This document shows, in pieces, positions 1 to 64,000 of a DNA stretch of 64,000 nt; position 1 is the first letter of the stretch, and each line of letters opens with the position of its first letter. Position numbers and translations under genes: made by a program. The stretch spans positions 31,341-95,340 of the forward strand of contig JAOTTP010000003.1 of NCBI GenBank assembly GCA_029864405.1. Direction: 5' to 3'. The notes under the pieces are model-generated. The model was not told the DNA's origin. It made no database searches and saw only the letters and a program-made list of their open reading frames with translations. This stretch comes from Nitrospirota bacterium. GTDB taxonomy: Bacteria > Nitrospirota > Nitrospiria > Nitrospirales > UBA8639.

Positions 1-1
1 G

Positions 2-1102
2 GGGTGGGAAAACTCCGCGGGCAGAAAATTATCGAAATATGATATTTTGACAACCAATCAATTTGGCTATCGAGGGCAACACATTACCTATCACCCAGAT
101 GACTATGTGGTGCTGCTTGTCGGCGACAGTCAGGTCGAAGCGTATGCCGGTCGGCCGGAACATATGCCTGAACAGTTTCTTCAGGAATCTCTAGCGAGTC
201 AGTTGCATAAACCGGTAAAAGTGTTTTCCCTTGCCTCTTCAGGGTGGGGGCAGGACCAACAGCTACTCGCCTTACAAGAATACTTTAGGGTGTATAGGGC
301 AGACTTGGTTGTATTATGGGCGACCCCAGGAAATGATTTTTGGGAAAATGCCTTTCCAGATCGAAGTGCGACTCAGCAGGCGGGACACTTGAAGCCAACC
401 TTTAGGCTGATAGATCGGGAGTTGTATGGCCCTTATTTTACATCCGGATCCTATCTGCATGATAGTGCCATTGCGCAATTAGTAGAGTCTGGTCTTGCGA
501 ATATTAGACAAGAAACATTGGAGCAACGCATTCTTAGGGAGTGGCTTAAAGACATGCCCACGCCTCATGAAAGCAATAAACAGACACATGAATATTTATG
601 CGAGGGACTGACAGTAATCAATCAAGTAGAGTTTTACAAAACGATATTTGAACTCAACAATAATATTGGTTACACGGTAAAGTCCGGAGAGGACGTTCTA
701 AATAGCCGGAGCCATTTTTCTGCCTATATGTTAGATCCGTCCAGGCGAGATGGATATCTTATCGCAATTACTGAAAGTCTTTTGCGGCACGTAAAAGAGG
801 AAGTGGAAAATAATGATTCCCAATTTCTTGTTTTCTATCCTGTTCGAGAAGATTTTGATAAGCGCGGAATGGAAATGGTTAAATGTGTGTCCGATTCTCA
901 AGGAAATACATTTAGAGTTTCCTTAGACTATAAAAGTTTGTTGCAAAGGGTGATGTCTTCTGATCACCTTGTTGTCTTTGATTTACCAGGGGGTAACCAA
1001 ATCGTCGTTTCACCGAATGATCGGCACTTAAATGATTTTGGAAATGAATTAGTGATGAAGAAACTGTCTTTGAGCCTGATGGAGCGTTCTCTATTCAATT
1101 GA
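2..1102 (+). CDS. SGNH/GDSL hydrolase-like protein, 5' end outside window
   Basis: The frame is open to the left edge. Reading from base 2 gives residues typical of this family before the TTG at 47 that the ORF track uses, so the true start lies outside the window. The motif VGDSQVEA matches block I of SGNH hydrolases with the nucleophile Ser. A C-terminal NDRHLNDFGN segment supplies the expected D-x-x-H acid/His pair. No membrane segment is visible in this part. Such proteins beside glycosyltransferases often act as O-acetyl esterases or acetyltransferase partners on exopolysaccharide; that role is inferred from context. It is followed by a 430-base gap and then a GT2 gene, so co-transcription is uncertain. 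Confidence 0.75.
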   Translation, partial: GWENSAGRKLSKYDILTTNQFGYRGQHITYHPDDYVVLLVGDSQVEAYAGRPEHMPEQFLQESLASQLHKPVKVFSLASSGWGQDQQLLALQEYFRVYRADLVVLWATPGNDFWENAFPDRSATQQAGHLKPTFRLIDRELYGPYFTSGSYLHDSAIAQLVESGLANIRQETLEQRILREWLKDMPTPHESNKQTHEYLCEGLTVINQVEFYKTIFELNNNIGYTVKSGEDVLNSRSHFSAYMLDPSRRDGYLIAITESLLRHVKEEVENNDSQFLVFYPVREDFDKRGMEMVKCVSDSQGNTFRVSLDYKSLLQRVMSSDHLVVFDLPGGNQIVVSPNDRHLNDFGNELVMKKLSLSLMERSLFN

Positions 1103-1534
1103 TGATCATTTTCTCTCTCTGAGGCTTTGGTGACAGGTTGGTTCGTCAATCCTTCGCACAATAATCGTCTTAATCTGATGATGGCAAAACCGCAGACATA
1201 CCGGCCCTCCTCCGTCGTGGGGGGATATGCCCAGGGAAGGCTCGACGGACTTTAAGCCCATGTCCGCGAAAATAAGCTTCTCCCTTCTGCTGGACCTTTT
1301 GGACGGCGCCACCCCCGGCTCACATTCGATCGGCGGCAACGGCTCGGTATGGGCGCGCGGGCTATAGGCTGCTACCGAGTCCCGGGACTACCAGGTCTCC
1401 AATGCTTTATAGGGTCCGCAGAAGTAAAAAGTGTTATCCATGTCTACGGTCTATGCATATCCCCACTGGGTGAGCCGGTTAGCAGACAGTTTTCTAATAA
1501 ATTGCGGCTGGTTGTGACCTATTAGGAAAAATCG
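1103..1534. other. Intergenic gap without a supported gene
   Basis: About 430 bases between the GDSL protein and the GT2 gene. The minus-strand ORFs here (65 and 77 aa) have no recognisable motifs and look like chance frames. I see no tRNA, terminator with a T-run, or copy of the window's repeat families. It may be a decayed gene or a spacer holding the GT2 promoter. Confidence 0.4.
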
Positions 1535-2425
1535 ATGAGATCTGGATCAATGGAGGGTATTCTGGATACGCAGAAGCTTTGTTCTGTCATCATTGTTACC
1601 TATAACTCCAGCTCGTGCATCGGCGCCTGCCTGGCTCCCCTGCTAGGCATGTCGGATGTTGAGCTGGTGGTTGTGGATAATGATTCGAAGGATGGAACTG
1701 CCGCGCAAGTCCGGAAGGAATTTCCAAAAGTCACGCTAATTGCTCTCCAAGAAAATATCGGCTTTGGGCGTGCGTGCAATATTGGGGTGGCGGCGTCAAG
1801 TGGATCCTTTGTTCTATTATTGAACCCGGACGCCGTTGCGCCGGCACAGGCCATCCGAACGCTTATCGAATTTTGTAAGAAGCATCCTCGAGCTGGGATT
1901 GCCGGGGGACGCCTTGTTGATCCGTCTGGCCTGCCTTTGCAATCCATGGGGGATCGGCCATCGTTGCTCCGGCTTGTGCTGGATAAGCCGATGGCCTGGG
2001 TAGCTCAGCGTGTGGGGCTTCGTGGTTTGTTTCGTCGGGTGTTGGGCCAGTGGTCTGCGAAATTTCGTTTGTCCCGTGAAGCGGAGCCGGTGGCGTGGGT
2101 GTCAGGTGCATTCCTCTGTTGTCGGCGTTCAATCTGGAATGAACTTGGCGGCTTTGATGAACAATTCTTTTTGTATTACGAAGACGTCGACCTGTGTCTC
2201 AGGGCCTCGCAAGCTGGCTGGGGGGTGTGGCATGTGCCTGATGCGGTCGTGGAGCATCAATCGGGAGCGTCATTCGAGGGCGATGTGAATGTCCAAAAAC
2301 GCATCTACTATGCCAGCCAACGGAATTTTTTTCGAAAGCACCAGGGAGCAAGTGCGGCTTCCCTCCTGCCATTGGCGCAAAAACTGTATTGTTGGCGGCA
2401 ATCTTGGGAAAACCCTCGTTTGTGA
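1535..2425 (+). CDS. Family 2 glycosyltransferase (rhamnosyltransferase-like)
   Basis: A 296-residue GT-A glycosyltransferase. Near the N-terminus are the nucleotide-binding strand CSVIIVTYNS and the motif VVDNDSKDGT. NPDAVAP supplies the DXD-like metal site region. WVSGAFLCCRRSIW and GGFDEQFFLYYEDVDLCLR are typical of the WbbL/rhamnosyltransferase branch of GT2. It would transfer a sugar, possibly rhamnose given the rfbABCD genes downstream, to a lipid-linked or polysaccharide acceptor at the inner face of the membrane. The start at 1535 is followed in frame by an ATG at 1550 that could equally be used. It is the first glycosyltransferase of the polysaccharide cluster. The acceptor and donor cannot be read from sequence. 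Confidence 0.88.
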   Translation: MRSGSMEGILDTQKLCSVIIVTYNSSSCIGACLAPLLGMSDVELVVVDNDSKDGTAAQVRKEFPKVTLIALQENIGFGRACNIGVAASSGSFVLLLNPDAVAPAQAIRTLIEFCKKHPRAGIAGGRLVDPSGLPLQSMGDRPSLLRLVLDKPMAWVAQRVGLRGLFRRVLGQWSAKFRLSREAEPVAWVSGAFLCCRRSIWNELGGFDEQFFLYYEDVDLCLRASQAGWGVWHVPDAVVEHQSGASFEGDVNVQKRIYYASQRNFFRKHQGASAASLLPLAQKLYCWRQSWENPRL

Positions 2426-2832
2426 TCATTTGGACTTGGTGGGCTGCTTGTGTCTCGTTTGTCCAAATTATTGAATGGCGATGTTTTTGAAAATAGCCTC
2501 TTATGGAGAGCATCCAGGTTTTCTCCGATTCTCTCCATGACGCCAAGCGAGAGCCCCTGACCGTTTTCCTGAAATCGGGAAATGAAGACATCAACCGGTC
2601 TGCTTTTGATGATGGCCATTTACAGGAAGGTTTGACAGGTCTTGAACGCGTTCTTGCTAGAATGGGGGAGCCTCGTCGGCATTTGGCAGCGGGGCACGAT
2701 TGAGGACATCAAGTGCAATGCCTGTTGAAAGATTCAGAAAGACGGAAGACCTGTTCTTTATTGAGGAGTGCCATGGGACAGGTTGTGGTGAGGGCGGCTC
2801 TGCCAGGGGTTGGTGGCGAGGATGAAACGATC
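2426..2832. other. Spacer between GT2 and GT4 genes, possible small ORF
   Basis: About 400 bases. A plus-strand frame of 66 aa (2503-2703) and overlapping minus-strand frames of similar size are present, none with a recognisable domain or strong ribosome-binding site. The ORF-track extension of the next gene back to 2713 is also unsupported. I treat the stretch as non-coding with low certainty. Confidence 0.35.
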
Positions 2833-3951
2833 ATGAGTGGTACGCTTGCGGTTAATGCGTCTATTGTCGATCCGTACGCGAGTGGACTGGGAGTCTATAC
2901 CATTCAGCTTGTCAAAGAGTTGGAAAAGATTCGTCATGATCTTATTGTGTATACGTCATGTTCAGAAGCCTTTCAGCTTACGTCGGCGAAGAGCAGGAAC
3001 ATTTTCTTTCCACTCGCGCCCGCTTATGGGAAAAAGGCTCATGTGGCCCGCCTGATTTGGACTCAAACCGTTTTGCCTTTGCGACTGTTCAAGGACAATA
3101 TCTCACAAATCTTTTCCCCAATTCCGGAATATGTGTTGGGAACCCGTATTCCCCAAACTGTGGTCGTTCATGATCTGATCCCTCTTAAATTTCCTCAGGA
3201 TTACCCTTTTCAATATCAATATTTTCGCTGGTATGTCGCTCCTCTTTTACGAAAGGCCAAAAAGATTATTACGGTGTCCGAACAATCGAAAGCCGATTTG
3301 ATTGCTCACTTAAAGATTAACCCATGTCACATCAACGTCGTTCCTGGGGGATGCAATCATGACGACTTCCATCCTCATATAGATCCTGCTCAGATAAAAC
3401 TGCGGTATGGTCTTCATCGATATCTGCTCTATGTCGGGAATCTTCACCCTCATAAAAATCCCGCCAGATTAATCCAGGCTTTTGCTCGTTTTGCATCACG
3501 GGTTCCTCACCAATTAGTTATCGTTGGGAAAAAAGATCCACGGTTTTACCCGTTCCTGGAAACGCTTGTAGCGAAATTAGGGCTTCATGGTCGTGTGGTA
3601 TTCCTGGATTATGTCAAACAAGCTGATCTTGGAGGCGTGTATGCTGGAGCCGAGATGTTCGCGTTCCCCTCTCTGTATGAGGGATTTGGGCTTCCTCTTG
3701 TGGAAGCCATGGCTTGCGGCATTCCGGTCGTTTCAGGAAACAGCGGCGCCACGGCGGAAGTGGTCGGAGACGCCGGGATTCTCGTTGACCCCCGCAGTGT
3801 GAAAGATTTGTCAGAAGCTCTGGAGTATGTTCTGACCACACAGGGGATTCGTCAGGATCTCCGGCAGCGCGGCTTGAGACGAGCGCAAGGATTTCGTTGG
3901 GAGAAAACGGCTAAACACGTCTCTGAAATTATTGAAGGCGTGTCACGGTGA
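2833..3951 (+). CDS. Family 4 glycosyltransferase
   Basis: A 372-residue GT-B glycosyltransferase. I place the start at 2833 (MSGTLAVNASIVDPYASGLG) because homology-like sequence begins there. The 40 residues of the longer ORF from 2713 have no family character, and a purine-rich GGCGAGGA lies just upstream of 2833. The N-terminal acceptor domain carries the glycine-rich YASGLGVYTIQL segment. The C-terminal donor domain shows YVGNLHPHKNP, then FAFPSLYEGFGLPLVEAMACGIPV, which is the E-x7-E nucleotide-sugar site of GT4 enzymes. Likely a mannosyl- or rhamnosyltransferase in polysaccharide repeat-unit assembly. It overlaps the next gene by 4 bases, so the two are translationally coupled. Confidence 0.9.
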   Translation: MSGTLAVNASIVDPYASGLGVYTIQLVKELEKIRHDLIVYTSCSEAFQLTSAKSRNIFFPLAPAYGKKAHVARLIWTQTVLPLRLFKDNISQIFSPIPEYVLGTRIPQTVVVHDLIPLKFPQDYPFQYQYFRWYVAPLLRKAKKIITVSEQSKADLIAHLKINPCHINVVPGGCNHDDFHPHIDPAQIKLRYGLHRYLLYVGNLHPHKNPARLIQAFARFASRVPHQLVIVGKKDPRFYPFLETLVAKLGLHGRVVFLDYVKQADLGGVYAGAEMFAFPSLYEGFGLPLVEAMACGIPVVSGNSGATAEVVGDAGILVDPRSVKDLSEALEYVLTTQGIRQDLRQRGLRRAQGFRWEKTAKHVSEIIEGVSR

Positions 3952-5132
3952 AAGTGGCGCTTGTTCATGATTGGCTGACCGGCATGCGAGGGGGGGAACG
4001 GTGTCTCGAAGCGTTGTGTGAATTATTCCCTGATGCCCCCATATATACGCTGTTCTATGTGAAAGGCAGTGTGTCCGAGGGGATTGAGCGGCATCCTATT
4101 ATTCCGAGTTATCTTAACGCGGTTCCATTTGTGAAGAGTCGGTATCGGTATTTGCTCCCTTTCTTTCCTTCAGCCATCCAGCGGTTGGATTTCCAACAGT
4201 ATGATTTAGTAGTCAGTTCGAGTCATTGCGTGGCCAAGGGCATTCGAGTGCCTCAAGGAACCTGCCATATTTCCTACGTTCATACCCCCATGCGGTATAT
4301 CTGGGATGGATTTGATACCTATTTTGGAAATGCCGGCCTTTGGAATGTTGGCAGATTGGGGATGGGCCTTTTTCGAACACGACTTCAGCAGTGGGATGTG
4401 GAATCCAATGCTCATGTGAGTCGTTTTATTGCCAATTCGCATAATGTGTCGGAACGAATCATGCGACAGTATGGAAGGTCGGCGTGCGTGGTGTACCCTC
4501 CAGTTGATTGGCGGGCATTTCAGGTGTCGCATCGGCATGAAGGATTTTACTTGATGGTCACGGCCTTTGCGCCCTATAAAAAAGTCGATTTGGCCATTGA
4601 AGCCGCGAATACGCTAGGGTTTCCGTTGAAAATTGTTGGGCATGGGCAGGATGAGAAACGATTAAGGCGAATGGCCGGTCCAAGTGTCGAGTTTCTTGGC
4701 TGGCAGTCGGACTATCGGGTTCGAGACTATTACAGCCGGTGTCTGGCCGTTCTCTTCCCCGGTGAAGAGGATTTTGGTATTGTGCCTTTGGAGGCGATGG
4801 CCACCGGGAAACCGGTGATTGCGTATGGAAAGGGTGGAGCCTTAGAAACCATTATTCCTCTCAATCCTCTCCCCAAACAAGGTGAACATCATTCCGACCG
4901 GGGTGCTCAAACGAGTGGATCTCCATCTGGACCGACCGGGGTCTTTCACTATGAGCAGTCAGTCGAAGCGATCATTGAGGCGATTCAGTTGTTCACACAG
5001 CACCGCACTGATTTCGATCCGGATGCGATTCGGGCGCATGTTGAACCGTTCGATCGCTCCCATTTTAAGCAGAGGATGCAACAAGTGATCATGTCTGGTT
5101 ACCATGAATTTCGTCGTGTCCCACCATGTTGA
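3948..5132 (+). CDS. Family 4 glycosyltransferase, WbaZ/mannosyltransferase-like
   Basis: A 394-residue GT4 enzyme starting with GTG inside the stop of the previous gene. The N-terminus VALVHDWLTGMRGGERCLE is characteristic of the WbaZ-type mannosyltransferase branch. VHTPMRYIWD and the C-terminal FGIVPLEAMATGKPVIAYGKGGALET donor site support this. Between that motif and the conserved PTGVF there is an unusual polar stretch (PLNPLPKQGEHHSDRGAQ) rich in Pro, Gly and Ser, longer than I expect for the family. The gene overlaps the following phosphotransferase by 7 bases. The role is sugar addition to the lipid-linked repeat unit; the sugar is not determinable from sequence. Confidence 0.88.
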   Translation: MKVALVHDWLTGMRGGERCLEALCELFPDAPIYTLFYVKGSVSEGIERHPIIPSYLNAVPFVKSRYRYLLPFFPSAIQRLDFQQYDLVVSSSHCVAKGIRVPQGTCHISYVHTPMRYIWDGFDTYFGNAGLWNVGRLGMGLFRTRLQQWDVESNAHVSRFIANSHNVSERIMRQYGRSACVVYPPVDWRAFQVSHRHEGFYLMVTAFAPYKKVDLAIEAANTLGFPLKIVGHGQDEKRLRRMAGPSVEFLGWQSDYRVRDYYSRCLAVLFPGEEDFGIVPLEAMATGKPVIAYGKGGALETIIPLNPLPKQGEHHSDRGAQTSGSPSGPTGVFHYEQSVEAIIEAIQLFTQHRTDFDPDAIRAHVEPFDRSHFKQRMQQVIMSGYHEFRRVPPC

Positions 5133-6526
5133 AACGCCACAGTGAATTTTTAAAAAATCTTCTCTTCCTGTCCGATTTGGTGGTGATTTGCGTGTGTTGG
5201 GTGGGCGCCTACTTCATTCGCTTTTCTGTGCCGCTGTTTCCTATCACCAAAGGCATTCCTCCCATTGACCCGTATCTCTGGCTGCTCTTCCCGATTGTCG
5301 CCGTATGGGGGATCTGTTTTTATTCGTTTAATTTGTATCGGCCTCGAAGAATGGGCTCTCATCTGGCAGAATTTGTGGATATTGCCAAGGCCAATACGCT
5401 GAGTATTCTGATCCTGGTCGCGTTGACGTTTTTCTCGAAGCCGTTTGAATTTTCCCGGTTGGTGATCGTGTATTTTTGGCTGCTGAATCTGGTGGTGTTG
5501 GGTTGTTCCCGTATGGTCTTTCGGGAAATTCTCAGGGTCTTCCGGCGGATGGGATACAACCAACGGCAGGTGGTCATTATCGGAGCCGGAAAACTCGGCC
5601 AGCGTGTCGGAGATATGCTCAACATGCATCCCGAGCTTGGGCTGCAGGTTCGTGGGTATTTGACCCGGAATGCGGAGAAGGTTGGACAAGTCTTGGAAGG
5701 GATACCTGTCATTGGAACGTTTGCCCAAGCGTCAGATATTTTAACCGGCAATGTGGACATCGTATTTTTGTGTTTGCCGCCGGAAGTCGAATGTGAAGCT
5801 GAGGGACTGATGAAAATCCTGTCTGCGACCACAGCCGGAGTGAAGATCATTCCATCCATTTATGAATTCGTGACGTTGCGAGCGGAGGCCGAAATGTTTG
5901 AGGGCCTTCCTATTATTACCCTGCAAGGATCTCCGCTCTACGGGTGGAATTTGTTTCTGAAGCGGATCGTTGATGTCTGTGGTGCGGCCGTGGCCTTGGT
6001 GGTGGCCTCACCCATAGCGTTGATGATTGCGGTGCTCATCAAGCTCACCTCTCCCGGTCCTGTCTTCTACCGGCAGACCCGGGTTGGTCTCGATGGCAGA
6101 TCGTTTGATATCGTCAAAATTCGGACCATGCACATGGATGCCGAAGAAAAGACGGGTCCCATATGGGCCCAGGCACAGGACCCACGCAGGACGCTCATCG
6201 GGACGTTTCTTCGACGCACCAGTTTGGATGAATTGCCTCAATTCTGGAATGTCCTAAAGGGAGAGATGAGTATCGTGGGTCCGCGGCCCGAGCGACCGGA
6301 GTTTATCGAGCAATTCCGGGCACAAATTCCCCAATATAACCTGCGTCACAAAATGAAAGCCGGGATTACGGGCTGGGCACAGATTAATGGATTGCGCGGG
6401 AATACCTGTTGGGAAAAACGGTTGGCGTATGACATGTATTACATAGAGCATTGGTCGTTATGGCTGGATGTGAAAATTATGGTTATGACTCTTTGGAAGG
6501 GATTGATTCATCGTGAGGCGTATTAG
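5126..6526 (+). CDS. Undecaprenyl-phosphate sugar phosphotransferase (WcaJ/EpsE-like)
   Basis: A 466-residue polyprenyl glycosylphosphotransferase that would start repeat-unit synthesis by moving a hexose-1-phosphate onto undecaprenyl phosphate. The N-terminal 120 residues hold about four membrane segments. A Rossmann-like CoA-binding domain follows (VVIIGAGKLGQRV, about residues 150-240). The C-terminal catalytic domain has the re-entrant helix near residue 280, then VKIRTMHMDAE, RRTSLDELPQFWNVLKGEMSIVGPRPE and KAGITGWAQINGLRG, all signature motifs. The DE pair in SLDELPQ and the PRPE motif are the catalytic and phosphate sites known for this family. It ends the overlapping three-gene block; no strong terminator follows. 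Glucose is the usual substrate, but galactose is possible. Confidence 0.92.
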   Translation: MLKRHSEFLKNLLFLSDLVVICVCWVGAYFIRFSVPLFPITKGIPPIDPYLWLLFPIVAVWGICFYSFNLYRPRRMGSHLAEFVDIAKANTLSILILVALTFFSKPFEFSRLVIVYFWLLNLVVLGCSRMVFREILRVFRRMGYNQRQVVIIGAGKLGQRVGDMLNMHPELGLQVRGYLTRNAEKVGQVLEGIPVIGTFAQASDILTGNVDIVFLCLPPEVECEAEGLMKILSATTAGVKIIPSIYEFVTLRAEAEMFEGLPIITLQGSPLYGWNLFLKRIVDVCGAAVALVVASPIALMIAVLIKLTSPGPVFYRQTRVGLDGRSFDIVKIRTMHMDAEEKTGPIWAQAQDPRRTLIGTFLRRTSLDELPQFWNVLKGEMSIVGPRPERPEFIEQFRAQIPQYNLRHKMKAGITGWAQINGLRGNTCWEKRLAYDMYYIEHWSLWLDVKIMVMTLWKGLIHREAY

Positions 6527-6683
6527 CCTTTTCCCCTGCCGTGGTAGACCCAGATCCCCTTCGCCCCTTTTGGGGAGACCTGGCTGTGCGCCATAGCGCT
6601 TCGGCAAAGGCGTGTGGCTGGGGTGAGGGGGGAAGGCGTTTTTGAAAGTGAAAACACGAGAGGCGTGAGAGGTCAGCCGAGAG

Positions 6684-6768
6684 TCGTTATGCCCGACATT
6701 TGTTATCGGGCATCCATCTTCCTCCACAAGGTCATTCCCGACGTTCGTAATCGGGCATCCATCTTCTC
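6684..6768 (+). repeat. Two adjacent REP-like copies (family A)
   Basis: Two copies of a roughly 38-bp unit at 6684-6722 and 6730-6768. Each has the form GTCATGCCCGACA-N-TTATCGGGCATCCATCTTC, with arms TGCCCGA/TCGGGCA able to form a hairpin. Further copies occur at 8242, 8355, 8883 (inverted) and 40792 (inverted). Confidence 0.8.
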
Positions 6769-6928
6769 TTCCGTTCCCCCGCAGCGAGTCACCAGCCATC
6801 CATCTTCTCCGCTCTATCATTCCCGCAGTCCCTGGCCGAAATCTCCCAGTTGTCATCCTGATTATTATGAAAGTGCTGTATTCCGTCATGGTCGAGAGTA
6901 GGATACGTTTTCAAGGAGGAGGACCATT

Positions 6929-7969
6929 ATGGAATACATCGCACTGGATGTTCACAAGCGGTACACCTGGGCCCGCGTCGAGAATGCCCACGGCGACCGG
7001 GTGACGGAGCAACGAGTGCTCCATCAGCGCGGGGCGATTCAGGTGTTTATGCAGCAATGGACCGCCGGCTCGCCTGTGGCGGTGGAGACCGTGGGCAACT
7101 GGTATTGGGTGGTCGATGAGATCGAGGCGGGCGGCGGCCAGCCGCAGTTGGTGAACGCCCGCTTGGCCAAACTGATGATCGGGAGCGTCAACAAGAGCGA
7201 CAAGCTGGATGCCCAAGGGCTGAACCGGCTGCAACGCACCGGCACGCTGCCGACGGTGTGGATCCCGTCCGCGGCCGTGCGGGATGCGCGGGAACTGCCG
7301 CGTACCCGCATGGTCTTCAGTCATCAACGCACGCAGCTGAAGAATCGCGTGCTGGCCACCGTGGCCAAGTATGGCCTGGGGATCGACGGCGTCAGCGATG
7401 CGTTTGGCAAGCGCGGGCGACAGGTCCTGAGCACGCTGGTGCCTCAGTTGCCCCCGCAGACGCAACAGGCGGTCACCTGCCTGCTGACGCAACTGGATCA
7501 AGTGGAGGCGACGCTCACGCTGTTGGAAGACCAGATGCGGGCGGTGTTTGCTCCCTGTCCCCAGACGGCCTGGCTCAAGACGCTGCCGGGCGTGGGGGAG
7601 CTTTTGGCGGTGGTGATCTGGACAGAGATTGGCACGGTGGCGCGCTTCCGTCGCGCCGAGGCGTTGGCCAGCTACAGTGGCTTGGTGGCGCGGGAGCACT
7701 CTAGTGGGGGCAAGTTCCACTTTGGCGCCATCCGCCGCGATGTGAATCAGTATCTGAAGTGGGCCTTTGTGGAAGCGGCCAACAGTGCCGTGTTGAATCG
7801 GGCGCGGTGCGGGTACACGCACATCAGCCAGCTCTACGACCGTCTTCGCGGGCGTCGGGGGCATGGCAAAGCGAAGGTGGCCGTCGCGCGACACTTGGCG
7901 GAAGCGAGTTTCTGGATGTTGACCAAGGGCGAGCCCTATCGGGCCCCGACGTCGTCCACACCACGGTAA
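6929..7969 (+). CDS. IS110/IS1111-type transposase
   Basis: A 346-residue DEDD-type recombinase. The N-terminal domain begins [18 protein letters not shown], with the first acidic residue in [32 protein letters not shown] gives further conserved acidic and basic positions. The C-terminal Transposase_20 domain shows [17 protein letters not shown] and a catalytic-serine-type region around [16 protein letters not shown]. The length is normal for the family and the frame is intact, so it may be active. A good AAGGAGGAGGACC ribosome site precedes the ATG. The antisense ORF of 413 aa across the gene is a high-GC shadow. These enzymes excise and integrate through a circular intermediate. Confidence 0.92.
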
Positions 7970-8160
7970 GCGCGTGGTGCTCATGGGGCCCTTGAGCCCC
8001 GTATCCTGATTGCGACACCGTGGTGACATGATTCTCTGCCGCTCGAGACGGCGAATAGATGAGTCCGAGATGATCGGGAGGCGACAAGGGGCGCTGACAG
8101 GGAGAGGTAGGGCTAACAGCATGGGGTTAGGTGACGGCATACAGGTTAGCACTTGACAAA
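7970..8160 (+). ncRNA. Non-coding right end of the IS110 element, candidate guide RNA region
   Basis: About 190 bases after the transposase stop contain no ORF continuing the gene and are GC-rich. IS110-family elements are now known to encode a structured bridge RNA in one non-coding end, downstream of the gene in the IS1111 branch. The location and length fit, but I have not folded it and recognise no specific loop sequence. This is inference only. Confidence 0.25.
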
Positions 8161-8178
8161 ACTTTCATAGATGAGCCA

Positions 8179-8228
8179 GCGGCGAAGGATCTGTGCCCAA
8201 AGCAAAACCACGTAGGGGCAGCGAAAAC
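8179..8228 (+). repeat. Family B repeat, copy 1
   Basis: A unit of about 45-50 bp with core GCGAAGGATCTGTGCCC and then AACCACGTAGGG. It recurs at 8297-8343 and 8617-8667, alternating here with family A units. Confidence 0.7.
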
Positions 8229-8241
8229 ACCCTCCCCATTC

Positions 8242-8279
8242 CGTCATGCCCGACAGTAGTAATCGGGCATCCATCTTCG
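8242..8279 (+). repeat. Family A REP-like copy
   Basis: CGTCATGCCCGACAG followed by AATCGGGCATCCATCTTC; near-identical to the copies at 6684 and 8355, with the same hairpin arms. Confidence 0.8.
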
Positions 8280-8296
8280 CTTTCTCCGGATTCCCG

Positions 8297-8343
8297 GCGA
8301 AGGATCTGTGCCCCAAGCGCAACCACGCAGGGTCACCAAAACG
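8297..8343 (+). repeat. Family B repeat, copy 2
   Basis: GGCGAAGGATCTGTGCCCC followed by AAGCGCAACCACG; differs from copies 1 and 3 at only a few positions. Confidence 0.7.
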
Positions 8344-8354
8344 CCCTCCCCATT

Positions 8355-8392
8355 CCGTCATGCCCGACAGTTGTTATCGGGCATCCATCTTC
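8355..8392 (+). repeat. Family A REP-like copy
   Basis: CGTCATGCCCGACAG followed by TTGTTATCGGGCATCCATC; the copy most like the one at 6684. Confidence 0.8.
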
Positions 8393-8616
8393 ATTCTCTC
8401 AACCGATCGAGACCAGAGAAAACCGAAAAGAAGAAGTCCCTCCCACTCCAATTCGAGGGCAGCTCATAGCTGATAGACATGGGATAAAGGGGAAACTCCC
8501 ATCCTTCACGGAGGACTATGCAGAAGCACGACTCCCGACCCCATACTCTGTTGTCATCCTGATCCCTTCTCCCCATTGTCATCCTGATCCATTCGACTTC
8601 GCTCAGGACAAGGGCT

Positions 8617-8690
8617 CCGCGAAGGATCTGTGCCCCAAGCGAACCCACGTAGGGCCAGCAAAATCCCCTCCCAGTCGTCATGCCCGACAC
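8617..8690 (+). repeat. Family B repeat copy 3 joined to a half family A unit
   Basis: CCGCGAAGGATCTGTGCCCC at 8617 is the third family B copy. It is followed near 8672 by CGTCATGCCCGACACATG, the left half only of family A. This suggests the two units travel or decay together. Confidence 0.6.
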
Positions 8691-8882
8691 ATGTTGGAGA
8701 CTGTCCCTTCTTCGAGGGACATAGTTTCACGTTGGGTGCGGTGATCATCTCTCAAAAGTCAATACTCATGTCTGACCCCAAATATGACCCCAAATACGGT
8801 TGGCTGACCTGCAGGTGGTGGGCATGTGGAACCTCTTCATTTGCTCTGCTGGCCGCTATCTCCCGTCCCTTCTATCAGTAGT

Positions 8883-8920
8883 AAAGATGGATGCCCGATA
8901 ATGGATGTCGGGCATGACGG
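8883..8920 (-). repeat. Family A REP-like copy, inverted
   Basis: AAGATGGATGCCCGATAATG and TGTCGGGCATGACGG; the reverse complement of the plus-oriented copies, with shorter spacing between the hairpin arms. Confidence 0.8.
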
Positions 8921-9091
8921 AGAAGGTTGAGGCGAGGGGGATGAATAACTACAAGGCTTTTTGTGGTGAGTTTTCTCGGCGTGTGGGGATGATGAGAGTG
9001 CATAGCTTGACGATGGGTTCCCACTTACTTTTTATGGGGTGTTGCTGAAGGCAGAATGAAACACCTTACCCATGGTCAAGGGTGGAGTTGA

Positions 9092-9144
9092 CGCTCCACC
9101 TGTGGAGCGCCGGTGTTGAGCCGTGTCGAAGGTGGTGGCTCAAC
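9092..9144. repeat. Two consecutive perfect hairpins 3' of metG
   Basis: CGCTCCAC-CT-GTGGAGCG (9092-9109) is an 8-bp perfect stem with a 2-base loop. GTTGAGCC (9115-9122) pairs with GGCTCAAC (9137-9144). They lie about 100 bases past the metG stop on the minus strand. There is no T-run, so a Rho-independent terminator is not clear; they could be REP-like or mRNA-stabilising structures. Confidence 0.6.
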
Positions 9145-9241
9145 GCGGCTTCACTCTAATGGGCGTTGGGCCAAAGCCTTTCTGGAATAGTCGAGAGAGA
9201 GGCCTGGCGCTCATCTCCGAGGGGGAGTAGGGCAGAAGGCA

Positions 9242-11227
9242 TTATTTGATTCGTGTCCCGGCAGGGATCTCGTGAGGCATATTGAGAAGTTCGAGGACCT
9301 CTTGATCTCCTGCGGCTAAGACCATGCCTTGTGATTCAATCCCCATCAATTTGGCCGGCTTGAGATTGGCCACGACGACAATGGTTCGGCCGATCAATTC
9401 TTCCGGGGCATATTTTTTCCCTATTCCAGCCACAATTTGACGCTGTTCTGTGCCGATATCCACCTGGAGCTTGAGAAGTTTTTCAGACTTCGGGACACGT
9501 TCCGCCGCTAAGACTTTTGCCACCTTCAATTGGACTTTTTGGAAATCCGCAATGCCGATCTGTGTCACGTCGCTTGGTGCTGGTTGGTGTTGGGTCGGTT
9601 GAGAGGGCTGAGGTGTGTCCATGTTTGGCGTGCTCGGGTGAATGGTCGTTTTCTGTTCCGGGCTCTTTTGGGAGTCCGATGGACGGGAATCTTTTCTGGG
9701 AAATAACGAAGCGCCTTTACAGGTCTGCCCGCTGTAGCTATATGCACCCCAACGAGGAAATTCTTGCAACACGGGTGTGGAAAAATTGGTCGACAACCCC
9801 AGGCGGGCCTTCATCGTTTCGGCGATGGTTGGCATAAAGGGATATACCGCCAACGTGAGAAATCGCAAGACCTCCGTGAGATGAAATAAGACGGTGTGAA
9901 GGCGAGGGGTGTTCGCAGGATCTTTGGCCAACATCCACGGAGCGGTTTTGTCGATATATTGATTGGCTGACTGGACCAAGCCCCACGTGGTTTCCAGTGC
10001 GCGATTAAATTCTAAGTGGCGAAGGTGCGCGTCAATGGAAGGGAAAAGGGATGAAGCCGCATGCTGGAGTTGGCGCTCCTGATCGGTTTCGTGTTGGGCG
10101 TCAGGTTGAGGGACGGTATTGTTGGAGAAATTCGCCAGCATCGTGAGGGTGCGGGACAGGAGATTGCCAAGATCGTTGGCTAATTCCGCGTTGTACCGGC
10201 TACCGAATGCCGTGATGGAGAAATCTCCATCCTGGCCGAATGGCACTTCCCTCAAGAGGAAATAGCGAAAGGCATCAGCGCCGAATTCTTCTATCATGGT
10301 ATAGGGATCAACGACATTCCCTCGACTTTTTGACATCTTTTCCCCATTCACGGTCCACCAGCCATGCGCAAAGATGGATTGAGGGAGGGGCAGTTCCAAG
10401 CCCATCAACATGGTCGACCAGTACACGGCATGGGTGGTCAGGATATCTTTTCCGACCAGGTGGAGCGACGCGGGCCAAAACTTTGAGGAGCTGGGAGTAG
10501 GGGAGACGTACTCAAGGGCTGACAGGTAATTGACTAAGGCGTCAAACCACACATAGGCCACGCACTCCCGGTCAAATGGCAATTCGACGCCCCAGGATAA
10601 CCGGGATTTTGGTCGGGAAATCGATAGATCTTCAAGTGGCTTTTGCAGAAATCCTAAGACCTCATTGCGACGGGAGTCCGGCTGAATGAAGTCAGGATGT
10701 TTCTGGATATGCTCCATTAACCGGTTCTGAAATTGACTCATGCGAAAAAAGTAATTTCGTTCACTGACCTGTTCCACTGGTCGGCGACAATCGGGGCATA
10801 AGCCGTTCTCCACATCCTTTTCTGTCCAAAATCGCTCGTCAAAGGTGCAATACCAGCCGGTGTATTCGGCCTGATAGATTAAGTCTTTGTTGTAGAGGGC
10901 TTGGAGATGCCGTTGCACGATGGCCTGATGTTGGAGATCGGTGGTGCGAATAAACCCATTGTTGGAGATATGCAATTGCGACCAGAGATTCTTGAACTTC
11001 GGCGCGAGGCGGTCACAATGTGTTTGCGGATCGATACCGGCCTTGGCTGCAGCCTGTTGGACTTTTTGCCCATGTTCGTCCAACCCGGTGAGAAAAAAAA
11101 CCTCATGTCCTGTTAACCGATAAAATCGGGCTAGGACATCGGCGGCAATGGTGGTATAGGCGTGCCCAATGTGAGGCACATCGTTGACATAATAAATAGG
11201 CGTGGTGACGTAAAACGTGTTGGACAT
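9242..11227 (-). CDS. metG: Methionyl-tRNA synthetase
   Basis: Class I synthetase charging tRNA-Met in the cytoplasm, 661 residues. I shorten the ORF-track protein to the ATG at 11227 (MSNTFYVTTPIYYVN), which is preceded by AGAGGAAG and matches the family N-terminus; the extra 116 residues are not family-like. The HIGH motif appears as HIGHAYT and the KMSKS loop as KMSKSRGNVVDPY. A CPDC metal knuckle lies near residue 145. After the anticodon-binding helices comes a Ser/Pro/Gln-rich linker and a C-terminal tRNA-binding OB fold (DFQKVQLKVAKV...GMVLAA), the EMAPII-type domain used for dimerisation and tRNA binding. It lies 86 bases after holB in a tmk-holB-metG run. Confidence 0.95.
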   Translation of the reverse strand: MSNTFYVTTPIYYVNDVPHIGHAYTTIAADVLARFYRLTGHEVFFLTGLDEHGQKVQQAAAKAGIDPQTHCDRLAPKFKNLWSQLHISNNGFIRTTDLQHQAIVQRHLQALYNKDLIYQAEYTGWYCTFDERFWTEKDVENGLCPDCRRPVEQVSERNYFFRMSQFQNRLMEHIQKHPDFIQPDSRRNEVLGFLQKPLEDLSISRPKSRLSWGVELPFDRECVAYVWFDALVNYLSALEYVSPTPSSSKFWPASLHLVGKDILTTHAVYWSTMLMGLELPLPQSIFAHGWWTVNGEKMSKSRGNVVDPYTMIEEFGADAFRYFLLREVPFGQDGDFSITAFGSRYNAELANDLGNLLSRTLTMLANFSNNTVPQPDAQHETDQERQLQHAASSLFPSIDAHLRHLEFNRALETTWGLVQSANQYIDKTAPWMLAKDPANTPRLHTVLFHLTEVLRFLTLAVYPFMPTIAETMKARLGLSTNFSTPVLQEFPRWGAYSYSGQTCKGASLFPRKDSRPSDSQKSPEQKTTIHPSTPNMDTPQPSQPTQHQPAPSDVTQIGIADFQKVQLKVAKVLAAERVPKSEKLLKLQVDIGTEQRQIVAGIGKKYAPEELIGRTIVVVANLKPAKLMGIESQGMVLAAGDQEVLELLNMPHEIPAGTRIK

Positions 11228-11313
11228 GACGAATACTTCCTCTGTTGGCTTCGAACCCTCATGTGTAAAACGACTGGGTGGTCGCAGAACTGGGGTAAGC
11301 AGGCAATTGATGG

Positions 11314-12345
11314 TTAGACGAGCTCCGGTGAATGTGATAATTCCAATTGGTCGTGGAGATGAAAGAAAAATTGCTCTAAGCCGATTTGCACATTGAGATT
11401 TCGTTGTTGCCCTCGCTCGAGTTGGTTGAGTTCCTGGATCAAGGCCAGAAGAGAAGAAGGGGTGATCTGTTGGGCCAACCGGCGAAGAGCGGTCTCCTGG
11501 TCTTGGTACAGCGTGGGAGACAAGGAAGGATCCAGGGTGAGCAACAGCAAGTCCCTGAGCCCTGCCCAAAACCAATGAATCGCTTCCTGGACTTGATTGG
11601 ATTTGACCAGCCCTTCACTCATATCCATCACCCGTGAAGCCGACGCGGTGTGTTCCCCGAATAACAGAGCCCAGTACTGACGGAGTTTGACCTTCAATTC
11701 TGTGGGGTCACAAGACAAGGCTGCACCCAACCGGCCTTCCGCAAATGCCGCGATTAACCGGGCATCCGAGGCTTCCCTGTCCGTCCGGTCTCTCAGGAAT
11801 TCATAAATGCTGGCAGAGGGAAGAGGCGCAAATCGCAGCGTAATGCATCGAGAGCGAATCGTGGCCAAGAGGTGTTCCGGACGGCTGGTGATCAAGAGAA
11901 AGAGGCAATGGTCCGGCGGATCCTCCAGTGTCTTGAGCAAGGCATTGGCCGCTTCCGTGGTCATGGAGTCAGCCTGATCAATGAGGCATATTTTATGAGA
12001 CCCCAGGAGAGGACGATAAATGACCAGATGTTCGATGTCGCGAATTTGATCGATGGTAATTTTTGGATTTTGTTTTTGCGTATCTTCAGGTTGAACCAAC
12101 AAAAAGTCAGGGTGGGTGGCCTGTGCAATTTGGTGGCATGATCGGCAGAGGCCGCAGGCATCAGGCGTTGGCGCGTCCTGTGGTGCCTCACAATGCAGAT
12201 ATTGTGCAAGGGCGATCGCGGTGAGTCGTTTCCCAATGGTCGGTTCTCCGTGAAACAGGTAGGCATGTCCCAGATGATTGGTGGAGACCGCTGTTTGGAG
12301 CCATTTAATGGGTCGTTGATGCCCGACGAGATCTCGAAACGCCAT
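11314..12345 (-). CDS. holB: DNA polymerase III delta-prime subunit
   Basis: Clamp-loader subunit of 343 residues. FRDLVGHQRPIKWLQ and HAYLFHGEPTIGKRL form the N-terminal AAA+ P-loop region. The P-loop ends GKR instead of GKS/T, as expected for delta-prime, which does not hydrolyse ATP. A four-Cys zinc module is seen in CGLCRSCHQ plus an upstream Cys. LIDQADSMTTEAANALLKTLEDPP is the Walker B/helix region and RSRC is the conserved sensor-type SRC motif. It overlaps the end of tmk by 41 bases, so the two are translated together. The C-terminal collar domain is less conserved. Confidence 0.93.
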   Translation of the reverse strand: MAFRDLVGHQRPIKWLQTAVSTNHLGHAYLFHGEPTIGKRLTAIALAQYLHCEAPQDAPTPDACGLCRSCHQIAQATHPDFLLVQPEDTQKQNPKITIDQIRDIEHLVIYRPLLGSHKICLIDQADSMTTEAANALLKTLEDPPDHCLFLLITSRPEHLLATIRSRCITLRFAPLPSASIYEFLRDRTDREASDARLIAAFAEGRLGAALSCDPTELKVKLRQYWALLFGEHTASASRVMDMSEGLVKSNQVQEAIHWFWAGLRDLLLLTLDPSLSPTLYQDQETALRRLAQQITPSSLLALIQELNQLERGQQRNLNVQIGLEQFFFHLHDQLELSHSPELV

Positions 12346-13102
12346 GTTGAGGGCCCCCTTTCGTCTGGACTCGCTTGATGGTGCGGATAGGTTGAAGGGT
12401 TGCGTGAGCGAGGCGTGTTGATGGCACCGTCTGAAGGAGGTGTGTCATCGTTGACGCGATGCGGGTGATCAGGATATCAGGCGATTGCCTGGCATCCAAT
12501 TTTTGAATGCGTTGGGGGTGCTGTTTTGCGAGGGCGATGAAGCCTCGACGCACTCGCTGGTGGAAATCCAAGGATTCCTGATCAAGTCGATTTTGGTGCT
12601 TGGCCTGTTGTCGTCTGGCCAACCCCTCTTGGGTCGGGAGATCGAGGAGAAACGTGAGGTGGGGAGTCAGTCCTTCAGTCGCGAATTGATGGGAAAGGTT
12701 CAGGAATGTGATATCACGGTGTCGTCCATATCCCTGGTAGGCCAGAGTTGAATCAAAAAACCGGTCACACAGCACAATCATGCCTTTTGCGAGAGCCGGC
12801 CGAATCACATGAGCCACATGTTGGGATCGAGCAGCCAGGATCAGGGCTGTTTCACATTCCGGAGTAATGGTTTCATTGTTGGATTTCGATTTGGAGTGGG
12901 AAAGCAGAAGCCGACGAATAGCCTCGGCCAATGGAGTTCCCCCGGGCTCGCGAGTTTCTAAGACCTGATAGCCTTGAGCACGAAGTGCTCGTGCCAACCG
13001 GCGGCATTGCGTGGTTTTCCCGGAACCTTCTGTGCCCTCGAAGGTGATGAATAACCCGGAAGGCAGGTCCCGTTTTTCCTTTATGTGGGTTCTCGGTTTC
13101 AT
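12305..13102 (-). CDS. tmk: Thymidylate kinase
   Basis: Phosphorylates dTMP to dTDP; 265 residues, longer than the usual 210. The P-loop is FEGTEGSGKTTQ, the dTMP site has TREPGGTPLAEAIR, and LCDRFFDSTLAYQGYGR is the DR(Y/F) catalytic motif. About 30 basic residues at the C-terminus (RTIKRVQTKGG...RSRRASTTH) lie past the normal end of the fold and overlap holB, so they may exist only because of the overlap. The N-terminal MKPRTHIKEKRDLPS is also an extension. It is first in the minus-strand run toward holB and metG. dTDP production also supports the nearby dTDP-rhamnose genes. Confidence 0.93.
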   Translation of the reverse strand: MKPRTHIKEKRDLPSGLFITFEGTEGSGKTTQCRRLARALRAQGYQVLETREPGGTPLAEAIRRLLLSHSKSKSNNETITPECETALILAARSQHVAHVIRPALAKGMIVLCDRFFDSTLAYQGYGRHRDITFLNLSHQFATEGLTPHLTFLLDLPTQEGLARRQQAKHQNRLDQESLDFHQRVRRGFIALAKQHPQRIQKLDARQSPDILITRIASTMTHLLQTVPSTRLAHATLQPIRTIKRVQTKGGPQHGVSRSRRASTTH

Positions 13103-13265
13103 GGGGATTTATTCTGATCGATCCTAGTCTAAGTCATTGAAATTCGCAAGAAAAGTCTTGCAGGAGTCCAGTCCTGATTGTAAGATACGATAGTATTGCG
13201 GTGCCTTCCTTCCTCCCTCGTATTGACCGTGCCTGCTCTGTTGGCAGGTATAAGGCAAATTTTTC

Positions 13266-13943
13266 ATGAATACCCTTCGCGCTTCCCTCAAACGCTATTT
13301 CTTGACAGGCCTGTTGGTGATTACCCCAATTTGGGGAACGATCCTCATTTTAAAAACCCTGTTTGTGACTGTGGATAGTATTCTTGGCACGGCATTAGCG
13401 GACTTGGTGTTGCCGGATTATTACTTCCCCGGTCTGGGTATATTGGCATTATTGCTGTTGATTTTTTCTGCCGGGGTCTTTGCCACAAATTTTTTGGGAA
13501 AACGATTGGTCGTCCGGTGGGAAGAATTTTTAGATCGCGTCCCGGTCGTCCGCGGTATTTATGCCACATTGAAGTCGATGATGGATATTTTGTCCTTCAA
13601 ACAACGTGAAAAATATAACAAAGTGGTCATGATTCAATTTCCTAAAGACGGACACTATTGTTTGTCGTTTGTCACCGGGGAGACTCGAGAAGAAATCCAG
13701 AGTCTGGCTCCAGAGCCTCTGGTCCATGTGTTTGTTCCCACGTCCCCGAATCCCACCTCTGGGTATTTTCTTCTGGTTCCCGAGAGTGAAATTATTCCTG
13801 TCGATATGGGAGTCGAGGAAGCCATGAAGCTTATTGTTTCAGGCGGGTTCTATTCTCCGCCGGAAAAACCCTCTAGCATTGAAATTGCCGAAAAACGGGA
13901 TAGAATGACTCTCAAGGACTCACCAAAAGTCCAAACCCCATAA
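13266..13943 (+). CDS. DUF502 family membrane protein
   Basis: A 225-residue inner-membrane protein. Two hydrophobic segments occur in the first 90 residues (YFLTGLLVITPIWGTILIL and a second near GLGILALLLLIFSAGVF). A soluble domain follows containing the family hallmarks VPVVRGIYATLKSMMDILS and FVPTSPNPTSGYFLLVPESEI. The biochemical function of DUF502 is unknown. The gene diverges from tmk and is followed within 40 bases by glmU, so it may be co-transcribed with cell-envelope precursor genes. Confidence 0.88.
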   Translation: MNTLRASLKRYFLTGLLVITPIWGTILILKTLFVTVDSILGTALADLVLPDYYFPGLGILALLLLIFSAGVFATNFLGKRLVVRWEEFLDRVPVVRGIYATLKSMMDILSFKQREKYNKVVMIQFPKDGHYCLSFVTGETREEIQSLAPEPLVHVFVPTSPNPTSGYFLLVPESEIIPVDMGVEEAMKLIVSGGFYSPPEKPSSIEIAEKRDRMTLKDSPKVQTP

Positions 13944-13978
13944 ATGACAGACCTTTGACCAAAGGCATGACAGGCGTG

Positions 13979-15484
13979 ATGAGTGGTAAAAAAAACACGG
14001 CCGCAATGATTCTGGCTGCTGGACAAGGAACCCGGATGAAGTCGGCTTTGCCCAAAGTCTTGCATCGTGTTGCCGGTCGTCCCATGCTGTGGTATGCCGC
14101 CACCTTAGCCAGGCAAGTGGCGACCCGGACTGTCGCCATTGTGGTTGGCCATGGATCGGAACAGGTCCAGACTTACCTCGAACAAGAAAAAGCCAATTTT
14201 GAACCGTTTGAAGTGGTGATCCAGGAGAAACAATTGGGGACGGGACATGCCGTTCAACAGGCGTATCCTGTGTGTACCCGGAACGACTCAAGGCAGGCGG
14301 ACCAATTCTTGATTCTCAATGGAGATACCCCCTTATTAACGCAGGACACCCTGACTTCGATGGTTGATTATCATCAATCTGAGGAGGCAAGCCTTACCCT
14401 CTTAACGACGGTCATCCCCGAACCCCGTGGATACGGGCGTGTGGTTCGCGGGCCATCAGGCGAGGTCCGTCGAATCGTCGAGGATCGAGATGCCTCAGCG
14501 GAAGAACGCAACATCTCGGAGATTAATGTTGGGACGTATGTCGTGGAAGCCGGCTTTCTTGGGAAGGCGTTGAGCCAATTGCGCCCGCAAAATGCCCAAG
14601 GGGAATATTACATCACCGATATTATTCAAATGGCCGTTCAGCAAGGTCTGAAAGTCGTGGCATGGGTGACGAATGACTCTTTGGAGACCACTGGGATTAA
14701 TACGCGGGAGCATCTGGCTGTCGCCGAGAAAGAAATGCGACGACGAATTTGCCGGCGTCTCATGTTGGCAGGGGTCACCCTGCTGGATCCGGATCGTGTG
14801 ATCGTTGACGAGGGGGTCGAGGTCGGAAGAGATACCAGTCTGTATCCTGGAGTGATGCTTGAGGGTCGTACCGTCATTGGGGACAATTGCATTATTCACA
14901 GCAATTCGAGGCTGAACAACTCCCTGGTTGGCAATAATGTCGTTATTCAGGATTCATGCGTGCTTCTGGAAGCCACGGTAGAAGAGGGGGCGGTCATTGG
15001 TCCATTTGCGCATTTGCGTCCGGGTAGCCTCATTCATCGAAAAGGAAAAATTGGCAACTTTGTTGAATTGAAACACACGGAAGTTGGAGAAGGGTCCAAG
15101 GTCAATCATTTGAGTTATCTCGGAGATACCGTGATCGGCCGGAATGTGAATGTCGGTGCCGGGACCATTACGTGTAATTACGATGGATTTGGAAAGGCCC
15201 AGACACGGATTGAGGACAATGTGTTTATTGGGAGCGATGTGCAATTAATTGCGCCGGTCACGATAGGGGAAGGGGCGTTGATTGCGGCAGGGACCACCGT
15301 CACGAAAAATGTTCCGCCAAATGCATTAGGAATTTCTCGAGTGGCGCAAATCAACAAGGAAGGTGCGGCAGCCAAACGGCGTGAAATTCTGGCTTCCTCA
15401 GCTCCAAATGCCAAGGCCAAACAGCAGGGTGACCCTGAGTCGTCACCCCGGCTTAATCCTCAACGACAAAAAGACTCTGTTTAG
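13979..15484 (+). CDS. glmU: Bifunctional GlcNAc-1-P uridyltransferase / GlcN-1-P acetyltransferase
   Basis: Makes UDP-GlcNAc for peptidoglycan and LPS. I choose the ATG at 13979 (MSGKKNTAAMILAAGQG). The ORF-track start at 13955 is a TTG, and 13967 is another possible ATG; none has a strong ribosome site. The N-terminal pyrophosphorylase domain has LAAGQGTRMKSALPKVLH. The C-terminal left-handed beta-helix has GPFAHLRPGS, KIGNFVELKHTEVGEGSKVNHLSYLGD and NYDGFGKAQTRIEDNVFIGSD, with the acetyltransfer His in the first of these regions. About 40 residues of polar tail extend beyond the usual length. It leads into glmS, which supplies its precursor. Confidence 0.95.
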   Translation: MSGKKNTAAMILAAGQGTRMKSALPKVLHRVAGRPMLWYAATLARQVATRTVAIVVGHGSEQVQTYLEQEKANFEPFEVVIQEKQLGTGHAVQQAYPVCTRNDSRQADQFLILNGDTPLLTQDTLTSMVDYHQSEEASLTLLTTVIPEPRGYGRVVRGPSGEVRRIVEDRDASAEERNISEINVGTYVVEAGFLGKALSQLRPQNAQGEYYITDIIQMAVQQGLKVVAWVTNDSLETTGINTREHLAVAEKEMRRRICRRLMLAGVTLLDPDRVIVDEGVEVGRDTSLYPGVMLEGRTVIGDNCIIHSNSRLNNSLVGNNVVIQDSCVLLEATVEEGAVIGPFAHLRPGSLIHRKGKIGNFVELKHTEVGEGSKVNHLSYLGDTVIGRNVNVGAGTITCNYDGFGKAQTRIEDNVFIGSDVQLIAPVTIGEGALIAAGTTVTKNVPPNALGISRVAQINKEGAAAKRREILASSAPNAKAKQQGDPESSPRLNPQRQKDSV

Positions 15485-15621
15485 TGGCCATTCTTGGTGA
15501 TCGAAGGCAAGCGATGTCTGGCTGGGCTCATGTGTTTCCAGCGTGGCAATCACTGATCGATACCATCCCGATCTTCCCAATACATGTTGGAAGAATGATG
15601 AGATGTAAGGAGCGTTAAGTT

Positions 15622-17451
15622 ATGTGTGGAATTATTGGATATGTCGGAGGAGAATCAGCGACCCCTATTTTAGTGGCCGGGCTACAACGGCTGGAATATC
15701 GAGGGTACGACTCCGCAGGGATCGCGATTCAACATAATGGAGAGTTGACGATTCGAAGGAGCGTGGGCAAGCTCACGAATCTCCAAGCGGTCTTGCAAAA
15801 CGGGGCCGTCGCCGGAAGGACAGGTATCGGTCATACTCGTTGGGCCACACATGGTCGTCCCTCTGAACAAAATGCCCATCCTCACCGTTCGGGAGAGATC
15901 GTCCTCGTCCATAACGGCATCATTGAAAATTTTCTAGACCTCCGCCATCGATTGGAATTAGAAGGCTATCGATTCGAGTCTGAAACCGACACGGAGGTCA
16001 TTGCGCACTTATTATCCTCGCTTACAAAAAAAGGGCATGGGCTTCAAGAGGCGGTCAGGCTCATTGCTCATGACTTACACGGCAGCTATGCCATCGCCGT
16101 GATGTCGTTGGCTGAGCCGGGGCGGATTGTCGTCAGTCGTTCAGGATGTCCCCTGGTCATTGGTCAAAATGAAAAAGGAGCCTTTTTGGCCTCTGATGTC
16201 ACTCCTCTCTTAGCGCATATTCGGGAAGTGGTGTTTCTCGAAGACGGAGATGTGGCCATTTTAGAAAGCTCCGGTATCACCCTTTTGGATCCGGACGGCA
16301 AACCGAAAGATTTTAACCCGGTCACCATTGACTGGGATGCTGAGGCGGCTGAAAAAGGGGGCTATCCGGATTTCATGTTGAAAGAAATTCACGAACAGCC
16401 TCAAGTCATCATGGATACCCTTCGGGGCCGGTTTCAGTATGAAACGGGAGAAGCGGATCTTCCCGATCTGGCCATGACTGACGAGGAGTTGCTCAACGCC
16501 AGGCGAATCTGGATTGTCGCGTGTGGGACGTCCTGGCACTCAGGGCTCGTCGGGAAATATTTATTCGAAGAAATGATTCGACGACCCGTTCAGGTGGATA
16601 TCGGTTCGGAGTTTCGATATCGGGAGCCCATGATTCAAAAAGACGATTTGTTTATTGCTATTTCACAATCAGGCGAGACGGCGGATACATTGGCGGCGGC
16701 ACGGGAAGCCAAACACCGAGGGGCGCGTGTCCTGGCCATTGTGAATGTGGTGGGGAGCACTCTGGCTCGCGAAGCCGATGGGGTGATTTACACGAGATGT
16801 GGCCCTGAGATTAGCGTGGCCTCCACGAAAGCCTTTACCGGGCAGGTGATTGCCTTATATTTATTAGCCTTGCATGTGGGACGGGTTCGTCGCACGTTAA
16901 GTGCGGAGGAAGGACGGTGGTGGTTGGATCATTTCCTCCTGCTTCCCGGCCAGGTCGAGCATATTCTCAAGCAAGAGGCGGCCATTCAAGCCATTGCCAA
17001 TCAGTATTATCAAAAACGAAATTTTTTGTATTTGGGTCGGGGCATTAATTATCCCATTGCGTTGGAAGGTGCCTTGAAACTCAAAGAAATCTCCTATATT
17101 CATGCAGAGGGGTATGCGGCGGGAGAGATGAAGCATGGCCCAATCGCGTTGATTGATGAAGACATGCCCGTGGTCGTGTTATCGCCGAAAGATCGGCTCT
17201 ATGAAAAGTCTGTCAGCAATTTAATGGAAGTGCGAGCCAGAAGTGCCCCCGTGATTGCGTTTGTGACCGAAGGGGATCATGGCTTGGATCAGGTTGCCGA
17301 TCACGTGTTTGCGATCCCTGCTGTCCATCCGCTCTTGACCCCGATTCTGTTTACCGTGGGGCTGCAACTGTTGGCCTATCATATCGCGGTGTTGCGAGGG
17401 GTCGATATTGACCGTCCGAGAAATCTTGCCAAGAGTGTCACGGTTGAGTAG
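15622..17451 (+). CDS. glmS: Glutamine-fructose-6-phosphate aminotransferase (isomerizing)
   Basis: Converts fructose-6-P and glutamine to glucosamine-6-P, the first step to UDP-GlcNAc. The protein has 609 residues, the normal length. Cys2 in MCGIIGYVG is the glutaminase nucleophile. RLEYRGYDSAGI and HTRWATHG belong to the class II amidotransferase domain. Two SIS domains follow, with ACGTSWHSG, SQSGETADTLAA, ISVASTKAFTGQ and GRGINYPIALEGALKLKEISYIHAEGYAAGEMKHGPIALI. The end DRPRNLAKSVTVE is canonical. AAGGAGCG precedes the ATG. No glmS ribozyme-like sequence is evident in the 137-base upstream gap. Confidence 0.97.
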   Translation: MCGIIGYVGGESATPILVAGLQRLEYRGYDSAGIAIQHNGELTIRRSVGKLTNLQAVLQNGAVAGRTGIGHTRWATHGRPSEQNAHPHRSGEIVLVHNGIIENFLDLRHRLELEGYRFESETDTEVIAHLLSSLTKKGHGLQEAVRLIAHDLHGSYAIAVMSLAEPGRIVVSRSGCPLVIGQNEKGAFLASDVTPLLAHIREVVFLEDGDVAILESSGITLLDPDGKPKDFNPVTIDWDAEAAEKGGYPDFMLKEIHEQPQVIMDTLRGRFQYETGEADLPDLAMTDEELLNARRIWIVACGTSWHSGLVGKYLFEEMIRRPVQVDIGSEFRYREPMIQKDDLFIAISQSGETADTLAAAREAKHRGARVLAIVNVVGSTLAREADGVIYTRCGPEISVASTKAFTGQVIALYLLALHVGRVRRTLSAEEGRWWLDHFLLLPGQVEHILKQEAAIQAIANQYYQKRNFLYLGRGINYPIALEGALKLKEISYIHAEGYAAGEMKHGPIALIDEDMPVVVLSPKDRLYEKSVSNLMEVRARSAPVIAFVTEGDHGLDQVADHVFAIPAVHPLLTPILFTVGLQLLAYHIAVLRGVDIDRPRNLAKSVTVE

Positions 17452-17527
17452 GGAGTCCTTCCGATATCCCACCAGGGTTTTTCCTGTCTTGTCCCCACGG
17501 CTTCTATCAATTGGAGCGTATTGAATC

Positions 17528-18622
17528 ATGGAGACCATGATCGTGACCGGAGGCGCTGGCTTTATTGGCGCCAATTTCGTTCGGATGGCCCTTCACAAGA
17601 CCGAGGCACGGATCGTGGTGGTGGACAAGTTGACCTATGCGGGCCATCGAGAAAATCTTGATGGATTGTGGGACCATCCTCGTCTAGATTTTATCCAGGC
17701 AGATATTGCCGATGCGGAAGAAATGACCAGAGTCATGGATTCATTTTCTCCCCGGTGGTTGTTGAATTTTGCAGCTGAATCGCATGTGGACCGGTCGATT
17801 GACGACCCGTATCCCTTTATTCATACCAATGTCACGGGAACGCTGGTGTTGTTAGACGTGGTGCGGCGTTTCCTGAAGCACCGTGCTGTGGACCATCAAC
17901 AGCAGTTTCGGTTCCTGCATGTCTCGACTGATGAAGTGTATGGCACGTTGGGCCCGACCGGGTTGTTCTCCGAAGACACGCCCTATGCACCCAACTCGCC
18001 GTATGCGGCGTCGAAAGCCAGCGCAGATCATTTGGTGCGCGCCTTCTATCACACCTATGGTCTTCCCACGCTGATGACCAATTGTTCCAATAACTATGGT
18101 CCCTATCAATTTCCTGAAAAACTCATTCCATTGATGGTGTTAAATGCGCTAGAAGGCCGATCGCTTCCGATTTATGGGAACGGGCAGAATATACGGGACT
18201 GGTTGTTTGTTGAAGATCATTGTGAGGGCCTCCTCCTGGTTCTTCTGGAAGGCACGCCTGGGGAAAAATATAACCTGGGAGGACGGTCGGAGCGATCGAA
18301 TCTTGATGTCATCGAAGCTCTATGCCGGATTTTGGAAGATGTTGCGCCCAGTGGTTCGAATCCTTCCCTCTCTCAACGTGGCATCACACGATATACAGAC
18401 CTGAAAGTATTTGTGGCTGACCGTCCCGGGCATGATTTTCGTTATGGAATTGATACCACCAAGGTCCAATCGCAATTGGGATGGAGCCCACGCCACTCTT
18501 TTGAGTCTGGCTTGCGGCGGACCATTGAATGGTACGTCGCCAACCGCCAATGGTGTCAGACCGTGACGGCGAACTCCTATCAACGGGAACGACTCGGGTT
18601 AGCCTCCGTCCCCTCGACATAG
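17528..18622 (+). CDS. rfbB: dTDP-glucose 4,6-dehydratase
   Basis: An extended SDR enzyme of 364 residues making dTDP-4-keto-6-deoxyglucose, step two of dTDP-rhamnose synthesis. The NAD site is GGAGFIGANFVR. AAESHVDRSIDDP, HVSTDEVYG (catalytic Thr, Asp, Glu) and the YAASKASADHLVRA YxxxK motif are all present. TNCSNNYGPYQFPEKLIPL and RDWLFVEDHCEG are typical of RfbB. It is first in an rfbBACD run with short gaps and is preceded by a GGAG ribosome site. An extra loop (SGSNPSLSQRG) near residue 280 is family-variable. Confidence 0.96.
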   Translation: METMIVTGGAGFIGANFVRMALHKTEARIVVVDKLTYAGHRENLDGLWDHPRLDFIQADIADAEEMTRVMDSFSPRWLLNFAAESHVDRSIDDPYPFIHTNVTGTLVLLDVVRRFLKHRAVDHQQQFRFLHVSTDEVYGTLGPTGLFSEDTPYAPNSPYAASKASADHLVRAFYHTYGLPTLMTNCSNNYGPYQFPEKLIPLMVLNALEGRSLPIYGNGQNIRDWLFVEDHCEGLLLVLLEGTPGEKYNLGGRSERSNLDVIEALCRILEDVAPSGSNPSLSQRGITRYTDLKVFVADRPGHDFRYGIDTTKVQSQLGWSPRHSFESGLRRTIEWYVANRQWCQTVTANSYQRERLGLASVPST

Positions 18623-18693
18623 GGGCAGGGACGTTCTGTCGTATGGCAAGGTGACATGAGCATGATGAAGACATTGGGAGGCAAAGGGGCACG

Positions 18694-19569
18694 ATGAAGG
18701 GAATCATCTTAGCGGGCGGATCGGGAACTCGACTTTATCCCTTGACCCACGCGGTCAGCAAACAACTCATGCCGGTTTTTGATAAACCGATGATCTATTA
18801 TCCATTGTCGACCCTCATGCTTGCTGGAATCCGCGAAATTCTGGTGATTACGACCCCGCATGAGCAGGAAGGGTTTGTCCGGTTGTTAGGAGATGGCAGT
18901 CATCTCGGGCTCACGATCCTCTACCAAGTCCAACCACGACCGGAAGGAATCGCCCAAGCCTTTGTAATTGGGCGTGAGTTTATCGGGCAAGATCGAGTGG
19001 CGCTTATTCTTGGTGATAATATTTTTTATGGGCATGGGCTGTCTCGCTATCTTCAAGAAGCGGCCTCCCAGGCCTCGGGGGCGCAAGTCTTTGCCTATCA
19101 GGTTCGGGATCCGGAACGATACGGAGTGGTGACCTTTAATGATCGCGGGCAAGCCACCAGCCTGGAAGAAAAGCCTGCCCATCCCAAGTCACCCTATGCA
19201 GTGACCGGTTTATATTTTTATGACAATCAGGTTGTGGCCATTGCCGATTCTCTCAAGCCTTCGGCGAGAGGAGAGGTAGAAATCACTGATGTGAATAGAA
19301 CCTATTTAGAGGCCGGATCTCTGCATGTTCAGGTGCTAGGGCGAGGCATTGCCTGGTTGGATACGGGAACTCACGAATCCCTCATGCAAGCGGCCCATTA
19401 TATTCAAGTGTTACAAGAACGACAGGGGTTAATGGTTTCCTGCCCGGAAGAGATCGCCTACAAGATGGGGTACATTCAGGCAGGCGATGTGTTGCGTGTG
19501 GCTACGAAAATGAAAGACAACGGGTACGGGCAATACTTGCTGCATTTGGTGAATCAGAGACAGTCATAA
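18694..19569 (+). CDS. rfbA: Glucose-1-phosphate thymidylyltransferase
   Basis: A 291-residue enzyme making dTDP-glucose, step one of the dTDP-rhamnose pathway. It has the nucleotide site [18 protein letters not shown], then [34 protein letters not shown] and [12 protein letters not shown]. The sugar-site residues EEKP and [10 protein letters not shown] are in place. Its length and end ([10 protein letters not shown]) match RmlA. GGGAGG lies upstream of the ATG. It is cotranscribed with rfbC, 6 bases downstream. Confidence 0.97.
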
Positions 19570-19575
19570 CCGGTT

Positions 19576-20130
19576 ATGAAATTTCTCCCAACCCAGCTGC
19601 CGGGGGTGCTCATAGTCGAGCCTGATGTCTATCGCGATCAACGCGGATGGTTTTTAGAAACGTATCATGTTCAAAAGTATCAGGAGGCAGGGATTCTGCT
19701 TCCATTTGTGCAGGATAATTGTTCATCGTCAGTCCAAGGAACGCTTCGTGGTCTTCACTTTCAACTGACTCGCCTTCAAGGGAAGTTAGTTCGCGTGATC
19801 CGGGGGGAAATCTTTGACGTCGCGGTCGACATTCGTCAGGGGTCCCCGACTTTTGCCTCGTGGGTGGGGGTGACCTTATCGGCACAGAATTTCAGACAAA
19901 TCTATCTTCCTCCGGGTTTTGCCCATGGATTTTGTGTCCTCAGCGAGGTGGCGGAAGTGGAGTACAAATGTACCGATGTCTATGCGCCTGGTGGTGATGT
20001 GACCATTCGATGGGATGACCCACGTATTGGCATTCAATGGCCGATCGAACGTCCACTTCTCTCCACGAAGGATGCTGCTGGGCAGTTACTCGACGACCTG
20101 TGCGACCAACTTCCGGATTATCGGCCATGA
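19576..20130 (+). CDS. rfbC: dTDP-4-dehydrorhamnose 3,5-epimerase
   Basis: A cupin-fold epimerase of 184 residues, normal length. The N-terminal LPGVLIVEPDVYRDQRGWFLETYH, the catalytic-His segment TLRGLHFQ, then GKLVRVIRGEIFDVAVDIR and YLPPGFAHGFCVLSEVAEVEYKC all match RmlC. It starts 6 bases after rfbA and its stop overlaps the rfbD start (ATGA), so the three enzymes are produced together. Confidence 0.96.
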   Translation: MKFLPTQLPGVLIVEPDVYRDQRGWFLETYHVQKYQEAGILLPFVQDNCSSSVQGTLRGLHFQLTRLQGKLVRVIRGEIFDVAVDIRQGSPTFASWVGVTLSAQNFRQIYLPPGFAHGFCVLSEVAEVEYKCTDVYAPGGDVTIRWDDPRIGIQWPIERPLLSTKDAAGQLLDDLCDQLPDYRP

Positions 20131-20963
20131 GGCAGAATCGAATTTTAATCACAGGGGCTCAAGGGCAATTAGGCCAGGCGCTACAACGGCAATATGCCGA
20201 CCACGAGGTCACGGCCTGGGACCTCCAGGATCTGGATATCACTCAGTTTGATGAGGTCAAGAAAGCTCTTGATCAGCTACGACCACACATCGTGATCAAT
20301 GCGGCAGCTTTTACGCAGGTAGATGAGGCGGAAGTCAAGCAGGATGCCGCATACCGGGGCAATGCCCTGGGCCCGAAGAATCTTGCCGTGGTGACGAATA
20401 ATATGGGAATGACTCTTATCCATTTTTCCACCGATTATGTGTTTGATGGTCGGCAGAATCGGCCGTATCATGAATTCGATCGCACGAATCCGTTAGGTGT
20501 CTATGGACACAGTAAGTTAGCCGGTGAAGAGGCGGTGCGGGTCGCGAATCCCCGGCATTTTATTGTCAGGACGGCTTGGCTCTATCACACCGTTGGAAAG
20601 AACTTTGCCAATACGATTTGTCGAATGGCTGGACGAGAGGTGGTTAAAGTCGTGAGCGACCAGTATGGGTCACCCACCTTTGCCCCTCATCTCGCTCAGG
20701 CGGTATTCCAGTTAGGCGAGACCGATGCGTTTGGAACCTATCACATAGCCGGTACCGGCGGAACCAGTTGGTACGAATTGACCCAAGCGCTCTATCAGGC
20801 GTTGGGCATTCAGACAGCGGTTGTGCCCATCCCCACCGCTCAATTTCCTCGCCCGGCCAGACGGCCCGCTTATGCCGTGCTCACGTCTGTACAAGATCCC
20901 TTGATTCAATTGCCATCCTGGGAAGAAGGCGTACGTGATTTTGCCAGTCAGTGGAAAGGCTAG
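20127..20963 (+). CDS. rfbD: dTDP-4-dehydrorhamnose reductase
   Basis: Final enzyme of dTDP-L-rhamnose synthesis, 278 residues from the ATG at 20127. This start overlaps the rfbC stop as ATGA and begins right at the Rossmann strand RILITGAQGQLGQAL. The ORF-track start at 20037 would add 30 residues translated out of rfbC, which is implausible. HFSTDYVFDG and the YGHSKLAGEEAV YxxxK motif are the catalytic segments. HPxR-like and GTYHIAGTGGTSWYE regions are typical of RmlD. It ends the rhamnose operon. Confidence 0.96.
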   Translation: MRQNRILITGAQGQLGQALQRQYADHEVTAWDLQDLDITQFDEVKKALDQLRPHIVINAAAFTQVDEAEVKQDAAYRGNALGPKNLAVVTNNMGMTLIHFSTDYVFDGRQNRPYHEFDRTNPLGVYGHSKLAGEEAVRVANPRHFIVRTAWLYHTVGKNFANTICRMAGREVVKVVSDQYGSPTFAPHLAQAVFQLGETDAFGTYHIAGTGGTSWYELTQALYQALGIQTAVVPIPTAQFPRPARRPAYAVLTSVQDPLIQLPSWEEGVRDFASQWKG

Positions 20964-21030
20964 GGGTCGTCCTCTGTTCTGTGAATCATCTTCTGTGGAT
21001 CATCAGGTGAAAGAAAGGTATTCATAAACG

Positions 21031-21840
21031 ATGGGCTACATCGAAGCGGTGGTGCTTGCGGTTATTCAAGGACTCACGGAATTCCTCCCGGTATCCTCTT
21101 CCGGACATTTAGTCCTGGCCCAACATTGGTTTGGCCATTTTAGTGAGACGAACTTGTTGTATGACATTATGTTGCATCTTGCTACGGTGACGGCGATCCT
21201 GGTGTATTTTCGTCATGATCTCCTTACTTTGGGCTTGGGCTATGTCGGATGGACCACCACGCAAGGCAGTCTGTTCCAGGGATTTGAACGGCGGACGATT
21301 CATTATGTCCTGCTCGCCTCCATTCCCACGGCGATCATTGGATTAGGCATTCGATCCATCGGTCTTGAAACCCTGGTTCAGCCCTCCGTCGTGGCCGTCA
21401 TGTTGCTGTTCACCGGAGTGATTCTCTGGTTGGGACGAGGAAGAAGCAGTGCTCGTGGCATTCAGGACATGGGCATTCGGGATGCACTGGCGATTGGCAT
21501 TGTGCAAGGTGTGGCCGTCTTTCCCGGGATTTCCCGATCCGGATCAACCATTGCCAGTGGAGTGCTGTTGGGCTTGGATCGTGAATTGTCGGCTCGGTTT
21601 TCGCTGCTGATTTCCATGCCCGCCATTGTGGGGGCGACGATCTTGGAAATTGGGAAAGGAATGGGTCAGATTCATGAACCGATCGGCGTCTATGTGGTGG
21701 GAATGGTGGTGGCAGCTTTAGTGGGGTATGGATCAATTTCGTTGATCATCAAACTTGTCAGACAGGATCACTTCCATTTGTTCTCTTATTATCTGTGGCC
21801 ACTCGGAATAAGTATTCTACTTTGGGATACGTTGAAATAG
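21031..21840 (+). CDS. uppP: Undecaprenyl-diphosphatase
   Basis: A 269-residue polytopic membrane phosphatase (BacA family) that regenerates undecaprenyl phosphate on the outer side of the inner membrane. GLTEFLPVSSSGHLVLAQ and FPGISRSGSTIASG are the two signature active-site segments, with the conserved Glu, Ser and Arg. The rest is a chain of about eight hydrophobic helices. Placed directly after the rhamnose genes, it belongs with the same envelope-precursor block. It converges on the malic enzyme gene with only 37 bases between, without an obvious terminator. Confidence 0.96.
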   Translation: MGYIEAVVLAVIQGLTEFLPVSSSGHLVLAQHWFGHFSETNLLYDIMLHLATVTAILVYFRHDLLTLGLGYVGWTTTQGSLFQGFERRTIHYVLLASIPTAIIGLGIRSIGLETLVQPSVVAVMLLFTGVILWLGRGRSSARGIQDMGIRDALAIGIVQGVAVFPGISRSGSTIASGVLLGLDRELSARFSLLISMPAIVGATILEIGKGMGQIHEPIGVYVVGMVVAALVGYGSISLIIKLVRQDHFHLFSYYLWPLGISILLWDTLK

Positions 21841-21877
21841 ATACCGCTTCTCTCCTTAGCCACCGTCTCGCGCTGTT

Positions 21878-23365
21878 TTACATCTCCTTCTCCTCTTCCA
21901 TGTCCTTTTTCGTTCGGCGGGCCACGCCGGACTCAATTGCCGCCTGAGAGACAGCCTTGGCGACTTTAGGAACCACCTGTTTGTCGAACACGCTGGGAAT
22001 AATATATTCCTCACTGAGCGCGGAGTCAGGAATCATCTTCGAGAGGGCATGAGCCGCAGCAATGAGCATCGGTTCATTAATCGTTTTGGCTTGCACGTCA
22101 AGGGCTCCACGAAAGATGCCGGGAAACGACAAGAGGTTGTTGCATTGATTGGGATAATCCGATCGCCCGCTGGCATACACGCGACAGTGGGGAATGGCCG
22201 CGTCCGGTAGAATTTCCGGGTCAGGATTGGCTAACGCAAACACAATGGGATCCTTGGCCATGAGAGCTAAGTCTTCGGATTTTAAAATATTGGCACTGGA
22301 AAGACCGATGACCACATGGGCGTCTTTCAGTGCGTCCTGAACGGTTCCCGTCGGCTGATCATACTGAATGAGGGTGCGAAGAGTATGGCGATGCGGCAGA
22401 AGCTCTTCCACCGGTCGATTCAACACGAGGCCCTGCTTGTCGCATCCCTTGAGCCGGGTGACTCCGGCTCCCAGGAGCAATTCACAACAGGCGGTGCCGG
22501 CCGCCCCCAATCCAATAACCACCACTGAAACGTCATTGATGGATCGCCGGGTGACTTTTAATGCATTGAGAAGCGCGCCAAGGATGACCACAGCCGTTCC
22601 ATGCTGATCATCATGCATGACCGGGATATCCAGCTCGGCTTGCAGCCGGCGCTCAATGTCAAAGCATCGAGGGGCACTGATGTCTTCCAGATTAATGCCT
22701 CCAAATGAGGGAGAAATGGCTAGCACCGTCCGGATAATCTCTTCCGAATCCTGGGTATTGAGACAGAGAGGCCAGGCATCGATTCCGGCAAATTGATGAA
22801 ACAACATCGCTTTGCCTTCCATGACTGGCAAGGCCGCGAGGGGGCCGAGATTTCCTAAGCCCAGAATGGCCGATCCGTCCGTCACGACGGCAATGCTGTT
22901 ACTTTTCGTCGTAAAGGAATAGGCTTTTTTCTCATCCGCGGCAATCGCTTTGACGACACGCCCGACTCCAGGCGTATAGACCATGGACAAGGTATTTCTG
23001 GTTTTCACGGGAAACTTGCTTTCCACCCGGATTTTTCCACCTAAATGCATCAGGAAAATTCGATCCGATGAAGCGATAACCCGGACATCGGACAACGTAT
23101 TCAGCCGTTTCAGGACCCGTTCGCCATGTTCTTCACTTTGGACATCCAGAGTAATATCACGGATCACCTTGGTGCGAGTGGCCGAAACCATATCGTAGGC
23201 GCCCAAACTGGCGCCTTCTTCGGCGATGGCAGTGGCTAATTGGGCGAAGACGCCGGTCCGTTGAGTCAGTTCTAATCGGACGGCCATCCGGTAATTGGAA
23301 TAGGGGCCGATGTCTTGCGAGGAACTTTGACCATTTTGCTGTCGTTTAAAAAAACTCCACACCAA
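21878..23365 (-). CDS. NAD(P)-dependent malic enzyme with N-terminal ACT domain
   Basis: A 495-residue oxidative decarboxylase converting malate to pyruvate. Residues from about 25 to 100 form an ACT-type regulatory domain (YRMAVRLELTQRTGVFAQLATAIAEEGASLGAYDMV). The malic N-terminal domain then shows NTLSMVYTPGVG, TDGSAILGLGNLGPLAALPVMEGKA and GGINLEDISAPRCFDIE. HDDQHGTAVVILGALLNAL and VVVIGLGAAGTACCELLL (NAD site) belong to the C-terminal domain. The ACT fusion suggests allosteric control by an amino acid or related ligand; the ligand is unknown. It is a stand-alone gene with its own upstream region. Confidence 0.93.
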   Translation of the reverse strand: MVWSFFKRQQNGQSSSQDIGPYSNYRMAVRLELTQRTGVFAQLATAIAEEGASLGAYDMVSATRTKVIRDITLDVQSEEHGERVLKRLNTLSDVRVIASSDRIFLMHLGGKIRVESKFPVKTRNTLSMVYTPGVGRVVKAIAADEKKAYSFTTKSNSIAVVTDGSAILGLGNLGPLAALPVMEGKAMLFHQFAGIDAWPLCLNTQDSEEIIRTVLAISPSFGGINLEDISAPRCFDIERRLQAELDIPVMHDDQHGTAVVILGALLNALKVTRRSINDVSVVVIGLGAAGTACCELLLGAGVTRLKGCDKQGLVLNRPVEELLPHRHTLRTLIQYDQPTGTVQDALKDAHVVIGLSSANILKSEDLALMAKDPIVFALANPDPEILPDAAIPHCRVYASGRSDYPNQCNNLLSFPGIFRGALDVQAKTINEPMLIAAAHALSKMIPDSALSEEYIIPSVFDKQVVPKVAKAVSQAAIESGVARRTKKDMEEEKEM

Positions 23366-23833
23366 TAATTTCCTCCTCTTCAGTTGCGGTATTGAAGAAC
23401 TTCCATCGATTTAGGCGTAAAGTATAGTCCTTTTCTATTATTGTATCGGATAATCCAAGTTAGGGGTATGTGCTGGCGGACGGAAATGGGCCATTACCAT
23501 AGGCTAGAAAGCTTTTAAGGAATGAAAGAAATGATGCCGGGGTTCGTCCAGGCGGCAGAGGCCTAATTGCTGGCGGCGTCCCGAAGGGCGCGACCCTACC
23601 TTCGGCAACAGGGCGCAAAACCAGTGGCCCTCGGCATGGCTCTGTAATGGGCTTTACTTTTCGACCGCGCCGCAGGCGCCATACCATTAACATCCAAGAA
23701 TACAGAATACGACGCTCTTGGCGCATGTGATGCTGGTAATGCCAAGCTGCGTCAATATTGAGCACGTAACCTGGAGATCATGGTATCGTCCCTGGTCTTT
23801 GACGGAAGCGAAATTTCCTCGTACCTGTGAACC
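23366..23833. other. Intergenic region with a partial family D repeat
   Basis: About 470 bases between two divergent genes. Around 23573-23650 a segment (GGCGTCCCGAAGGGCGCGACC, then GGGCGCAAAACCAGTGGCC) resembles part of the long family D repeat seen at 48005 and 33802. The 101-aa minus-strand ORF here runs through it and is not credible. Confidence 0.55.
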
Positions 23834-25300
23834 ATGATCATGGAATCAGAACAACCGGTTGATCCTCAGTCCCATTCCCGCCCAGATCTTCAAGGAGAAA
23901 TCCATTTTTCCCGTTTGCTGACCGCCGTGTGTTTGGTGGTGTGTGCAGCTGGAATGGGATTGTTGTTTTGGGCGGTGACTCTTTCTGATGATGTGCGCCT
24001 GGCTTCACCTGAAAGCCGTGATCTTGAACGGATTGCCAGCCGAATGCTGGGTTTTGAATCTCGTTTGCCTGAACTCTCGTCGTTTGAACAAGTGATGTAC
24101 CGTTTGGGGGGACAAGATGGGGAGACGCAAGAACAAATCCGGCAGTGGTATGAAGAAAGGGTTGATGAACAATCCGGGCCGTTGGATGGATTGTATTTGG
24201 GAATGATCTATGGAGAAGCGGGTTTGACGGATCAACTTAGTCGGTTAGTGGCCGATTGGGAAAGGGAGAGTCATCCGCGTGCTCTTTTTCGTTGGTTGTT
24301 GGAAGTGGGGTATGTTCATGGTGAAACGTCGCCTGCTGAGTATGGTTTCTTGCAAGCGAGGTTGGCTGAAGAAGTCCCCACGAATTGGTTTTACTTTCAT
24401 CTGGCGCAACGATTGGCCGATCAGGCCGGCGATCGAGGTTTGCAGGCCAATCTTCAATCGCAAGAGTATCAGTTGACCGACCCACCATTATGGAAATGGC
24501 GTGTGCTGGTCGTCGGTGAACTCGTCGTGATTGGGATTGGCGTGGTCTTGCTTCTCCGTCTTGGTTTTGCTCGCCTGACAGGCAGGGCGTCACAGAGCCA
24601 AACCGACTTGGCCGAAATCCGTGTTCCTTGGACATTCCGTGAAGGGATGGCCGTTTTAGCGCGGGGAGGAGCTCTAACGATTGTGTTGATGGGTTTGGTG
24701 GCAGTCATGCCTAATGGCATAGAAATTCTTGAAGATTATGGGATTGCCTTGCTGTATCTTCCTGCCGTCATTCTGACCTCGGTGTTGTTGTGTCGACCGA
24801 GGCAACGCTCGTTGTTGCAGGTGGTGGGCTGTTCGCATGTATGGCAACGCTTGAAGTCCAGCCTGCCGTTAGTGGTGATGTTGGTGACGCTTGGGCTGGT
24901 TGGGGACTGGTTAATTGTGCTCGGGGGAGAGGCCTTTCAGTCTTCTGTGCATTGGTCCGAATGGTTTGTCCCACAGCTGATTTGGGGAACGCAGATTGAA
25001 CTGGTGAAAACCACAATTGACTTTGTCCTTCTGGCTCCATTCTTCGAAGAACTCATTTTTCGGGGGATTCTCTTTACGACCCTCCGAACCAAATTCAGTT
25101 TTCCACTATCCATGATCGGGAGTGGGTTGATCTTCGCCTTGGCGCATGGCTATGGGGTGATCGCGTTTCTGACCGTCTTGTGGAGTGGGTTGTTGTGGGC
25201 CTGGGCCTACGAACGGACCGGGAGTGTGATCCCTGGCATGCTGGCGCATGCCGTCAATAACGGGGTGGTGGTGTATTCTCTTGTGGCATTTTTTCGCTAG
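23834..25300 (+). CDS. CPBP/CAAX-type intramembrane metalloprotease with large N-terminal domain
   Basis: A 488-residue membrane protein. The C-terminal 130 residues hold the CPBP (Abi) protease motifs: APFFEELIFRGILF (EExxxR), then GLIFALAHG with the second metal His, and ending HAVNNGVVVY. Upstream are about six hydrophobic segments. Residues about 60-200 form a soluble, helix-rich region between the first membrane segment (LLTAVCLVVCAAGMGLLFWAV) and the second, likely periplasmic or TPR-like. The family includes prenyl-protein endopeptidases and bacteriocin-immunity proteins; the substrate here is unknown. The start chosen is the ORF-track ATG; a second ATG two codons later is possible. 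Confidence 0.85.
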   Translation: MIMESEQPVDPQSHSRPDLQGEIHFSRLLTAVCLVVCAAGMGLLFWAVTLSDDVRLASPESRDLERIASRMLGFESRLPELSSFEQVMYRLGGQDGETQEQIRQWYEERVDEQSGPLDGLYLGMIYGEAGLTDQLSRLVADWERESHPRALFRWLLEVGYVHGETSPAEYGFLQARLAEEVPTNWFYFHLAQRLADQAGDRGLQANLQSQEYQLTDPPLWKWRVLVVGELVVIGIGVVLLLRLGFARLTGRASQSQTDLAEIRVPWTFREGMAVLARGGALTIVLMGLVAVMPNGIEILEDYGIALLYLPAVILTSVLLCRPRQRSLLQVVGCSHVWQRLKSSLPLVVMLVTLGLVGDWLIVLGGEAFQSSVHWSEWFVPQLIWGTQIELVKTTIDFVLLAPFFEELIFRGILFTTLRTKFSFPLSMIGSGLIFALAHGYGVIAFLTVLWSGLLWAWAYERTGSVIPGMLAHAVNNGVVVYSLVAFFR

Positions 25301-25413
25301 GAACGCCCATTTCGCCACTGAGGTTGATTTGCTCTCGTGGGGCTATTGAATAATTGATGTTTTCACCAGATTTACGCGCCCCGATACCATTGCACGGCAG
25401 TTGAGAGCAATGA

Positions 25414-25537
25414 GGGGAGTGTTGAAAAGTCCGCCAGCAGCGTTCTCGCCGCGTTGTCATGCTCACGTACTCCTCCGTACGCTCCGCGTGCCAACTTGGC
25501 TGCGGCCTTGCTGGACGCTTTTTTTTGAACACTCCCC
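25414..25537 (+). repeat. Family C element with 10-bp terminal inverted repeats
   Basis: A 124-bp unit bounded by GGGGAGTGTT and its exact complement AACACTCCCC. The inside includes GCGTTCTCGCCGC, ACTCCTCCGTACGCTCCGC and GGCCTTGCTGGACG. It directly abuts the stop codon of the SDR gene. A second copy in inverse orientation lies at 26593-26737 and a decayed one at 56681-56795. The shape is MITE-like; no transposase inside. Confidence 0.75.
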
Positions 25538-26335
25538 TTATGATGATGAATGCCTTTCGATGTCGTCTAAAGCGTGATACAGATCTGGAAAACGAAGGGT
25601 ATAGTTGAGGTCGGTGAGGAGTTTGTGAATGGAGATCTGTTTGCCGATTTCTCGAGGGGGCGTAGGTGGGGAAATGGGAAGGCCCCACTTTGATGATGCG
25701 ATTGAGAAAATCTCAGACCAGGTCCGTGGTGTCCCATCGCTGGCTACATACGTCGCACCATTCTGAGCTCGTTCAAGAGCTTGCAAGCAGATCCCCGCAG
25801 CATCTTCCACATGGAGGAGATTCACCCACTTGGGAGTATTGCGAATCTTGCCTTTTCTCATCCAATCCAACACATGTCGACCTGGCCCGTATAGCCCTGC
25901 CAGTCGAATGACCACAGCGCCTAATTGTGTCCGAAGATATTCTTCCCCCTGAACCCGAGGAAGGTCCGTGTTGATCGGAGTCTGTTCCGTGACTGCTCCG
26001 CAGTTGGTGCCATAGGCGGATGTGCTTCCCATCACCAGAATTCTGCCGGACTCCATGGGGCGAGCGGCGAAGAAGGATTGAACGAGATTCAAGGGCGTGG
26101 CGGGAAAACACCAGATGAGATGGGCGGGGATGGGAATGGATCGCCAGGTTTCAGGTTGGGTCAGGTCGAAATGAATTCGATGTTCAGGTGAAATATCTGA
26201 GAGATGGACATCCGGCATTCGGCTTGTGGTGAAGGCGTTCCATCCTGCTTCACAGGCCTGGTGATAGAGCCGTCGTCCGGTATAGCCCGTGCCAAGAATG
26301 ACCAGCGGAAAGTATTGAAGAGAAAAATGGCTCAA
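25538..26335 (-). CDS. NAD(P)-binding SDR/epimerase-like protein
   Basis: A 265-residue Rossmann protein resembling the YeeZ-like atypical SDR group. The dinucleotide site is LVILGTGYTGRRLYHQA near the N-terminus. GRILVMGSTSAYG supplies the Ser/Thr and Tyr region, but the canonical YxxxK is not obvious, as in atypical SDRs. RLAGLYGPGRHVLDWMRKG and VHVEDAAGICLQAL-type segments support an epimerase-like fold. Substrate unknown. The gene ends immediately at a family C repeat and has no close co-directional neighbour upstream. Confidence 0.8.
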   Translation of the reverse strand: MSHFSLQYFPLVILGTGYTGRRLYHQACEAGWNAFTTSRMPDVHLSDISPEHRIHFDLTQPETWRSIPIPAHLIWCFPATPLNLVQSFFAARPMESGRILVMGSTSAYGTNCGAVTEQTPINTDLPRVQGEEYLRTQLGAVVIRLAGLYGPGRHVLDWMRKGKIRNTPKWVNLLHVEDAAGICLQALERAQNGATYVASDGTPRTWSEIFSIASSKWGLPISPPTPPREIGKQISIHKLLTDLNYTLRFPDLYHALDDIERHSSS

Positions 26336-26754
26336 GGAAAAGCTTGTCCCGAAGTTCTACGAGGGAAGTCCCGTCTTCTTGTTCGACCTACTCCTTACCC
26401 CTTACTGTTCACTCCTCACCGGTTACCATTTACCTTTTTCATGTTACTGGTCCCGGAACCCACGCTAGCGGATCCTTCAATTTTGCTCAGGGCAGGCTTT
26501 TCAACACTTCCATGATGGGGCTGTTGAATATTTCTCATATTTTGCCTTTTCAGCAGTATATGAGTGACAGAACCCCGCACGGGGAAAAATACGAGAGTGT
26601 TCAAAAAGGCTCGTCCAGCAAGGCCGCAGCCGCTTGGGCGAGCGGAGCATACGGAGGAGTATGTGAGCATGGCCAAGTGGCGAGAACGCATCGCTAAAAG
26701 CATCCCCAAGGGTGCAACACTTGTTTTCAACACTCCCATGATGGGATTTCGGCC
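26336..26754. other. Repeat-containing spacer
   Basis: About 420 bases between the SDR and carbonic anhydrase genes. It contains the inverse family C copy (26593-26737) and a 23-bp direct repeat pair: TTTTCAACACT, C or T, then CCATGATGGG at 26498-26520 and 26724-26746. A stretch near 26470-26500 resembles the family B-associated sequence. ORFs in it are repeat translations. Confidence 0.65.
26593..26737 (-). repeat. Family C element, inverse orientation
   Basis: Bounded by GAGAGTGTT and AACACTCCC (8 of 9 complementary). Internal GTCCAGCAAGGCCGCAGC and GGAGCATACGGAGGAGTA are the reverse complements of segments in the 25414 copy. It is somewhat longer, with extra bases near the right end. Confidence 0.75.
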
Positions 26755-27273
26755 TTACTCATTCTGCTCCGCGACATACTGTTGCGCGTATCGAATGTAG
26801 TTCGCGGCGGATTCTTTGATCCACTGGACTTCGGCCTCCGTCAACAGGCGTTTAACTTTGGCAGGGGATCCCATGACCAGGCTCTTTGAGGGGATGTGGA
26901 TTCTCTCGGTGATCAAGGCTCCAGCGCCAATGACACAGTCTTCTTCGATCACAACCCCGTCCATGATGATGGCTCCCATGCCAATCAGCACCCGATCATG
27001 AATCGTGCATCCATGGAGGACCGTATGATGGCCCACGGTGATGTCATCGCCAAGGGTGAGGGGGTGGGTATCATGCGTAACATGCAACAGGCAGAGGTCT
27101 TGAATATTGGTCCGGTGGCCAATACGGATGGAATGAACGTCTCCGCGTATGATGGCATGAAACCAGACGCTTGATTCCGATCCGATGGCCACATCGCCGA
27201 TGACCACGGCCGTGTCTTCGATAAACGCGCCGGTGGCGATGGTTGGGGCAATGCCTCGATACGTTTTGAGCAT
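26755..27273 (-). CDS. Gamma-class carbonic anhydrase family protein
   Basis: A 172-residue left-handed beta-helix protein. I take the ATG at 27273 (MLKTYRGIAPTI), preceded by AAAGGACC; the ORF-track extension of 77 residues is not family-like. Hexapeptide repeats run from about residue 12 to 140. Zinc-ligand histidines are visible in NIQDLCLLHVTHD and ITVGHHTVLHGC, matching the gamma-CA/YrdA pattern. SLVMGSPAKVKR followed by a C-terminal helix is typical. It may hydrate CO2, which would suit an autotroph, but many YrdA-like proteins show no measured activity. Confidence 0.9.
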   Translation of the reverse strand: MLKTYRGIAPTIATGAFIEDTAVVIGDVAIGSESSVWFHAIIRGDVHSIRIGHRTNIQDLCLLHVTHDTHPLTLGDDITVGHHTVLHGCTIHDRVLIGMGAIIMDGVVIEEDCVIGAGALITERIHIPSKSLVMGSPAKVKRLLTEAEVQWIKESAANYIRYAQQYVAEQNE

Positions 27274-27328
27274 GAGAACGGTCCTTTCGCCGAATAGGGT
27301 ATCTCCCTGTGAGAACGACACGTGACGG

Positions 27329-27802
27329 TTAGGGGCGAATGTGCATGGCGCAGATGACCAGGGCTGTGAGAATAGTGAGGATGGTGAGGTACGTCGCCAC
27401 ACTTCGGTCTGCGAGCCAGTCGGTTTGCCAATGTTGAGGATAAGCGGTTTTTCCCGAAAAAATCCAGCCTTCTTGGTACAGTCCCATTCCTCTCTCGAGT
27501 TCAATTAACTGTTGTTTCGCCATTCGGTGTCGAGTGGCTTGTTGGAGAATCAGATAGGCCACGAAGCCTGACAGGATGACCACTCCGAAAAGGGCCAACC
27601 ATCGCATGGCGGGGTCGGCGTTCCCAGGGGAAATCACCATCATCACCAACAACAGTACTAACACGGTATTGTGGAATGCCGACAACCGGCTCATGTATTC
27701 CCGTCGCCGGAGCACCTCGTCTTTAAATAACGGATACAAGACGCGAAAGACTTCGAGTTGCTCTTGGGATAATTCCCGGTTGGCATGTGGTGAGTCAGGC
27801 AT
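27329..27802 (-). CDS. Small membrane protein of unknown function
   Basis: 157 residues. The first 40 are soluble and helix-rich (ELSQEQLEVFRVLYPLFKDEVLRRRE). Two hydrophobic segments follow (VLVLLLVMMVISPG and WLALFGVVILSGFVAYLIL), then an amphipathic segment and a third C-terminal helix (YLTILTILTALVICAMHI). I do not recognise a family. It starts 18 bases after the alpha/beta hydrolase stop, so thiD, hydrolase and this gene probably form one unit. Confidence 0.65.
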   Translation of the reverse strand: MPDSPHANRELSQEQLEVFRVLYPLFKDEVLRRREYMSRLSAFHNTVLVLLLVMMVISPGNADPAMRWLALFGVVILSGFVAYLILQQATRHRMAKQQLIELERGMGLYQEGWIFSGKTAYPQHWQTDWLADRSVATYLTILTILTALVICAMHIRP

Positions 27803-27820
27803 GAAACCGGTCCTACCACA

Positions 27821-28630
27821 TCACGAGAGAGGCAAATGATCGATCATCCACTTGGCCAGATGGGTGGTCATGAGACGAAAATCTTCAGGCCGTCCAAATT
27901 GATGGTTCGCACCGGGAATGAGCTGCAAACGCTTGGGCACGTTGAGAGAAGTCAGCAATCGATCAATCTGATGAGCGGGAATAATTTCGTCTTGATCGCC
28001 ATACACAATGAGCGTGGTGGCTTGAATGCGCGAGGCTGAGATGTAGCCATTGTAGGTGAGGCATTCCTCAAAAAACGAATACGGCAACGGTATGGGATGG
28101 TCGCCACCGAGGATGTTAGGAATGTGATCGGTGCGTTTCCATCGGTCCATGGCGTCGGTCCCCAATTCCAGGCGAAGTACTTCAGGGAAATCCACGACCG
28201 GGCATTTCAGGCCCAGAGCCTGTAGTTGGGGAAACCGGGGGGCCGAAAGAATGGCCATGAATCCCCCAAAACTCGATCCGATCAGTCCGAGAGCATTCAT
28301 GGCTTTTTCGGTGAGAAAGCGGAAGGCGGCCTCCAATTGTTCCTCACATTTTTGAATGCCGAATTGCGCTAATGGCTCCGGTGATTCACCCATGCCATAC
28401 CAATCGAATCGGAGAGTCGCGATGGACTTGGGAATGAGGAGTTCCGTGAGCCGCCGATTGGTTCGACTGTTTTTATCGGAGGGAAATCCATGACACAGGA
28501 TCACGGCTCGATTCGTTGGGGAAGCTGGCTGAGCGAAAATCCCTGTCGTCACGATGCCGGATGAACTGGTAAAGCTGATAGGAGTTTCAGTTCCCCCCTC
28601 ATGGCGTTCTGTGGGCGATGAGGTCTCCAC
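27821..28630 (-). CDS. Alpha/beta hydrolase (serine aminopeptidase/esterase-like)
   Basis: I propose the GTG at 28630, seven bases after the thiD stop and preceded by GCGAAGGC, giving 269 residues. The ORF-track start would run 230 bases into thiD and adds a Pro-rich sequence without family character. VILCHGFPSDKNSRTNRRL is the oxyanion-hole region. GLIGSSFGGFMA is the nucleophile elbow, IVYGDQDEIIP carries the acid, and GANHQFGRPEDF carries the His. The fold matches the hydrolase_4/acyl-CoA-thioesterase-like group. Substrate unknown. Confidence 0.85.
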   Translation of the reverse strand: METSSPTERHEGGTETPISFTSSSGIVTTGIFAQPASPTNRAVILCHGFPSDKNSRTNRRLTELLIPKSIATLRFDWYGMGESPEPLAQFGIQKCEEQLEAAFRFLTEKAMNALGLIGSSFGGFMAILSAPRFPQLQALGLKCPVVDFPEVLRLELGTDAMDRWKRTDHIPNILGGDHPIPLPYSFFEECLTYNGYISASRIQATTLIVYGDQDEIIPAHQIDRLLTSLNVPKRLQLIPGANHQFGRPEDFRLMTTHLAKWMIDHLPLS

Positions 28631-28637
28631 GCCTTCG

Positions 28638-29429
28638 CTATGATTGAAGAAAGTAAAAGTGGTCGGTGGGGCCGTGCCCCTGGCCAAGTGGGAGGCCGTG
28701 ACGAATGGCCTCGGTGGTATAGTGTTTGGCCGCCTCAATTGCGTCAGGAATGGGTTTCCCCTTGGCGAGGTTGGCGGCAATGGCAGAGGCCAAGGTGCAG
28801 CCGGTTCCATGAGTCGTAGAGGTCTGAATGAATTCACCCTTATACATGCGAAAAAACCGGCCGTCATAGAGTAAGTCGGTCCCCGGCTGTTCCAGCAGGT
28901 GTCCGCCTTTGATCAGGACATGTGTGCAGCCTAATTGATGGATCACTTTCGCCGCCTCCCTGGCATCGGCCAGAGTCTTAATGGAGAGGCCCGATAACAT
29001 TTCAGCTTCGTGAATATTTGGAGTCAGGAGGGAAGCCTGCGGGAGCAATTCGGCTTTCAGAATGGCCATCGCATCCTGTTCCAACAGTGGATGTCCTCCC
29101 TTCGCGACCATGACCGGGTCGACGACCAGGTGCTCGAGATGTTGCGTGGCGAGTCTCCGGCTGACCGTGGTGATGATGTCGGAGGTTGCCAGCATACCGG
29201 TTTTGGCCACGGCAACAGGAATATCGGAGAAGATGGCATCGAGTTGCGCCTCAATAATTGAAGTAGGCAGATGAAAAACGGCAGAGACGCCGCACGTATT
29301 CTGTGCAGTAATGGATGTCAGCACCGACATCCCAAACACACCATTGGCGGACATGGATTTGAGATCGGCTTGGATGCCGGCTCCTCCACTGGAATCAGAA
29401 CCGGCGATGGTCAGAACAGCTTTTTTCAT
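28638..29429 (-). CDS. thiD: Hydroxymethylpyrimidine / phosphomethylpyrimidine kinase
   Basis: A 263-residue ribokinase-family enzyme for the pyrimidine branch of thiamine synthesis. [22 protein letters not shown] at the N-terminus binds [29 protein letters not shown] and VLIKGGHL are conserved, and [21 protein letters not shown] holds the catalytic Asp-less GTGC anion hole typical of ThiD. The normal length is about 265. I looked for a TPP riboswitch in the 240-base upstream gap and did not see its core motifs. Confidence 0.95.
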
Positions 29430-29669
29430 GCGTGTTGGCGAATGGATAGCATGTGGACGAACGGTGAGTCTAGCATGCCATATTCCGATGATCCAGAGAT
29501 GAAGCCTCTATATGTTGACTGGAGATCTCTCTGTTCCAACTTACGTCTGAGGGTGTGGTGTTTTTGCGTATTTTTCTTGACATTACAGCAAAAATATTTC
29601 ATGGTGTTGGATCATAGAGTCATTCCTTGAGGGTCTGGTCTTCTTAGGCTTCTCAAGGATAGATATGGC

Positions 29670-32600
29670 ATGGAATCTCCCCATCCTTCAAAGACTTCTC
29701 CTCCTTCCGATGAAGAAGTTCATCGGGAGCGCCTCGGAGATCTGACGCTTTCTCTTGGGTCATCCCAAGGGTTGCATGAACAATCGTCTTCCGAATCTGA
29801 AGCCTCGAGTCTCAATAAACAGAGATGCGAGGCTCTCCAATCCAATCTGTCGCCTACTGACCAACAGCGTGATGTGCAGGAAGAATTGAATGTTCTCCGT
29901 CAGCAAGTAGAATGGTTCATTTTCGCCTCTCAGGGATCTCGTGAAGGATTGTGGGTGGCTGAAATTCGTCCGGATATTCCCTGGGACTCTCCAGATTGTC
30001 CGGTTTGGTACTCCCCTCAGTTTATCGCGTTGCTGGGGTATGAGGAATCTGAGTTTCCAGGAGTGAGGGCGAGTTGGGAGCAATTGTTACACCCTGAAGA
30101 TCGGGAACATGTGTTTGAGGCTTTAGCCAATCATGTTGAAAAGAGGATTCCCTATCATGTGGAGTCCCGCTTACGCACGAAATCAAGAGGGTATCGTTGG
30201 TTTGAGGCCACGGGCGAGGGAACCTTTGATGCCAACGGGAAGTTAATTCGAGGTGGAGGAACCTTACGCGATATCACGGATCGTAAGGTGGCTGAAGGTG
30301 CGTCAAAGCGGAACCATGCTCTGTTGGATGCTGTCCTTGAAGAAATGAGTGATGTGGTCTATGCCAAGGATCAAGACGGTCGTTACCTCCTGGTCAATCC
30401 TTCGGGAGCGGTGATCATGGAAAAAACCATGGATGAGGTCATCGGAAAAACCGATCAGGAATTATTTGGTCATCACCAGCATGCGTTGTTTGTCGAGGGA
30501 GACGCCCAAGCGATGCGTGGTGAGGGGACCCAGACATTTGAGGTCGAGGTCCAGGAACGGCAATCCGTGTCGCGAACGTTTTTAGTCACGAAAGATTCCT
30601 TTGGGCATTCACCGAATGGTCAAAGTGGAGTGTTGGGATTTGCTCGCGATATAACGTTTCGAAAAGCCGCGGAATTAACCATTCAGGAGAGAGAGAAACG
30701 CTTCCGGGCCATTATGGAAAATGCCTATGATCTGATTACGGAAGCCGATGCGGAAGGACGATTCCTGTATGTGAGCCCCAATTTCAAAGAATCTCTTGGG
30801 TACAGCTCCGCAGATCTGCTTGGCACGAGTGTCTTTGCTCCAGTTCATCCTGAAGATCGAGAAAAGGTGGTGGCGGAATTTTGCCAAGGCATGAAGACAC
30901 AAGGTTCCGGCTGTTCGGTGTACCGCTATCGACATCGGAATGGGGAGTACCGCTGGTTTGAAAGCACCGGGCGAGCGTTTCAAACGGCGCTCGGGGAACT
31001 TCGAGCTGTGGTGATTTCGCGAGATATTACACAACGAAAACAATGGGAAGATGCGCTGGAGGCGATTGTCAAAGGCAATGTGATCCCCGGCTCTCCAAAC
31101 TTCTTCGAAGTTCTAGTCGGCGAATTGGCGAAAGCTCTTCAGGTGCCCATGGTGTTTTTGTCAGAGCGGATTGAGAAAAATGACAGCAAAGCCCGGACAC
31201 TGGCTTTTTGGAACCAAGATCACTTTGAGCCTCCATCCGAGTACGACTGTCTCGGGGGCCCTTGCGAGCAGGTGTTTAAGGGTAACCCTGTTGACCATCC
31301 TTCTGGGGTCCAACAACTCTTTCCTCGCAGTGAAACGATTCAAAGGCTGGCGATTGAGGCGTATTATGGGATTCCTCTTTTTAATGCCCAGAAGGAGGTC
31401 GTGGGAAATCTTGCGTTCATGGATACTCGACCGTTTGATCTGTCTTTTCAGGGGCGATATCTTTTGCAGATTTTTTCGGCTCGAGCGGGAGCTGAACTTG
31501 AGCGGAAGCGCGCACAGGAAGATCTCCAAAAAAGCCAGGACCAGTACCGTGCGCTCTACGATCAGACCCCGTTAATCTATTTTACGGTGGATGGTCAGGG
31601 ACGTATTCTTTCCGTGAATCAGTATGGGGCGGAATTGTTAGGGTATCGGGTTGAGGAATTAGTGGGAACCTCTGTCCTCTCCGTGGTCTACCATGAAGAT
31701 CGTCATGTGTTTCAATCGGGTCTGGAGAAGAGGATGCGCGAATCGGCCAAATGGATTATTCCGGATTTTCGGAAAGTGAAAAAGGATGGGACCATTCTTT
31801 GGGTCAAAGAGACGGTGCAGGCCGTCGCCAATCACCCTGGGCCTCAAGTGTGGTTCCTGTCTTGTGAGGATATTACCGAACGGAAACGGACCGAAGAGGC
31901 CTTAAAATCGAGCGAGACGCAGTTGCGGCATACTCAAAAAATGGAGGCGATTGGCACATTGGCCGGTGGAATTGCCCATGACTTTAATAATATTTTGGGT
32001 GCGATCTTGGGATATTCTGAATTGGCGATGGCCTATGCCAACCAGGATGAACGCTTAAAATCGTATTTAAATGAAGTGGTCGCTGCTGGGAATCGGGCCC
32101 GTGATCTTGTGAAGCAAATTTTAGCCTTTAGCCGTCGTTCGGAGAAGGATAAAGAGGCGATTGACCTGCGATTGGTGATCAGGGATGTCCTGCAAATGGT
32201 GCGTGCCAGTTTCCCCTCCTCGATTGATATTCGAACGTCATTAGAACTTGAATCCACGGCGATTTATGGTGATCCGACGCAAATCCAACAAGTGATCATG
32301 AATCTCTGTGCCAATGCCGAATATGCGATGCGGGAAGAGGGAGGCGTATTGGAAATCGTCTTATGCCACAAGAGTATTACCGAAGAAGGAATGCCAGGCA
32401 TGGATACGCTCAAGGCCGGTTCCTATCTTCAACTGGTGATTCGTGATTCCGGGAAGGGCATCCCCCTCGAAACGGTGGAGAGAATTTTTGAGCCATTTTT
32501 TACCACGAAACCTGCGGGAGAGGGCACGGGACTTGGGTTGGCCGTCGTACATGGGATTGTTCTCAATCACGGTGGGGTGATTGCCGTGTCCAGTCGTCCA

Positions 32601-33086
32601 GGGGAAGGAACCATCTTCACGGTAGTCCTGCCGCGCTTGGATGTGGTTGTACCGGAAAAACCTGAGGAAGTGATTGCCTGGCCAACCGGATCTGGAAGGG
32701 TCTTGTTTGTGGATGATGAAGAAATGCTGATGCGCTGGGGGACGCAATTGCTCAGCTATTTAGGGTATGCCGTGGTGGCGAGCGTCAATCCGTATGAAGC
32801 GTTAGATCTGTTTCGGGCACACCCGTGGGACTTTGATGTGGTCGTGACGGATCAAACCATGCCGACGATGAGCGGAGAGGCATTATCCCGTAAGTTGTTA
32901 GCCATTCGAGCGGATATTCCCATTGTATTGTGTTCGGGATTTAGTCACACCATGACTCAAGAAAAAGCCAAACAACTCGGCGTTCGGGTATTCTTAATGA
33001 AGCCGGTCAACGGGCAGTCTCTGGCCCTTGCGCTCCGGGACATCTTGGGTGAAGATCCCACTCCGGAATCGACTTTTCATACATGA
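29670..33086 (+). CDS. Multi-PAS/GAF hybrid sensor histidine kinase with receiver
   Basis: A 1138-residue cytoplasmic hybrid kinase with no membrane segment. A polar N-terminal coil comes first. Four PAS domains follow in outline: about 80-210 with PAC motif [10 protein letters not shown], 220-340, 345-465, and 630-750. A GAF domain lies between the third and fourth ([24 protein letters not shown]). HisKA has [20 protein letters not shown], with the phosphoacceptor His at about 770. The ATPase domain shows [13 protein letters not shown]. The C-terminal receiver has LFVDDEEML, with the phospho-Asp in VVTDQTMP at about 1061. Multiple cytosolic sensors suggest integration of redox or small-molecule cues. 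No adjacent output gene is obvious. Confidence 0.93.
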
Positions 33087-33209
33087 TAGGGTACCTGGAT
33101 CAATCCACACTCATGGTTTTTCCTCTTTCTCTTAAATCTCACGTGAGGGATCGTCCGACTCCTCAGCTGCTTGCCAACGTGTCACCAACACGTTAGTCCA
33201 TTCTCCTCA

Positions 33210-33506
33210 TCAGGTGTTTGGCTCTTTCACTTCAATCTCGATGGAATCAGACGTGTCAAGAATTTCATGGTCATGATCGGCCACTTTGACCGGGACCTGA
33301 TGTTTCCCTGGAGAAAGTCCTTCAAGTGTGCCTTTGGATCCTTTTTGGTATTGGCCATCGACAAAGGCATCTATATGGTCGCCTTTGGAGCCTTTTTGTG
33401 AGCTAATGGGCAGCTGAGATCCCTCCATTTCCCCGGCATAAACCGAAACCCCTGCCAGTGCTATGAAGCTTCCAACCATTGCCATTCCAAATATTCAGGA
33501 CATCAT
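33210..33506 (-). pseudogene. Small secreted protein with in-frame TGA at codon 4
   Basis: The ORF track starts this protein at 33485 (MAMVGSFIALAGVSVYA, a signal peptide). Seven codons upstream is ATG-ATG-TCC preceded at ideal spacing by AAGGAG, but the fourth codon is TGA. With CGA instead the N-terminus would read MMSRIFGMAMVGSF, a textbook signal peptide with a basic start. So this is either a nonsense mutation or a gene using re-initiation at 33485 or 33479. The mature part is about 75 residues: Lys/Gly/Asp-rich with FVDGQ, LSPGKHQVPVKVADHDHE and SIEIEV, resembling small periplasmic beta-sandwich proteins. No family assigned. Confidence 0.55.
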
Positions 33507-34307
33507 ACGCCTCTCCTTGGTCTCGCAGGTTTTGTTGAATGAGGTTTTCTATGAGATTCGCAATCGGGGGTTTATTGCCGAAAAATTTTTGAGGGTAAGT
33601 TCCCATGAAGCTCGAAATGCAAATGTGGCCAAGGGTAGATATCGTCAATCAACATAGAAATGAGTCTGGCGAAAATTAGGAAAAGACAAGCCCTTCTGAA
33701 CTCGCAGGAGGTTGACCAGCCCATGTGAATATTGTGGCCATGCGTAGTTGGTGGCCGGTGTTCAAGTATATGAGTTTGAGAGATACTGTTGATCCGGGTG
33801 TCGTCCCGGCGGCCGAGGTCCTTTTGTTTCGGCAAAAGGACCCAAAACCTGTGACGCCCCGTCCGGCCTCATCGGATGGGACGGACGCAAGCTAGAAAAG
33901 AGCGGGCCAACTCGCGGGGCTCAGACAAGGCCCGCCGATGCATGAGAGCGTCCATCCCTGGGGCCGGGCGGCAGGCGTCGATAGGCGAAGGGGAGCGGGA
34001 TAAGGGATGCGAGACAGTCAAACAATGCGCAACCCTGTTTCCGGCGTCGGCAGCCCGCCTTGGACAAGACGTCTCGCTCAAGCGCATCATGTTGGAAGTG
34101 ACCGAAGAGTCGGTGAGGAAGGGGAAGATTAAGCAGGTGTTGCCGTGTCTCAGGCCTGGAAAAGTGTGTGTGCCATTAAATAAAGAGCTGTTCTATGGGT
34201 ATTCTATGAGTAATAATTTGAACAGCGCAATTTGGAAACCGAAATGAGTCTTTTACTCTCCTGGTGGATCTCAGGAGGTGGGACTACATTTCGAAGAGAG
34301 CAGAACC
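33507..34307. other. Large intergenic region containing a family D repeat
   Basis: About 800 bases. The middle (33802-34085) is a long repeat described separately. The 123-aa ORF at 33876 runs through the repeat and out of it and is not credible as a gene. Nothing recognisable in 33510-33800 or 34090-34300. Confidence 0.6.
33802..34085 (+). repeat. Family D long dispersed repeat, copy 1
   Basis: GGCAAAAGGACCCAAAACC, then CCGTCCGGCCTCATCGGATG, GGACGGACGC, CCAACTCGCGGGGCTCAGAC, AAGGCCCGCC and GGGCGGCAGGCGTCG occur in this order. The same series recurs at 48005-48260 with scattered differences. The total length is at least 180 bp; the outer limits are approximate. Confidence 0.75.
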
Positions 34308-34781
34308 TTAGAGGTATCTGGCGGATGAGTATTTGTTGGTCGTCGGAATAGGGGTGTCGAATTTCGTGACCCAGTCCACGGCATTACAGAGTTCTTGAAA
34401 ATCCAGTGGCTTTTCAAGTACCCGGTTCACGCCGTTTTTAAATGCGCGAAGACGGACGACGTGGGATAATTCGGCGGTAATCAGAAAAATTGAGAGAATT
34501 TCCTGGGAATATATTTGATTGACTTGTTCAATGAAATCAAGTCCATCCATCTGTGGCATATTGTTGTCGGTAATGATGATGGAGACCGACTCTTTTTGCA
34601 GAACTTCAAGCCCTTCCACTCCATTTCCCGCTTCTGAACACACATACCCTCGAAGTTCTAAAAATTCTTTCAGGCAGGTTCGATGATGTTGATCATCGTC
34701 TACTAACAAGATCCGGTCTTTGATGGGAGCCTTGGGAGCCTCGGGTTTTGGTGAAGTCTGATACACGCTCGAAATTTTCAT
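34308..34781 (-). CDS. Receiver-only response regulator
   Basis: 157 residues from the ATG at 34781 (MKISSVYQTSPK); the ORF-track extension upstream has no domain. The receiver runs from about residue 20 to 140: RILLVDDDQHH acidic pocket, the phospho-Asp in IIITDNNMPQMDG at residue 72, the switch Thr in FLITAEL, and Lys in VLEKPLDF. There is no output domain, so it acts by protein contact, CheY-like or as a relay. The two-residue insertion pattern and the C-terminal tail are unremarkable. It lies 1.2 kb from the hybrid kinase on the opposite strand; a partnership is possible but unproven. Confidence 0.9.
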   Translation of the reverse strand: MKISSVYQTSPKPEAPKAPIKDRILLVDDDQHHRTCLKEFLELRGYVCSEAGNGVEGLEVLQKESVSIIITDNNMPQMDGLDFIEQVNQIYSQEILSIFLITAELSHVVRLRAFKNGVNRVLEKPLDFQELCNAVDWVTKFDTPIPTTNKYSSARYL

Positions 34782-35368
34782 GATACTCACATCTATTGGT
34801 GTCGAACTGTTTTCCCTAAAAAGGTGGCGGAGGGACCTTTGAGAAGGTGGCTGATGAGGAGACCAAACTCCGGGTGCGGTCGGAATCGTAGTTCCCCTGA
34901 GACCAGTCCCTCCGCCGAGGCTCATATGGTGACGCTCAATACGAGTGTTCCCATGTGTCCACTTCATAGGACATCCGCAATATCGTCGATGTCCACGTTG
35001 TTGCGCAGATTATAAAAAAGCATCTTCAAAGAAATGCTTCATCAAAAGAGGGGGACTGGCAACCTTGATGCAATTAGAATGCAAGTGATATTCCAAATGC
35101 GATGGACAGGAAAAGTGCTTAAATTTCAAATTATTAGAGCGGTTTTTACATTAGTCTTGAAACAAATCATGCAGGTGAAACCCTACAGGACCGAGTCAAC
35201 TTCCTTCAGGAGCACACTGGTCAGATGTGAATAAGGAAGAGGAGGCCGAGGACTCTGGATCGTACAAACCAACGATGGATGGTGTTCATGTCCTTCGATT
35301 GACGCAGGAGAGCATTCGACAAGTCTGTCCTGAGCTTGAGAAGGGCTCATCACGAACGTTATGTATAG
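34782..35368. other. Intergenic region left of the IS5-family element
   Basis: About 590 bases with no supported gene. Near 35315-35360 the sequence GACAAGTCTGTCCTGAGCTT and GGGCTCATCACGAACG resembles the family B-associated repeat context. The element inserted just beside it, duplicating TATAG. Confidence 0.5.
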
Positions 35369-36596
35369 GGGACTGTTGAATAATAGGGTCATTGAATGCA
35401 CGTTTTGCTATACTCCCCCCCCCGTCCACGTCTCGTTCCCTCCCTCTTGCCCCCTGGAGCCGCGCATGTCCCAAATGGAAATGGTTGATCTCGACAGTTT
35501 GTTACCGTCCACGCATCCCTACCGCCGGTTTCAGGCCTATCTGCCCGATGCCACGAAAGCTCTGGCGGAGGTGAGTCAGCTCAAAGGAGCCGACGGCTAT
35601 GGGGTCGAACGGTTGTTTCACTGTCTGCTGCTCCAATTCATGGAAGACCTCTCGGATCGAGAACGGGAACGGTATCTGGAAGAAAACCTGGCCGCCAAAT
35701 GGTTTTGTGGGTTCACGGTATCGGAGCCCACCCCGGACTATAGCCTCTTCACCCGTGTCCGGACCCGCATTGGAACAACCCGGCTCTCGCAGTTGTTTGC
35801 CACCATGCGCGACCAACTCAAAGCTGCCGGCCTCATGAGTGAAGTGTTCACCTTTGTGGATGCCACCCACCTCATTGCCAAAGCCACGTTGTGGGAAGAG
35901 CGAGATAAGGCCCGACAACAGAAGATCGAGAAGTTGAATAATGAGGTGCTGCCGAAAGTGGCGGCCGACCTACAAGCCCGGATTGGCTGCAAGGGCAAGA
36001 AGAAATATTGGTACGGCTATAAAGAGCATGTCAGGGTTGATAGGCAATCGGGGCTGATCAATAAAGTCGCCACGACCCCAGCCACTCTGCCGGATGCGCA
36101 AGGCCTGCGGCATGTCTGTCCGACACAAGGCGCGATCTATGGGGAGAAAGGCTATTGTACCGCTCCGGCCCGTCAGGCCGCCGCCAAGCGGCGCTGGCAT
36201 CTCGCGGCGATCCAACGCAATAACATGAACACGAAGAACCGGGACCGTGATCGATGGTATAGCCATCTACGGGCTCCGTATGAACGGGTCTTCTCCCAGT
36301 GGTCGAAGCGCGTGCGCTATCGCGGGGTGGCGAAGAATCCATTCGCCGCCTTCTTGCAGGCCCTGGCCTTTAACCTCAAACGGTTAGTCGTCCTCGACGC
36401 GGGGCTAGTGGCCGCCTAAGCACGAAGCAGCCCACGGAAACCGCCCCAATAGGGGGTGACGACCTCACCAAGAGGGTCTCATGGCCACTCCACAGGGAGC
36501 GCAGGGGGAGTATTTTTCTCTGTAGACCTTTCATCGGATGGTTTTGACCGAAACCTTCCCACGAGAACGCCTCACACCGCTTTATTCAACAGTCCC
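35369..36596 (+). mobile_element. Complete IS5-family insertion sequence, 1228 bp
   Basis: Both ends are exact. The left terminal repeat GGGACTGTTGAATAA (35369-35383) is matched by its complement TTATTCAACAGTCCC (36582-36596), 15 of 15. The element is flanked by the direct repeat TATAG on the left (35364-35368) and right (36597-36601), a 5-bp target duplication. It contains one transposase gene. The perfect ends and intact duplication suggest recent insertion. Confidence 0.92.
35466..36419 (+). CDS. IS5-family transposase
   Basis: 317 residues from the ATG at 35466 (MSQMEMVDLDSLLPSTHPYRRF). The ORF-track start at 35361 lies outside the IS and in the flanking target duplication, so it cannot be the native start. 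The N-terminal DUF772-type helical domain contains VERLFHCLLLQFMEDLSDRE. The DDE core has FVDATHL (first Asp), then AIYGEKGYC, where related transposases as I remember them have Asp-Lys-Gly, then APYERVFSQWSKRVRYRG with the Glu and C1 signature. The Glu at the second position may weaken activity. Otherwise full length. Confidence 0.88.
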   Translation: MSQMEMVDLDSLLPSTHPYRRFQAYLPDATKALAEVSQLKGADGYGVERLFHCLLLQFMEDLSDRERERYLEENLAAKWFCGFTVSEPTPDYSLFTRVRTRIGTTRLSQLFATMRDQLKAAGLMSEVFTFVDATHLIAKATLWEERDKARQQKIEKLNNEVLPKVAADLQARIGCKGKKKYWYGYKEHVRVDRQSGLINKVATTPATLPDAQGLRHVCPTQGAIYGEKGYCTAPARQAAAKRRWHLAAIQRNNMNTKNRDRDRWYSHLRAPYERVFSQWSKRVRYRGVAKNPFAAFLQALAFNLKRLVVLDAGLVAA

Positions 36597-36601
36597 TATA
36601 G

Positions 36602-37381
36602 AGAAATGGATGAATGAGACACGACATGAGGTGATCCTGAGCCTGAAATGGAAGTTACCGTTCCTTAGAGTTGATGTATCTCGAAATATTTTCACTATGG
36701 CACTCATCTTCTGAGAAACTCTCATGAACTGTTGCCTATTGATGTGGGCAATGCTTCGACGTTCCACCTGGCAGAAGGTAAGGATTCTTTTACCGTGGGA
36801 ATAACAGTTGGTGACTGTCTTGAGGAACTTCAGAGGACAAAAGAAACTCTCGGGTCTGTTGGTGTTATTCCTGTCGGTCTGTGTGACCATATGGTTGGTG
36901 AACGCCAGTATCTGAACAAATCCCGACGGAAACGACTGGCAATTCTCGGTGGGTCCATTCTGACGCCAATTGGAAAGAGGACTCCATGTGAGGAAGCTAC
37001 CAGGCTGATGCAATGGGACAATCACCATTAGATTGGGGATGTACAAGATGAATGGTTGGCCCCGTTTCCTCTTTGAGAAGTGCAAAGAATGAGGAATAGC
37101 GGTTGTCTCACACTCGGATTTCATGGGGTTTTGTTCTTAGACCCTTGACCTAGATACTTGCAGAAGGCATTCTTGAGCCATGAGTAGTGGGTCAGGATGC
37201 CACACCGGAGTTCTTGACATCATTCGAAGGCGCTGCCTACAGTTTTGGAAGATGGTTACGTCGAAAAGGCATAGGGATTGCTGGAAGAAATAAGGTAAGA
37301 TGAAAAGAGTACTCTTTCCTCTTGAATGGGTGTAATGCGGATGTGTTTGTCAGTCAAGTAAAGAAATGGTGGAGGTGAAAC
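36602..37381. other. Intergenic region with a possible gene remnant
   Basis: About 780 bases between the IS and the Pal-like gene. A plus-strand frame open from 36675 to 37031 gives a protein-like sequence (GNASTFHLAEG, DSFTVGITVGDCLEEL, VGERQY) without a good ribosome site; it may be the 3' end of a broken gene. The opposite-strand 180-aa ORF looks like its shadow. The remaining 350 bases upstream of 37382 hold the promoter region of the next gene; GGAGGTGAA precedes its ATG. Confidence 0.4.
36675..37031 (+). pseudogene. Possible 3' remnant of an unrecognised gene
   Basis: An open frame of about 118 codons entered after a stop at 36672, ending TAG at 37029-37031. The residues look like a folded protein (SFTVGITVGDCLEELQRT, VIPVGLCDHMVGERQYLN), but I do not recognise the family and see no start with a ribosome site. 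The IS5-family element lies just upstream, yet the target site is 75 bases before this frame, so the IS did not simply split it. Confidence 0.3.
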
Positions 37382-38308
37382 ATGACCAAGGTGCTGTCTT
37401 TTTCGAAGGTAATGAGAGTAGGAAAGTTAGGTCTAGTGGGTGGATGCCTGATTGCGATAGTGGCGGGATGTAGTTCTCGATTGCAAACGACGATTATGAG
37501 TGGGACTGAACCTCCTGCCAAGCCTCAAGTGGCAAAGCTTGAATCTGTGACGCCACCTGCTGAGGCGGCCGTTCAGACACCGGTACAGGCTGAAAAAATC
37601 ATTGGGATTCCGCCTACGGATATTCCTGTGGAAGAACCGGCCCGTCCGGTCATTCGTCATTCCGCTCCTGCTGATATTTTTGCCACTCCTCGAACGGGAG
37701 TCGTCGAACAGGCTGTTCCTGTGCCTCTGGAAGCTCCATTGGTAGCTGAACCCGTGGTTCCTCCATCTCCTATCATAGCCTCCCCCACCCCAAGCCAAAT
37801 TTCTCCTCAAGAATCCCCAAAAGTGTTTGGGATCCCCCCGATTTCGTTTGAACCGGAAATGCCGGCCTTTCCTACAATTCGTGAAGAAGCCGCTCCGCCA
37901 GAAGAGCCGGTTCAAATAGCTAAAGTTGTTCCAGCGGCTCCAGAAGCGGTGGAAAGCAAGCCGGAAGATCTTCTGAAGGCCCTAGGAGATGTGTATTTCG
38001 ATTATGACCGGTTTACGATTCGGACAGATGCGATCCCTGTCTTGCAAGAGAATGCCCATGCCCTGGTAGCAGCCTTGTCGGACAAAAACATTGTAATCGA
38101 AGGGCACTGTGATGAACGTGGCACAGAAAGTTACAACATGGTGCTTGGGAAGCGACGAGGGAATGCGGTGAAGGAATTTTTGGTCGATTTGGGCGTCCCA
38201 GGCGACAAACTCCAGGTGATGAGTTATGGAAAAGAGAAGCCATTTTGCACCGACCAAAATGAAGAGTGCTGGCAGGAAAACCGGCGCGGTCATTTTATCG
38301 TGCAGTAA
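37382..38308 (+). CDS. Pal-like OmpA-domain lipoprotein
   Basis: 308 residues. A signal peptide ends in a lipobox (LIAIVAGCSS), so the mature protein is anchored by a lipidated Cys, probably in the outer membrane. Residues about 45-190 are a Pro/Ala/Glu-rich low-complexity linker. The C-terminal 110 residues are an OmpA/Pal peptidoglycan-binding domain: VYFDYDRFTIRTDA, IVIEGHCDERGTESYNMVLGKRRGNAVKEFL and VMSYGKEKPFC, closing with ENRRGHFIVQ. This is the Pal pattern (GHCDERGT). Pal normally works with TolB; no tol genes are nearby, so this could be a second Pal-like protein. GGAGGTGAAAC precedes the ATG and a hairpin terminator follows at 38374. Confidence 0.9.
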   Translation: MTKVLSFSKVMRVGKLGLVGGCLIAIVAGCSSRLQTTIMSGTEPPAKPQVAKLESVTPPAEAAVQTPVQAEKIIGIPPTDIPVEEPARPVIRHSAPADIFATPRTGVVEQAVPVPLEAPLVAEPVVPPSPIIASPTPSQISPQESPKVFGIPPISFEPEMPAFPTIREEAAPPEEPVQIAKVVPAAPEAVESKPEDLLKALGDVYFDYDRFTIRTDAIPVLQENAHALVAALSDKNIVIEGHCDERGTESYNMVLGKRRGNAVKEFLVDLGVPGDKLQVMSYGKEKPFCTDQNEECWQENRRGHFIVQ

Positions 38309-38662
38309 TGCAGTAAGATGTTCAAGCGAATTTAGCAAGGGACGTTTGCTGGAGAGGCGACTTGAATGGTGAGAAGAGGGTCCGGTCTTCCTGAGAAGTC
38401 AGTTCGGTCGGTCCCTCTTTTTCCCGCCTTTTGAAATGTCGCCAGTCTATCCGTTTCCTCTGTATGGTCCTTCTCCTCTCCTGTGCGTAGCTGCGGATCC
38501 TCCAGTTTTTCCCACCAGGGATGTCTGATTCCTGAATTCTCCCGCATCGCCATGGCTCTGTTCAATGTGCCTATGGCAGCTAACCAGGGCTACAGAAGTA
38601 GATGCGATGAGGCAAGGAGCTTCAGGACATGTATGAACAATTCGTCAAGAGAGGTGCAGGGA
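38309..38662. other. Intergenic region before the cupin gene
   Basis: About 350 bases containing the terminator at 38374. The ORF-track extension of the cupin protein by 60 residues runs through it but has no family-like sequence. Confidence 0.5.
38374..38422 (+). terminator. Probable Rho-independent terminator after the Pal-like gene
   Basis: AAGAGGGTCCG (38374-38384) pairs with CGGTCCCTCTT with one mismatch, followed by a short T-run (TCTTTTTCC). The spacing of about 65 bases from the stop fits. Confidence 0.6.
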
Positions 38663-38989
38663 ATGGAGCCGTCTCAAAACCTGTTTGCCAATATTCCGGA
38701 ACACCTTGACCACGAATTGACGAGTGAGCTGCTGAGGGATCGTTCTGTACGAATTGAACGCATTGTGTCATGCGGCCAGGTGTCTCCACCAGACTTTTGG
38801 TACGACCAGGCAGAGCATGAGTGGGTTGTGGTGCTGGAAGGAAAGGCCACGATCAATATTGAGGGACGATCGACCATCATGCTTGGACCTGGCGATACCC
38901 TACATCTTCCCGCACATACCAGACATCGGGTGGAATGGACCGATCCTCAATATGCCACGATCTGGCTCGCCGTGTTCTGGAAACCCTAA
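38663..38989 (+). CDS. Small cupin-domain protein
   Basis: 108 residues from the ATG at 38663 (MEPSQNLFANIPEH), with GAGAGGTGCAGGGA just upstream. A single cupin barrel: W..DQAEHEWVVVLEGKATI matches motif 1, with the His and Glu of the metal site, and GPGDTLHLPAHTRHRVEWTDP matches motif 2. Similar small cupins are annotated only as cupin-domain proteins, some acting as isomerases or sensors. Function and ligand unknown. No close operon partner. Confidence 0.82.
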   Translation: MEPSQNLFANIPEHLDHELTSELLRDRSVRIERIVSCGQVSPPDFWYDQAEHEWVVVLEGKATINIEGRSTIMLGPGDTLHLPAHTRHRVEWTDPQYATIWLAVFWKP

Positions 38990-39279
38990 AGTTCCATCGA
39001 ATCCAAACCGTATCCCTGTTGGACGCGCCTCTCTGTGGCGGATTCCTACTCATTGTACCCATGGTTGGTTATCAGTCGAACTTAAGCCATATCCTTTGCG
39101 GTTGTCGGGTGGCTTAGATGTCGGTCTGTGTCCTGCCCAGTATTGAAGGTGTATGAGCCTAACAAGGAGCGTTGAGGAGGATTGATGAGGTAAATGATTT
39201 TTTTATGATAAGATATTTTGGTTTTAAAGAAGGTTCCTGAATAGTCAGGCATATCTGAGCAGATTCAGGAGGGAGTTAG

Positions 39280-39966
39280 GTGGCGGAGGCAATGGCGAAA
39301 TCGCTCATCTATGTGGTTGATCCCATGTGTTCGTGGTGTTGGGGATTTTCACCGGTCATTGAGGATGTCGCTCGACGATATCGAGATCAGGTTACGATCG
39401 AATTATTGTTGGGTGGCCTGCGTCCCGGCAATGTGGAACGGTTTGATGAGCAGAGGCGAGCCTACATTCTCAGCCATTGGCATGCGGTGCATGAACGAAC
39501 CGGCCAGGCATTTAACTTTGAATTTCAGCCGGAGCCTTCGTTCACCTACGACACCGAACCGCCATCCCGGGCAGTTGTGGTGGTTCGGCAACTGGCTCCG
39601 GATAAGGAGTTTGTCTTTGTGAAGTCTGTGCAGGAAGCGTTTTATGTGAAGAACGCGAATGTCACGCAGGAAAAAATCCTTGCTGATCTTGCAAGTGCTC
39701 AGGGTGTTGACCGAGGCCAGTTCCTGGAATGGTTCAATAATCCTGCGATCAAACAATCGGTCTGGCAGGAGTTTGATCAGGTTCGTCAATTGGGAGTGAG
39801 TGGTTTTCCAACGCTGCTTGGGCAATGTGGAAATGACCGCATCACTTTTACGCATGGGTATCAACCGACGGGGGTGTTGGTTCCAATGATTGACGAGTGG
39901 CTGGGTGGACCATTTTCTGGCTCCTCCAGTTCGTCGATTGCAGAGATCATTGCTGAGATAGGATGA
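39280..39966 (+). CDS. DsbA-family thioredoxin-like protein
   Basis: 228 residues starting with GTG at 39280, chosen because AGGAGG lies 8 bases upstream; an ATG at 39292 is the alternative. There is no signal peptide, so it is probably cytoplasmic, like FrnE-type proteins. The active-site CXXC is DPMCSWCWGFSPV near residue 18. A helical insertion follows, and the cis-Pro loop is VSGFPTLLGQ. The MCSWCWGF sequence is typical of a DsbA subfamily found beside redox-stress genes. Likely a disulfide oxidoreductase or glutathione-linked isomerase; substrate unknown. The next gene, YceI, is 90 bases downstream. Confidence 0.88.
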   Translation: MAEAMAKSLIYVVDPMCSWCWGFSPVIEDVARRYRDQVTIELLLGGLRPGNVERFDEQRRAYILSHWHAVHERTGQAFNFEFQPEPSFTYDTEPPSRAVVVVRQLAPDKEFVFVKSVQEAFYVKNANVTQEKILADLASAQGVDRGQFLEWFNNPAIKQSVWQEFDQVRQLGVSGFPTLLGQCGNDRITFTHGYQPTGVLVPMIDEWLGGPFSGSSSSSIAEIIAEIG

Positions 39967-40054
39967 TGGATAATTCTTAGATCATGGGCTTTATTTATCA
40001 ATGAACGGAGACAATGCAGCGAGTCTGTCTTCCACTTGTACAGGAGGTGACCTG

Positions 40055-40693
40055 ATGCGCAAAGTTTCGAAAGTCCTTTTTCTGGTTGGGATGGTGCTCA
40101 GTGCTGGCTTTGGTTTTGCCACCGGTTCGTTTGCGGAAATGGCCAAATGGAATCTAGACCATGATCATTCCACAATTGGGTTTCAGGTGGCCCATATGGT
40201 GGTGTCCAAAACCAATGGCAAATTTACTGAGTATTCAGGAGTCGTGGAAATGGATCCCGAAGCTCTAAAATTTACGACCATTGAAGCGGTGATCCAAACC
40301 TCGTCGGTGACGACTGACCATCAGAAACGGGATGAGCATCTACGGAGCCCGGACTTTTTTGACGTCCAGAAATTCCCGACCATGACCTATACCATGAAAA
40401 GCTATAAAAAATCCGGAGACAACTATACGGCTGTCGGAGACTTGACCTTGTTAGGTGTCACGAAAGAGATCTCGTTAGTCGGAACGTTTAATGGGGTGGC
40501 TCAAGACCCTTGGGGCAATACCCGGGCGGGCTTCACTGCCGCAGGCACCGTGAACCGTAAAGACTTCGGTATGAAATTCAGCAAATTATTAGATAACGGC
40601 GGCATGCTTGTGGGTGATGAGGTCAAGATTATCTTGGAAATTGAAGTCATTAAGGAAAAGAAACCGGAAACAGTCAACCAAGAGAAAGGATAG
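40055..40693 (+). CDS. YceI-family periplasmic lipid-binding protein
   Basis: 212 residues from the ATG at 40055, with AGGAGGTGACC upstream; the ORF-track start at 40001 adds sequence before the signal peptide. MRKVSKVLFLVGMVLSAGFGFATGSFA is a cleavable signal. The rest is the YceI lipocalin-like barrel: WNLDHDHSTIGFQVAHMVVSKTNGKF, then EAVIQTSSVTTDHQKRDEHLRSPDFFDVQKFPTMTY, GDLTLLGVTKEISL and GFTAAGTVNRKDFGMKF. Members bind isoprenoids or similar hydrophobic molecules in the periplasm. It may form a unit with the DsbA-like gene. Confidence 0.94.
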   Translation: MRKVSKVLFLVGMVLSAGFGFATGSFAEMAKWNLDHDHSTIGFQVAHMVVSKTNGKFTEYSGVVEMDPEALKFTTIEAVIQTSSVTTDHQKRDEHLRSPDFFDVQKFPTMTYTMKSYKKSGDNYTAVGDLTLLGVTKEISLVGTFNGVAQDPWGNTRAGFTAAGTVNRKDFGMKFSKLLDNGGMLVGDEVKIILEIEVIKEKKPETVNQEKG

Positions 40694-40747
40694 GGGACAG
40701 TTGGAGATGAGTGGTAAAACCCTGAACCGTCTCTTCTCTTTCTTTCG

Positions 40748-40826
40748 TCATCCCGGCAAGTAGTCAGTGGGGATCCATCCGGAGAAATTCAAAGATGGAT
40801 GCCCGATAAAAACTGTCGGGTATGAC
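40748..40826 (-). repeat. Family A REP-like copy with a related neighbour
   Basis: 40792-40826 reads AAGATGGATGCCCGATAAAA and CTGTCGGGTATGACG, an inverted family A copy. Just before it, at 40748-40782, CGTCATCCCGGCAAG followed by GGGGATCCATC has the same outline in plus orientation with different stem bases. Together they form a head-to-head pair between YceI and the M28 peptidase 3' ends. Confidence 0.7.
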
Positions 40827-40920
40827 GTTGGAGGAAATGGATTCCCGATACATGTCATCTTGAGCCATTCGGCAAGCTTAGGGCACGTTGCACGTAGGAT
40901 CTTGCAACGCCGGGACATCT

Positions 40921-42462
40921 TCAACCTGGACTCAGATCCTTCGCCGTTGGCTCAGGATGAGAGACTGGTTGAGAGTGGTCGGCTAACAGTACAAGCAGTG
41001 ACAAGAGAAATTGGGTACCGGTTTCCAGATTCTCAGGTTGAATGGACCCTAGAGTATCAGACGGTTGGTGAAATTGGGGGTGTGTACCGCTGCTGACGAC
41101 GGTGACGGTAGGCACCCCCGCATCATAAAAGGGGACGTGATCTCCACCAGGGAAATAGCCATACAATTGAATCTTTTCGCGTAATCCTGTCTGGTCCGCT
41201 GCTTGCTGAGCCAGAGTCTTATCTATTCGAGTGACTCCAACCGTCAGTTTTCCATTCCCCACTCCCAGATGATCAAGATTGATCATGGCGACGGTCCGCT
41301 CCAATGGAAAGGCCGGATGGCTGACATAGAGGTTCGATCCCAATAGGCCTCGTTCTTCCCCGTCAAAAGACACGAAGAGGATGGTCCGTTTGGGTGAGGT
41401 GGCACTTTGGGAGAGCATTCTGGCCAGTTCCAACATCACCGCCGTCCCGGATGCATTGTCATCGGCTCCAGGAAAAAGCAGGCCAGCTTGTTGGCCAAAA
41501 TGGTCGCGATGCGCACCGATAAGAATGATTTCCTTGCGTAGTTCAGGATCGCGACCCGGCAGCATGCCTATGACATTGGTCAGCGTTCCGGAAAGACTGC
41601 GGCTTTCCCACTGGAACTTGGCCAGAAGCGGAAGGGGCCTGCTGAGAAATTCCCCGGAATTGTTGGCGGCTTGTTGCAGGGCTTCGAGTGAGTCATTGGC
41701 TGATTTCAAGACTTGGTCAAGAAGCTTCCCATGTATCCATGCCCCAGGGATGGGACGGTTATCGGGTGTCCCCCCATAGATGGCCAGAGGAGCTTGTCCC
41801 AAACCTTTGCGGGCTTCATAACGATCAAGCAGTGGACCGGTTGCAGTCAGGTAGCCGACTGCCCCTCTTTCTTTGGCGGTCGCCGCTTTTTCTTCATGTG
41901 TCACCCACCCTGGGTATGAAGGGGGTTTCCCCCGGAGAAATAAGACGATGCGATTGTGGACATTCATTCCCTGGTACTCATCTGTTCCGCGGGCAGGGTC
42001 GACAATGCCGTATCCCACAAAGACGACTCGAGCTGTGATTCTGGTGGCGGGAGAATCCAAGACCGGAAGAATGTCTGGACCTGGGACAAGTGACATCGTC
42101 ATTGATGATTGGTTCGAGTTAACAAGGGAAAGCGTGATCATCGCCGACTCCAGCAATTGAACCGCTGTCATGGACCGTTGTTGCAGCCAATGAAAATGAG
42201 GTTCTTGTTCCAAAAAACGGTTGACTGGTTGTAAGCCGAGAGATCGGAACCGATCCACCAGATAGTTGGCCGAATGCAAGCCACCATCTGTGCCGGCCTG
42301 ACGACCCTGATACGTTGGATGAGTCAGTTCGCGAATGTCCTGGAGGATGTTCTCAATAACCATGGAAGTGGATGGAGAAGAGGAGGATTGATTGTCCAAG
42401 CCCAAAGCCGGAGCTGTAAGGGCTAGTCCAATCAAAATTTGGACAATGAGAAATCGTAACAA
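40921..42462 (-). CDS. Secreted M28-family metallopeptidase
   Basis: 513 residues. A signal peptide (MLRFLIVQILIGLALTAPALG) directs export. Residues about 120-260 form a PA-like insert (VVFVGYGIVDPARGTDEYQGMNVHNRIVLFLRG). The zinc aminopeptidase domain shows IILIGAHRDHFG, GADDNASGTAVMLELARM (bridging Asp) and FVSFDGEERGLLGS with the catalytic Glu pair; YFPGGDHVPFYDAGVP gives the last ligands. It probably trims peptides in the periplasm or outside. It is the last gene of the minus-strand block headed by the signalling genes, 112 bases after the DUF3365 protein, and may not be functionally linked. Confidence 0.9.
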   Translation of the reverse strand: MLRFLIVQILIGLALTAPALGLDNQSSSSPSTSMVIENILQDIRELTHPTYQGRQAGTDGGLHSANYLVDRFRSLGLQPVNRFLEQEPHFHWLQQRSMTAVQLLESAMITLSLVNSNQSSMTMSLVPGPDILPVLDSPATRITARVVFVGYGIVDPARGTDEYQGMNVHNRIVLFLRGKPPSYPGWVTHEEKAATAKERGAVGYLTATGPLLDRYEARKGLGQAPLAIYGGTPDNRPIPGAWIHGKLLDQVLKSANDSLEALQQAANNSGEFLSRPLPLLAKFQWESRSLSGTLTNVIGMLPGRDPELRKEIILIGAHRDHFGQQAGLLFPGADDNASGTAVMLELARMLSQSATSPKRTILFVSFDGEERGLLGSNLYVSHPAFPLERTVAMINLDHLGVGNGKLTVGVTRIDKTLAQQAADQTGLREKIQLYGYFPGGDHVPFYDAGVPTVTVVSSGTHPQFHQPSDTLGSIQPENLETGTQFLLSLLVLLADHSQPVSHPEPTAKDLSPG

Positions 42463-42574
42463 GTTTCCTACCTATCCCCTGAAATAACGGGAAACGAAAA
42501 AAATACTTGTAAAAGAGGAAGCGTACAATCGGATGTGTGCAGAACGGAACCTGTCACAGCATGTGTGCCGGACT

Positions 42575-43201
42575 TTAATCCTCCAGAGGAATGGTGACGA
42601 CAATGGCCCCCATGAGGTCACCTTTTCTGAAGTCACGCTTGGGGCTTAAGGGGTGAGCATTATGGCAGGTAGTACAGGTGTCGTTAATCGCTTTATCGGC
42701 ATAAATGGCCTGAAACAAGCGTTTTTTCCCGGTGGAGACGATTCCACGTTGAGGCGTATCAGGATTCAGCGAAAGTTGTTCCAAGGCCTTTCGTTCGAAA
42801 TCCGTTGCAGGTCCATTCCTTCGATAAATTGGCCACAAGCTAATTAAACGGAATCGAATGCCGTGACCTGATTCCGCGACCAATTTGCTGGAAATATGGA
42901 GAAACTGCGCAGGAAGGGGAATGGCATTTTTATTTTCCCAATCCTCTCTCGCCTGCACGACGCCTTGGTCCTTCATTCTCTTCACGATATGCGTTGTGTA
43001 GACTTGGCGATCCGCCTCTACGATGGAATGAATATAGTCTGCAACTTTCTCCGGTGACAGATTTTTCATGCTGTTGGATTCAGCTCCTTGGAGAGATTTG
43101 GATTCACCCGCTTGGAGAGATGATGAAGGGATGATTCCAACAAGGAGGGTCGAAAGAAAAAACATACGTAATCCAGTCCTGATACCCTGTAGGCTTGTCA
43201 T
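42575..43201 (-). CDS. DUF3365 (Tll0287-like) secreted monoheme c-type protein
   Basis: 208 residues from the ATG at 43201, preceded by AAGGAG; the ATG overlaps the stop of the upstream kinase (ATGA), so translation is coupled. MFFLSTLLVGIIPSSSLQA is a signal peptide. The mature domain has a PAS-like DUF3365 outline: AQFLHISSKLVAESGHGIRFRLISLWPIYRRNGPATDFERKAL, then a single heme c motif CTTCH near residue 182, and the closing GDLMGAIVVTIPLE. Family members such as cyanobacterial Tll0287 bind heme in a PAS-like fold and are proposed redox or gas sensors. I infer a sensory accessory role for the overlapping kinase. Confidence 0.9.
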   Translation of the reverse strand: MTSLQGIRTGLRMFFLSTLLVGIIPSSSLQAGESKSLQGAESNSMKNLSPEKVADYIHSIVEADRQVYTTHIVKRMKDQGVVQAREDWENKNAIPLPAQFLHISSKLVAESGHGIRFRLISLWPIYRRNGPATDFERKALEQLSLNPDTPQRGIVSTGKKRLFQAIYADKAINDTCTTCHNAHPLSPKRDFRKGDLMGAIVVTIPLED

Positions 43202-45663
43202 GACGTTGAACTCCTTTCCTTTGCAAGGGTGCCATTCGAAACCGGTAAGGTGATCAAGCACGTCGTCCCCTGGTTCGCTTCACTTTCCATTCGAATGTGT
43301 CCGCCTAATTTGTTGATAATCCGATAGGCCACGGTGAGTCCAAGGCCCGATCCTTCTCCCTGCCCCTTCGTGGTAAAAAAAGGATCAAAGACTCTTGGCA
43401 GATGGGTTGGGGAGATTCCGGTACCCGTGTCCTTAATGCGGATTTCCAGACCTTGTCCTGAAGTTTCCGTCGAAATATCAAGCTTCCCACCTTGTTTCAT
43501 CGCTTGAAACGCATTGGTGAAGATGTTGGTGAAAGCTTGCCTGAGTTCCAAGTCTTTTCCTTGTATGGGGGGGATGGGCCCCAGGTGAGTCTGTATGTCC
43601 ACCGGGACGGATGGGAAGAGATCCCTGGTCGTCGACAACGTTTGTTCCAAAATTTCATTGAGGTTAATGAGCGTTTGCCCTTCAGCCAATTGTTTTCCGG
43701 ACTGACCGGTAAAGTCGCGGACAACTGTAGCCATACGCTTTCCGTGTTGAACGATGCCCCTGGCGTATTCTTTGATTTGCTCGGGGTTGGTCTCCTCTTG
43801 TATCGCTTCGCCTAATCCAATGACTCCGACTAAAGGATTATTCAGCTCATGTCCAATCCCGGCACTCAGGACGCCAAGACTTGCGAGTTTCTCACCTTGG
43901 ATGACCCGGTCTTGAAGGATGCTTTCTTCCGTCGTATCTCGTAGCACCAGGCCGGCACTTGGTCCTCTTCCCGGGCGTGCCTGAACACCAAACCAACGGT
44001 ACCGGAATGTTCGTTGATTGACCCGAAGTTCCTGGCGATTGGTGCCTGATTGTGCCCAATTCGTGGGAACCAACGGATCTTGCAAAGCCGTGTTGGACGG
44101 AGTGGTTTTCGTGTCCTCTGAAGATGGAGGCCCCGTAACCTGGACAGCCTGCATTTCTTGTTTGAGCCGGTTTTGCGTAGAGGAATCCAAGGGAAGTATT
44201 TGGAAGAGTGGGAGGCCGATGACCTCGCCGTTGTTGACGGCAAAGGCTTCTTTGGAGGCTTTGTTCACATATTCGATTTGTTCGTCCTGACCGATCATGA
44301 GGACCGGGTCTGGCACATTATCCAAAATTTTAATGGTCGATTCCTCAAGGTATTTCACTTCTTGGGTTTTCAACTCAACTTGGCTTTCCAAGCCGGCGAA
44401 CTGTGAAGCCAGTTGTTGGTTCATGCGATTGACTTCATCAGCCAATTCCTCAATTTCATCTCCGGTGGACAATTTAAGAGGCTCGCGATATTCCCCCCTG
44501 CCGATTTGTTGGGCAGCTTCCTGAAGGCGACGAATGGGTGCGGTAATTCGATGGGCCGCTATATATCCCAAGGTGACGAGCAGCACGACTCCCAATAACC
44601 CAAAAGCCGCCGTCCATTTTAAAAAATGCTCTATGGGGGCAAAGACCTCTTCAGATGACTGCCAGACAAACATATGCCAGGACTGCCCAGTGGACATTTG
44701 AGTAATCTGGCGAGTATTGCTCAGGGGGGCGAATCCGATGATGGAGGATGCCGTGCCCCCATGCCCATCGCTTGGAGCTGGAGTCCATCCGGCATGCAGC
44801 GGGGTGACGAGGGGAATAAGCCGGGGGTCACTAATTGAGGTGCCCGTGGGAAGGATCGGGCAGCTCAAGACGACGCCACGGCTGTCAATGAGCATGACAT
44901 GACCGGTTTTGCCAAATCGAATAATGTCGATGGAAGGGGCAAAGAACTCCTTGGCGTCATAAATCCGTTGTAGGACGCCAATGGCTTCATACCGTAAGCT
45001 ATCCATAATGGGTAGCGCGAGAGTAAACGTATAGACTCCCCGTTGTGAATCAAACGCGACCTGGCCGATATACGGTTGACCGACTCCATTGTGGAACGCG
45101 CCTTTCCACCATGCTTCTTCTTGATGAAGATAGGGAACATCGGAATACAGGCTCGCGACGACCCGGCCTGCGCGATCGGTGATAAATAAGCCACGTGTGG
45201 CAGATCGGGTAATCACCGGAATCGGATGGCCCGGGTCCATAAAGATTCCCCCCATATGTTGTTTCAGGACCTCGGCAAATGGTCCTTCTACAATTCTTTG
45301 AAGGATATCCGCCTCCTTGGCATTCCAGGCTTCTTGTTCTTTTTCAAGGGTGAGAGCCAGCTCTTGAGGAGTCAACTCACTGAGGGCATCGCGGGTGCGT
45401 TCGAGTCGTTCAATGATTTTGACATCGGTTGTCATGAGGGCCGTGCGGACGAGTTCATCAGCAATAACCAGATCAATCTTCCTGGCCGTTTCGGTTGCGA
45501 GCGCTTCAAAGCTTGATCCATTAACCTCCCGAATTTCCTGGGTGCCCTGGTAGAAAGCCAGCACGAGTCCGATGACCAAGGGGAGGGTGCCGACCAGCAG
45601 CATGGACAAGACCAGTTTTTTGGTCAGTCCTTTTTTCCTGTTGACGGGTTTAGGGCTATCCAC
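43198..45663 (-). CDS. Cache-HAMP-PAS sensor histidine kinase
   Basis: 821 residues. The first membrane helix is at about 15-37 (LVLSMLLVGTLPLVIGLVLAF). A large periplasmic double-Cache-like region follows to about 340 (RGLFITDRAGRVVASLYSD, WWKGAFHNGVGQPYIGQVAFD, GHVMLIDSRGVVLSCP). The second helix lies near 345-368 and HAMP to about 420. A coiled coil and a PAS domain (ILDNVPDPVLMIGQDEQIEYVN) come next; the PAS carries a Ser/Thr/Pro-rich insertion. HisKA contains LSAGIGHELNNPLVG, His at about 605, and the ATPase has GSGLGLTVAYRIIN. It overlaps the upstream kinase gene by 8 bases and the downstream heme gene by 4. No receiver is attached. Confidence 0.93.
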   Translation of the reverse strand: MDSPKPVNRKKGLTKKLVLSMLLVGTLPLVIGLVLAFYQGTQEIREVNGSSFEALATETARKIDLVIADELVRTALMTTDVKIIERLERTRDALSELTPQELALTLEKEQEAWNAKEADILQRIVEGPFAEVLKQHMGGIFMDPGHPIPVITRSATRGLFITDRAGRVVASLYSDVPYLHQEEAWWKGAFHNGVGQPYIGQVAFDSQRGVYTFTLALPIMDSLRYEAIGVLQRIYDAKEFFAPSIDIIRFGKTGHVMLIDSRGVVLSCPILPTGTSISDPRLIPLVTPLHAGWTPAPSDGHGGTASSIIGFAPLSNTRQITQMSTGQSWHMFVWQSSEEVFAPIEHFLKWTAAFGLLGVVLLVTLGYIAAHRITAPIRRLQEAAQQIGRGEYREPLKLSTGDEIEELADEVNRMNQQLASQFAGLESQVELKTQEVKYLEESTIKILDNVPDPVLMIGQDEQIEYVNKASKEAFAVNNGEVIGLPLFQILPLDSSTQNRLKQEMQAVQVTGPPSSEDTKTTPSNTALQDPLVPTNWAQSGTNRQELRVNQRTFRYRWFGVQARPGRGPSAGLVLRDTTEESILQDRVIQGEKLASLGVLSAGIGHELNNPLVGVIGLGEAIQEETNPEQIKEYARGIVQHGKRMATVVRDFTGQSGKQLAEGQTLINLNEILEQTLSTTRDLFPSVPVDIQTHLGPIPPIQGKDLELRQAFTNIFTNAFQAMKQGGKLDISTETSGQGLEIRIKDTGTGISPTHLPRVFDPFFTTKGQGEGSGLGLTVAYRIINKLGGHIRMESEANQGTTCLITLPVSNGTLAKERSSTS

Positions 45664-46711
45664 TGGACACCATATCTTCTATAGGAGGAATGGTGGGGAA
45701 GGACAATCGGATCGTGGTGCCTTTCCCTTGTTCGCTTTCGACTTGAAGGTCCCCATGATATTTTTTGACAATCGTTTTGACGTTATAGAGCCCAAGGCCT
45801 GTCCCTTTGCCCTTAGGTTTCGTTGAAAAGAAGGGATTGAAAATCTTTTCGAGGTGTTCGGGGGAAATGCCACATCCAGTATCGCTGATCGCAATCTGAA
45901 CCGTTCCATTGGAATGTGAGGTGGTAATGGTGAGGCTGCCTTTTTCTTCCATGGCATGAATCGCGTTGGTAATCAGGTTGATAAATACCTGGAGGATTTC
46001 TTCGGGTTTAGCCTGGACCGTCAAGCCATTTTGGTAATGTTTCTGAACCGTAATTTCCCGAAATTTTGTCGCAAACCTGGAAATGCTTAAGGCTTCATCC
46101 AGCCTAGCATGGAGGTCGATTCTTTCCAGTTCCTGATGACTGGACGTGCGGACATAGTCAGTGATATTTCGTGAAATGGCTTGAATGCGTTGAGCCGCCT
46201 CATGGATACTGGCTGCATGGAGTCGAATGCGTTCGAGATTGTTTTCCTCTTGAATTTCTTCGGCCATCGCCAAGATGACATACAGAGGGTTATTAATGTC
46301 ATGGGCAATCCCTGAGGCAAAGGTTCCCATGCTGGCTAATTTTTCCGATTGAAACAGTTGGGCTTGAATAAAGGTTTGATGTTGGATCAACTCTGAGAGC
46401 ACTTTGGCGGCGGTCCCTCCAAGCACTTCAGCCCCAGGGTGTTTGTGCTCCGTAATGTATGAAGGAACAGTCGGATCTCCGGTCACGTCAATGATCAAAT
46501 TCAACGTGCCTTCTTGAATAAGCTTCAGGGGGTGAGAGACTGTCGGGATATTGTGAAGCCTGGCGAGTTGAAAACCCAACGCGTGAGGATTTGTGTCGGC
46601 AATGCCCAATAGACGGATATGGGGTAAGTTGAGAAATGATTCCAACATGGCTGTTCCCCCTTTGCCGGCCCCGAGAATGGAAATAGTAATTGGGGAATCA
46701 TCAGTCGACAT
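45656..46711 (-). CDS. Histidine kinase with N-terminal Rossmann dinucleotide-binding domain
   Basis: 351 residues from the ATG at 46711 (GGAGGGATTCC upstream); the 28-residue ORF-track extension is not domain-like. Residues 8-110 form a Rossmann fold: ITISILGAGKGGTAMLESFL (GxGxxG), then LLGIADTNPHALGFQLA with an acidic residue ending strand 2, which favours NAD over NADP, and LIIDVTGDPTVPSY. HisKA follows with GTFASGIAHDINNPLYV, His at about 137, and the ATPase has GTGLGLYNVKTIVKKY. It is soluble. It precedes and overlaps the Cache kinase, so the two are coexpressed. I infer sensing of NAD redox state or a bound metabolite. Confidence 0.88.
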   Translation of the reverse strand: MSTDDSPITISILGAGKGGTAMLESFLNLPHIRLLGIADTNPHALGFQLARLHNIPTVSHPLKLIQEGTLNLIIDVTGDPTVPSYITEHKHPGAEVLGGTAAKVLSELIQHQTFIQAQLFQSEKLASMGTFASGIAHDINNPLYVILAMAEEIQEENNLERIRLHAASIHEAAQRIQAISRNITDYVRTSSHQELERIDLHARLDEALSISRFATKFREITVQKHYQNGLTVQAKPEEILQVFINLITNAIHAMEEKGSLTITTSHSNGTVQIAISDTGCGISPEHLEKIFNPFFSTKPKGKGTGLGLYNVKTIVKKYHGDLQVESEQGKGTTIRLSFPTIPPIEDMVSSG

Positions 46712-46809
46712 GGAATCCCTCCTCGATGGCTGGTGGAGAGGATGATGTGAGACTAGGGTCGGGTCGGGAGGATGAGAGTATTCTCCATGCTGCAAAGTCC
46801 ATATGGCAT

Positions 46810-46836
46810 AAAGCCCTATCCTGAGGATAGGGCTTT
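46810..46836 (-). terminator. Perfect hairpin between receiver and kinase genes
   Basis: AAAGCCCTATCCT and AGGATAGGGCTTT are perfectly complementary around a single central base. On the minus strand it follows the receiver gene and ends in TTTA rather than a long T-run. Probably a terminator or attenuator separating the receiver from the kinase operon. Confidence 0.65.
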
Positions 46837-46919
46837 ACTCGATATACCATAGTCTTCTTCATGGGGAACCATTCTCCCGCCAGAAGAACCTCGGAATCTG
46901 AACAATCAGTCCCGTCAGG

Positions 46920-47351
46920 TTACAGGCGATTGAGATCTCGTTTTTCCATGGCATTCGCCACGGACTTAATTAACTTTTCTTTTTCAACAGGTTTGACCAG
47001 GTAATCCACGATCCCCTGCTTGAGGAATCCGGTGGCCATTTCCATGTCCGGGAATCCCGTGAGTACAATGAGTGGAACACGGGGGTATTGTTGCTGGAAG
47101 TAGTTAATGGCTTCCACGCCGTTGATTTTTGGCATTCGAATATCGGAAATAATGACGTCCAACATTAAAGGATTTTCGCCTTTCCCCACTTCCTGGATGG
47201 CTTTTTCCCCATCCTCAGCCTCGATGACATCATATCCGGCCTTTTCGAGGGTCATCCGCACGACTTTTCGGACATCAGGTTCATCGTCCACGACGAGAAC
47301 CAGCCCGTTGGTTTTGTGTCCTCCGAACATTGCTGCAGTTGTGTCTGCCAT
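46920..47351 (-). CDS. Receiver-only response regulator next to the paired kinases
   Basis: 143 residues, essentially one CheY-like receiver from about 15 to 135. LVLVVDDEPDVRK is the acidic pocket, phospho-Asp70 lies in VIISDIRMPKINGV, Thr is in LIVLTGFPD, and Lys in YLVKPVEKEKL. No output domain. It is transcribed toward the two kinases with the hairpin at 46810 in between, so it is the natural phosphoacceptor for one or both. GGAGAAGC lies before the ATG. Confidence 0.92.
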   Translation of the reverse strand: MADTTAAMFGGHKTNGLVLVVDDEPDVRKVVRMTLEKAGYDVIEAEDGEKAIQEVGKGENPLMLDVIISDIRMPKINGVEAINYFQQQYPRVPLIVLTGFPDMEMATGFLKQGIVDYLVKPVEKEKLIKSVANAMEKRDLNRL

Positions 47352-48270
47352 AATGCTTCTCCTTAGGTTATGAGGTTAAAAACTGGAATGGGCATTCCAT
47401 CTAGATCGATAACGAAAATTTTGAATGTTTCTAGCCATTGGACTCTCTTGGTAAAAGATTCTAGCCTAATCAAATGAATAATAAAAAGAGGTAATGTTCC
47501 TTCCATGACAAGAAATGAGTTGAAAAGGCACAGAGGCCTTGGAATTCACCCCTCGCCTGAGGCTCGTACCCATTCCTGGTATGGACAATGGGTGAGCTTC
47601 TTGTGCCCATTTTAAATGCATCCAAACGGGATATGGCTAATAGGATAATCTGCAAGGAAGACTCAAATCCCTTCTTTTCGTTGGGAAAAGATGAACCGTG
47701 TTTTTAAACGGATCGGCTGCAACCAAGAGGACAGCGGGCGTGGGAGTTGACGGGAAAAAGTTTAGGTGGGTCTGGAGGCCTGTTTAATGTCGGCCATGAT
47801 GGTGTGGAGAGGAAGAATGGTGTTGGTTTGAATCATACAGAATTTTGGTTCTGGCCTTACACCTTGACGATGTGTATCGGGAATCTATCTTGGGGGTTGC
47901 CAGTAACAAAGCGTTGAGAGGAGAACGCATCGCATTGGTGTCCCCAACTCTCGTGTCAACGTGATGTTCTGTGTTGCCGGGTTTCTCCCCGGCAGGCAAG
48001 TTTGTTGCTTGGTGCGTCCCGAAGGGCGCAACCAATACTTGATGCGTCTCGAAAAGCGCAACCTTTGTGTGGAGCAAAAGGCCCCAAAACCATTGATGCC
48101 TCGTCTGGCCTCATGAGAGGGGACGGACGCCAGCCTGCGGAGGGCGGACCAACTCGCGGAGCCTGTGTCCTGAGTTTTTTCTCGAAGGGCTCACACAAGG
48201 CCCGCCAGCGGATGAGAGCATCCCTCCCTTGGGCCAGGCGGCAGGCGTCGGACGCACTTTTCCTCAACGA
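47352..48270. other. Large intergenic region with a family D repeat
   Basis: About 920 bases upstream of the receiver gene and downstream of mscS. The part 48005-48260 is family D. I see no gene in 47352-48000; ORFs here overlap the repeat or lack domains. Confidence 0.6.
48005..48260 (+). repeat. Family D long dispersed repeat, copy 2
   Basis: GTCCCGAAGGGCGCAACC, GGAGCAAAAGGCCCCAAAACC, GCCTCGTCTGGCCTCATGAG, GGACGGACGCC, CCAACTCGCGGAGCC, CACAAGGCCCGCCAGC and GGCGGCAGGCGTCGGACGC follow the order seen at 33802. An extra segment near 48172-48195 separates two blocks. Confidence 0.75.
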
Positions 48271-49425
48271 TTACATCCCGGTTTGGTCTGGCCTGTGGAG
48301 CGGGAACGCTTCAGGTTGCCCGAGTGGCAGACTTTCTACATAGAGAGAGCGCGATGGAAAGGCGAAACTGGCCTTCTCGCCCTCCACAATTTCCTTGATT
48401 TTATAGGCCAATCGTTCTTTTACTTCCAGCCACTCTCCCCACACGGTGGTTTTTGTAAAACAATAGAGCTTAATGTCGATGCTCGAGCTGCCAAATGAAT
48501 CCAGAAAGATGAACGTTTTGGTATGTTCCGGATTGGTTTCGAAGTCTCCGCACTCGTGAATATAGGTCGTCATGGCCTGAAGAATATTCCGGATTTGATC
48601 CGTCGTCGAACGGTATTCGATTCCGATCATCCAATGAATTCTCCGGTACGTCATCCGGGAGTAGTTGATCAACGCTTCATTGGCCAATTTGGAGTTCGGG
48701 ATTGTGACCAGGGCTTTGTCAAATTGACGAATTTTCGTTGCACGAAATCCGATTTCCTCCACGGTGCCTTCCACATCAGGCGTCTTGATCCAATTGCCTT
48801 GTTCAAAGACCCGGTCCAAAAAAATCGTGAGTCCCGCAAACATATTCTTAATGAAATCCTGGGCCCCGAGGGCGACTGCCATGCCGACCAATCCCAAGCT
48901 ACCGAGGACCGCTGCGACATTAAACCCCCATTCTTGAAATACTGCGGCAATGCCTAAGCAGACCACCAGGAATTTTGCGACTTTGACGAAAAACCCTTTA
49001 ATGGTTTCGTGCATACTTTGGCTGCCGAAGAGCGTGATAGACCGATCCAGCAGGGTTGACAGCGGTTCAAGTATTCGAAAAATAGCCCAGAAGATCGTGA
49101 ACGCAATCAGGGACCGGATGATTTGCCCAAAGACCGCGCCCAACGCGGGCGACAAGGAGACGACCTGTCCGGAAATGTAAAGACCGATAATCACAAACGT
49201 GAATTCAAGCGGGCGTTCAATGGCTTCCAGGATGCGATCGTCCATGTCCGTTTTGGTCCGTCCGGTCAGCCGTTGCAAGAGACGGGAAAAAAAACGGAAG
49301 AAAATTCGACGGACAAACAAGAATGCCAGAAACACTCCGAACGCAATGAAGATATCGCCCAGGGTCGTATTCAAAATGCCGATGTGCCACACCGTAAGAA
49401 TTTCTTGCCAAAAATCTTGAAGCAT
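48271..49425 (-). CDS. MscS-family mechanosensitive ion channel
   Basis: 384 residues. Hydrophobic segments lie near 20-42, 75-95 and 100-150. The pore and beta domains follow: GLVGMAVALGAQDFIKNMFAGLTIFLDRVFEQGNWIKTPDVEGTVEEIGFRATKIRQFDKALVTIPNSKLANEALINYSRM, the signature stretch of small-conductance channels. The C-terminal domain is normal. It acts in the inner membrane, releasing solutes on hypo-osmotic shock. It is a single gene flanked by non-coding DNA. Confidence 0.95.
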   Translation of the reverse strand: MLQDFWQEILTVWHIGILNTTLGDIFIAFGVFLAFLFVRRIFFRFFSRLLQRLTGRTKTDMDDRILEAIERPLEFTFVIIGLYISGQVVSLSPALGAVFGQIIRSLIAFTIFWAIFRILEPLSTLLDRSITLFGSQSMHETIKGFFVKVAKFLVVCLGIAAVFQEWGFNVAAVLGSLGLVGMAVALGAQDFIKNMFAGLTIFLDRVFEQGNWIKTPDVEGTVEEIGFRATKIRQFDKALVTIPNSKLANEALINYSRMTYRRIHWMIGIEYRSTTDQIRNILQAMTTYIHECGDFETNPEHTKTFIFLDSFGSSSIDIKLYCFTKTTVWGEWLEVKERLAYKIKEIVEGEKASFAFPSRSLYVESLPLGQPEAFPLHRPDQTGM

Positions 49426-49800
49426 AGATCGAAGGTTCCTGGTTTCAGTTAATAGACTGGAGGTTCATGAAATGGGGATACAGGGGAATTGGCAAGATGA
49501 AAGCGGTCACCCCTCTGAAAAACATTGCTGGACGGATCGACGAATGCGGAGCAATCACGTTGTGGGAATGCTCACGGCAAGGGTAAAAGAATTCTATGTA
49601 AAGGTCAATTTTCATTGAGAAATCGGAGAGATCTGTCGTGGGTAAGAAAGAGGAAGTGAGCTATTGGGAGCGGAGTGTCTGGTGCAACACAGTGCAGGAT
49701 GAGTCCTATTTTCTAGACTCTCTGGAGTATTGTGCTAGGATAAATTGCAGGGGTCATGTTCCTCATACACATGAGTGAGTGGGATAAAGGAGAGCCGCAA
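49426..49800. other. Divergent promoter region, no gene seen
   Basis: About 375 bases between divergently transcribed mscS and the small lipoprotein. Nothing recognisable beyond a ribosome site for the latter (AAAGGAGAG). Confidence 0.5.
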
Positions 49801-50187
49801 ATGGTATCAATTTATCAGAGCTGGACGAGTGTCGTATTGGTCCTCATGGGCCTGGTGGGGTGTGCGGGACCGCATGAATCCGTGGACTCGCAGCAAGCGG
49901 CTATCGGGCTAGGCATTGTCGAAGGCACCAAAGGCTACCAGCAGATTCAGAAAGAAGCGTTGTCCGCCAATGGGCCGATGAGGAAGGTCCAGGGGCAGGT
50001 CTTCCAGATTGAAGGGGCGGCCTATGTCGTGCACGTGAACGATCAGATCGAGGCCAGACTGCCTTTTGATGAAAATACGCGGATTGATCGCCCGGCGCAT
50101 GTGGGGGACTGGATTGAAGCGCAGCTCGATGAGGACGGTCGCGCCAGGATCATTCGGAATATCGACGGGCACATTTCCCTCGAATAA
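49801..50187 (+). CDS. Small lipoprotein of unknown function
   Basis: 128 residues from the ATG at 49801, with AAAGGAGAG upstream; the ORF-track start 15 codons earlier precedes the signal peptide. The signal ends in a lipobox (LVLMGLVGCAG). The mature part carries a compact C-terminal domain with GQVFQIEGAAYVVHVNDQIEARLPFDENTRIDR and GDWIEAQLDEDGRARIIRNID, which looks like a small OB-like beta-barrel reminiscent of bacterial OB-fold/NirD-type periplasmic proteins. I do not assign a family. Confidence 0.75.
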   Translation: MVSIYQSWTSVVLVLMGLVGCAGPHESVDSQQAAIGLGIVEGTKGYQQIQKEALSANGPMRKVQGQVFQIEGAAYVVHVNDQIEARLPFDENTRIDRPAHVGDWIEAQLDEDGRARIIRNIDGHISLE

Positions 50188-50365
50188 GCTCCTTCCTCTT
50201 CAATCTTTACCCGCTCCGGTTTCTCGTTGTGGCGTCCCCATCGTTCGCTCTCAGAATGTTTGTGTTGCACCTCTTCTCGCCTGAGATCTTTGAATTGTGT
50301 CGTTGCGCCCATGAGAGTTGTTGGGAGTGACGTAGAGCGGGGAACACTGAGGTAGAGGAGGCGGC

Positions 50366-51484
50366 CTAATATCCGGGGAACCCCGGGATAAAGGGAAGGA
50401 GAATGGAAATCGCAATGAGAATGATGATGATCCATTCAAGAATTTCCATACGCCGATTGCCGGTTTGACCGGCCATCTTGTCATACAAATTATCCAGCGT
50501 GTCCAACTTGCGAAGAATGCTCATATCCCAGCTTTGCAAATGAAAGCGTTGGGACGCCAGCCGCGACACTCTGGCCAGATATTGATCGCCGAATAATTTC
50601 AGGGCATTGGTCACCCGTTCAAATAAAATCGCGCTATCCACTTGCATTCCTGCGATTCGACGAAGATTCGCATCCGATGATCCCGGCCAACGGAACCCAT
50701 GCCGGCTTTCCTGTGTGAGGGCACCATAGGCTTCATCAAGCGCCTCGTCTAATTGGTGATCGAGAAACCGCCGCTCGACTAATTCCACATTGGCGAATTC
50801 TAAGACGGCCAGCACGTCATCCATCTCTTGTCCGATCATCAGCGCGGCATTCCAATCAATGAGGGTCAGGTCCTGTGTCCCAAAGGCAATGTGACTCGTG
50901 GTGGCATCACGAATTTCCTGGTCTGATAACGGTTGATCCTCACAGCGGAGAATTTGAGACAAAAGGGCGCCGTGTTGGTTCACAAATTGCGGCAGATCTA
51001 ACGCGGGTTGCGTCGAGAAAATATGGAAAATCGCGTAGTCTTCCACAAATTCAGATATATTAGGTTTTTCAATTGCCGGACCTAACGTGGTCAGGAGAGA
51101 CTGGATGTGACGGAGTGTGCCTTCGAGCAGTTGAGGATTTTCATAGAGCACCTCACTGAGCGGGAGCAGCGACGCAAATGGTCCGGCCAGTGGAATCTGG
51201 TAGGTCACCATGATCGCGCCGAAGTCATAGAGCACGGTTTCGACGGTGCGAAGCGTGTGATGCGCTCCCAGGCTGATGGGTTCCAGTTCTTGCGTAATGC
51301 GAAGTGGCGAAGGGTGATAATCAAAGTATTCCGGTGCCGGCCGTTTCCGTTTGATGCGCCCTCGTTCTTTGGTCGCGGTAATCCGCTGCTCGGCTTCGTC
51401 GATGTGAATGAACGCACCCACGTCATAGGCAAAGACGACGATGCATCTCCCGTCTTGTATGTGAAAGTTCCCTGGTTCGATCAT
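50366..51484 (-). CDS. RMD1/DUF155-like protein with C-terminal membrane anchor
   Basis: 372 residues. CIVVFAYDVGAFIHIDEAEQRI and TVLYDFGAIMVTYQI match the early part of the DUF155/RMD1 family. A long helical region follows (MDDVLAVLEFANVELVERRFLDHQLDEALDEAYG). The protein ends with TGNRRMEILEWIIIILIAISILLPFIPG, the hallmark tail-anchor of that family. Fungal RMD1/Sif proteins are involved in mitochondrial organisation; bacterial function is unknown. It lies upstream of none of its neighbours by a short gap, so it is probably independent. Confidence 0.8.
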   Translation of the reverse strand: MIEPGNFHIQDGRCIVVFAYDVGAFIHIDEAEQRITATKERGRIKRKRPAPEYFDYHPSPLRITQELEPISLGAHHTLRTVETVLYDFGAIMVTYQIPLAGPFASLLPLSEVLYENPQLLEGTLRHIQSLLTTLGPAIEKPNISEFVEDYAIFHIFSTQPALDLPQFVNQHGALLSQILRCEDQPLSDQEIRDATTSHIAFGTQDLTLIDWNAALMIGQEMDDVLAVLEFANVELVERRFLDHQLDEALDEAYGALTQESRHGFRWPGSSDANLRRIAGMQVDSAILFERVTNALKLFGDQYLARVSRLASQRFHLQSWDMSILRKLDTLDNLYDKMAGQTGNRRMEILEWIIIILIAISILLPFIPGFPGY

Positions 51485-51674
51485 GGGTGGTGTGGGGCAT
51501 TTGCGGTGGGATGAACTGGAGACTGACGCAATCGAAACATATGAGTGTTCTTTCCGGGTTTCATGATCAAAAAGAGATCAGGGAACCATCGGAGGCATAA
51601 TCACAATTTTTCATTGTCTAAGACATTACACGTCTGGGAGAACCCAGAACCTACAGGGGACCAGGATCATGGAT

Positions 51675-53072
51675 TTACACGTCGTGAATGGAATCAGGCC
51701 GGGGGACTTCCACTTCCATACCGGGGAATTCGGTTGTCAGTCTCATGGCAAAGGCGAGTGACTGGCGTTCTTCGCCATGCACCACAAAGACTTTTCGAGG
51801 ATGCGGTGTAATCGCCCGGACATACGCGAGGAGATCATCCCGGTCCGCATGGGCCGAGTACCCATTTAACCGGACCACTTGAGCACGCCGTTGAGTAGGG
51901 ACTCCAAAAATGGGCACCGTGTCCCATTCCTCCGCCAGCTTGCGCCCTAGGGTATGCTCGGCCTGCCATCCCACCAGGACGATCACATTGGCTTCATCCT
52001 CAATGGTATGTTTGAGATGATGCACGACGCGTCCCCCTTCACACATGCCTGAAGCTGAAATAATCACACAGGGGCCTCTGCGCTGGTTTAGGAGCTTACT
52101 GTCTTGAGCCGTGGAGATGAAATTGATGTATTTCGCGGCAAAGACATCGCCAGTCGACGTAAAGGTTCGATAGGTTTCCTCGTCATAGCATTCCGGGTGT
52201 TGGCGAAAAACTTTGGTAGCTTTCAACGCGAGCGGGGAGTCGATAAAAATCGGAATGGGGTCGACTTCTCCATTGTTCACGAGTTCCTTGATGCGCATGA
52301 TGATTTCTTGAGTGCGGCCAACCGAAAAGGCCGGGACAATGATTTTACTCTTATGCGCAATGGCATGATCGACCAATTGCTTGGCGAGTTGTTTGCGCTT
52401 TTCCTGATCATCTTCATGCAGTCGGTCGCCATAGGTCGATTCAATGATCAGCACATCACAGGGGGGAGGCGCATGAGGATCACGAAGGATCGGCATATTG
52501 GCCCTCCCCAGATCTCCCGAAAACAAGACCGAGGTGGAATTGCCACGACTCCGGTGCTTGACCCAGATTCCCGCCGATCCCAGAATGTGCCCGGCATCAT
52601 GAAATTGCACCTTCAGATTAGGCGCAGGAGAGATGCCGGTCCCATAGCCGACTCCTCGAAACCGATTGGTGATGGCTTGAACATCGTCCATCGAATAGAA
52701 CGGTGAAACACAGGTCTTTCCTCTGCGTCGTTCTTTTTTGTTGACGTACCGACAGTCACTTTGCTGAATACGCGCGGAATCTTCCAGTAAAATTTTGGTG
52801 AGATCTGCCGTGGCCGACGTCATATGGACCGATCCACGAAATTTTTCTTTGGCCAGGACCGGAAGAGCCCCGGAATGGTCGATGTGGGCATGAGACAAAC
52901 ACACCGCCGTCAGGGATTTTGGATCAAAGCCGAGGTGACGATTTAGTTTGGCGGCTTGGTCGCGCCGTCCTTGAAACATGCCGCAGTCCAGGAGCAGGCG
53001 GGAGGATCCTGCTTGAATCAGATGACGACTCCCCGTAACGGATCGGGCGGCTCCATGAAAGGAAATCTTCAT
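51675..53072 (-). CDS. Metallo-beta-lactamase/beta-CASP RNase-like protein
   Basis: 465 residues. The metallo-beta-lactamase core shows HGAARSVTGSRHLI, the LSHAHIDHSGALP zinc motif (HxHxDH), then VQFHDAGHILGSA and FSGDLGR. The beta-CASP domain (ESTYGDR through ISASGMCEGGRVVHHLKH) and a final RMBL motif (LNGYSAHADRDDLLAYV) complete the CPSF73-like architecture. Such enzymes act on RNA, as endo- or 5' exonucleases. It overlaps the LOG-like gene upstream by 4 bases, so the two are coexpressed. Confidence 0.94.
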   Translation of the reverse strand: MKISFHGAARSVTGSRHLIQAGSSRLLLDCGMFQGRRDQAAKLNRHLGFDPKSLTAVCLSHAHIDHSGALPVLAKEKFRGSVHMTSATADLTKILLEDSARIQQSDCRYVNKKERRRGKTCVSPFYSMDDVQAITNRFRGVGYGTGISPAPNLKVQFHDAGHILGSAGIWVKHRSRGNSTSVLFSGDLGRANMPILRDPHAPPPCDVLIIESTYGDRLHEDDQEKRKQLAKQLVDHAIAHKSKIIVPAFSVGRTQEIIMRIKELVNNGEVDPIPIFIDSPLALKATKVFRQHPECYDEETYRTFTSTGDVFAAKYINFISTAQDSKLLNQRRGPCVIISASGMCEGGRVVHHLKHTIEDEANVIVLVGWQAEHTLGRKLAEEWDTVPIFGVPTQRRAQVVRLNGYSAHADRDDLLAYVRAITPHPRKVFVVHGEERQSLAFAMRLTTEFPGMEVEVPRPDSIHDV

Positions 53073-53914
53073 GATGGGGCATCCTTTTGATGTTCGGCCA
53101 CGATAATATTCCAGGCTTCGCCTGCGGTTTCAGCATAATGAAACAACTTCAGGTCTTCAGCCGCGATCAAGCCATATTCCACAAATTTTTTCCAATTGAT
53201 GAGATCCTCCCAAAATGCCCGTCCGATGAGTACCACAGACACGTCTTGCACTTTTCCTGTTTGAAGGAGGGTCAGTGTTTCAAACAATTCGTCCATCGTC
53301 CCAAAGCCTCCGGGAAAGACCACCAAGGCTTTGGCCCGATTGAGAAAGTGCATTTTCCGTAGGGCAAAGTAGCGGAATTGAAAACACAGCGCGGGCGTAA
53401 TGTAGGGATTGGGCAACTGCTCATGGGGTAACGCAATATTGAGCCCGATGGATTTGGCCTTGACGTCCGCCGCGCCTCGATTGGCTGCCTCCATAATGCC
53501 GGGGCCCCCGCCGGTGATGATGACGAATTTACATTGCCCATCAATCTGGCAACTGGAAGATACGAGACGGCCGAACTCACGAGCTTCCTGGTAATAGGGG
53601 GAAAGCGCGGCATGGTTTTTTGCCATGGCGAAGGTCCGTTTTTTCTCAGGATCGTGCGGTGAGGCGGCAAGCGCTTCTTCTGCGAGCAGGAGTTTGGCTT
53701 TGGCGGACGCCGGTTCCAGGAGCCGGGCACTGCCGAACACCACAATGGTGGATTCGATGCCCTCGTCCTGTTGGATCAGTTCCGGTTTAAACCACTCCAA
53801 TTGAAGCCGGACGGCTCGGAGTTCGTCTCGCTGCAAAAACTCCGGGTCGGAGTCCGCTCGTCGGAAGGCTGGAGAAGACAGAATGGGAGAATCTGCTTGA
53901 GGCGAATTGGGCAT
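53069..53914 (-). CDS. LOG-family (TIGR00730-like) nucleotide phosphoribohydrolase-like protein
   Basis: 281 residues. TIVVFGSARL opens the Rossmann fold. FVIITGGGPGIMEAANRGAADVKAKSIGLNIALPHEQ and ALVVFPGGFGTMDELFETLTLLQTGK contain the family PGGxGTxxE motif. These proteins were once called lysine decarboxylases; characterised members cleave nucleoside monophosphates such as AMP to base and ribose-5-phosphate. The N-terminal 80 residues before the core are longer than in the short LOG type. Its stop overlaps the beta-CASP gene start, linking nucleotide and RNA turnover by context only. Confidence 0.9.
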   Translation of the reverse strand: MPNSPQADSPILSSPAFRRADSDPEFLQRDELRAVRLQLEWFKPELIQQDEGIESTIVVFGSARLLEPASAKAKLLLAEEALAASPHDPEKKRTFAMAKNHAALSPYYQEAREFGRLVSSSCQIDGQCKFVIITGGGPGIMEAANRGAADVKAKSIGLNIALPHEQLPNPYITPALCFQFRYFALRKMHFLNRAKALVVFPGGFGTMDELFETLTLLQTGKVQDVSVVLIGRAFWEDLINWKKFVEYGLIAAEDLKLFHYAETAGEAWNIIVAEHQKDAPS

Positions 53915-54135
53915 GGAGACTCACAGTAACTACCAAGAGGAAAGTGCAGAGATTATAAAGGCCCCAGAAGTAATTTTAAACTGCTTAATGGAGATGAACG
54001 CGGGAAATATTCTTGCCACAAGGCTGGGTGTGATCACAGATACTCCAAATGAACCCCAGGCCTGGCTAGGGGTTGGTTGAAGGCCCACGAATCGGGTATA
54101 GTGCACAAGCTTTTTTGAGATGACAAGAGTGAGCG

Positions 54136-54861
54136 ATGAAAGCAGCCTCTTCTCCAGCCATTCCTGAATGTGAATCCTGCCCCAATCGGGAATTGTCCGA
54201 TATCTGTCAAATCGTGCCTCCTGTGGAAGAACCCTTCGGGCTCATTAAACGAAGGGCCATGTATCAGGCCGGCCAATATGTGTTCTATGAAGGGCATGTG
54301 GCCCTGGGCCTGTATATTCTCTGCCAGGGGCGGGTGAAACTCACGCGGCTCAATCGCAAGGGGCAGCAGCGGTTGGTGAGCATTTTGGATTCCGGCCAAC
54401 TTCTGGAGAAACAGGCCTTTCAGGAGCAACCGGTGCATCAGGTCACTTGTGAAGTCTTGGAGCCTTCGCAAATTTGTCTGTTGGATCGCACCAGTTTTCT
54501 CTCGTTTCTGAAAGAGCATGGTGAGTTGGCGGTCAAACTCGTTCAGGTGCTCAGTAAAGAAATGACTGCTGTGCTGAATGCCGCTGATCAATTTGCTTTC
54601 ACCCCGGCACGGGAGCGATTGGCCAGACTCTTATTGGAATTGAGCGATCGATTCGGGAAAAACGATGATGCAGGGATTCGAATCACTCTCAAACTCAAAC
54701 GAGAAGATCTTGCGCAAATGACGGCGGTCACCGTGGAGACCGTTGTCCGACTTCTTCATGATTTCCAGGAAGATAAACTCATTACTGTGCATGGGCGTGA
54801 GCTGATGATTATGAATGCTGATCGCTTGATGAAAATTGCCGGCATGACTCCTTCTCGTTGA
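54136..54861 (+). CDS. Crp/Fnr-family transcriptional regulator with N-terminal Cys cluster
   Basis: 241 residues. The N-terminus has CESCPNRELSDIC (Cys 12, 15 and 24), and further Cys occur in the sensor domain, reminiscent of FNR-type iron-sulfur ligands. The cyclic-nucleotide-binding-like barrel contains QAGQYVFYEGHVALGLYILCQGRVKL. A dimerisation helix follows, then the HTH with KREDLAQMTAVTVETVVRLLHDFQEDKLI. It may respond to oxygen, NO or redox state. A palindrome lies 160 bases past the stop, upstream of the next gene. Autonomous gene. Confidence 0.92.
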   Translation: MKAASSPAIPECESCPNRELSDICQIVPPVEEPFGLIKRRAMYQAGQYVFYEGHVALGLYILCQGRVKLTRLNRKGQQRLVSILDSGQLLEKQAFQEQPVHQVTCEVLEPSQICLLDRTSFLSFLKEHGELAVKLVQVLSKEMTAVLNAADQFAFTPARERLARLLLELSDRFGKNDDAGIRITLKLKREDLAQMTAVTVETVVRLLHDFQEDKLITVHGRELMIMNADRLMKIAGMTPSR

Positions 54862-55213
54862 AATATTCCTCTTCGCTTCCTCCATCTGCTGCCATCTTAC
54901 GTCATTTCTCCCAAGTGGGGGTTCCGCTTGATCTTCCACCTATACTTGGTCTCCCCATCAACTCCATTCCCTGTGCTGCGTGTGCTTTCGCCTTCTTTAG
55001 GCCATTAGGCCTATCTAAAAGATTGATAACAATCTGATTGGGCATTGTTTTTTAGCAATGTCCCGCCTTCGGGGTTGGTATAGGCTACGGCGCATTCAAT
55101 CCGTAGTTTTTTCTATATTCACGGAGATTAACTGAAGATGAGGCAAATCGAAATTCGAGGGAATGCTTATAGCGGTCTGAAGTCATAACAAAATTAATGA
55201 ATGAGGAGGTGGC
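54862..55213. other. Regulatory-looking spacer before the outer-membrane protein
   Basis: About 350 bases with no ORF of interest. AT-rich between 55010 and 55075, with a 16-bp palindrome (55020-55035), a CATTG/CAATG hairpin just after, and GAGGAGG before the 55214 gene. Confidence 0.55.
55020..55035. promoter_or_regulatory. Palindromic operator candidate
   Basis: AGATTG-ATAA-CAATCT is a perfect 6-4-6 inverted repeat in an AT-rich stretch, 180 bases upstream of the outer-membrane gene and 160 bases after the Crp/Fnr gene. It differs in symmetry centre from the FNR box. It could be a site for the adjacent regulator or a Fur-like protein; unproven. Confidence 0.4.
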
Positions 55214-55981
55214 ATGATGAACAGAGGCCGGTCCGTGACACAGTTTAGCGTATGCGCATGGATTGTGGGTTGTGTGTTGTGGGGAGCGCCAGGGGTAAGT
55301 TTCAGCCAAGGGTTAACGGTCGATGAACGATTGGAGCGTTTAGAGCAAAAAACTCTTTCAGTTTCCCCAGGGGCAAATCAGGAAACGGGAAACATGGTAT
55401 TTTTCCGGGGCGGTTGGGCGAGTTTGACGAATGATCGCTCGAATGAAGTGTTTACCGATGTGTTTGGGTTCAGTGGGTCAAATGATCAAAATGGTGGATA
55501 TTATGTCGGGGCCGGTTTGGATTTGGTGCTCACCCGCAATGTGTGGGACTTAGTACCTGGAACCTGGGTGTTAGGGGAAATCGGGGTAGAATTTAAACGG
55601 TTTAATTCTGAAAACGTCACCCAGGCGGTTCCCAGTACCTGCGGGGCTGCTATTCCTTCGTCGGGATGCACGGTCGAAACGAATAAAAAGATTCAACTGA
55701 CGATGTTGACGGTGAATGTCGCTCCCAAAATCATGTTCATGGAAGGCAGCCGGTTTCGTCCCTGGATCATCCCGGTGGGCTTAGACTTCCATGTCATCAG
55801 TCCACCCTCGAATGATACGACGGTGTTGGATATCGGAGTGCAATTTGCCGTGGGTGCCCAAGTCCGCGTGTGGAAGGCATTGCATCTGGGCGTCGATGGG
55901 CGGTTTCATTTGGCAACCGGGCAGACAGATACCACTAATAATTTCGGCACAGCAGGAGCGTACCTCGGAATTGCCTTTTGA
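55214..55981 (+). CDS. Outer-membrane beta-barrel protein
   Basis: 255 residues. A signal peptide (AWIVGCVLWGAPGVSFSQG) is followed by a short coiled stretch (LTVDERLERLEQKTL), then alternating hydrophobic/polar strands: GNMVFFRGGWASLT, GGYYVGAGLDLVL, GTWVLGEIGVEFKRF, IQLTMLTVNVAPKIMF, LDIGVQFAVGAQVRVW. It ends AGAYLGIAF with a terminal Phe, the outer-membrane sorting signal. Eight to ten strands are predicted by eye. One Cys pair is in STCGAAIPSSGCTV. Function unknown; GAGGAGGTGG lies upstream of the start. A second ATG is next to the first. Confidence 0.82.
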   Translation: MMNRGRSVTQFSVCAWIVGCVLWGAPGVSFSQGLTVDERLERLEQKTLSVSPGANQETGNMVFFRGGWASLTNDRSNEVFTDVFGFSGSNDQNGGYYVGAGLDLVLTRNVWDLVPGTWVLGEIGVEFKRFNSENVTQAVPSTCGAAIPSSGCTVETNKKIQLTMLTVNVAPKIMFMEGSRFRPWIIPVGLDFHVISPPSNDTTVLDIGVQFAVGAQVRVWKALHLGVDGRFHLATGQTDTTNNFGTAGAYLGIAF

Positions 55982-56023
55982 GCTTGTTAGCCTCCTTGTT
56001 AGTTGAAAGTCTACAATTATCTG

Positions 56024-56052
56024 CCTCCCCCCTTTTCCAAAAGGGGGGGACA
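56024..56052 (+). terminator. GC-rich hairpin after the outer-membrane gene
   Basis: CCCCCCTTTTCC and AAAAGGGGGG form a long perfect stem about 45 bases past the stop. There is no T-run after it, so it could be a terminator or a REP-like palindrome. Confidence 0.5.
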
Positions 56053-56160
56053 GCAGGGTTGAACGTTCAGTTTTTCCCATCAAAAAATCCAGGAAGCTAA
56101 AAGTAGATCAGAAAATCATCATGTTGAGAAAGTCTTCTCCTGAGAGAGAAATTTCCCTGG

Positions 56161-56679
56161 ATGCCTTCAATCAATCTCGCTACAATCACAGAGGTGAATC
56201 TCTTTAGCAGTATTCTGGTCTGGATCCATCTGGTCGCGGCGACTTTTTGGGTGGGAGGCATGTTGTTTCTCTCGCTCGTCGCCGTTCCGCTTTTAAAACA
56301 GGATCCTGACCCACATTCCGCCCAACGCGGGTTTGTGAATCTTGCGCGTAGGTTTAGAACGCTCGTATGGGGCGCATTGTCTCTGCTTGTGGGGACGGGG
56401 TCGATACTTCTGGGCAATGTTGTCCCTTTCTCCGCTCCGCTTTCATCTTGGCCACCTATCGTCATCACGAAATTAACACTGGTATTGATGTTAGTGGTCG
56501 TGTCCTTAATGCACGATCGTATCATCGGACCAAAAGTTCGAACTCTCAAGCAGAAGGTTTCTTCTGAATTATCTACTGGAGAAACCCTCCTCCTCCGACT
56601 CTCGCCCCTCTTAGGCCGACTAACCCTTTTCTTAGGGTTGGGAGTGCTCCTGGCAGCCGTCATCATGGTTAGGTCCTAA
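56161..56679 (+). CDS. CopD-like small membrane protein
   Basis: 172 residues with four hydrophobic segments: ILVWIHLVAATFWVGGMLFLSLVAV, TLVWGALSLLVGTGSILLG, VITKLTLVLMLVVVSL and LGRLTLFLGLGVLLAAVIMV. The conserved His in the first (IHLVAATFWVGG) and the loop HDRIIGP resemble the CopD/DUF4149 copper-resistance superfamily, where His residues can bind heme or copper. Start is the ORF-track ATG; no strong ribosome site. Role in metal homeostasis is inferred from weak similarity only. Confidence 0.7.
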   Translation: MPSINLATITEVNLFSSILVWIHLVAATFWVGGMLFLSLVAVPLLKQDPDPHSAQRGFVNLARRFRTLVWGALSLLVGTGSILLGNVVPFSAPLSSWPPIVITKLTLVLMLVVVSLMHDRIIGPKVRTLKQKVSSELSTGETLLLRLSPLLGRLTLFLGLGVLLAAVIMVRS

Positions 56680-56680
56680 G

Positions 56681-56795
56681 GGAGGAATGTTGAAAACATG
56701 CTCTGAGTCCACTCGAATGGTCCGCAAGTGGCGTTCTCGCCCCTTGGCAGTGCCTCACTTCTCCTCCCTATGCTCCGCCCCTCACGGTGGCTGAG
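56681..56795 (+). repeat. Decayed family C copy
   Basis: GGAGGAATGTTGAAAA, GTCCGCAAGTGGCGTTCTCGCC and CTCCTCCCTATGCTCCGCCC follow the order of the 25414 copy in the same orientation, but the right terminal repeat is missing. It begins right after the stop of the CopD-like gene. Confidence 0.55.
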
Positions 56796-56963
56796 TCCTT
56801 TCCTTCGATTGACTCACGGCAGAACTGGTCTTTGTAAGGATTCCCCATTATTGGTGTATGGAGAGTCTCAGTTATTCACATTCGAGCGAAACGGCCGAGA
56901 TTTGGGAAATTTCAAGAGACCTAAGGAAGCTCTCATCAGAAAAGTAGGAAAGAGAATAAAAAA

Positions 56964-56994
56964 AGGGAGAGGCCTTGTGGACCTCTCCCTTTAT
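56964..56994 (-). terminator. Strong Rho-independent terminator of the RRM gene
   Basis: AAAGGGAGAGG and CCTCTCCCTTT form a perfect stem; on the minus strand it runs into TTTTTTTATTC. It lies 22 bases after the RRM protein stop, ideal for termination; the other strand could serve the upstream convergent gene. Confidence 0.88.
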
Positions 56995-57016
56995 TATCGG
57001 ACGTGTAGAGTAGTCG

Positions 57017-57370
57017 TTAGAAGCGGCTGCGCCGCTTTCCTCCAAAATCTCCTCCGCCTCCGCCACCGCCACTGCCACCAAAGCCGCCACGGCCACCACC
57101 ACCACTACCACCGGTGCGGGGAGCTTGCGGTTTGGCCTCGTTCACCGTCAATGTGCGGCCGCCAAACTCCGTAGAGTTTAAGGCTGCAATTGCGGCTTGC
57201 GCTTCCTCTGAGGAAGACATTTCGACAAATCCGAACCCGCGCGATTGGCCGGTGAACTTGTCACTGATGACGTTAGCTGATTCGACGGTGCCGTGTGCCG
57301 AAAACAGGTCGGTTAATTCTGCTTGAGTCGCTGAATACGGCAACCCACCTACATACAATTTTGAACCCAT
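57017..57370 (-). CDS. RRM-domain RNA-binding protein with glycine-rich tail
   Basis: 117 residues. RRM from 1 to about 82: RNP2 is KLYVGGLPYSAT and RNP1 is RGFGFVEMSS, with the aromatic residues that stack on RNA bases. From about 88 a Gly-rich tail (GGSGGGGRGGFGGSGGGGGGGDFGGKRRSRF) resembles cyanobacterial Rbp and plant GRP proteins, often induced by cold. AAAGGAGGAACCCC in front of the ATG is a very strong ribosome site, and a strong terminator follows, fitting a highly expressed single gene. Confidence 0.94.
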   Translation of the reverse strand: MGSKLYVGGLPYSATQAELTDLFSAHGTVESANVISDKFTGQSRGFGFVEMSSSEEAQAAIAALNSTEFGGRTLTVNEAKPQAPRTGGSGGGGRGGFGGSGGGGGGGDFGGKRRSRF

Positions 57371-57672
57371 GGGGTTCCTCCTTTTAAAAAGTTGATATTG
57401 TCTTAGGCTCGGGAGGGTAAAACATTGGGAAGGAGTAAACCACGGACGCTGTTTTTCAGGCGACTCAGGTCAGACACTTCCGAGTTATTCTCTCGGGCTA
57501 AACAACACCGGTTACGGGCTTGAGTGATTGAACTCTCAAAGCTAAGCCCAGGGCGATGAGTTAAAAAAAGCGTAGCACACATAGGACATAAAAGATAGTG
57601 TCTGAAAAAGGCTCTTATCAATCGATTGATCACAGAACTGTTTTGGGAATGGGCGGCAAAACCGATGGCGCT
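57371..57672. other. Upstream region of the RRM gene, no gene supported
   Basis: About 300 bases. A 76-aa minus-strand ORF (57403-57633) has no domain and no ribosome site. The stretch may hold a long 5' leader of the RRM mRNA, as seen for cold-shock genes, but I see no defined structure. Confidence 0.45.
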
Positions 57673-58938
57673 TCAGGGTCGTGAGATTCCGCCGGTGACG
57701 CGTTCCAGTTCGGTCAGTGCTATCGAGAGATCGTATTTGGCCTGGGCGTAGTCTACTTGAGTTTGTCGTAAGACTCGCTGGGCATCCAACACATCAAGCA
57801 GACTGGCTTCCCCGAATTTAAAGCTGACTTGGGCGATCCGCAGCGCTTCCTGCGCTTGGTTAAGTAACCCTTTTTCGTACGTCGCAATTTGCGCGGCAGC
57901 GGCTTGGGAGAGTTGAACCTGCTGGGCGACACCCTTGAGCAGCTCGTGTTTGGCCCGAAGGAGCATCGCTTCGCGTTGCCGTAAGGTGCCTTTGGCTTGC
58001 GCAATGTCACCCTGACGTTGATCCCACAGGGGAAAAGGAATCGAAAGCACCCCAACATAAGCTTCTCGCCCCGCGTCCCGTTGATAACTTCCGCTCACCG
58101 TCATATTGGGAATGCGAGCCTGTTGCTCCTGACGGTGCGTTTGCTGCGCTTCTTCCACGATTTTTTCCCATTTCATGATCACCGGGTGGTGAGCCAGTGC
58201 CTGCTCTGAGAGTGTGGCGATGTGCAAGGCTCCAGGCCAGGTGGCAAAATCGCCCTGAATGGAAAATTCAGGTCCCAAGGCTCCGGCAGTCAGGCTATTC
58301 AGTGAGGCTTGGAAAGACTGGACGACACCCTTGGCCCTGGCGACTTCTTTTTGAACCTTCATGTCCTCTACTTTAACTTTCACGGCTTCAAAAGGGGGCG
58401 CTTCGCCGGAGTCGACGCGACGGATGACAGCCTCCCGGACTTCTTCCATGGTCCGAACATTATGGAGAGCCATTTCCCTTTGACGTTCGGCGAGCAAGAG
58501 GTCATAGAAGGCCTGTTTGGTGGCAGCAATCAAATTCAGTTTGGCTTCTTCTCCGGAGGCCAGGGCGCCCTCCACTCCCGCTTGCGCCGCCTGTTGGCGA
58601 GCCGCCCGCATCCCGGGCCATTCTAGGGGTTGGCTGAGGGTGACATACCGTTCAGTGATCGAAATGCCAACGGAAGGATCCCTGACGGTTCCCCGGCCAC
58701 CATGAAAGGAAAGCGTGGGATTGGGATAGGCGGAGGCGGAAAGTTTTTTCCCTTCTTTGTGCTCAATGAACCCCTCGCTTTCCGTCACGAGAGGATTCTT
58801 CTCTAAGGCAATGGCCAGAATGTCTTGAAGACGAAAGGTCTGGACAGTGGCCTGTGGTGTCGCGACCTCAGCCGCCAAAGCAGAATGCCAACTGAGACCA
58901 CAAAGGACGATAAGCCAAATGATGTGCTTGAACCACAT
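57673..58938 (-). CDS. TolC-family outer-membrane efflux protein (CusC/CzcC-like)
   Basis: 421 residues from the ATG at 58938, chosen because MWFKHIIWLIVLCGLSWHSALA is a clean signal peptide and AAGGGAACG lies upstream. The ORF-track start at 59004 adds 22 residues and overlaps the pump gene. Two repeated OEP domains are helical, with GMRAARQQAAQAGVEGALASGEEAKLNLIAATKQAFYDLLLAERQREMAL in the first and SYQRDAGREAYVGVLSIPFPLWDQRQGDIAQAKGTL in the second. VSFKFGEASLLDVLDAQRVLRQTQVDYAQAKYDLSIALTELERVTG is a classic end. It forms the outer duct of the pump encoded upstream. Confidence 0.92.
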   Translation of the reverse strand: MWFKHIIWLIVLCGLSWHSALAAEVATPQATVQTFRLQDILAIALEKNPLVTESEGFIEHKEGKKLSASAYPNPTLSFHGGRGTVRDPSVGISITERYVTLSQPLEWPGMRAARQQAAQAGVEGALASGEEAKLNLIAATKQAFYDLLLAERQREMALHNVRTMEEVREAVIRRVDSGEAPPFEAVKVKVEDMKVQKEVARAKGVVQSFQASLNSLTAGALGPEFSIQGDFATWPGALHIATLSEQALAHHPVIMKWEKIVEEAQQTHRQEQQARIPNMTVSGSYQRDAGREAYVGVLSIPFPLWDQRQGDIAQAKGTLRQREAMLLRAKHELLKGVAQQVQLSQAAAAQIATYEKGLLNQAQEALRIAQVSFKFGEASLLDVLDAQRVLRQTQVDYAQAKYDLSIALTELERVTGGISRP

Positions 58939-58972
58939 GAAACGTTCCCTTCTTGTGACGACCCCATCATCC

Positions 58973-61900
58973 TCAGTTCGAAGCGGTGCTTGTGAGAGGT
59001 TCATGGGGGATGGCTGGTTGTTTTCTTGAACGGCAGAGGGTCTCGTACAGCGCTGGAATAATTAATAAGGTCAGCGCCGTGGATGTGATCAATCCGCCAA
59101 TCACGACGGTGGCCAGAGGCCGTTGGACTTCCGCTCCCATACTGGTGGCGACGGCCATCGGCAAAAACCCAAGACTTGCGACGAGGGCCGTCATCAAGAC
59201 GGGTCGAAGCCGATCCATGGCTCCCTGTGCGACGGCTTCTCGAGTGGGAAGCCCTTCGGCTTCTAATCCTTGGATGCGGCTCACCAAGACTACACCGTTT
59301 AAGACGGCGATCCCGAAGAGGGCCACACAGCCGATCACTGCGGAAATACTTAAGGGCAACCCTCGCATCCAGAGGGCAAAAATCCCGCCAGACAGGGCCA
59401 AGGGCACATTCAAAAAGATCAACAAGGCTGGACGAATGGCACCAAAAATCACCGAGAGAATAGCGATGATGAGGAGCAAAGTAATCGGCACCACCACGGC
59501 CAGTCGCCGTGAAGCCTCTTCTAAATGTTTAAATTGTCCGCCCCACTCCAGGTAGTATCCCTGGGGGAGGGTGACGTGATCGCGGATGACCTGTTGAGCT
59601 TCGGTGACAAAGGAGCCCAGATCCCGACCACGAATATTGGCTTCGACCACCAGACGGCGTTGAATGTTTTGTCGACTGACTTGGGCGGGACCTTCATCGA
59701 CTTCAATGGTGGCGACGCGGGACAAGGGAACCAGTTCCCCGTGCGCGGTGGGTATTAGGATATTGCCAAGAGCCTCCGGCCCGGCCGAGGCGTCATCAGA
59801 GAGGCGGACAATCAGATCAAATCGGCGTTGACCTTGGAAAACGGTCCCAACCGTCTGTCCCACTCTTGCAGATTCAATGATGCCCAACACGTCTTTGGCA
59901 CTCAGTCCGTATCGACCGATTTGATCCCGGTCCACGATGACACGAATCCTGGGGACACCGGTGACTTGTTCCACTTTAATATCGGCTGCTCCCGGCACCT
60001 GTTCGAGCGTGCGTGCGACCAAGTCACCCTGATGGCGTAAGACCTCAAGATCCTCCCCGAAAATTTTGATGGCCAAATCAGATCGGGTTCCGGCAATAAG
60101 CTCATTGAATCGCATCTCAATCGGCTGCGTGAAACTGAGTCCCACCCCGGGAACCGCTTTAAGAATGGCCGTTTTGAATGTTTCGATCAACGCCTCTTTT
60201 GAGGCAGTCGTAGTCCATTCGTTTCGAGGTTTCAAGATGACAAAGACATCAGACATATCAATGCCCATCACGTCGGTGGCCACTTCCGGACTTCCGGTTC
60301 GGGTCACCACCTGGACGACTTCGGGAAATTGGCGCAACGCTCGTTCCACGCCCAAGGCCGTTTCCACGGATTCAGTCATGGAGACGCTTGGAAGTCGCCA
60401 GACTTGAATGGCCATATCACCTTCCTCCAATCGAGGCACAAACTCGATCCCTAAGCGCGATCCGATCAGGAGACTCACGACAAACAGCGCAATGCCCGGG
60501 ATCACGACCAACGCCGGCCGATTCAAGGCCAGGTCTAACCAGGGTTGATAGAGTTGCCGCAATCGTCGAATGAGCCAGGTTTCTTCATGGTTTGGCCTGG
60601 CGCGGGCAAACCAATATGCCAGGACAGGAACGCCTCCTACCGCAAAGAGCAGTGAAGCCGCTAAGGCAAAAATGACGGTCATGGCCATCGGCCGGAACAT
60701 TTTGCCTTCTAATCCGACTAAAGACAAAATGGGAAGATACACGACGATGATAATGCCGACCGCAAACACAATGGGCCTCAACACTTCCCGTGCGGCTTCC
60801 TGGATCGTCGCCAGTTTCTCCTCCTTAGACTGATGGGTGACGTTCCCGAGCCGTCGTAGAATGTTGTCGATCATCACGACCGATCCATCCACCAGCAGTC
60901 CAAAGTCGATAGCCCCCAGGCTCATCAGATTGCCGGAGATGCCGGCGTGATACATGCCGGTAAAGGCCATGAGCATAGAAAGGGGAATGGCCAACGCCAC
61001 AATACACCCGGCCCGAAAGTCTCCTAAAAATGAAAAGAGAATCGCGATGACCAGCAGACCTCCTTCGAGTAAGTTATTTCTGACGGTCTTGATGACTTTG
61101 GAGACGAAGAGGGTCCGGTCATAATAGGGTTCGATCACGACGCCCGGTGGAAGCGTGGCTTGAATTTCCTGGACCCGTTCCTTCACGCGTTCGACCACCT
61201 GCTGGGCATTGGCGCCTGCCAGCATTTGAACCATCCCGATGACCGTTTCTCCCTCTCCCATCCGTGTGGCGGCTCCAATCCGCAAGGCGGCGCCTTCTTT
61301 GACTTCACCGACATCCCTGACGAAAATTGGCACGCCACCCGGCCCATGACTCACGACGATTTGCCCTAACTCGGTAGTCGTCGAAGCCATGGCTTCCCCT
61401 TTGATGAGATAGAGTTCCCGCTCATGTTCAATGTAGCCGCCTCCGGCGAGGGCGTTGTTTTGTGCGAGGGCTTCAAACACGGCTTGTAGGGTGAGATTGA
61501 AGGCCAGGAGTTTGTTGGGGTCAACGACCACTTGAAATTGTTTCGTCTCACCACCCCAAATATTAACCTCCACCACACCGGGAACGGCCCGAAGCCGTCT
61601 GCCAATATCCCATTCCAGAAGCGTCCTCAGGAACATGGGACTGTGTCCTTCTCCTCTGAGCGTGAATTGGTAGACTTCTCCCAATCCTGTTGATAACGGG
61701 CCTATCATCGGGCGTCCATAGGCCGTCGGAATGCGTTCGGTGGCTAAGGTCAGTCGCTCGTTGACAAGTTGCCGGACAAAATAGAGATCGAGGTGTTCCT
61801 CAAAGATCGCCGTCACCGCCGAGAGGCCATAGCGTGAGACCGAACGCACTTCCTGTAATCCCGGTATGCCGCTGAGAGCGGTTTCAATAGGAAAGGTGAT

Positions 61901-62089
61901 GAATTGTTCAACCTCAATCGGACCAAGTGCGGGAGAACGTGTGAGGATCTGCACCTGGACGGGGGTGAGATCAGGGACCGCGTCAATGGTGAGATTATTC
62001 AGCGACCATAATCCGGAGGCGGCCACCAGAAGCAGGGCGACGAAGGTAAAAAACCGATACCGAAGCGAGAGGGTAAGAAGACGTTCCAT
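58973..62089 (-). CDS. Heavy-metal efflux RND transporter (CzcA/CusA-type)
   Basis: 1038 residues, full length. The N-terminus RYRFFTFVALLLVAASGLWSLNNLTIDAVPDLTPVQVQILT is characteristic of HME-RND pumps. Two halves each carry about six membrane segments and a periplasmic loop. The helix-4 motif GAIDFGLLVDGSVVMIDNILRR contains the proton-relay acidic residues of the CzcA type (DFGxxVDGxV). It exports monovalent or divalent metal ions such as Co, Zn, Cd, or Cu/Ag; the metal cannot be fixed from sequence alone. It is coded between adaptor and TolC-like genes in the order adaptor, pump, TolC-like. Confidence 0.95.
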   Translation of the reverse strand: MERLLTLSLRYRFFTFVALLLVAASGLWSLNNLTIDAVPDLTPVQVQILTRSPALGPIEVEQFITFPIETALSGIPGLQEVRSVSRYGLSAVTAIFEEHLDLYFVRQLVNERLTLATERIPTAYGRPMIGPLSTGLGEVYQFTLRGEGHSPMFLRTLLEWDIGRRLRAVPGVVEVNIWGGETKQFQVVVDPNKLLAFNLTLQAVFEALAQNNALAGGGYIEHERELYLIKGEAMASTTTELGQIVVSHGPGGVPIFVRDVGEVKEGAALRIGAATRMGEGETVIGMVQMLAGANAQQVVERVKERVQEIQATLPPGVVIEPYYDRTLFVSKVIKTVRNNLLEGGLLVIAILFSFLGDFRAGCIVALAIPLSMLMAFTGMYHAGISGNLMSLGAIDFGLLVDGSVVMIDNILRRLGNVTHQSKEEKLATIQEAAREVLRPIVFAVGIIIVVYLPILSLVGLEGKMFRPMAMTVIFALAASLLFAVGGVPVLAYWFARARPNHEETWLIRRLRQLYQPWLDLALNRPALVVIPGIALFVVSLLIGSRLGIEFVPRLEEGDMAIQVWRLPSVSMTESVETALGVERALRQFPEVVQVVTRTGSPEVATDVMGIDMSDVFVILKPRNEWTTTASKEALIETFKTAILKAVPGVGLSFTQPIEMRFNELIAGTRSDLAIKIFGEDLEVLRHQGDLVARTLEQVPGAADIKVEQVTGVPRIRVIVDRDQIGRYGLSAKDVLGIIESARVGQTVGTVFQGQRRFDLIVRLSDDASAGPEALGNILIPTAHGELVPLSRVATIEVDEGPAQVSRQNIQRRLVVEANIRGRDLGSFVTEAQQVIRDHVTLPQGYYLEWGGQFKHLEEASRRLAVVVPITLLLIIAILSVIFGAIRPALLIFLNVPLALSGGIFALWMRGLPLSISAVIGCVALFGIAVLNGVVLVSRIQGLEAEGLPTREAVAQGAMDRLRPVLMTALVASLGFLPMAVATSMGAEVQRPLATVVIGGLITSTALTLLIIPALYETLCRSRKQPAIPHEPLTSTASN

Positions 62090-62246
62090 GGAGTTATGGT
62101 GAAATGAAATTTTCGGGAAATGGCATCTTCATCTTTTTGCAGGATCGCGAAATATAGGCAATCTCACCAAAGGCGTGAGGGAAAAGGGTGAAGCCGGAGC
62201 GAGCGCTCTTCTTTCCCCTCACGTTTCACGCCTCACGGGAGGTTGG

Positions 62247-63437
62247 TTATTCTCCCTGGATGGAGGTTTTCATAATGGCGTTCTTCAGGTCGAAGACGCC
62301 TTCGGTCACCACGTGCTCTCCTAACTTCAATCCTTGTTTGACCTCCACAAGCCCTCCGCCTTGCTGCCCCGTCTCAACAAACACGAAATCGTACCCGGTT
62401 TCCCGTTGAACGAACACGCCGCGCACGCCATCCAACATCGTCAAAGCCGACGTGGGAATGGATAAGACCGGCTGTTGTTGATCGATCAACCGCACTTCCA
62501 CATATTCATTGGGCTTGAGACGGCCTTTTGGATTTTTCACGTCGAATCGCACGCGGATCGTTCGAGTGGTGGCGTCCGCGACCGGAGCGATATAGGTGAG
62601 TCGGGCGGTGACGGGATCTCCACCCCGGGGAATGATCTGGCCTTGATCGCCTTCCTGGAACCGACGGGCTTGCTCGATCGGCAGATTGGCAAACACCCAC
62701 ACGCGACTGGTATCCACAATTTCAAACAACTCATCTCCCGCCGCCACTCCCTGGCCCAGGACGATTTTTTGATTTACCACGGTTCCACCCAATGGAGCCC
62801 GGAGCAGGTATTTGTGCCCTTCCAGATGGCTGCCATGCTCCAGTTGTTGGAGTTCTTGTTCGCTGAGTCCCATGTTCAAGAGTTTTTCTCGAACGTGCTG
62901 GTAGACGGCCTGGGCTTCAATCTGCTGGCCGCGGTCCTCCAAAAACCGACGTTGGGAAATGATATGTTCGGCCAGCAATTGTTTGGTCCGTGTGAAATTG
63001 CTATTGGCGACATCCACTTTGGACTTGGCCACCAAGTATTCCTGGACCAATTCATCTAACCGCATGCTTTCCACGGCGGCGAGTGGCTGATCTTTTTGAA
63101 CCCGCTCTCCTAATTGCACCATAATCTTGTCCACTTGACCGGGGATGCGAGACGAAACCTTTGCCACTTGCGCGAGGTCGAGGGCGACGTTACCCGGGGC
63201 CGAGACCGAATGAGGGGTCAGGCGTTCTTTGACTTCCTCGATTCGGATGCGTTGACGGGCCTGGTCGGGGATGCGATCAACGTGAAACGTTTGTCCGGGG
63301 GCGGCAGTGGGAACGGCCACGTCCTTGGTCGGGGTCGGAGCCTCTGGGGGTTTGGGGTCGGAGCATCCCATCGGGAACAGACCGATCAGGCAGAGAATAG
63401 GGAACCATCGCCAGTGTATGTGATTCGGATTCTTCAT
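62247..63437 (-). CDS. RND efflux periplasmic adaptor lipoprotein (CzcB/CusB-like)
   Basis: 396 residues from the ATG at 63437, with AAGGGCC upstream. PILCLIGLFPMGCSD is a signal with a lipobox, so the adaptor is lipid-anchored. Membrane-fusion features follow: GNVALDLAQVAKVSSRIPGQVDKIMVQLGERVQKDQPLAAVES (barrel-sandwich half), a helical hairpin, and LLRAPLGGTVVNQKIVLGQGVAAGDELFEIVD (second half). A beta-barrel then shows RLTYIAPVADATTRTIRVRFDVKNPKGRLKPNEYVEVRL. No His-rich metal-binding extension is seen. It links the pump to the TolC-like duct. Confidence 0.94.
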   Translation of the reverse strand: MKNPNHIHWRWFPILCLIGLFPMGCSDPKPPEAPTPTKDVAVPTAAPGQTFHVDRIPDQARQRIRIEEVKERLTPHSVSAPGNVALDLAQVAKVSSRIPGQVDKIMVQLGERVQKDQPLAAVESMRLDELVQEYLVAKSKVDVANSNFTRTKQLLAEHIISQRRFLEDRGQQIEAQAVYQHVREKLLNMGLSEQELQQLEHGSHLEGHKYLLRAPLGGTVVNQKIVLGQGVAAGDELFEIVDTSRVWVFANLPIEQARRFQEGDQGQIIPRGGDPVTARLTYIAPVADATTRTIRVRFDVKNPKGRLKPNEYVEVRLIDQQQPVLSIPTSALTMLDGVRGVFVQRETGYDFVFVETGQQGGGLVEVKQGLKLGEHVVTEGVFDLKNAIMKTSIQGE

Positions 63438-63495
63438 GAATGGCCCTTTTGGACAAGAGATCTTGTAACACAAAATAATATGAGGGTGTCCATGT

Positions 63496-64000
63496 TTAGA
63501 GATGGCTCTTCCCGGTCGGGAACGTGATCGTAAATATGGTGCCTTTTCCTACTTGGCTGTGTGCATCAATATGCCCTCCGTGGGCTTCCACAATCTCCTT
63601 AACGATCGCCAATCCCAGCCCTGTCCCTCCTGATTGCCGATCCCGTGCCTGGTCCACTCGATAAAATCGCTCAAAGAGGTGAGGGAGATGTCGGGAATCA
63701 ATTCCCGGTCCGGTGTCCTCAACGGATAAGCTGATCGACCTGTCATGAGAACCGACCCGAACGGTGATCGTACCCCCTGAGGGCGTATGCCGGAGCGCAT
63801 TATCCAGGAGATTGATGAGCGCTTGTTTGAGCTGTGAGGCATCTCCCATCAAAGGAGGAACGGGTTGACACTCGGCCTGCAGGTGGATACCGCCTTCTTG
63901 CGCTAACACGGACAACTCGCTCACCACCTCCTCGGCAAGAGGGAGGAGGTCAAGAGCTTGCAGCACGAGTGGCGGGCGGTCTCCGGGGAATTGTGCAGGG
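63496..64000 (-). CDS. Sensor histidine kinase, C-terminal part, 5' end outside window
   Basis: The frame is open to the right edge; the GTG used by the ORF track at 63966 is internal. The visible 168 or so residues are the ATPase domain: LKQALINLLDNALRHTPSGGTITV (N box), VEDTGPGIDSRHLPHLFERFYRVDQARDRQSGGTGLGLAIVKEIVEAHGGHI (G1, F and G2 boxes), and the end GTIFTITFP. This is the CusS/BaeS/PhoR-type EnvZ-class kinase end. Directly upstream of the adaptor gene, it probably regulates the metal pump with a response regulator outside the window. Confidence 0.93.
   Translation of the reverse strand, partial: PAQFPGDRPPLVLQALDLLPLAEEVVSELSVLAQEGGIHLQAECQPVPPLMGDASQLKQALINLLDNALRHTPSGGTITVRVGSHDRSISLSVEDTGPGIDSRHLPHLFERFYRVDQARDRQSGGTGLGLAIVKEIVEAHGGHIDAHSQVGKGTIFTITFPTGKSHL

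Follow-up and report, generated by a model that had tools for sequence, protein, structure and literature searches.

An overlapping gene pair for a Cache histidine kinase and a predicted exported monoheme DUF3365 protein, conserved within a four-gene signalling set of Nitrospirota: a candidate two-part periplasmic sensor

Results

Organization of the four-gene set

The window (the whole stretch of DNA that was analysed, 64,000 nucleotides from a Nitrospirota bacterium) carries four genes on the minus strand. In the reading direction, these encode a response regulator, a Rossmann (NAD(P)-fold) kinase, a Cache kinase and a DUF3365 protein. The features, in window positions, are as follows.

46920-47351, minus strand: receiver of 143 aa, a stand-alone response regulator lacking an output domain; open reading frame and Pfam
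45656-46711, minus strand: soluble histidine kinase, probably starting with the ATG at 46711, whose N-terminal part is a Rossmann domain of the NAD(P) type; Pfam and fold
46376-46711, minus strand: Rossmann domain with motif GAGKGG; fold model and structure match
43198-45663, minus strand: membrane histidine kinase, 821 aa, GTG start, TM-dCache-TM-HAMP-PAS-HisKA-HATPase; Pfam and hydrophobicity
44629-45552, minus strand: kinase ectodomain, residues 38-345, dCache_1; PF02743, E 2.8e-15
43211-43216, minus strand: Shine-Dalgarno-like AAGGAG inside the kinase gene, 9 nt ahead of the DUF3365 start codon; sequence
43198-43201, minus strand: ATGA, kinase stop overlapping the DUF3365 start; sequence
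42575-43201, minus strand: predicted exported monoheme DUF3365/Tll0287-like (sCache_heme) protein, 208 aa, ATG start; PF11845, E 2.5e-17, fold of 5b82 and 3b42
43109-43201, minus strand: likely signal peptide, DUF3365 residues 1-31; hydrophobic run followed by LQA-GES, helix 7-19 in the model
42911-42913, minus strand: Pro97 of the DUF3365 protein, at the alignment position of the axial Cys in Tll0287-type proteins; alignments
42662-42676, minus strand: CTTCH heme-attachment motif, residues 176-180 of the DUF3365 protein; sequence and alignment

A preliminary description of this locus had reported that the kinase stop overlaps the DUF3365 start, and the ATGA at 43198-43201 is indeed common to the kinase TGA (43200-43198) and the DUF3365 ATG (43201-43199). 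Both genes of the pair described there are real. The pair is incomplete, however, as it forms the second half of a set that also contains the receiver and the Rossmann kinase. The end of the Rossmann kinase gene overlaps the start of the Cache kinase gene by 8 nt. No DNA-binding regulator was found within the set by a Pfam scan of its proteins, and scans of the locus for promoters and terminators showed no clear enrichment relative to shuffled sequence. Between the genes for the receiver and the Rossmann kinase (window about 46810-46840) lies a strong hairpin, GCCCTATCC TCA GGATAGGGC, which is not a typical terminator.

The two kinases

The Cache kinase gave Pfam matches to dCache_1 (E 1.7e-14), HAMP, PAS_4, HisKA and HATPase_c. 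Hydrophobic segments at residues 19-37 and 347-365 flank an ectodomain of about 308 aa, and the dCache_1 match lies between them, in agreement with the big periplasmic Cache-like domain proposed earlier. The phosphoacceptor His motif is kept in all of the 170 kinases checked.

For the N-terminal domain of the Rossmann kinase, no Pfam family was found. Its high-confidence model (pLDDT 86) matches NAD(P)-dependent dehydrogenases, with a best E of 1.8e-5 and about 2.2 A over 99 columns. Judging from this fold and the GAGKGG motif, the kinase may bind and sense NAD(P).

The DUF3365 protein

PF11845 (Tll0287-like) was the sole family above its cut-off for the DUF3365 protein (64.1 bits; cut-off 24.1). 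The architecture is stand-alone, without fused TM and signalling domains. The protein has just two cysteines, both within CTTCH 176-180, and C176, C179 and H180 are invariant among 23 aligned relatives. From the CXXCH motif, a covalently bound heme c is predicted. In the structure model (pLDDT 71), a Cache-type fold with the heme insert ahead of the last strand was observed; the top structural matches were 5b82 (Tll0287) and 3b42 (Geobacter GSU0935), with modest TM-scores to 5b82 of 0.44-0.54. A search of PDB sequences with profile A1 gave no match, and a broader profile detected Tll0287 at E 0.00096. The preliminary description had called the product an exported c-type heme protein with a PAS-like fold. 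The likely signal peptide and the single CXXCH agree with the first part, and only the fold has to be renamed, since current classification places it among Cache domains (sCache_heme) and not among PAS domains (PMC12889525). Near the N-terminus (window 43060-43110), about 8 residues are duplicated in frame, a feature missing from relatives.

The same genome encodes a Tll0287-type DUF3365 protein with the axial Cys, located among small cytochrome c genes (L084; G000:C137). In a MAFFT alignment of the L084 group with the operon proteins, the axial Cys was placed opposite Pro97, and the pairwise match to the sequence of the Tll0287 structure (5b82) also set it against Pro97. These two comparisons were used for the position of the Cys because hhalign of the Cys and non-Cys groups spanned the C-terminal half only. 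A third, larger alignment shifts the Cys group slightly near Pro97; no alignment gives the operon proteins a Cys there. Furthermore, none of the 86 operon DUF3365 proteins has a further Cys after residue 40 beyond the two heme cysteines, and the 15-residue stretch that follows CXXCH in the Cys type is absent from the operon proteins. The lack of the axial Cys would fit a signalling heme rather than an electron-carrier heme.

Three residues were considered as the distal heme ligand. His71 and His102 were rejected, as neither is conserved. Of 83 sequences, 76 have Met and 7 have Leu at position 76, and Met76 as the distal ligand is possible but unproven.

Further DUF3365 gene arrangements were observed. 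At L067 (G000:C160), also in the same genome, DUF3365 is fused to HisKA and HATPase and a receiver gene adjoins, a fused counterpart of the split pair. Other DUF3365 paralogues are set apart from any kinase, some of them amid metabolic genes. At L066 (G000:C74:71000-81000), L070 and L075, another stand-alone DUF3365 gene adjoins a DUF3365-bearing chemoreceptor gene; at L066, these are followed by genes identified by eye as cheR, cheD and cheB. The first MCP of L066 gave no Pfam match to a Cache domain, and so no second Cache pair is proposed at that locus.

Conservation of the pair and of the set

The first collection comprised 396 Nitrospirota genomes, in which 114 strong matches to the kinase ectodomain were detected. 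In 106 of these, DUF3365 follows on the kinase strand at a near-constant downstream distance of 1416-1530 nt, and no DUF3365 match of at least 290 bits was found outside the kinase-downstream site in the 396 genomes. In the second collection (named genomes), the kinase lies immediately upstream at 77 of the 80 DUF3365 loci, and two of the three exceptions reach a contig edge. All four genes occur at 65 of the 80 loci, including those of N. moscoviensis and N. defluvii. The collections overlap in species and are not fully independent; in both, the adjacency that the preliminary description had proposed to look for is strongly conserved.

The order receiver, Rossmann kinase, Cache kinase and DUF3365 is kept in nearly all carriers (41 relatives), and the neighbouring peptidase and mscS genes vary across genomes where the four genes stay. 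The carriers all fall within related families of a single order. Thus, the set is inherited vertically. At L046 / L173, the genes for the receiver and the Cache kinase are intact, and the Rossmann kinase between them seems to be truncated.

Of 86 distinct pairs, 25 have a DUF3365 start that lies 4 nt within the kinase gene, 57 have one 13-109 nt within it and 4 have one past the stop; start codons were picked by homology, and the longer overlaps are therefore approximate. Since an overlap is kept in 82 of the 86 distinct pairs from related genomes, it is not due to chance.

Kinases without DUF3365

Eight of the 114 kinase matches have no DUF3365 neighbour: one is a recent loss and seven are in older lineages. 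In family f5, the receiver, Rossmann kinase and Cache kinase occur together without DUF3365, and in family f4 and genus g16 only the kinase and receiver are adjacent. In G236 (family f1), the set is otherwise intact and DUF3365 is gone, the sole recent loss among the main lineages. At L053 and L054 (family f4), the Cache kinase gene lies beside the receiver gene, in L053 near purine synthesis genes; neither genome gave a DUF3365 match at the thresholds applied. Because eight kinases occur without it, the Cache kinase apparently does not need DUF3365 and can work alone. From the gene contents of f4, f5, g16 and G236, the heme protein would most simply be an addition to an older kinase-receiver core, almost always kept once present.

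In kinases accompanied by DUF3365 (DUF+), conservation of the ectodomain equals or exceeds that of the catalytic core, which is unusual for a sensor domain. At a matched core identity of 0.45-0.50, the ectodomain identity was 0.52 for DUF+/DUF+ pairs, 0.45 for DUF+/DUF- pairs and 0.42 for DUF-/DUF- pairs, the DUF- kinases representing only about three independent lineages and one recent loss. The higher identity among DUF+ kinases would fit an extra constraint from the partner, although it is suggestive only. No relaxation of the ectodomain was detected in the kinase with the recent loss. Conservation among DUF+ kinases extends to 92 ectodomain positions; the older DUF- kinases all retain 54 of these, including the GHVMLID, C.LPTG and DGHG motifs. 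Tyr225 differs in all kinases without DUF3365 and was considered as a hint of an interface; it was rejected, as the difference is not significant with so few lineages.

Discussion

Proposed mechanism and alternatives

We consider it somewhat probable that the pair forms a two-part periplasmic sensor, in which a heme-c DUF3365 protein acts in trans on the dCache kinase as part of a signalling set of four genes. After export, the DUF3365 protein would carry a single c-type heme whose distal site is open or exchangeable. NO binding, or oxidation or reduction at the heme, would alter the contact of DUF3365 with the dCache ectodomain of the kinase, which would relay the change via HAMP and PAS to HisKA and then to the stand-alone receiver. 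The Rossmann kinase would probably feed the same receiver, so that the periplasmic heme state and the cytosolic NAD(P) state could be read together. Here we infer the heme loading, the DUF3365-kinase contact, the ligand, the direction of the signal and the shared receiver; as the signal, NO and redox appear about equally likely from the protein sequences. The kinases without DUF3365 (f4, f5, g16 and the recent loss) and the DUF3365 paralogues away from kinases count against the two-part sensor, as does the weak NO binding of the one stand-alone member studied, though that protein is of the Cys type (PMC12889525).

These kinases, together with the paralogues amid metabolic genes and the absence of a DNA-binding regulator from the set, would also agree with an output or house-keeping role: DUF3365 would be a periplasmic redox or NO-scavenging heme protein, co-made with the kinase that controls it and not in contact with it. 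We regard this as possible but rather unlikely, since the protein is without the axial Cys of the redox type, and the gene overlap, together with strict co-inheritance in more than 100 genomes, makes a closer link than would be required of a target gene. It is more doubtful still that the kinase senses a small molecule in its own dCache pocket, with DUF3365 only tuning the kinase or detecting another signal on behalf of other receptors. Domains of the dCache type usually bind ligands, and the 54 shared ectodomain positions are in line with this; the higher ectodomain constraint where DUF3365 is present argues against it. Finally, hitch-hiking of vertically inherited neighbours with no functional link could be read from the restriction of all carriers to related families of one order, but it is very improbable, because the peptidase and mscS neighbours change while the four genes persist and only one recent loss was detected among the main lineages.

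The two-part sensor can be extended to a broader proposal, which we offer tentatively and regard as rather less probable: the heme Cache protein may act in trans on the kinase Cache ectodomain and, with the NAD(P)-binding kinase acting on a common receiver, may compare periplasmic NO or redox state with cytosolic NAD(P) in nitrite oxidisers.

Comparison with known systems

In the literature searched, the coverage of which was incomplete, we found no account of a Cache kinase served by a separate heme Cache protein and no paper on this four-gene set. LuxP is a protein of the sugar-binding type. The LuxP/LuxQ system (PDB 2HJ9) combines an exported partner with a kinase that has a periplasmic Cache/PAS-like domain; two such proteins are co-encoded here, and the exported partner differs in being a heme Cache protein. 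In the NO signalling systems H-NOX/HnoK and NosP/NahK (PMC8846402), a stand-alone heme protein acts on a histidine kinase in trans, as proposed here. However, those systems are cytosolic and have unrelated folds, whereas the heme is expected here to be covalent and periplasmic, and DUF3365 does not belong to the H-NOX or NosP family. Geobacter GSU0582 and GSU0935 possess a periplasmic c-heme domain with an exchangeable distal site, occupied by water or Met; they bind NO and show a redox-linked spin change (PMC8396549). Unlike the operon protein, their heme domain is fused to a receptor.

A 2026 preprint (PMC12889525) classes the domain of DUF3365/Tll0287 as Cache, names it sCache_heme and splits the family into stand-alone redox proteins with the axial Cys and fused NO sensors. 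In it, a stand-alone Cys/His member is reported to behave as a redox protein that binds NO weakly, and a fused one lacking the Cys to retain NO as established NO sensors do. The operon DUF3365 protein shares the domain, CXXCH and fold of this family (PF11845; PDB 5B82, 3B42, 3B47), yet it is stand-alone without the axial Cys, and tied to a separate Cache kinase, neither fused nor free. It resembles Cluster 1 (Tll0287-type redox proteins, with His and Cys as heme ligands) in its stand-alone form and differs in the missing axial Cys; it resembles Cluster 2 (NO-sensing sCache_heme) in this missing Cys and differs in having no TM/signalling fusion. Thus, with a stand-alone architecture, a signalling-type heme site as predicted and a tie to a kinase, it breaks the rule given in the preprint. 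The set occurs in widespread Nitrospira-type nitrite oxidisers, including the cultured N. moscoviensis, whose NO and redox sensing is little known, and the operon pair offers a direct test of trans signalling by heme Cache proteins.
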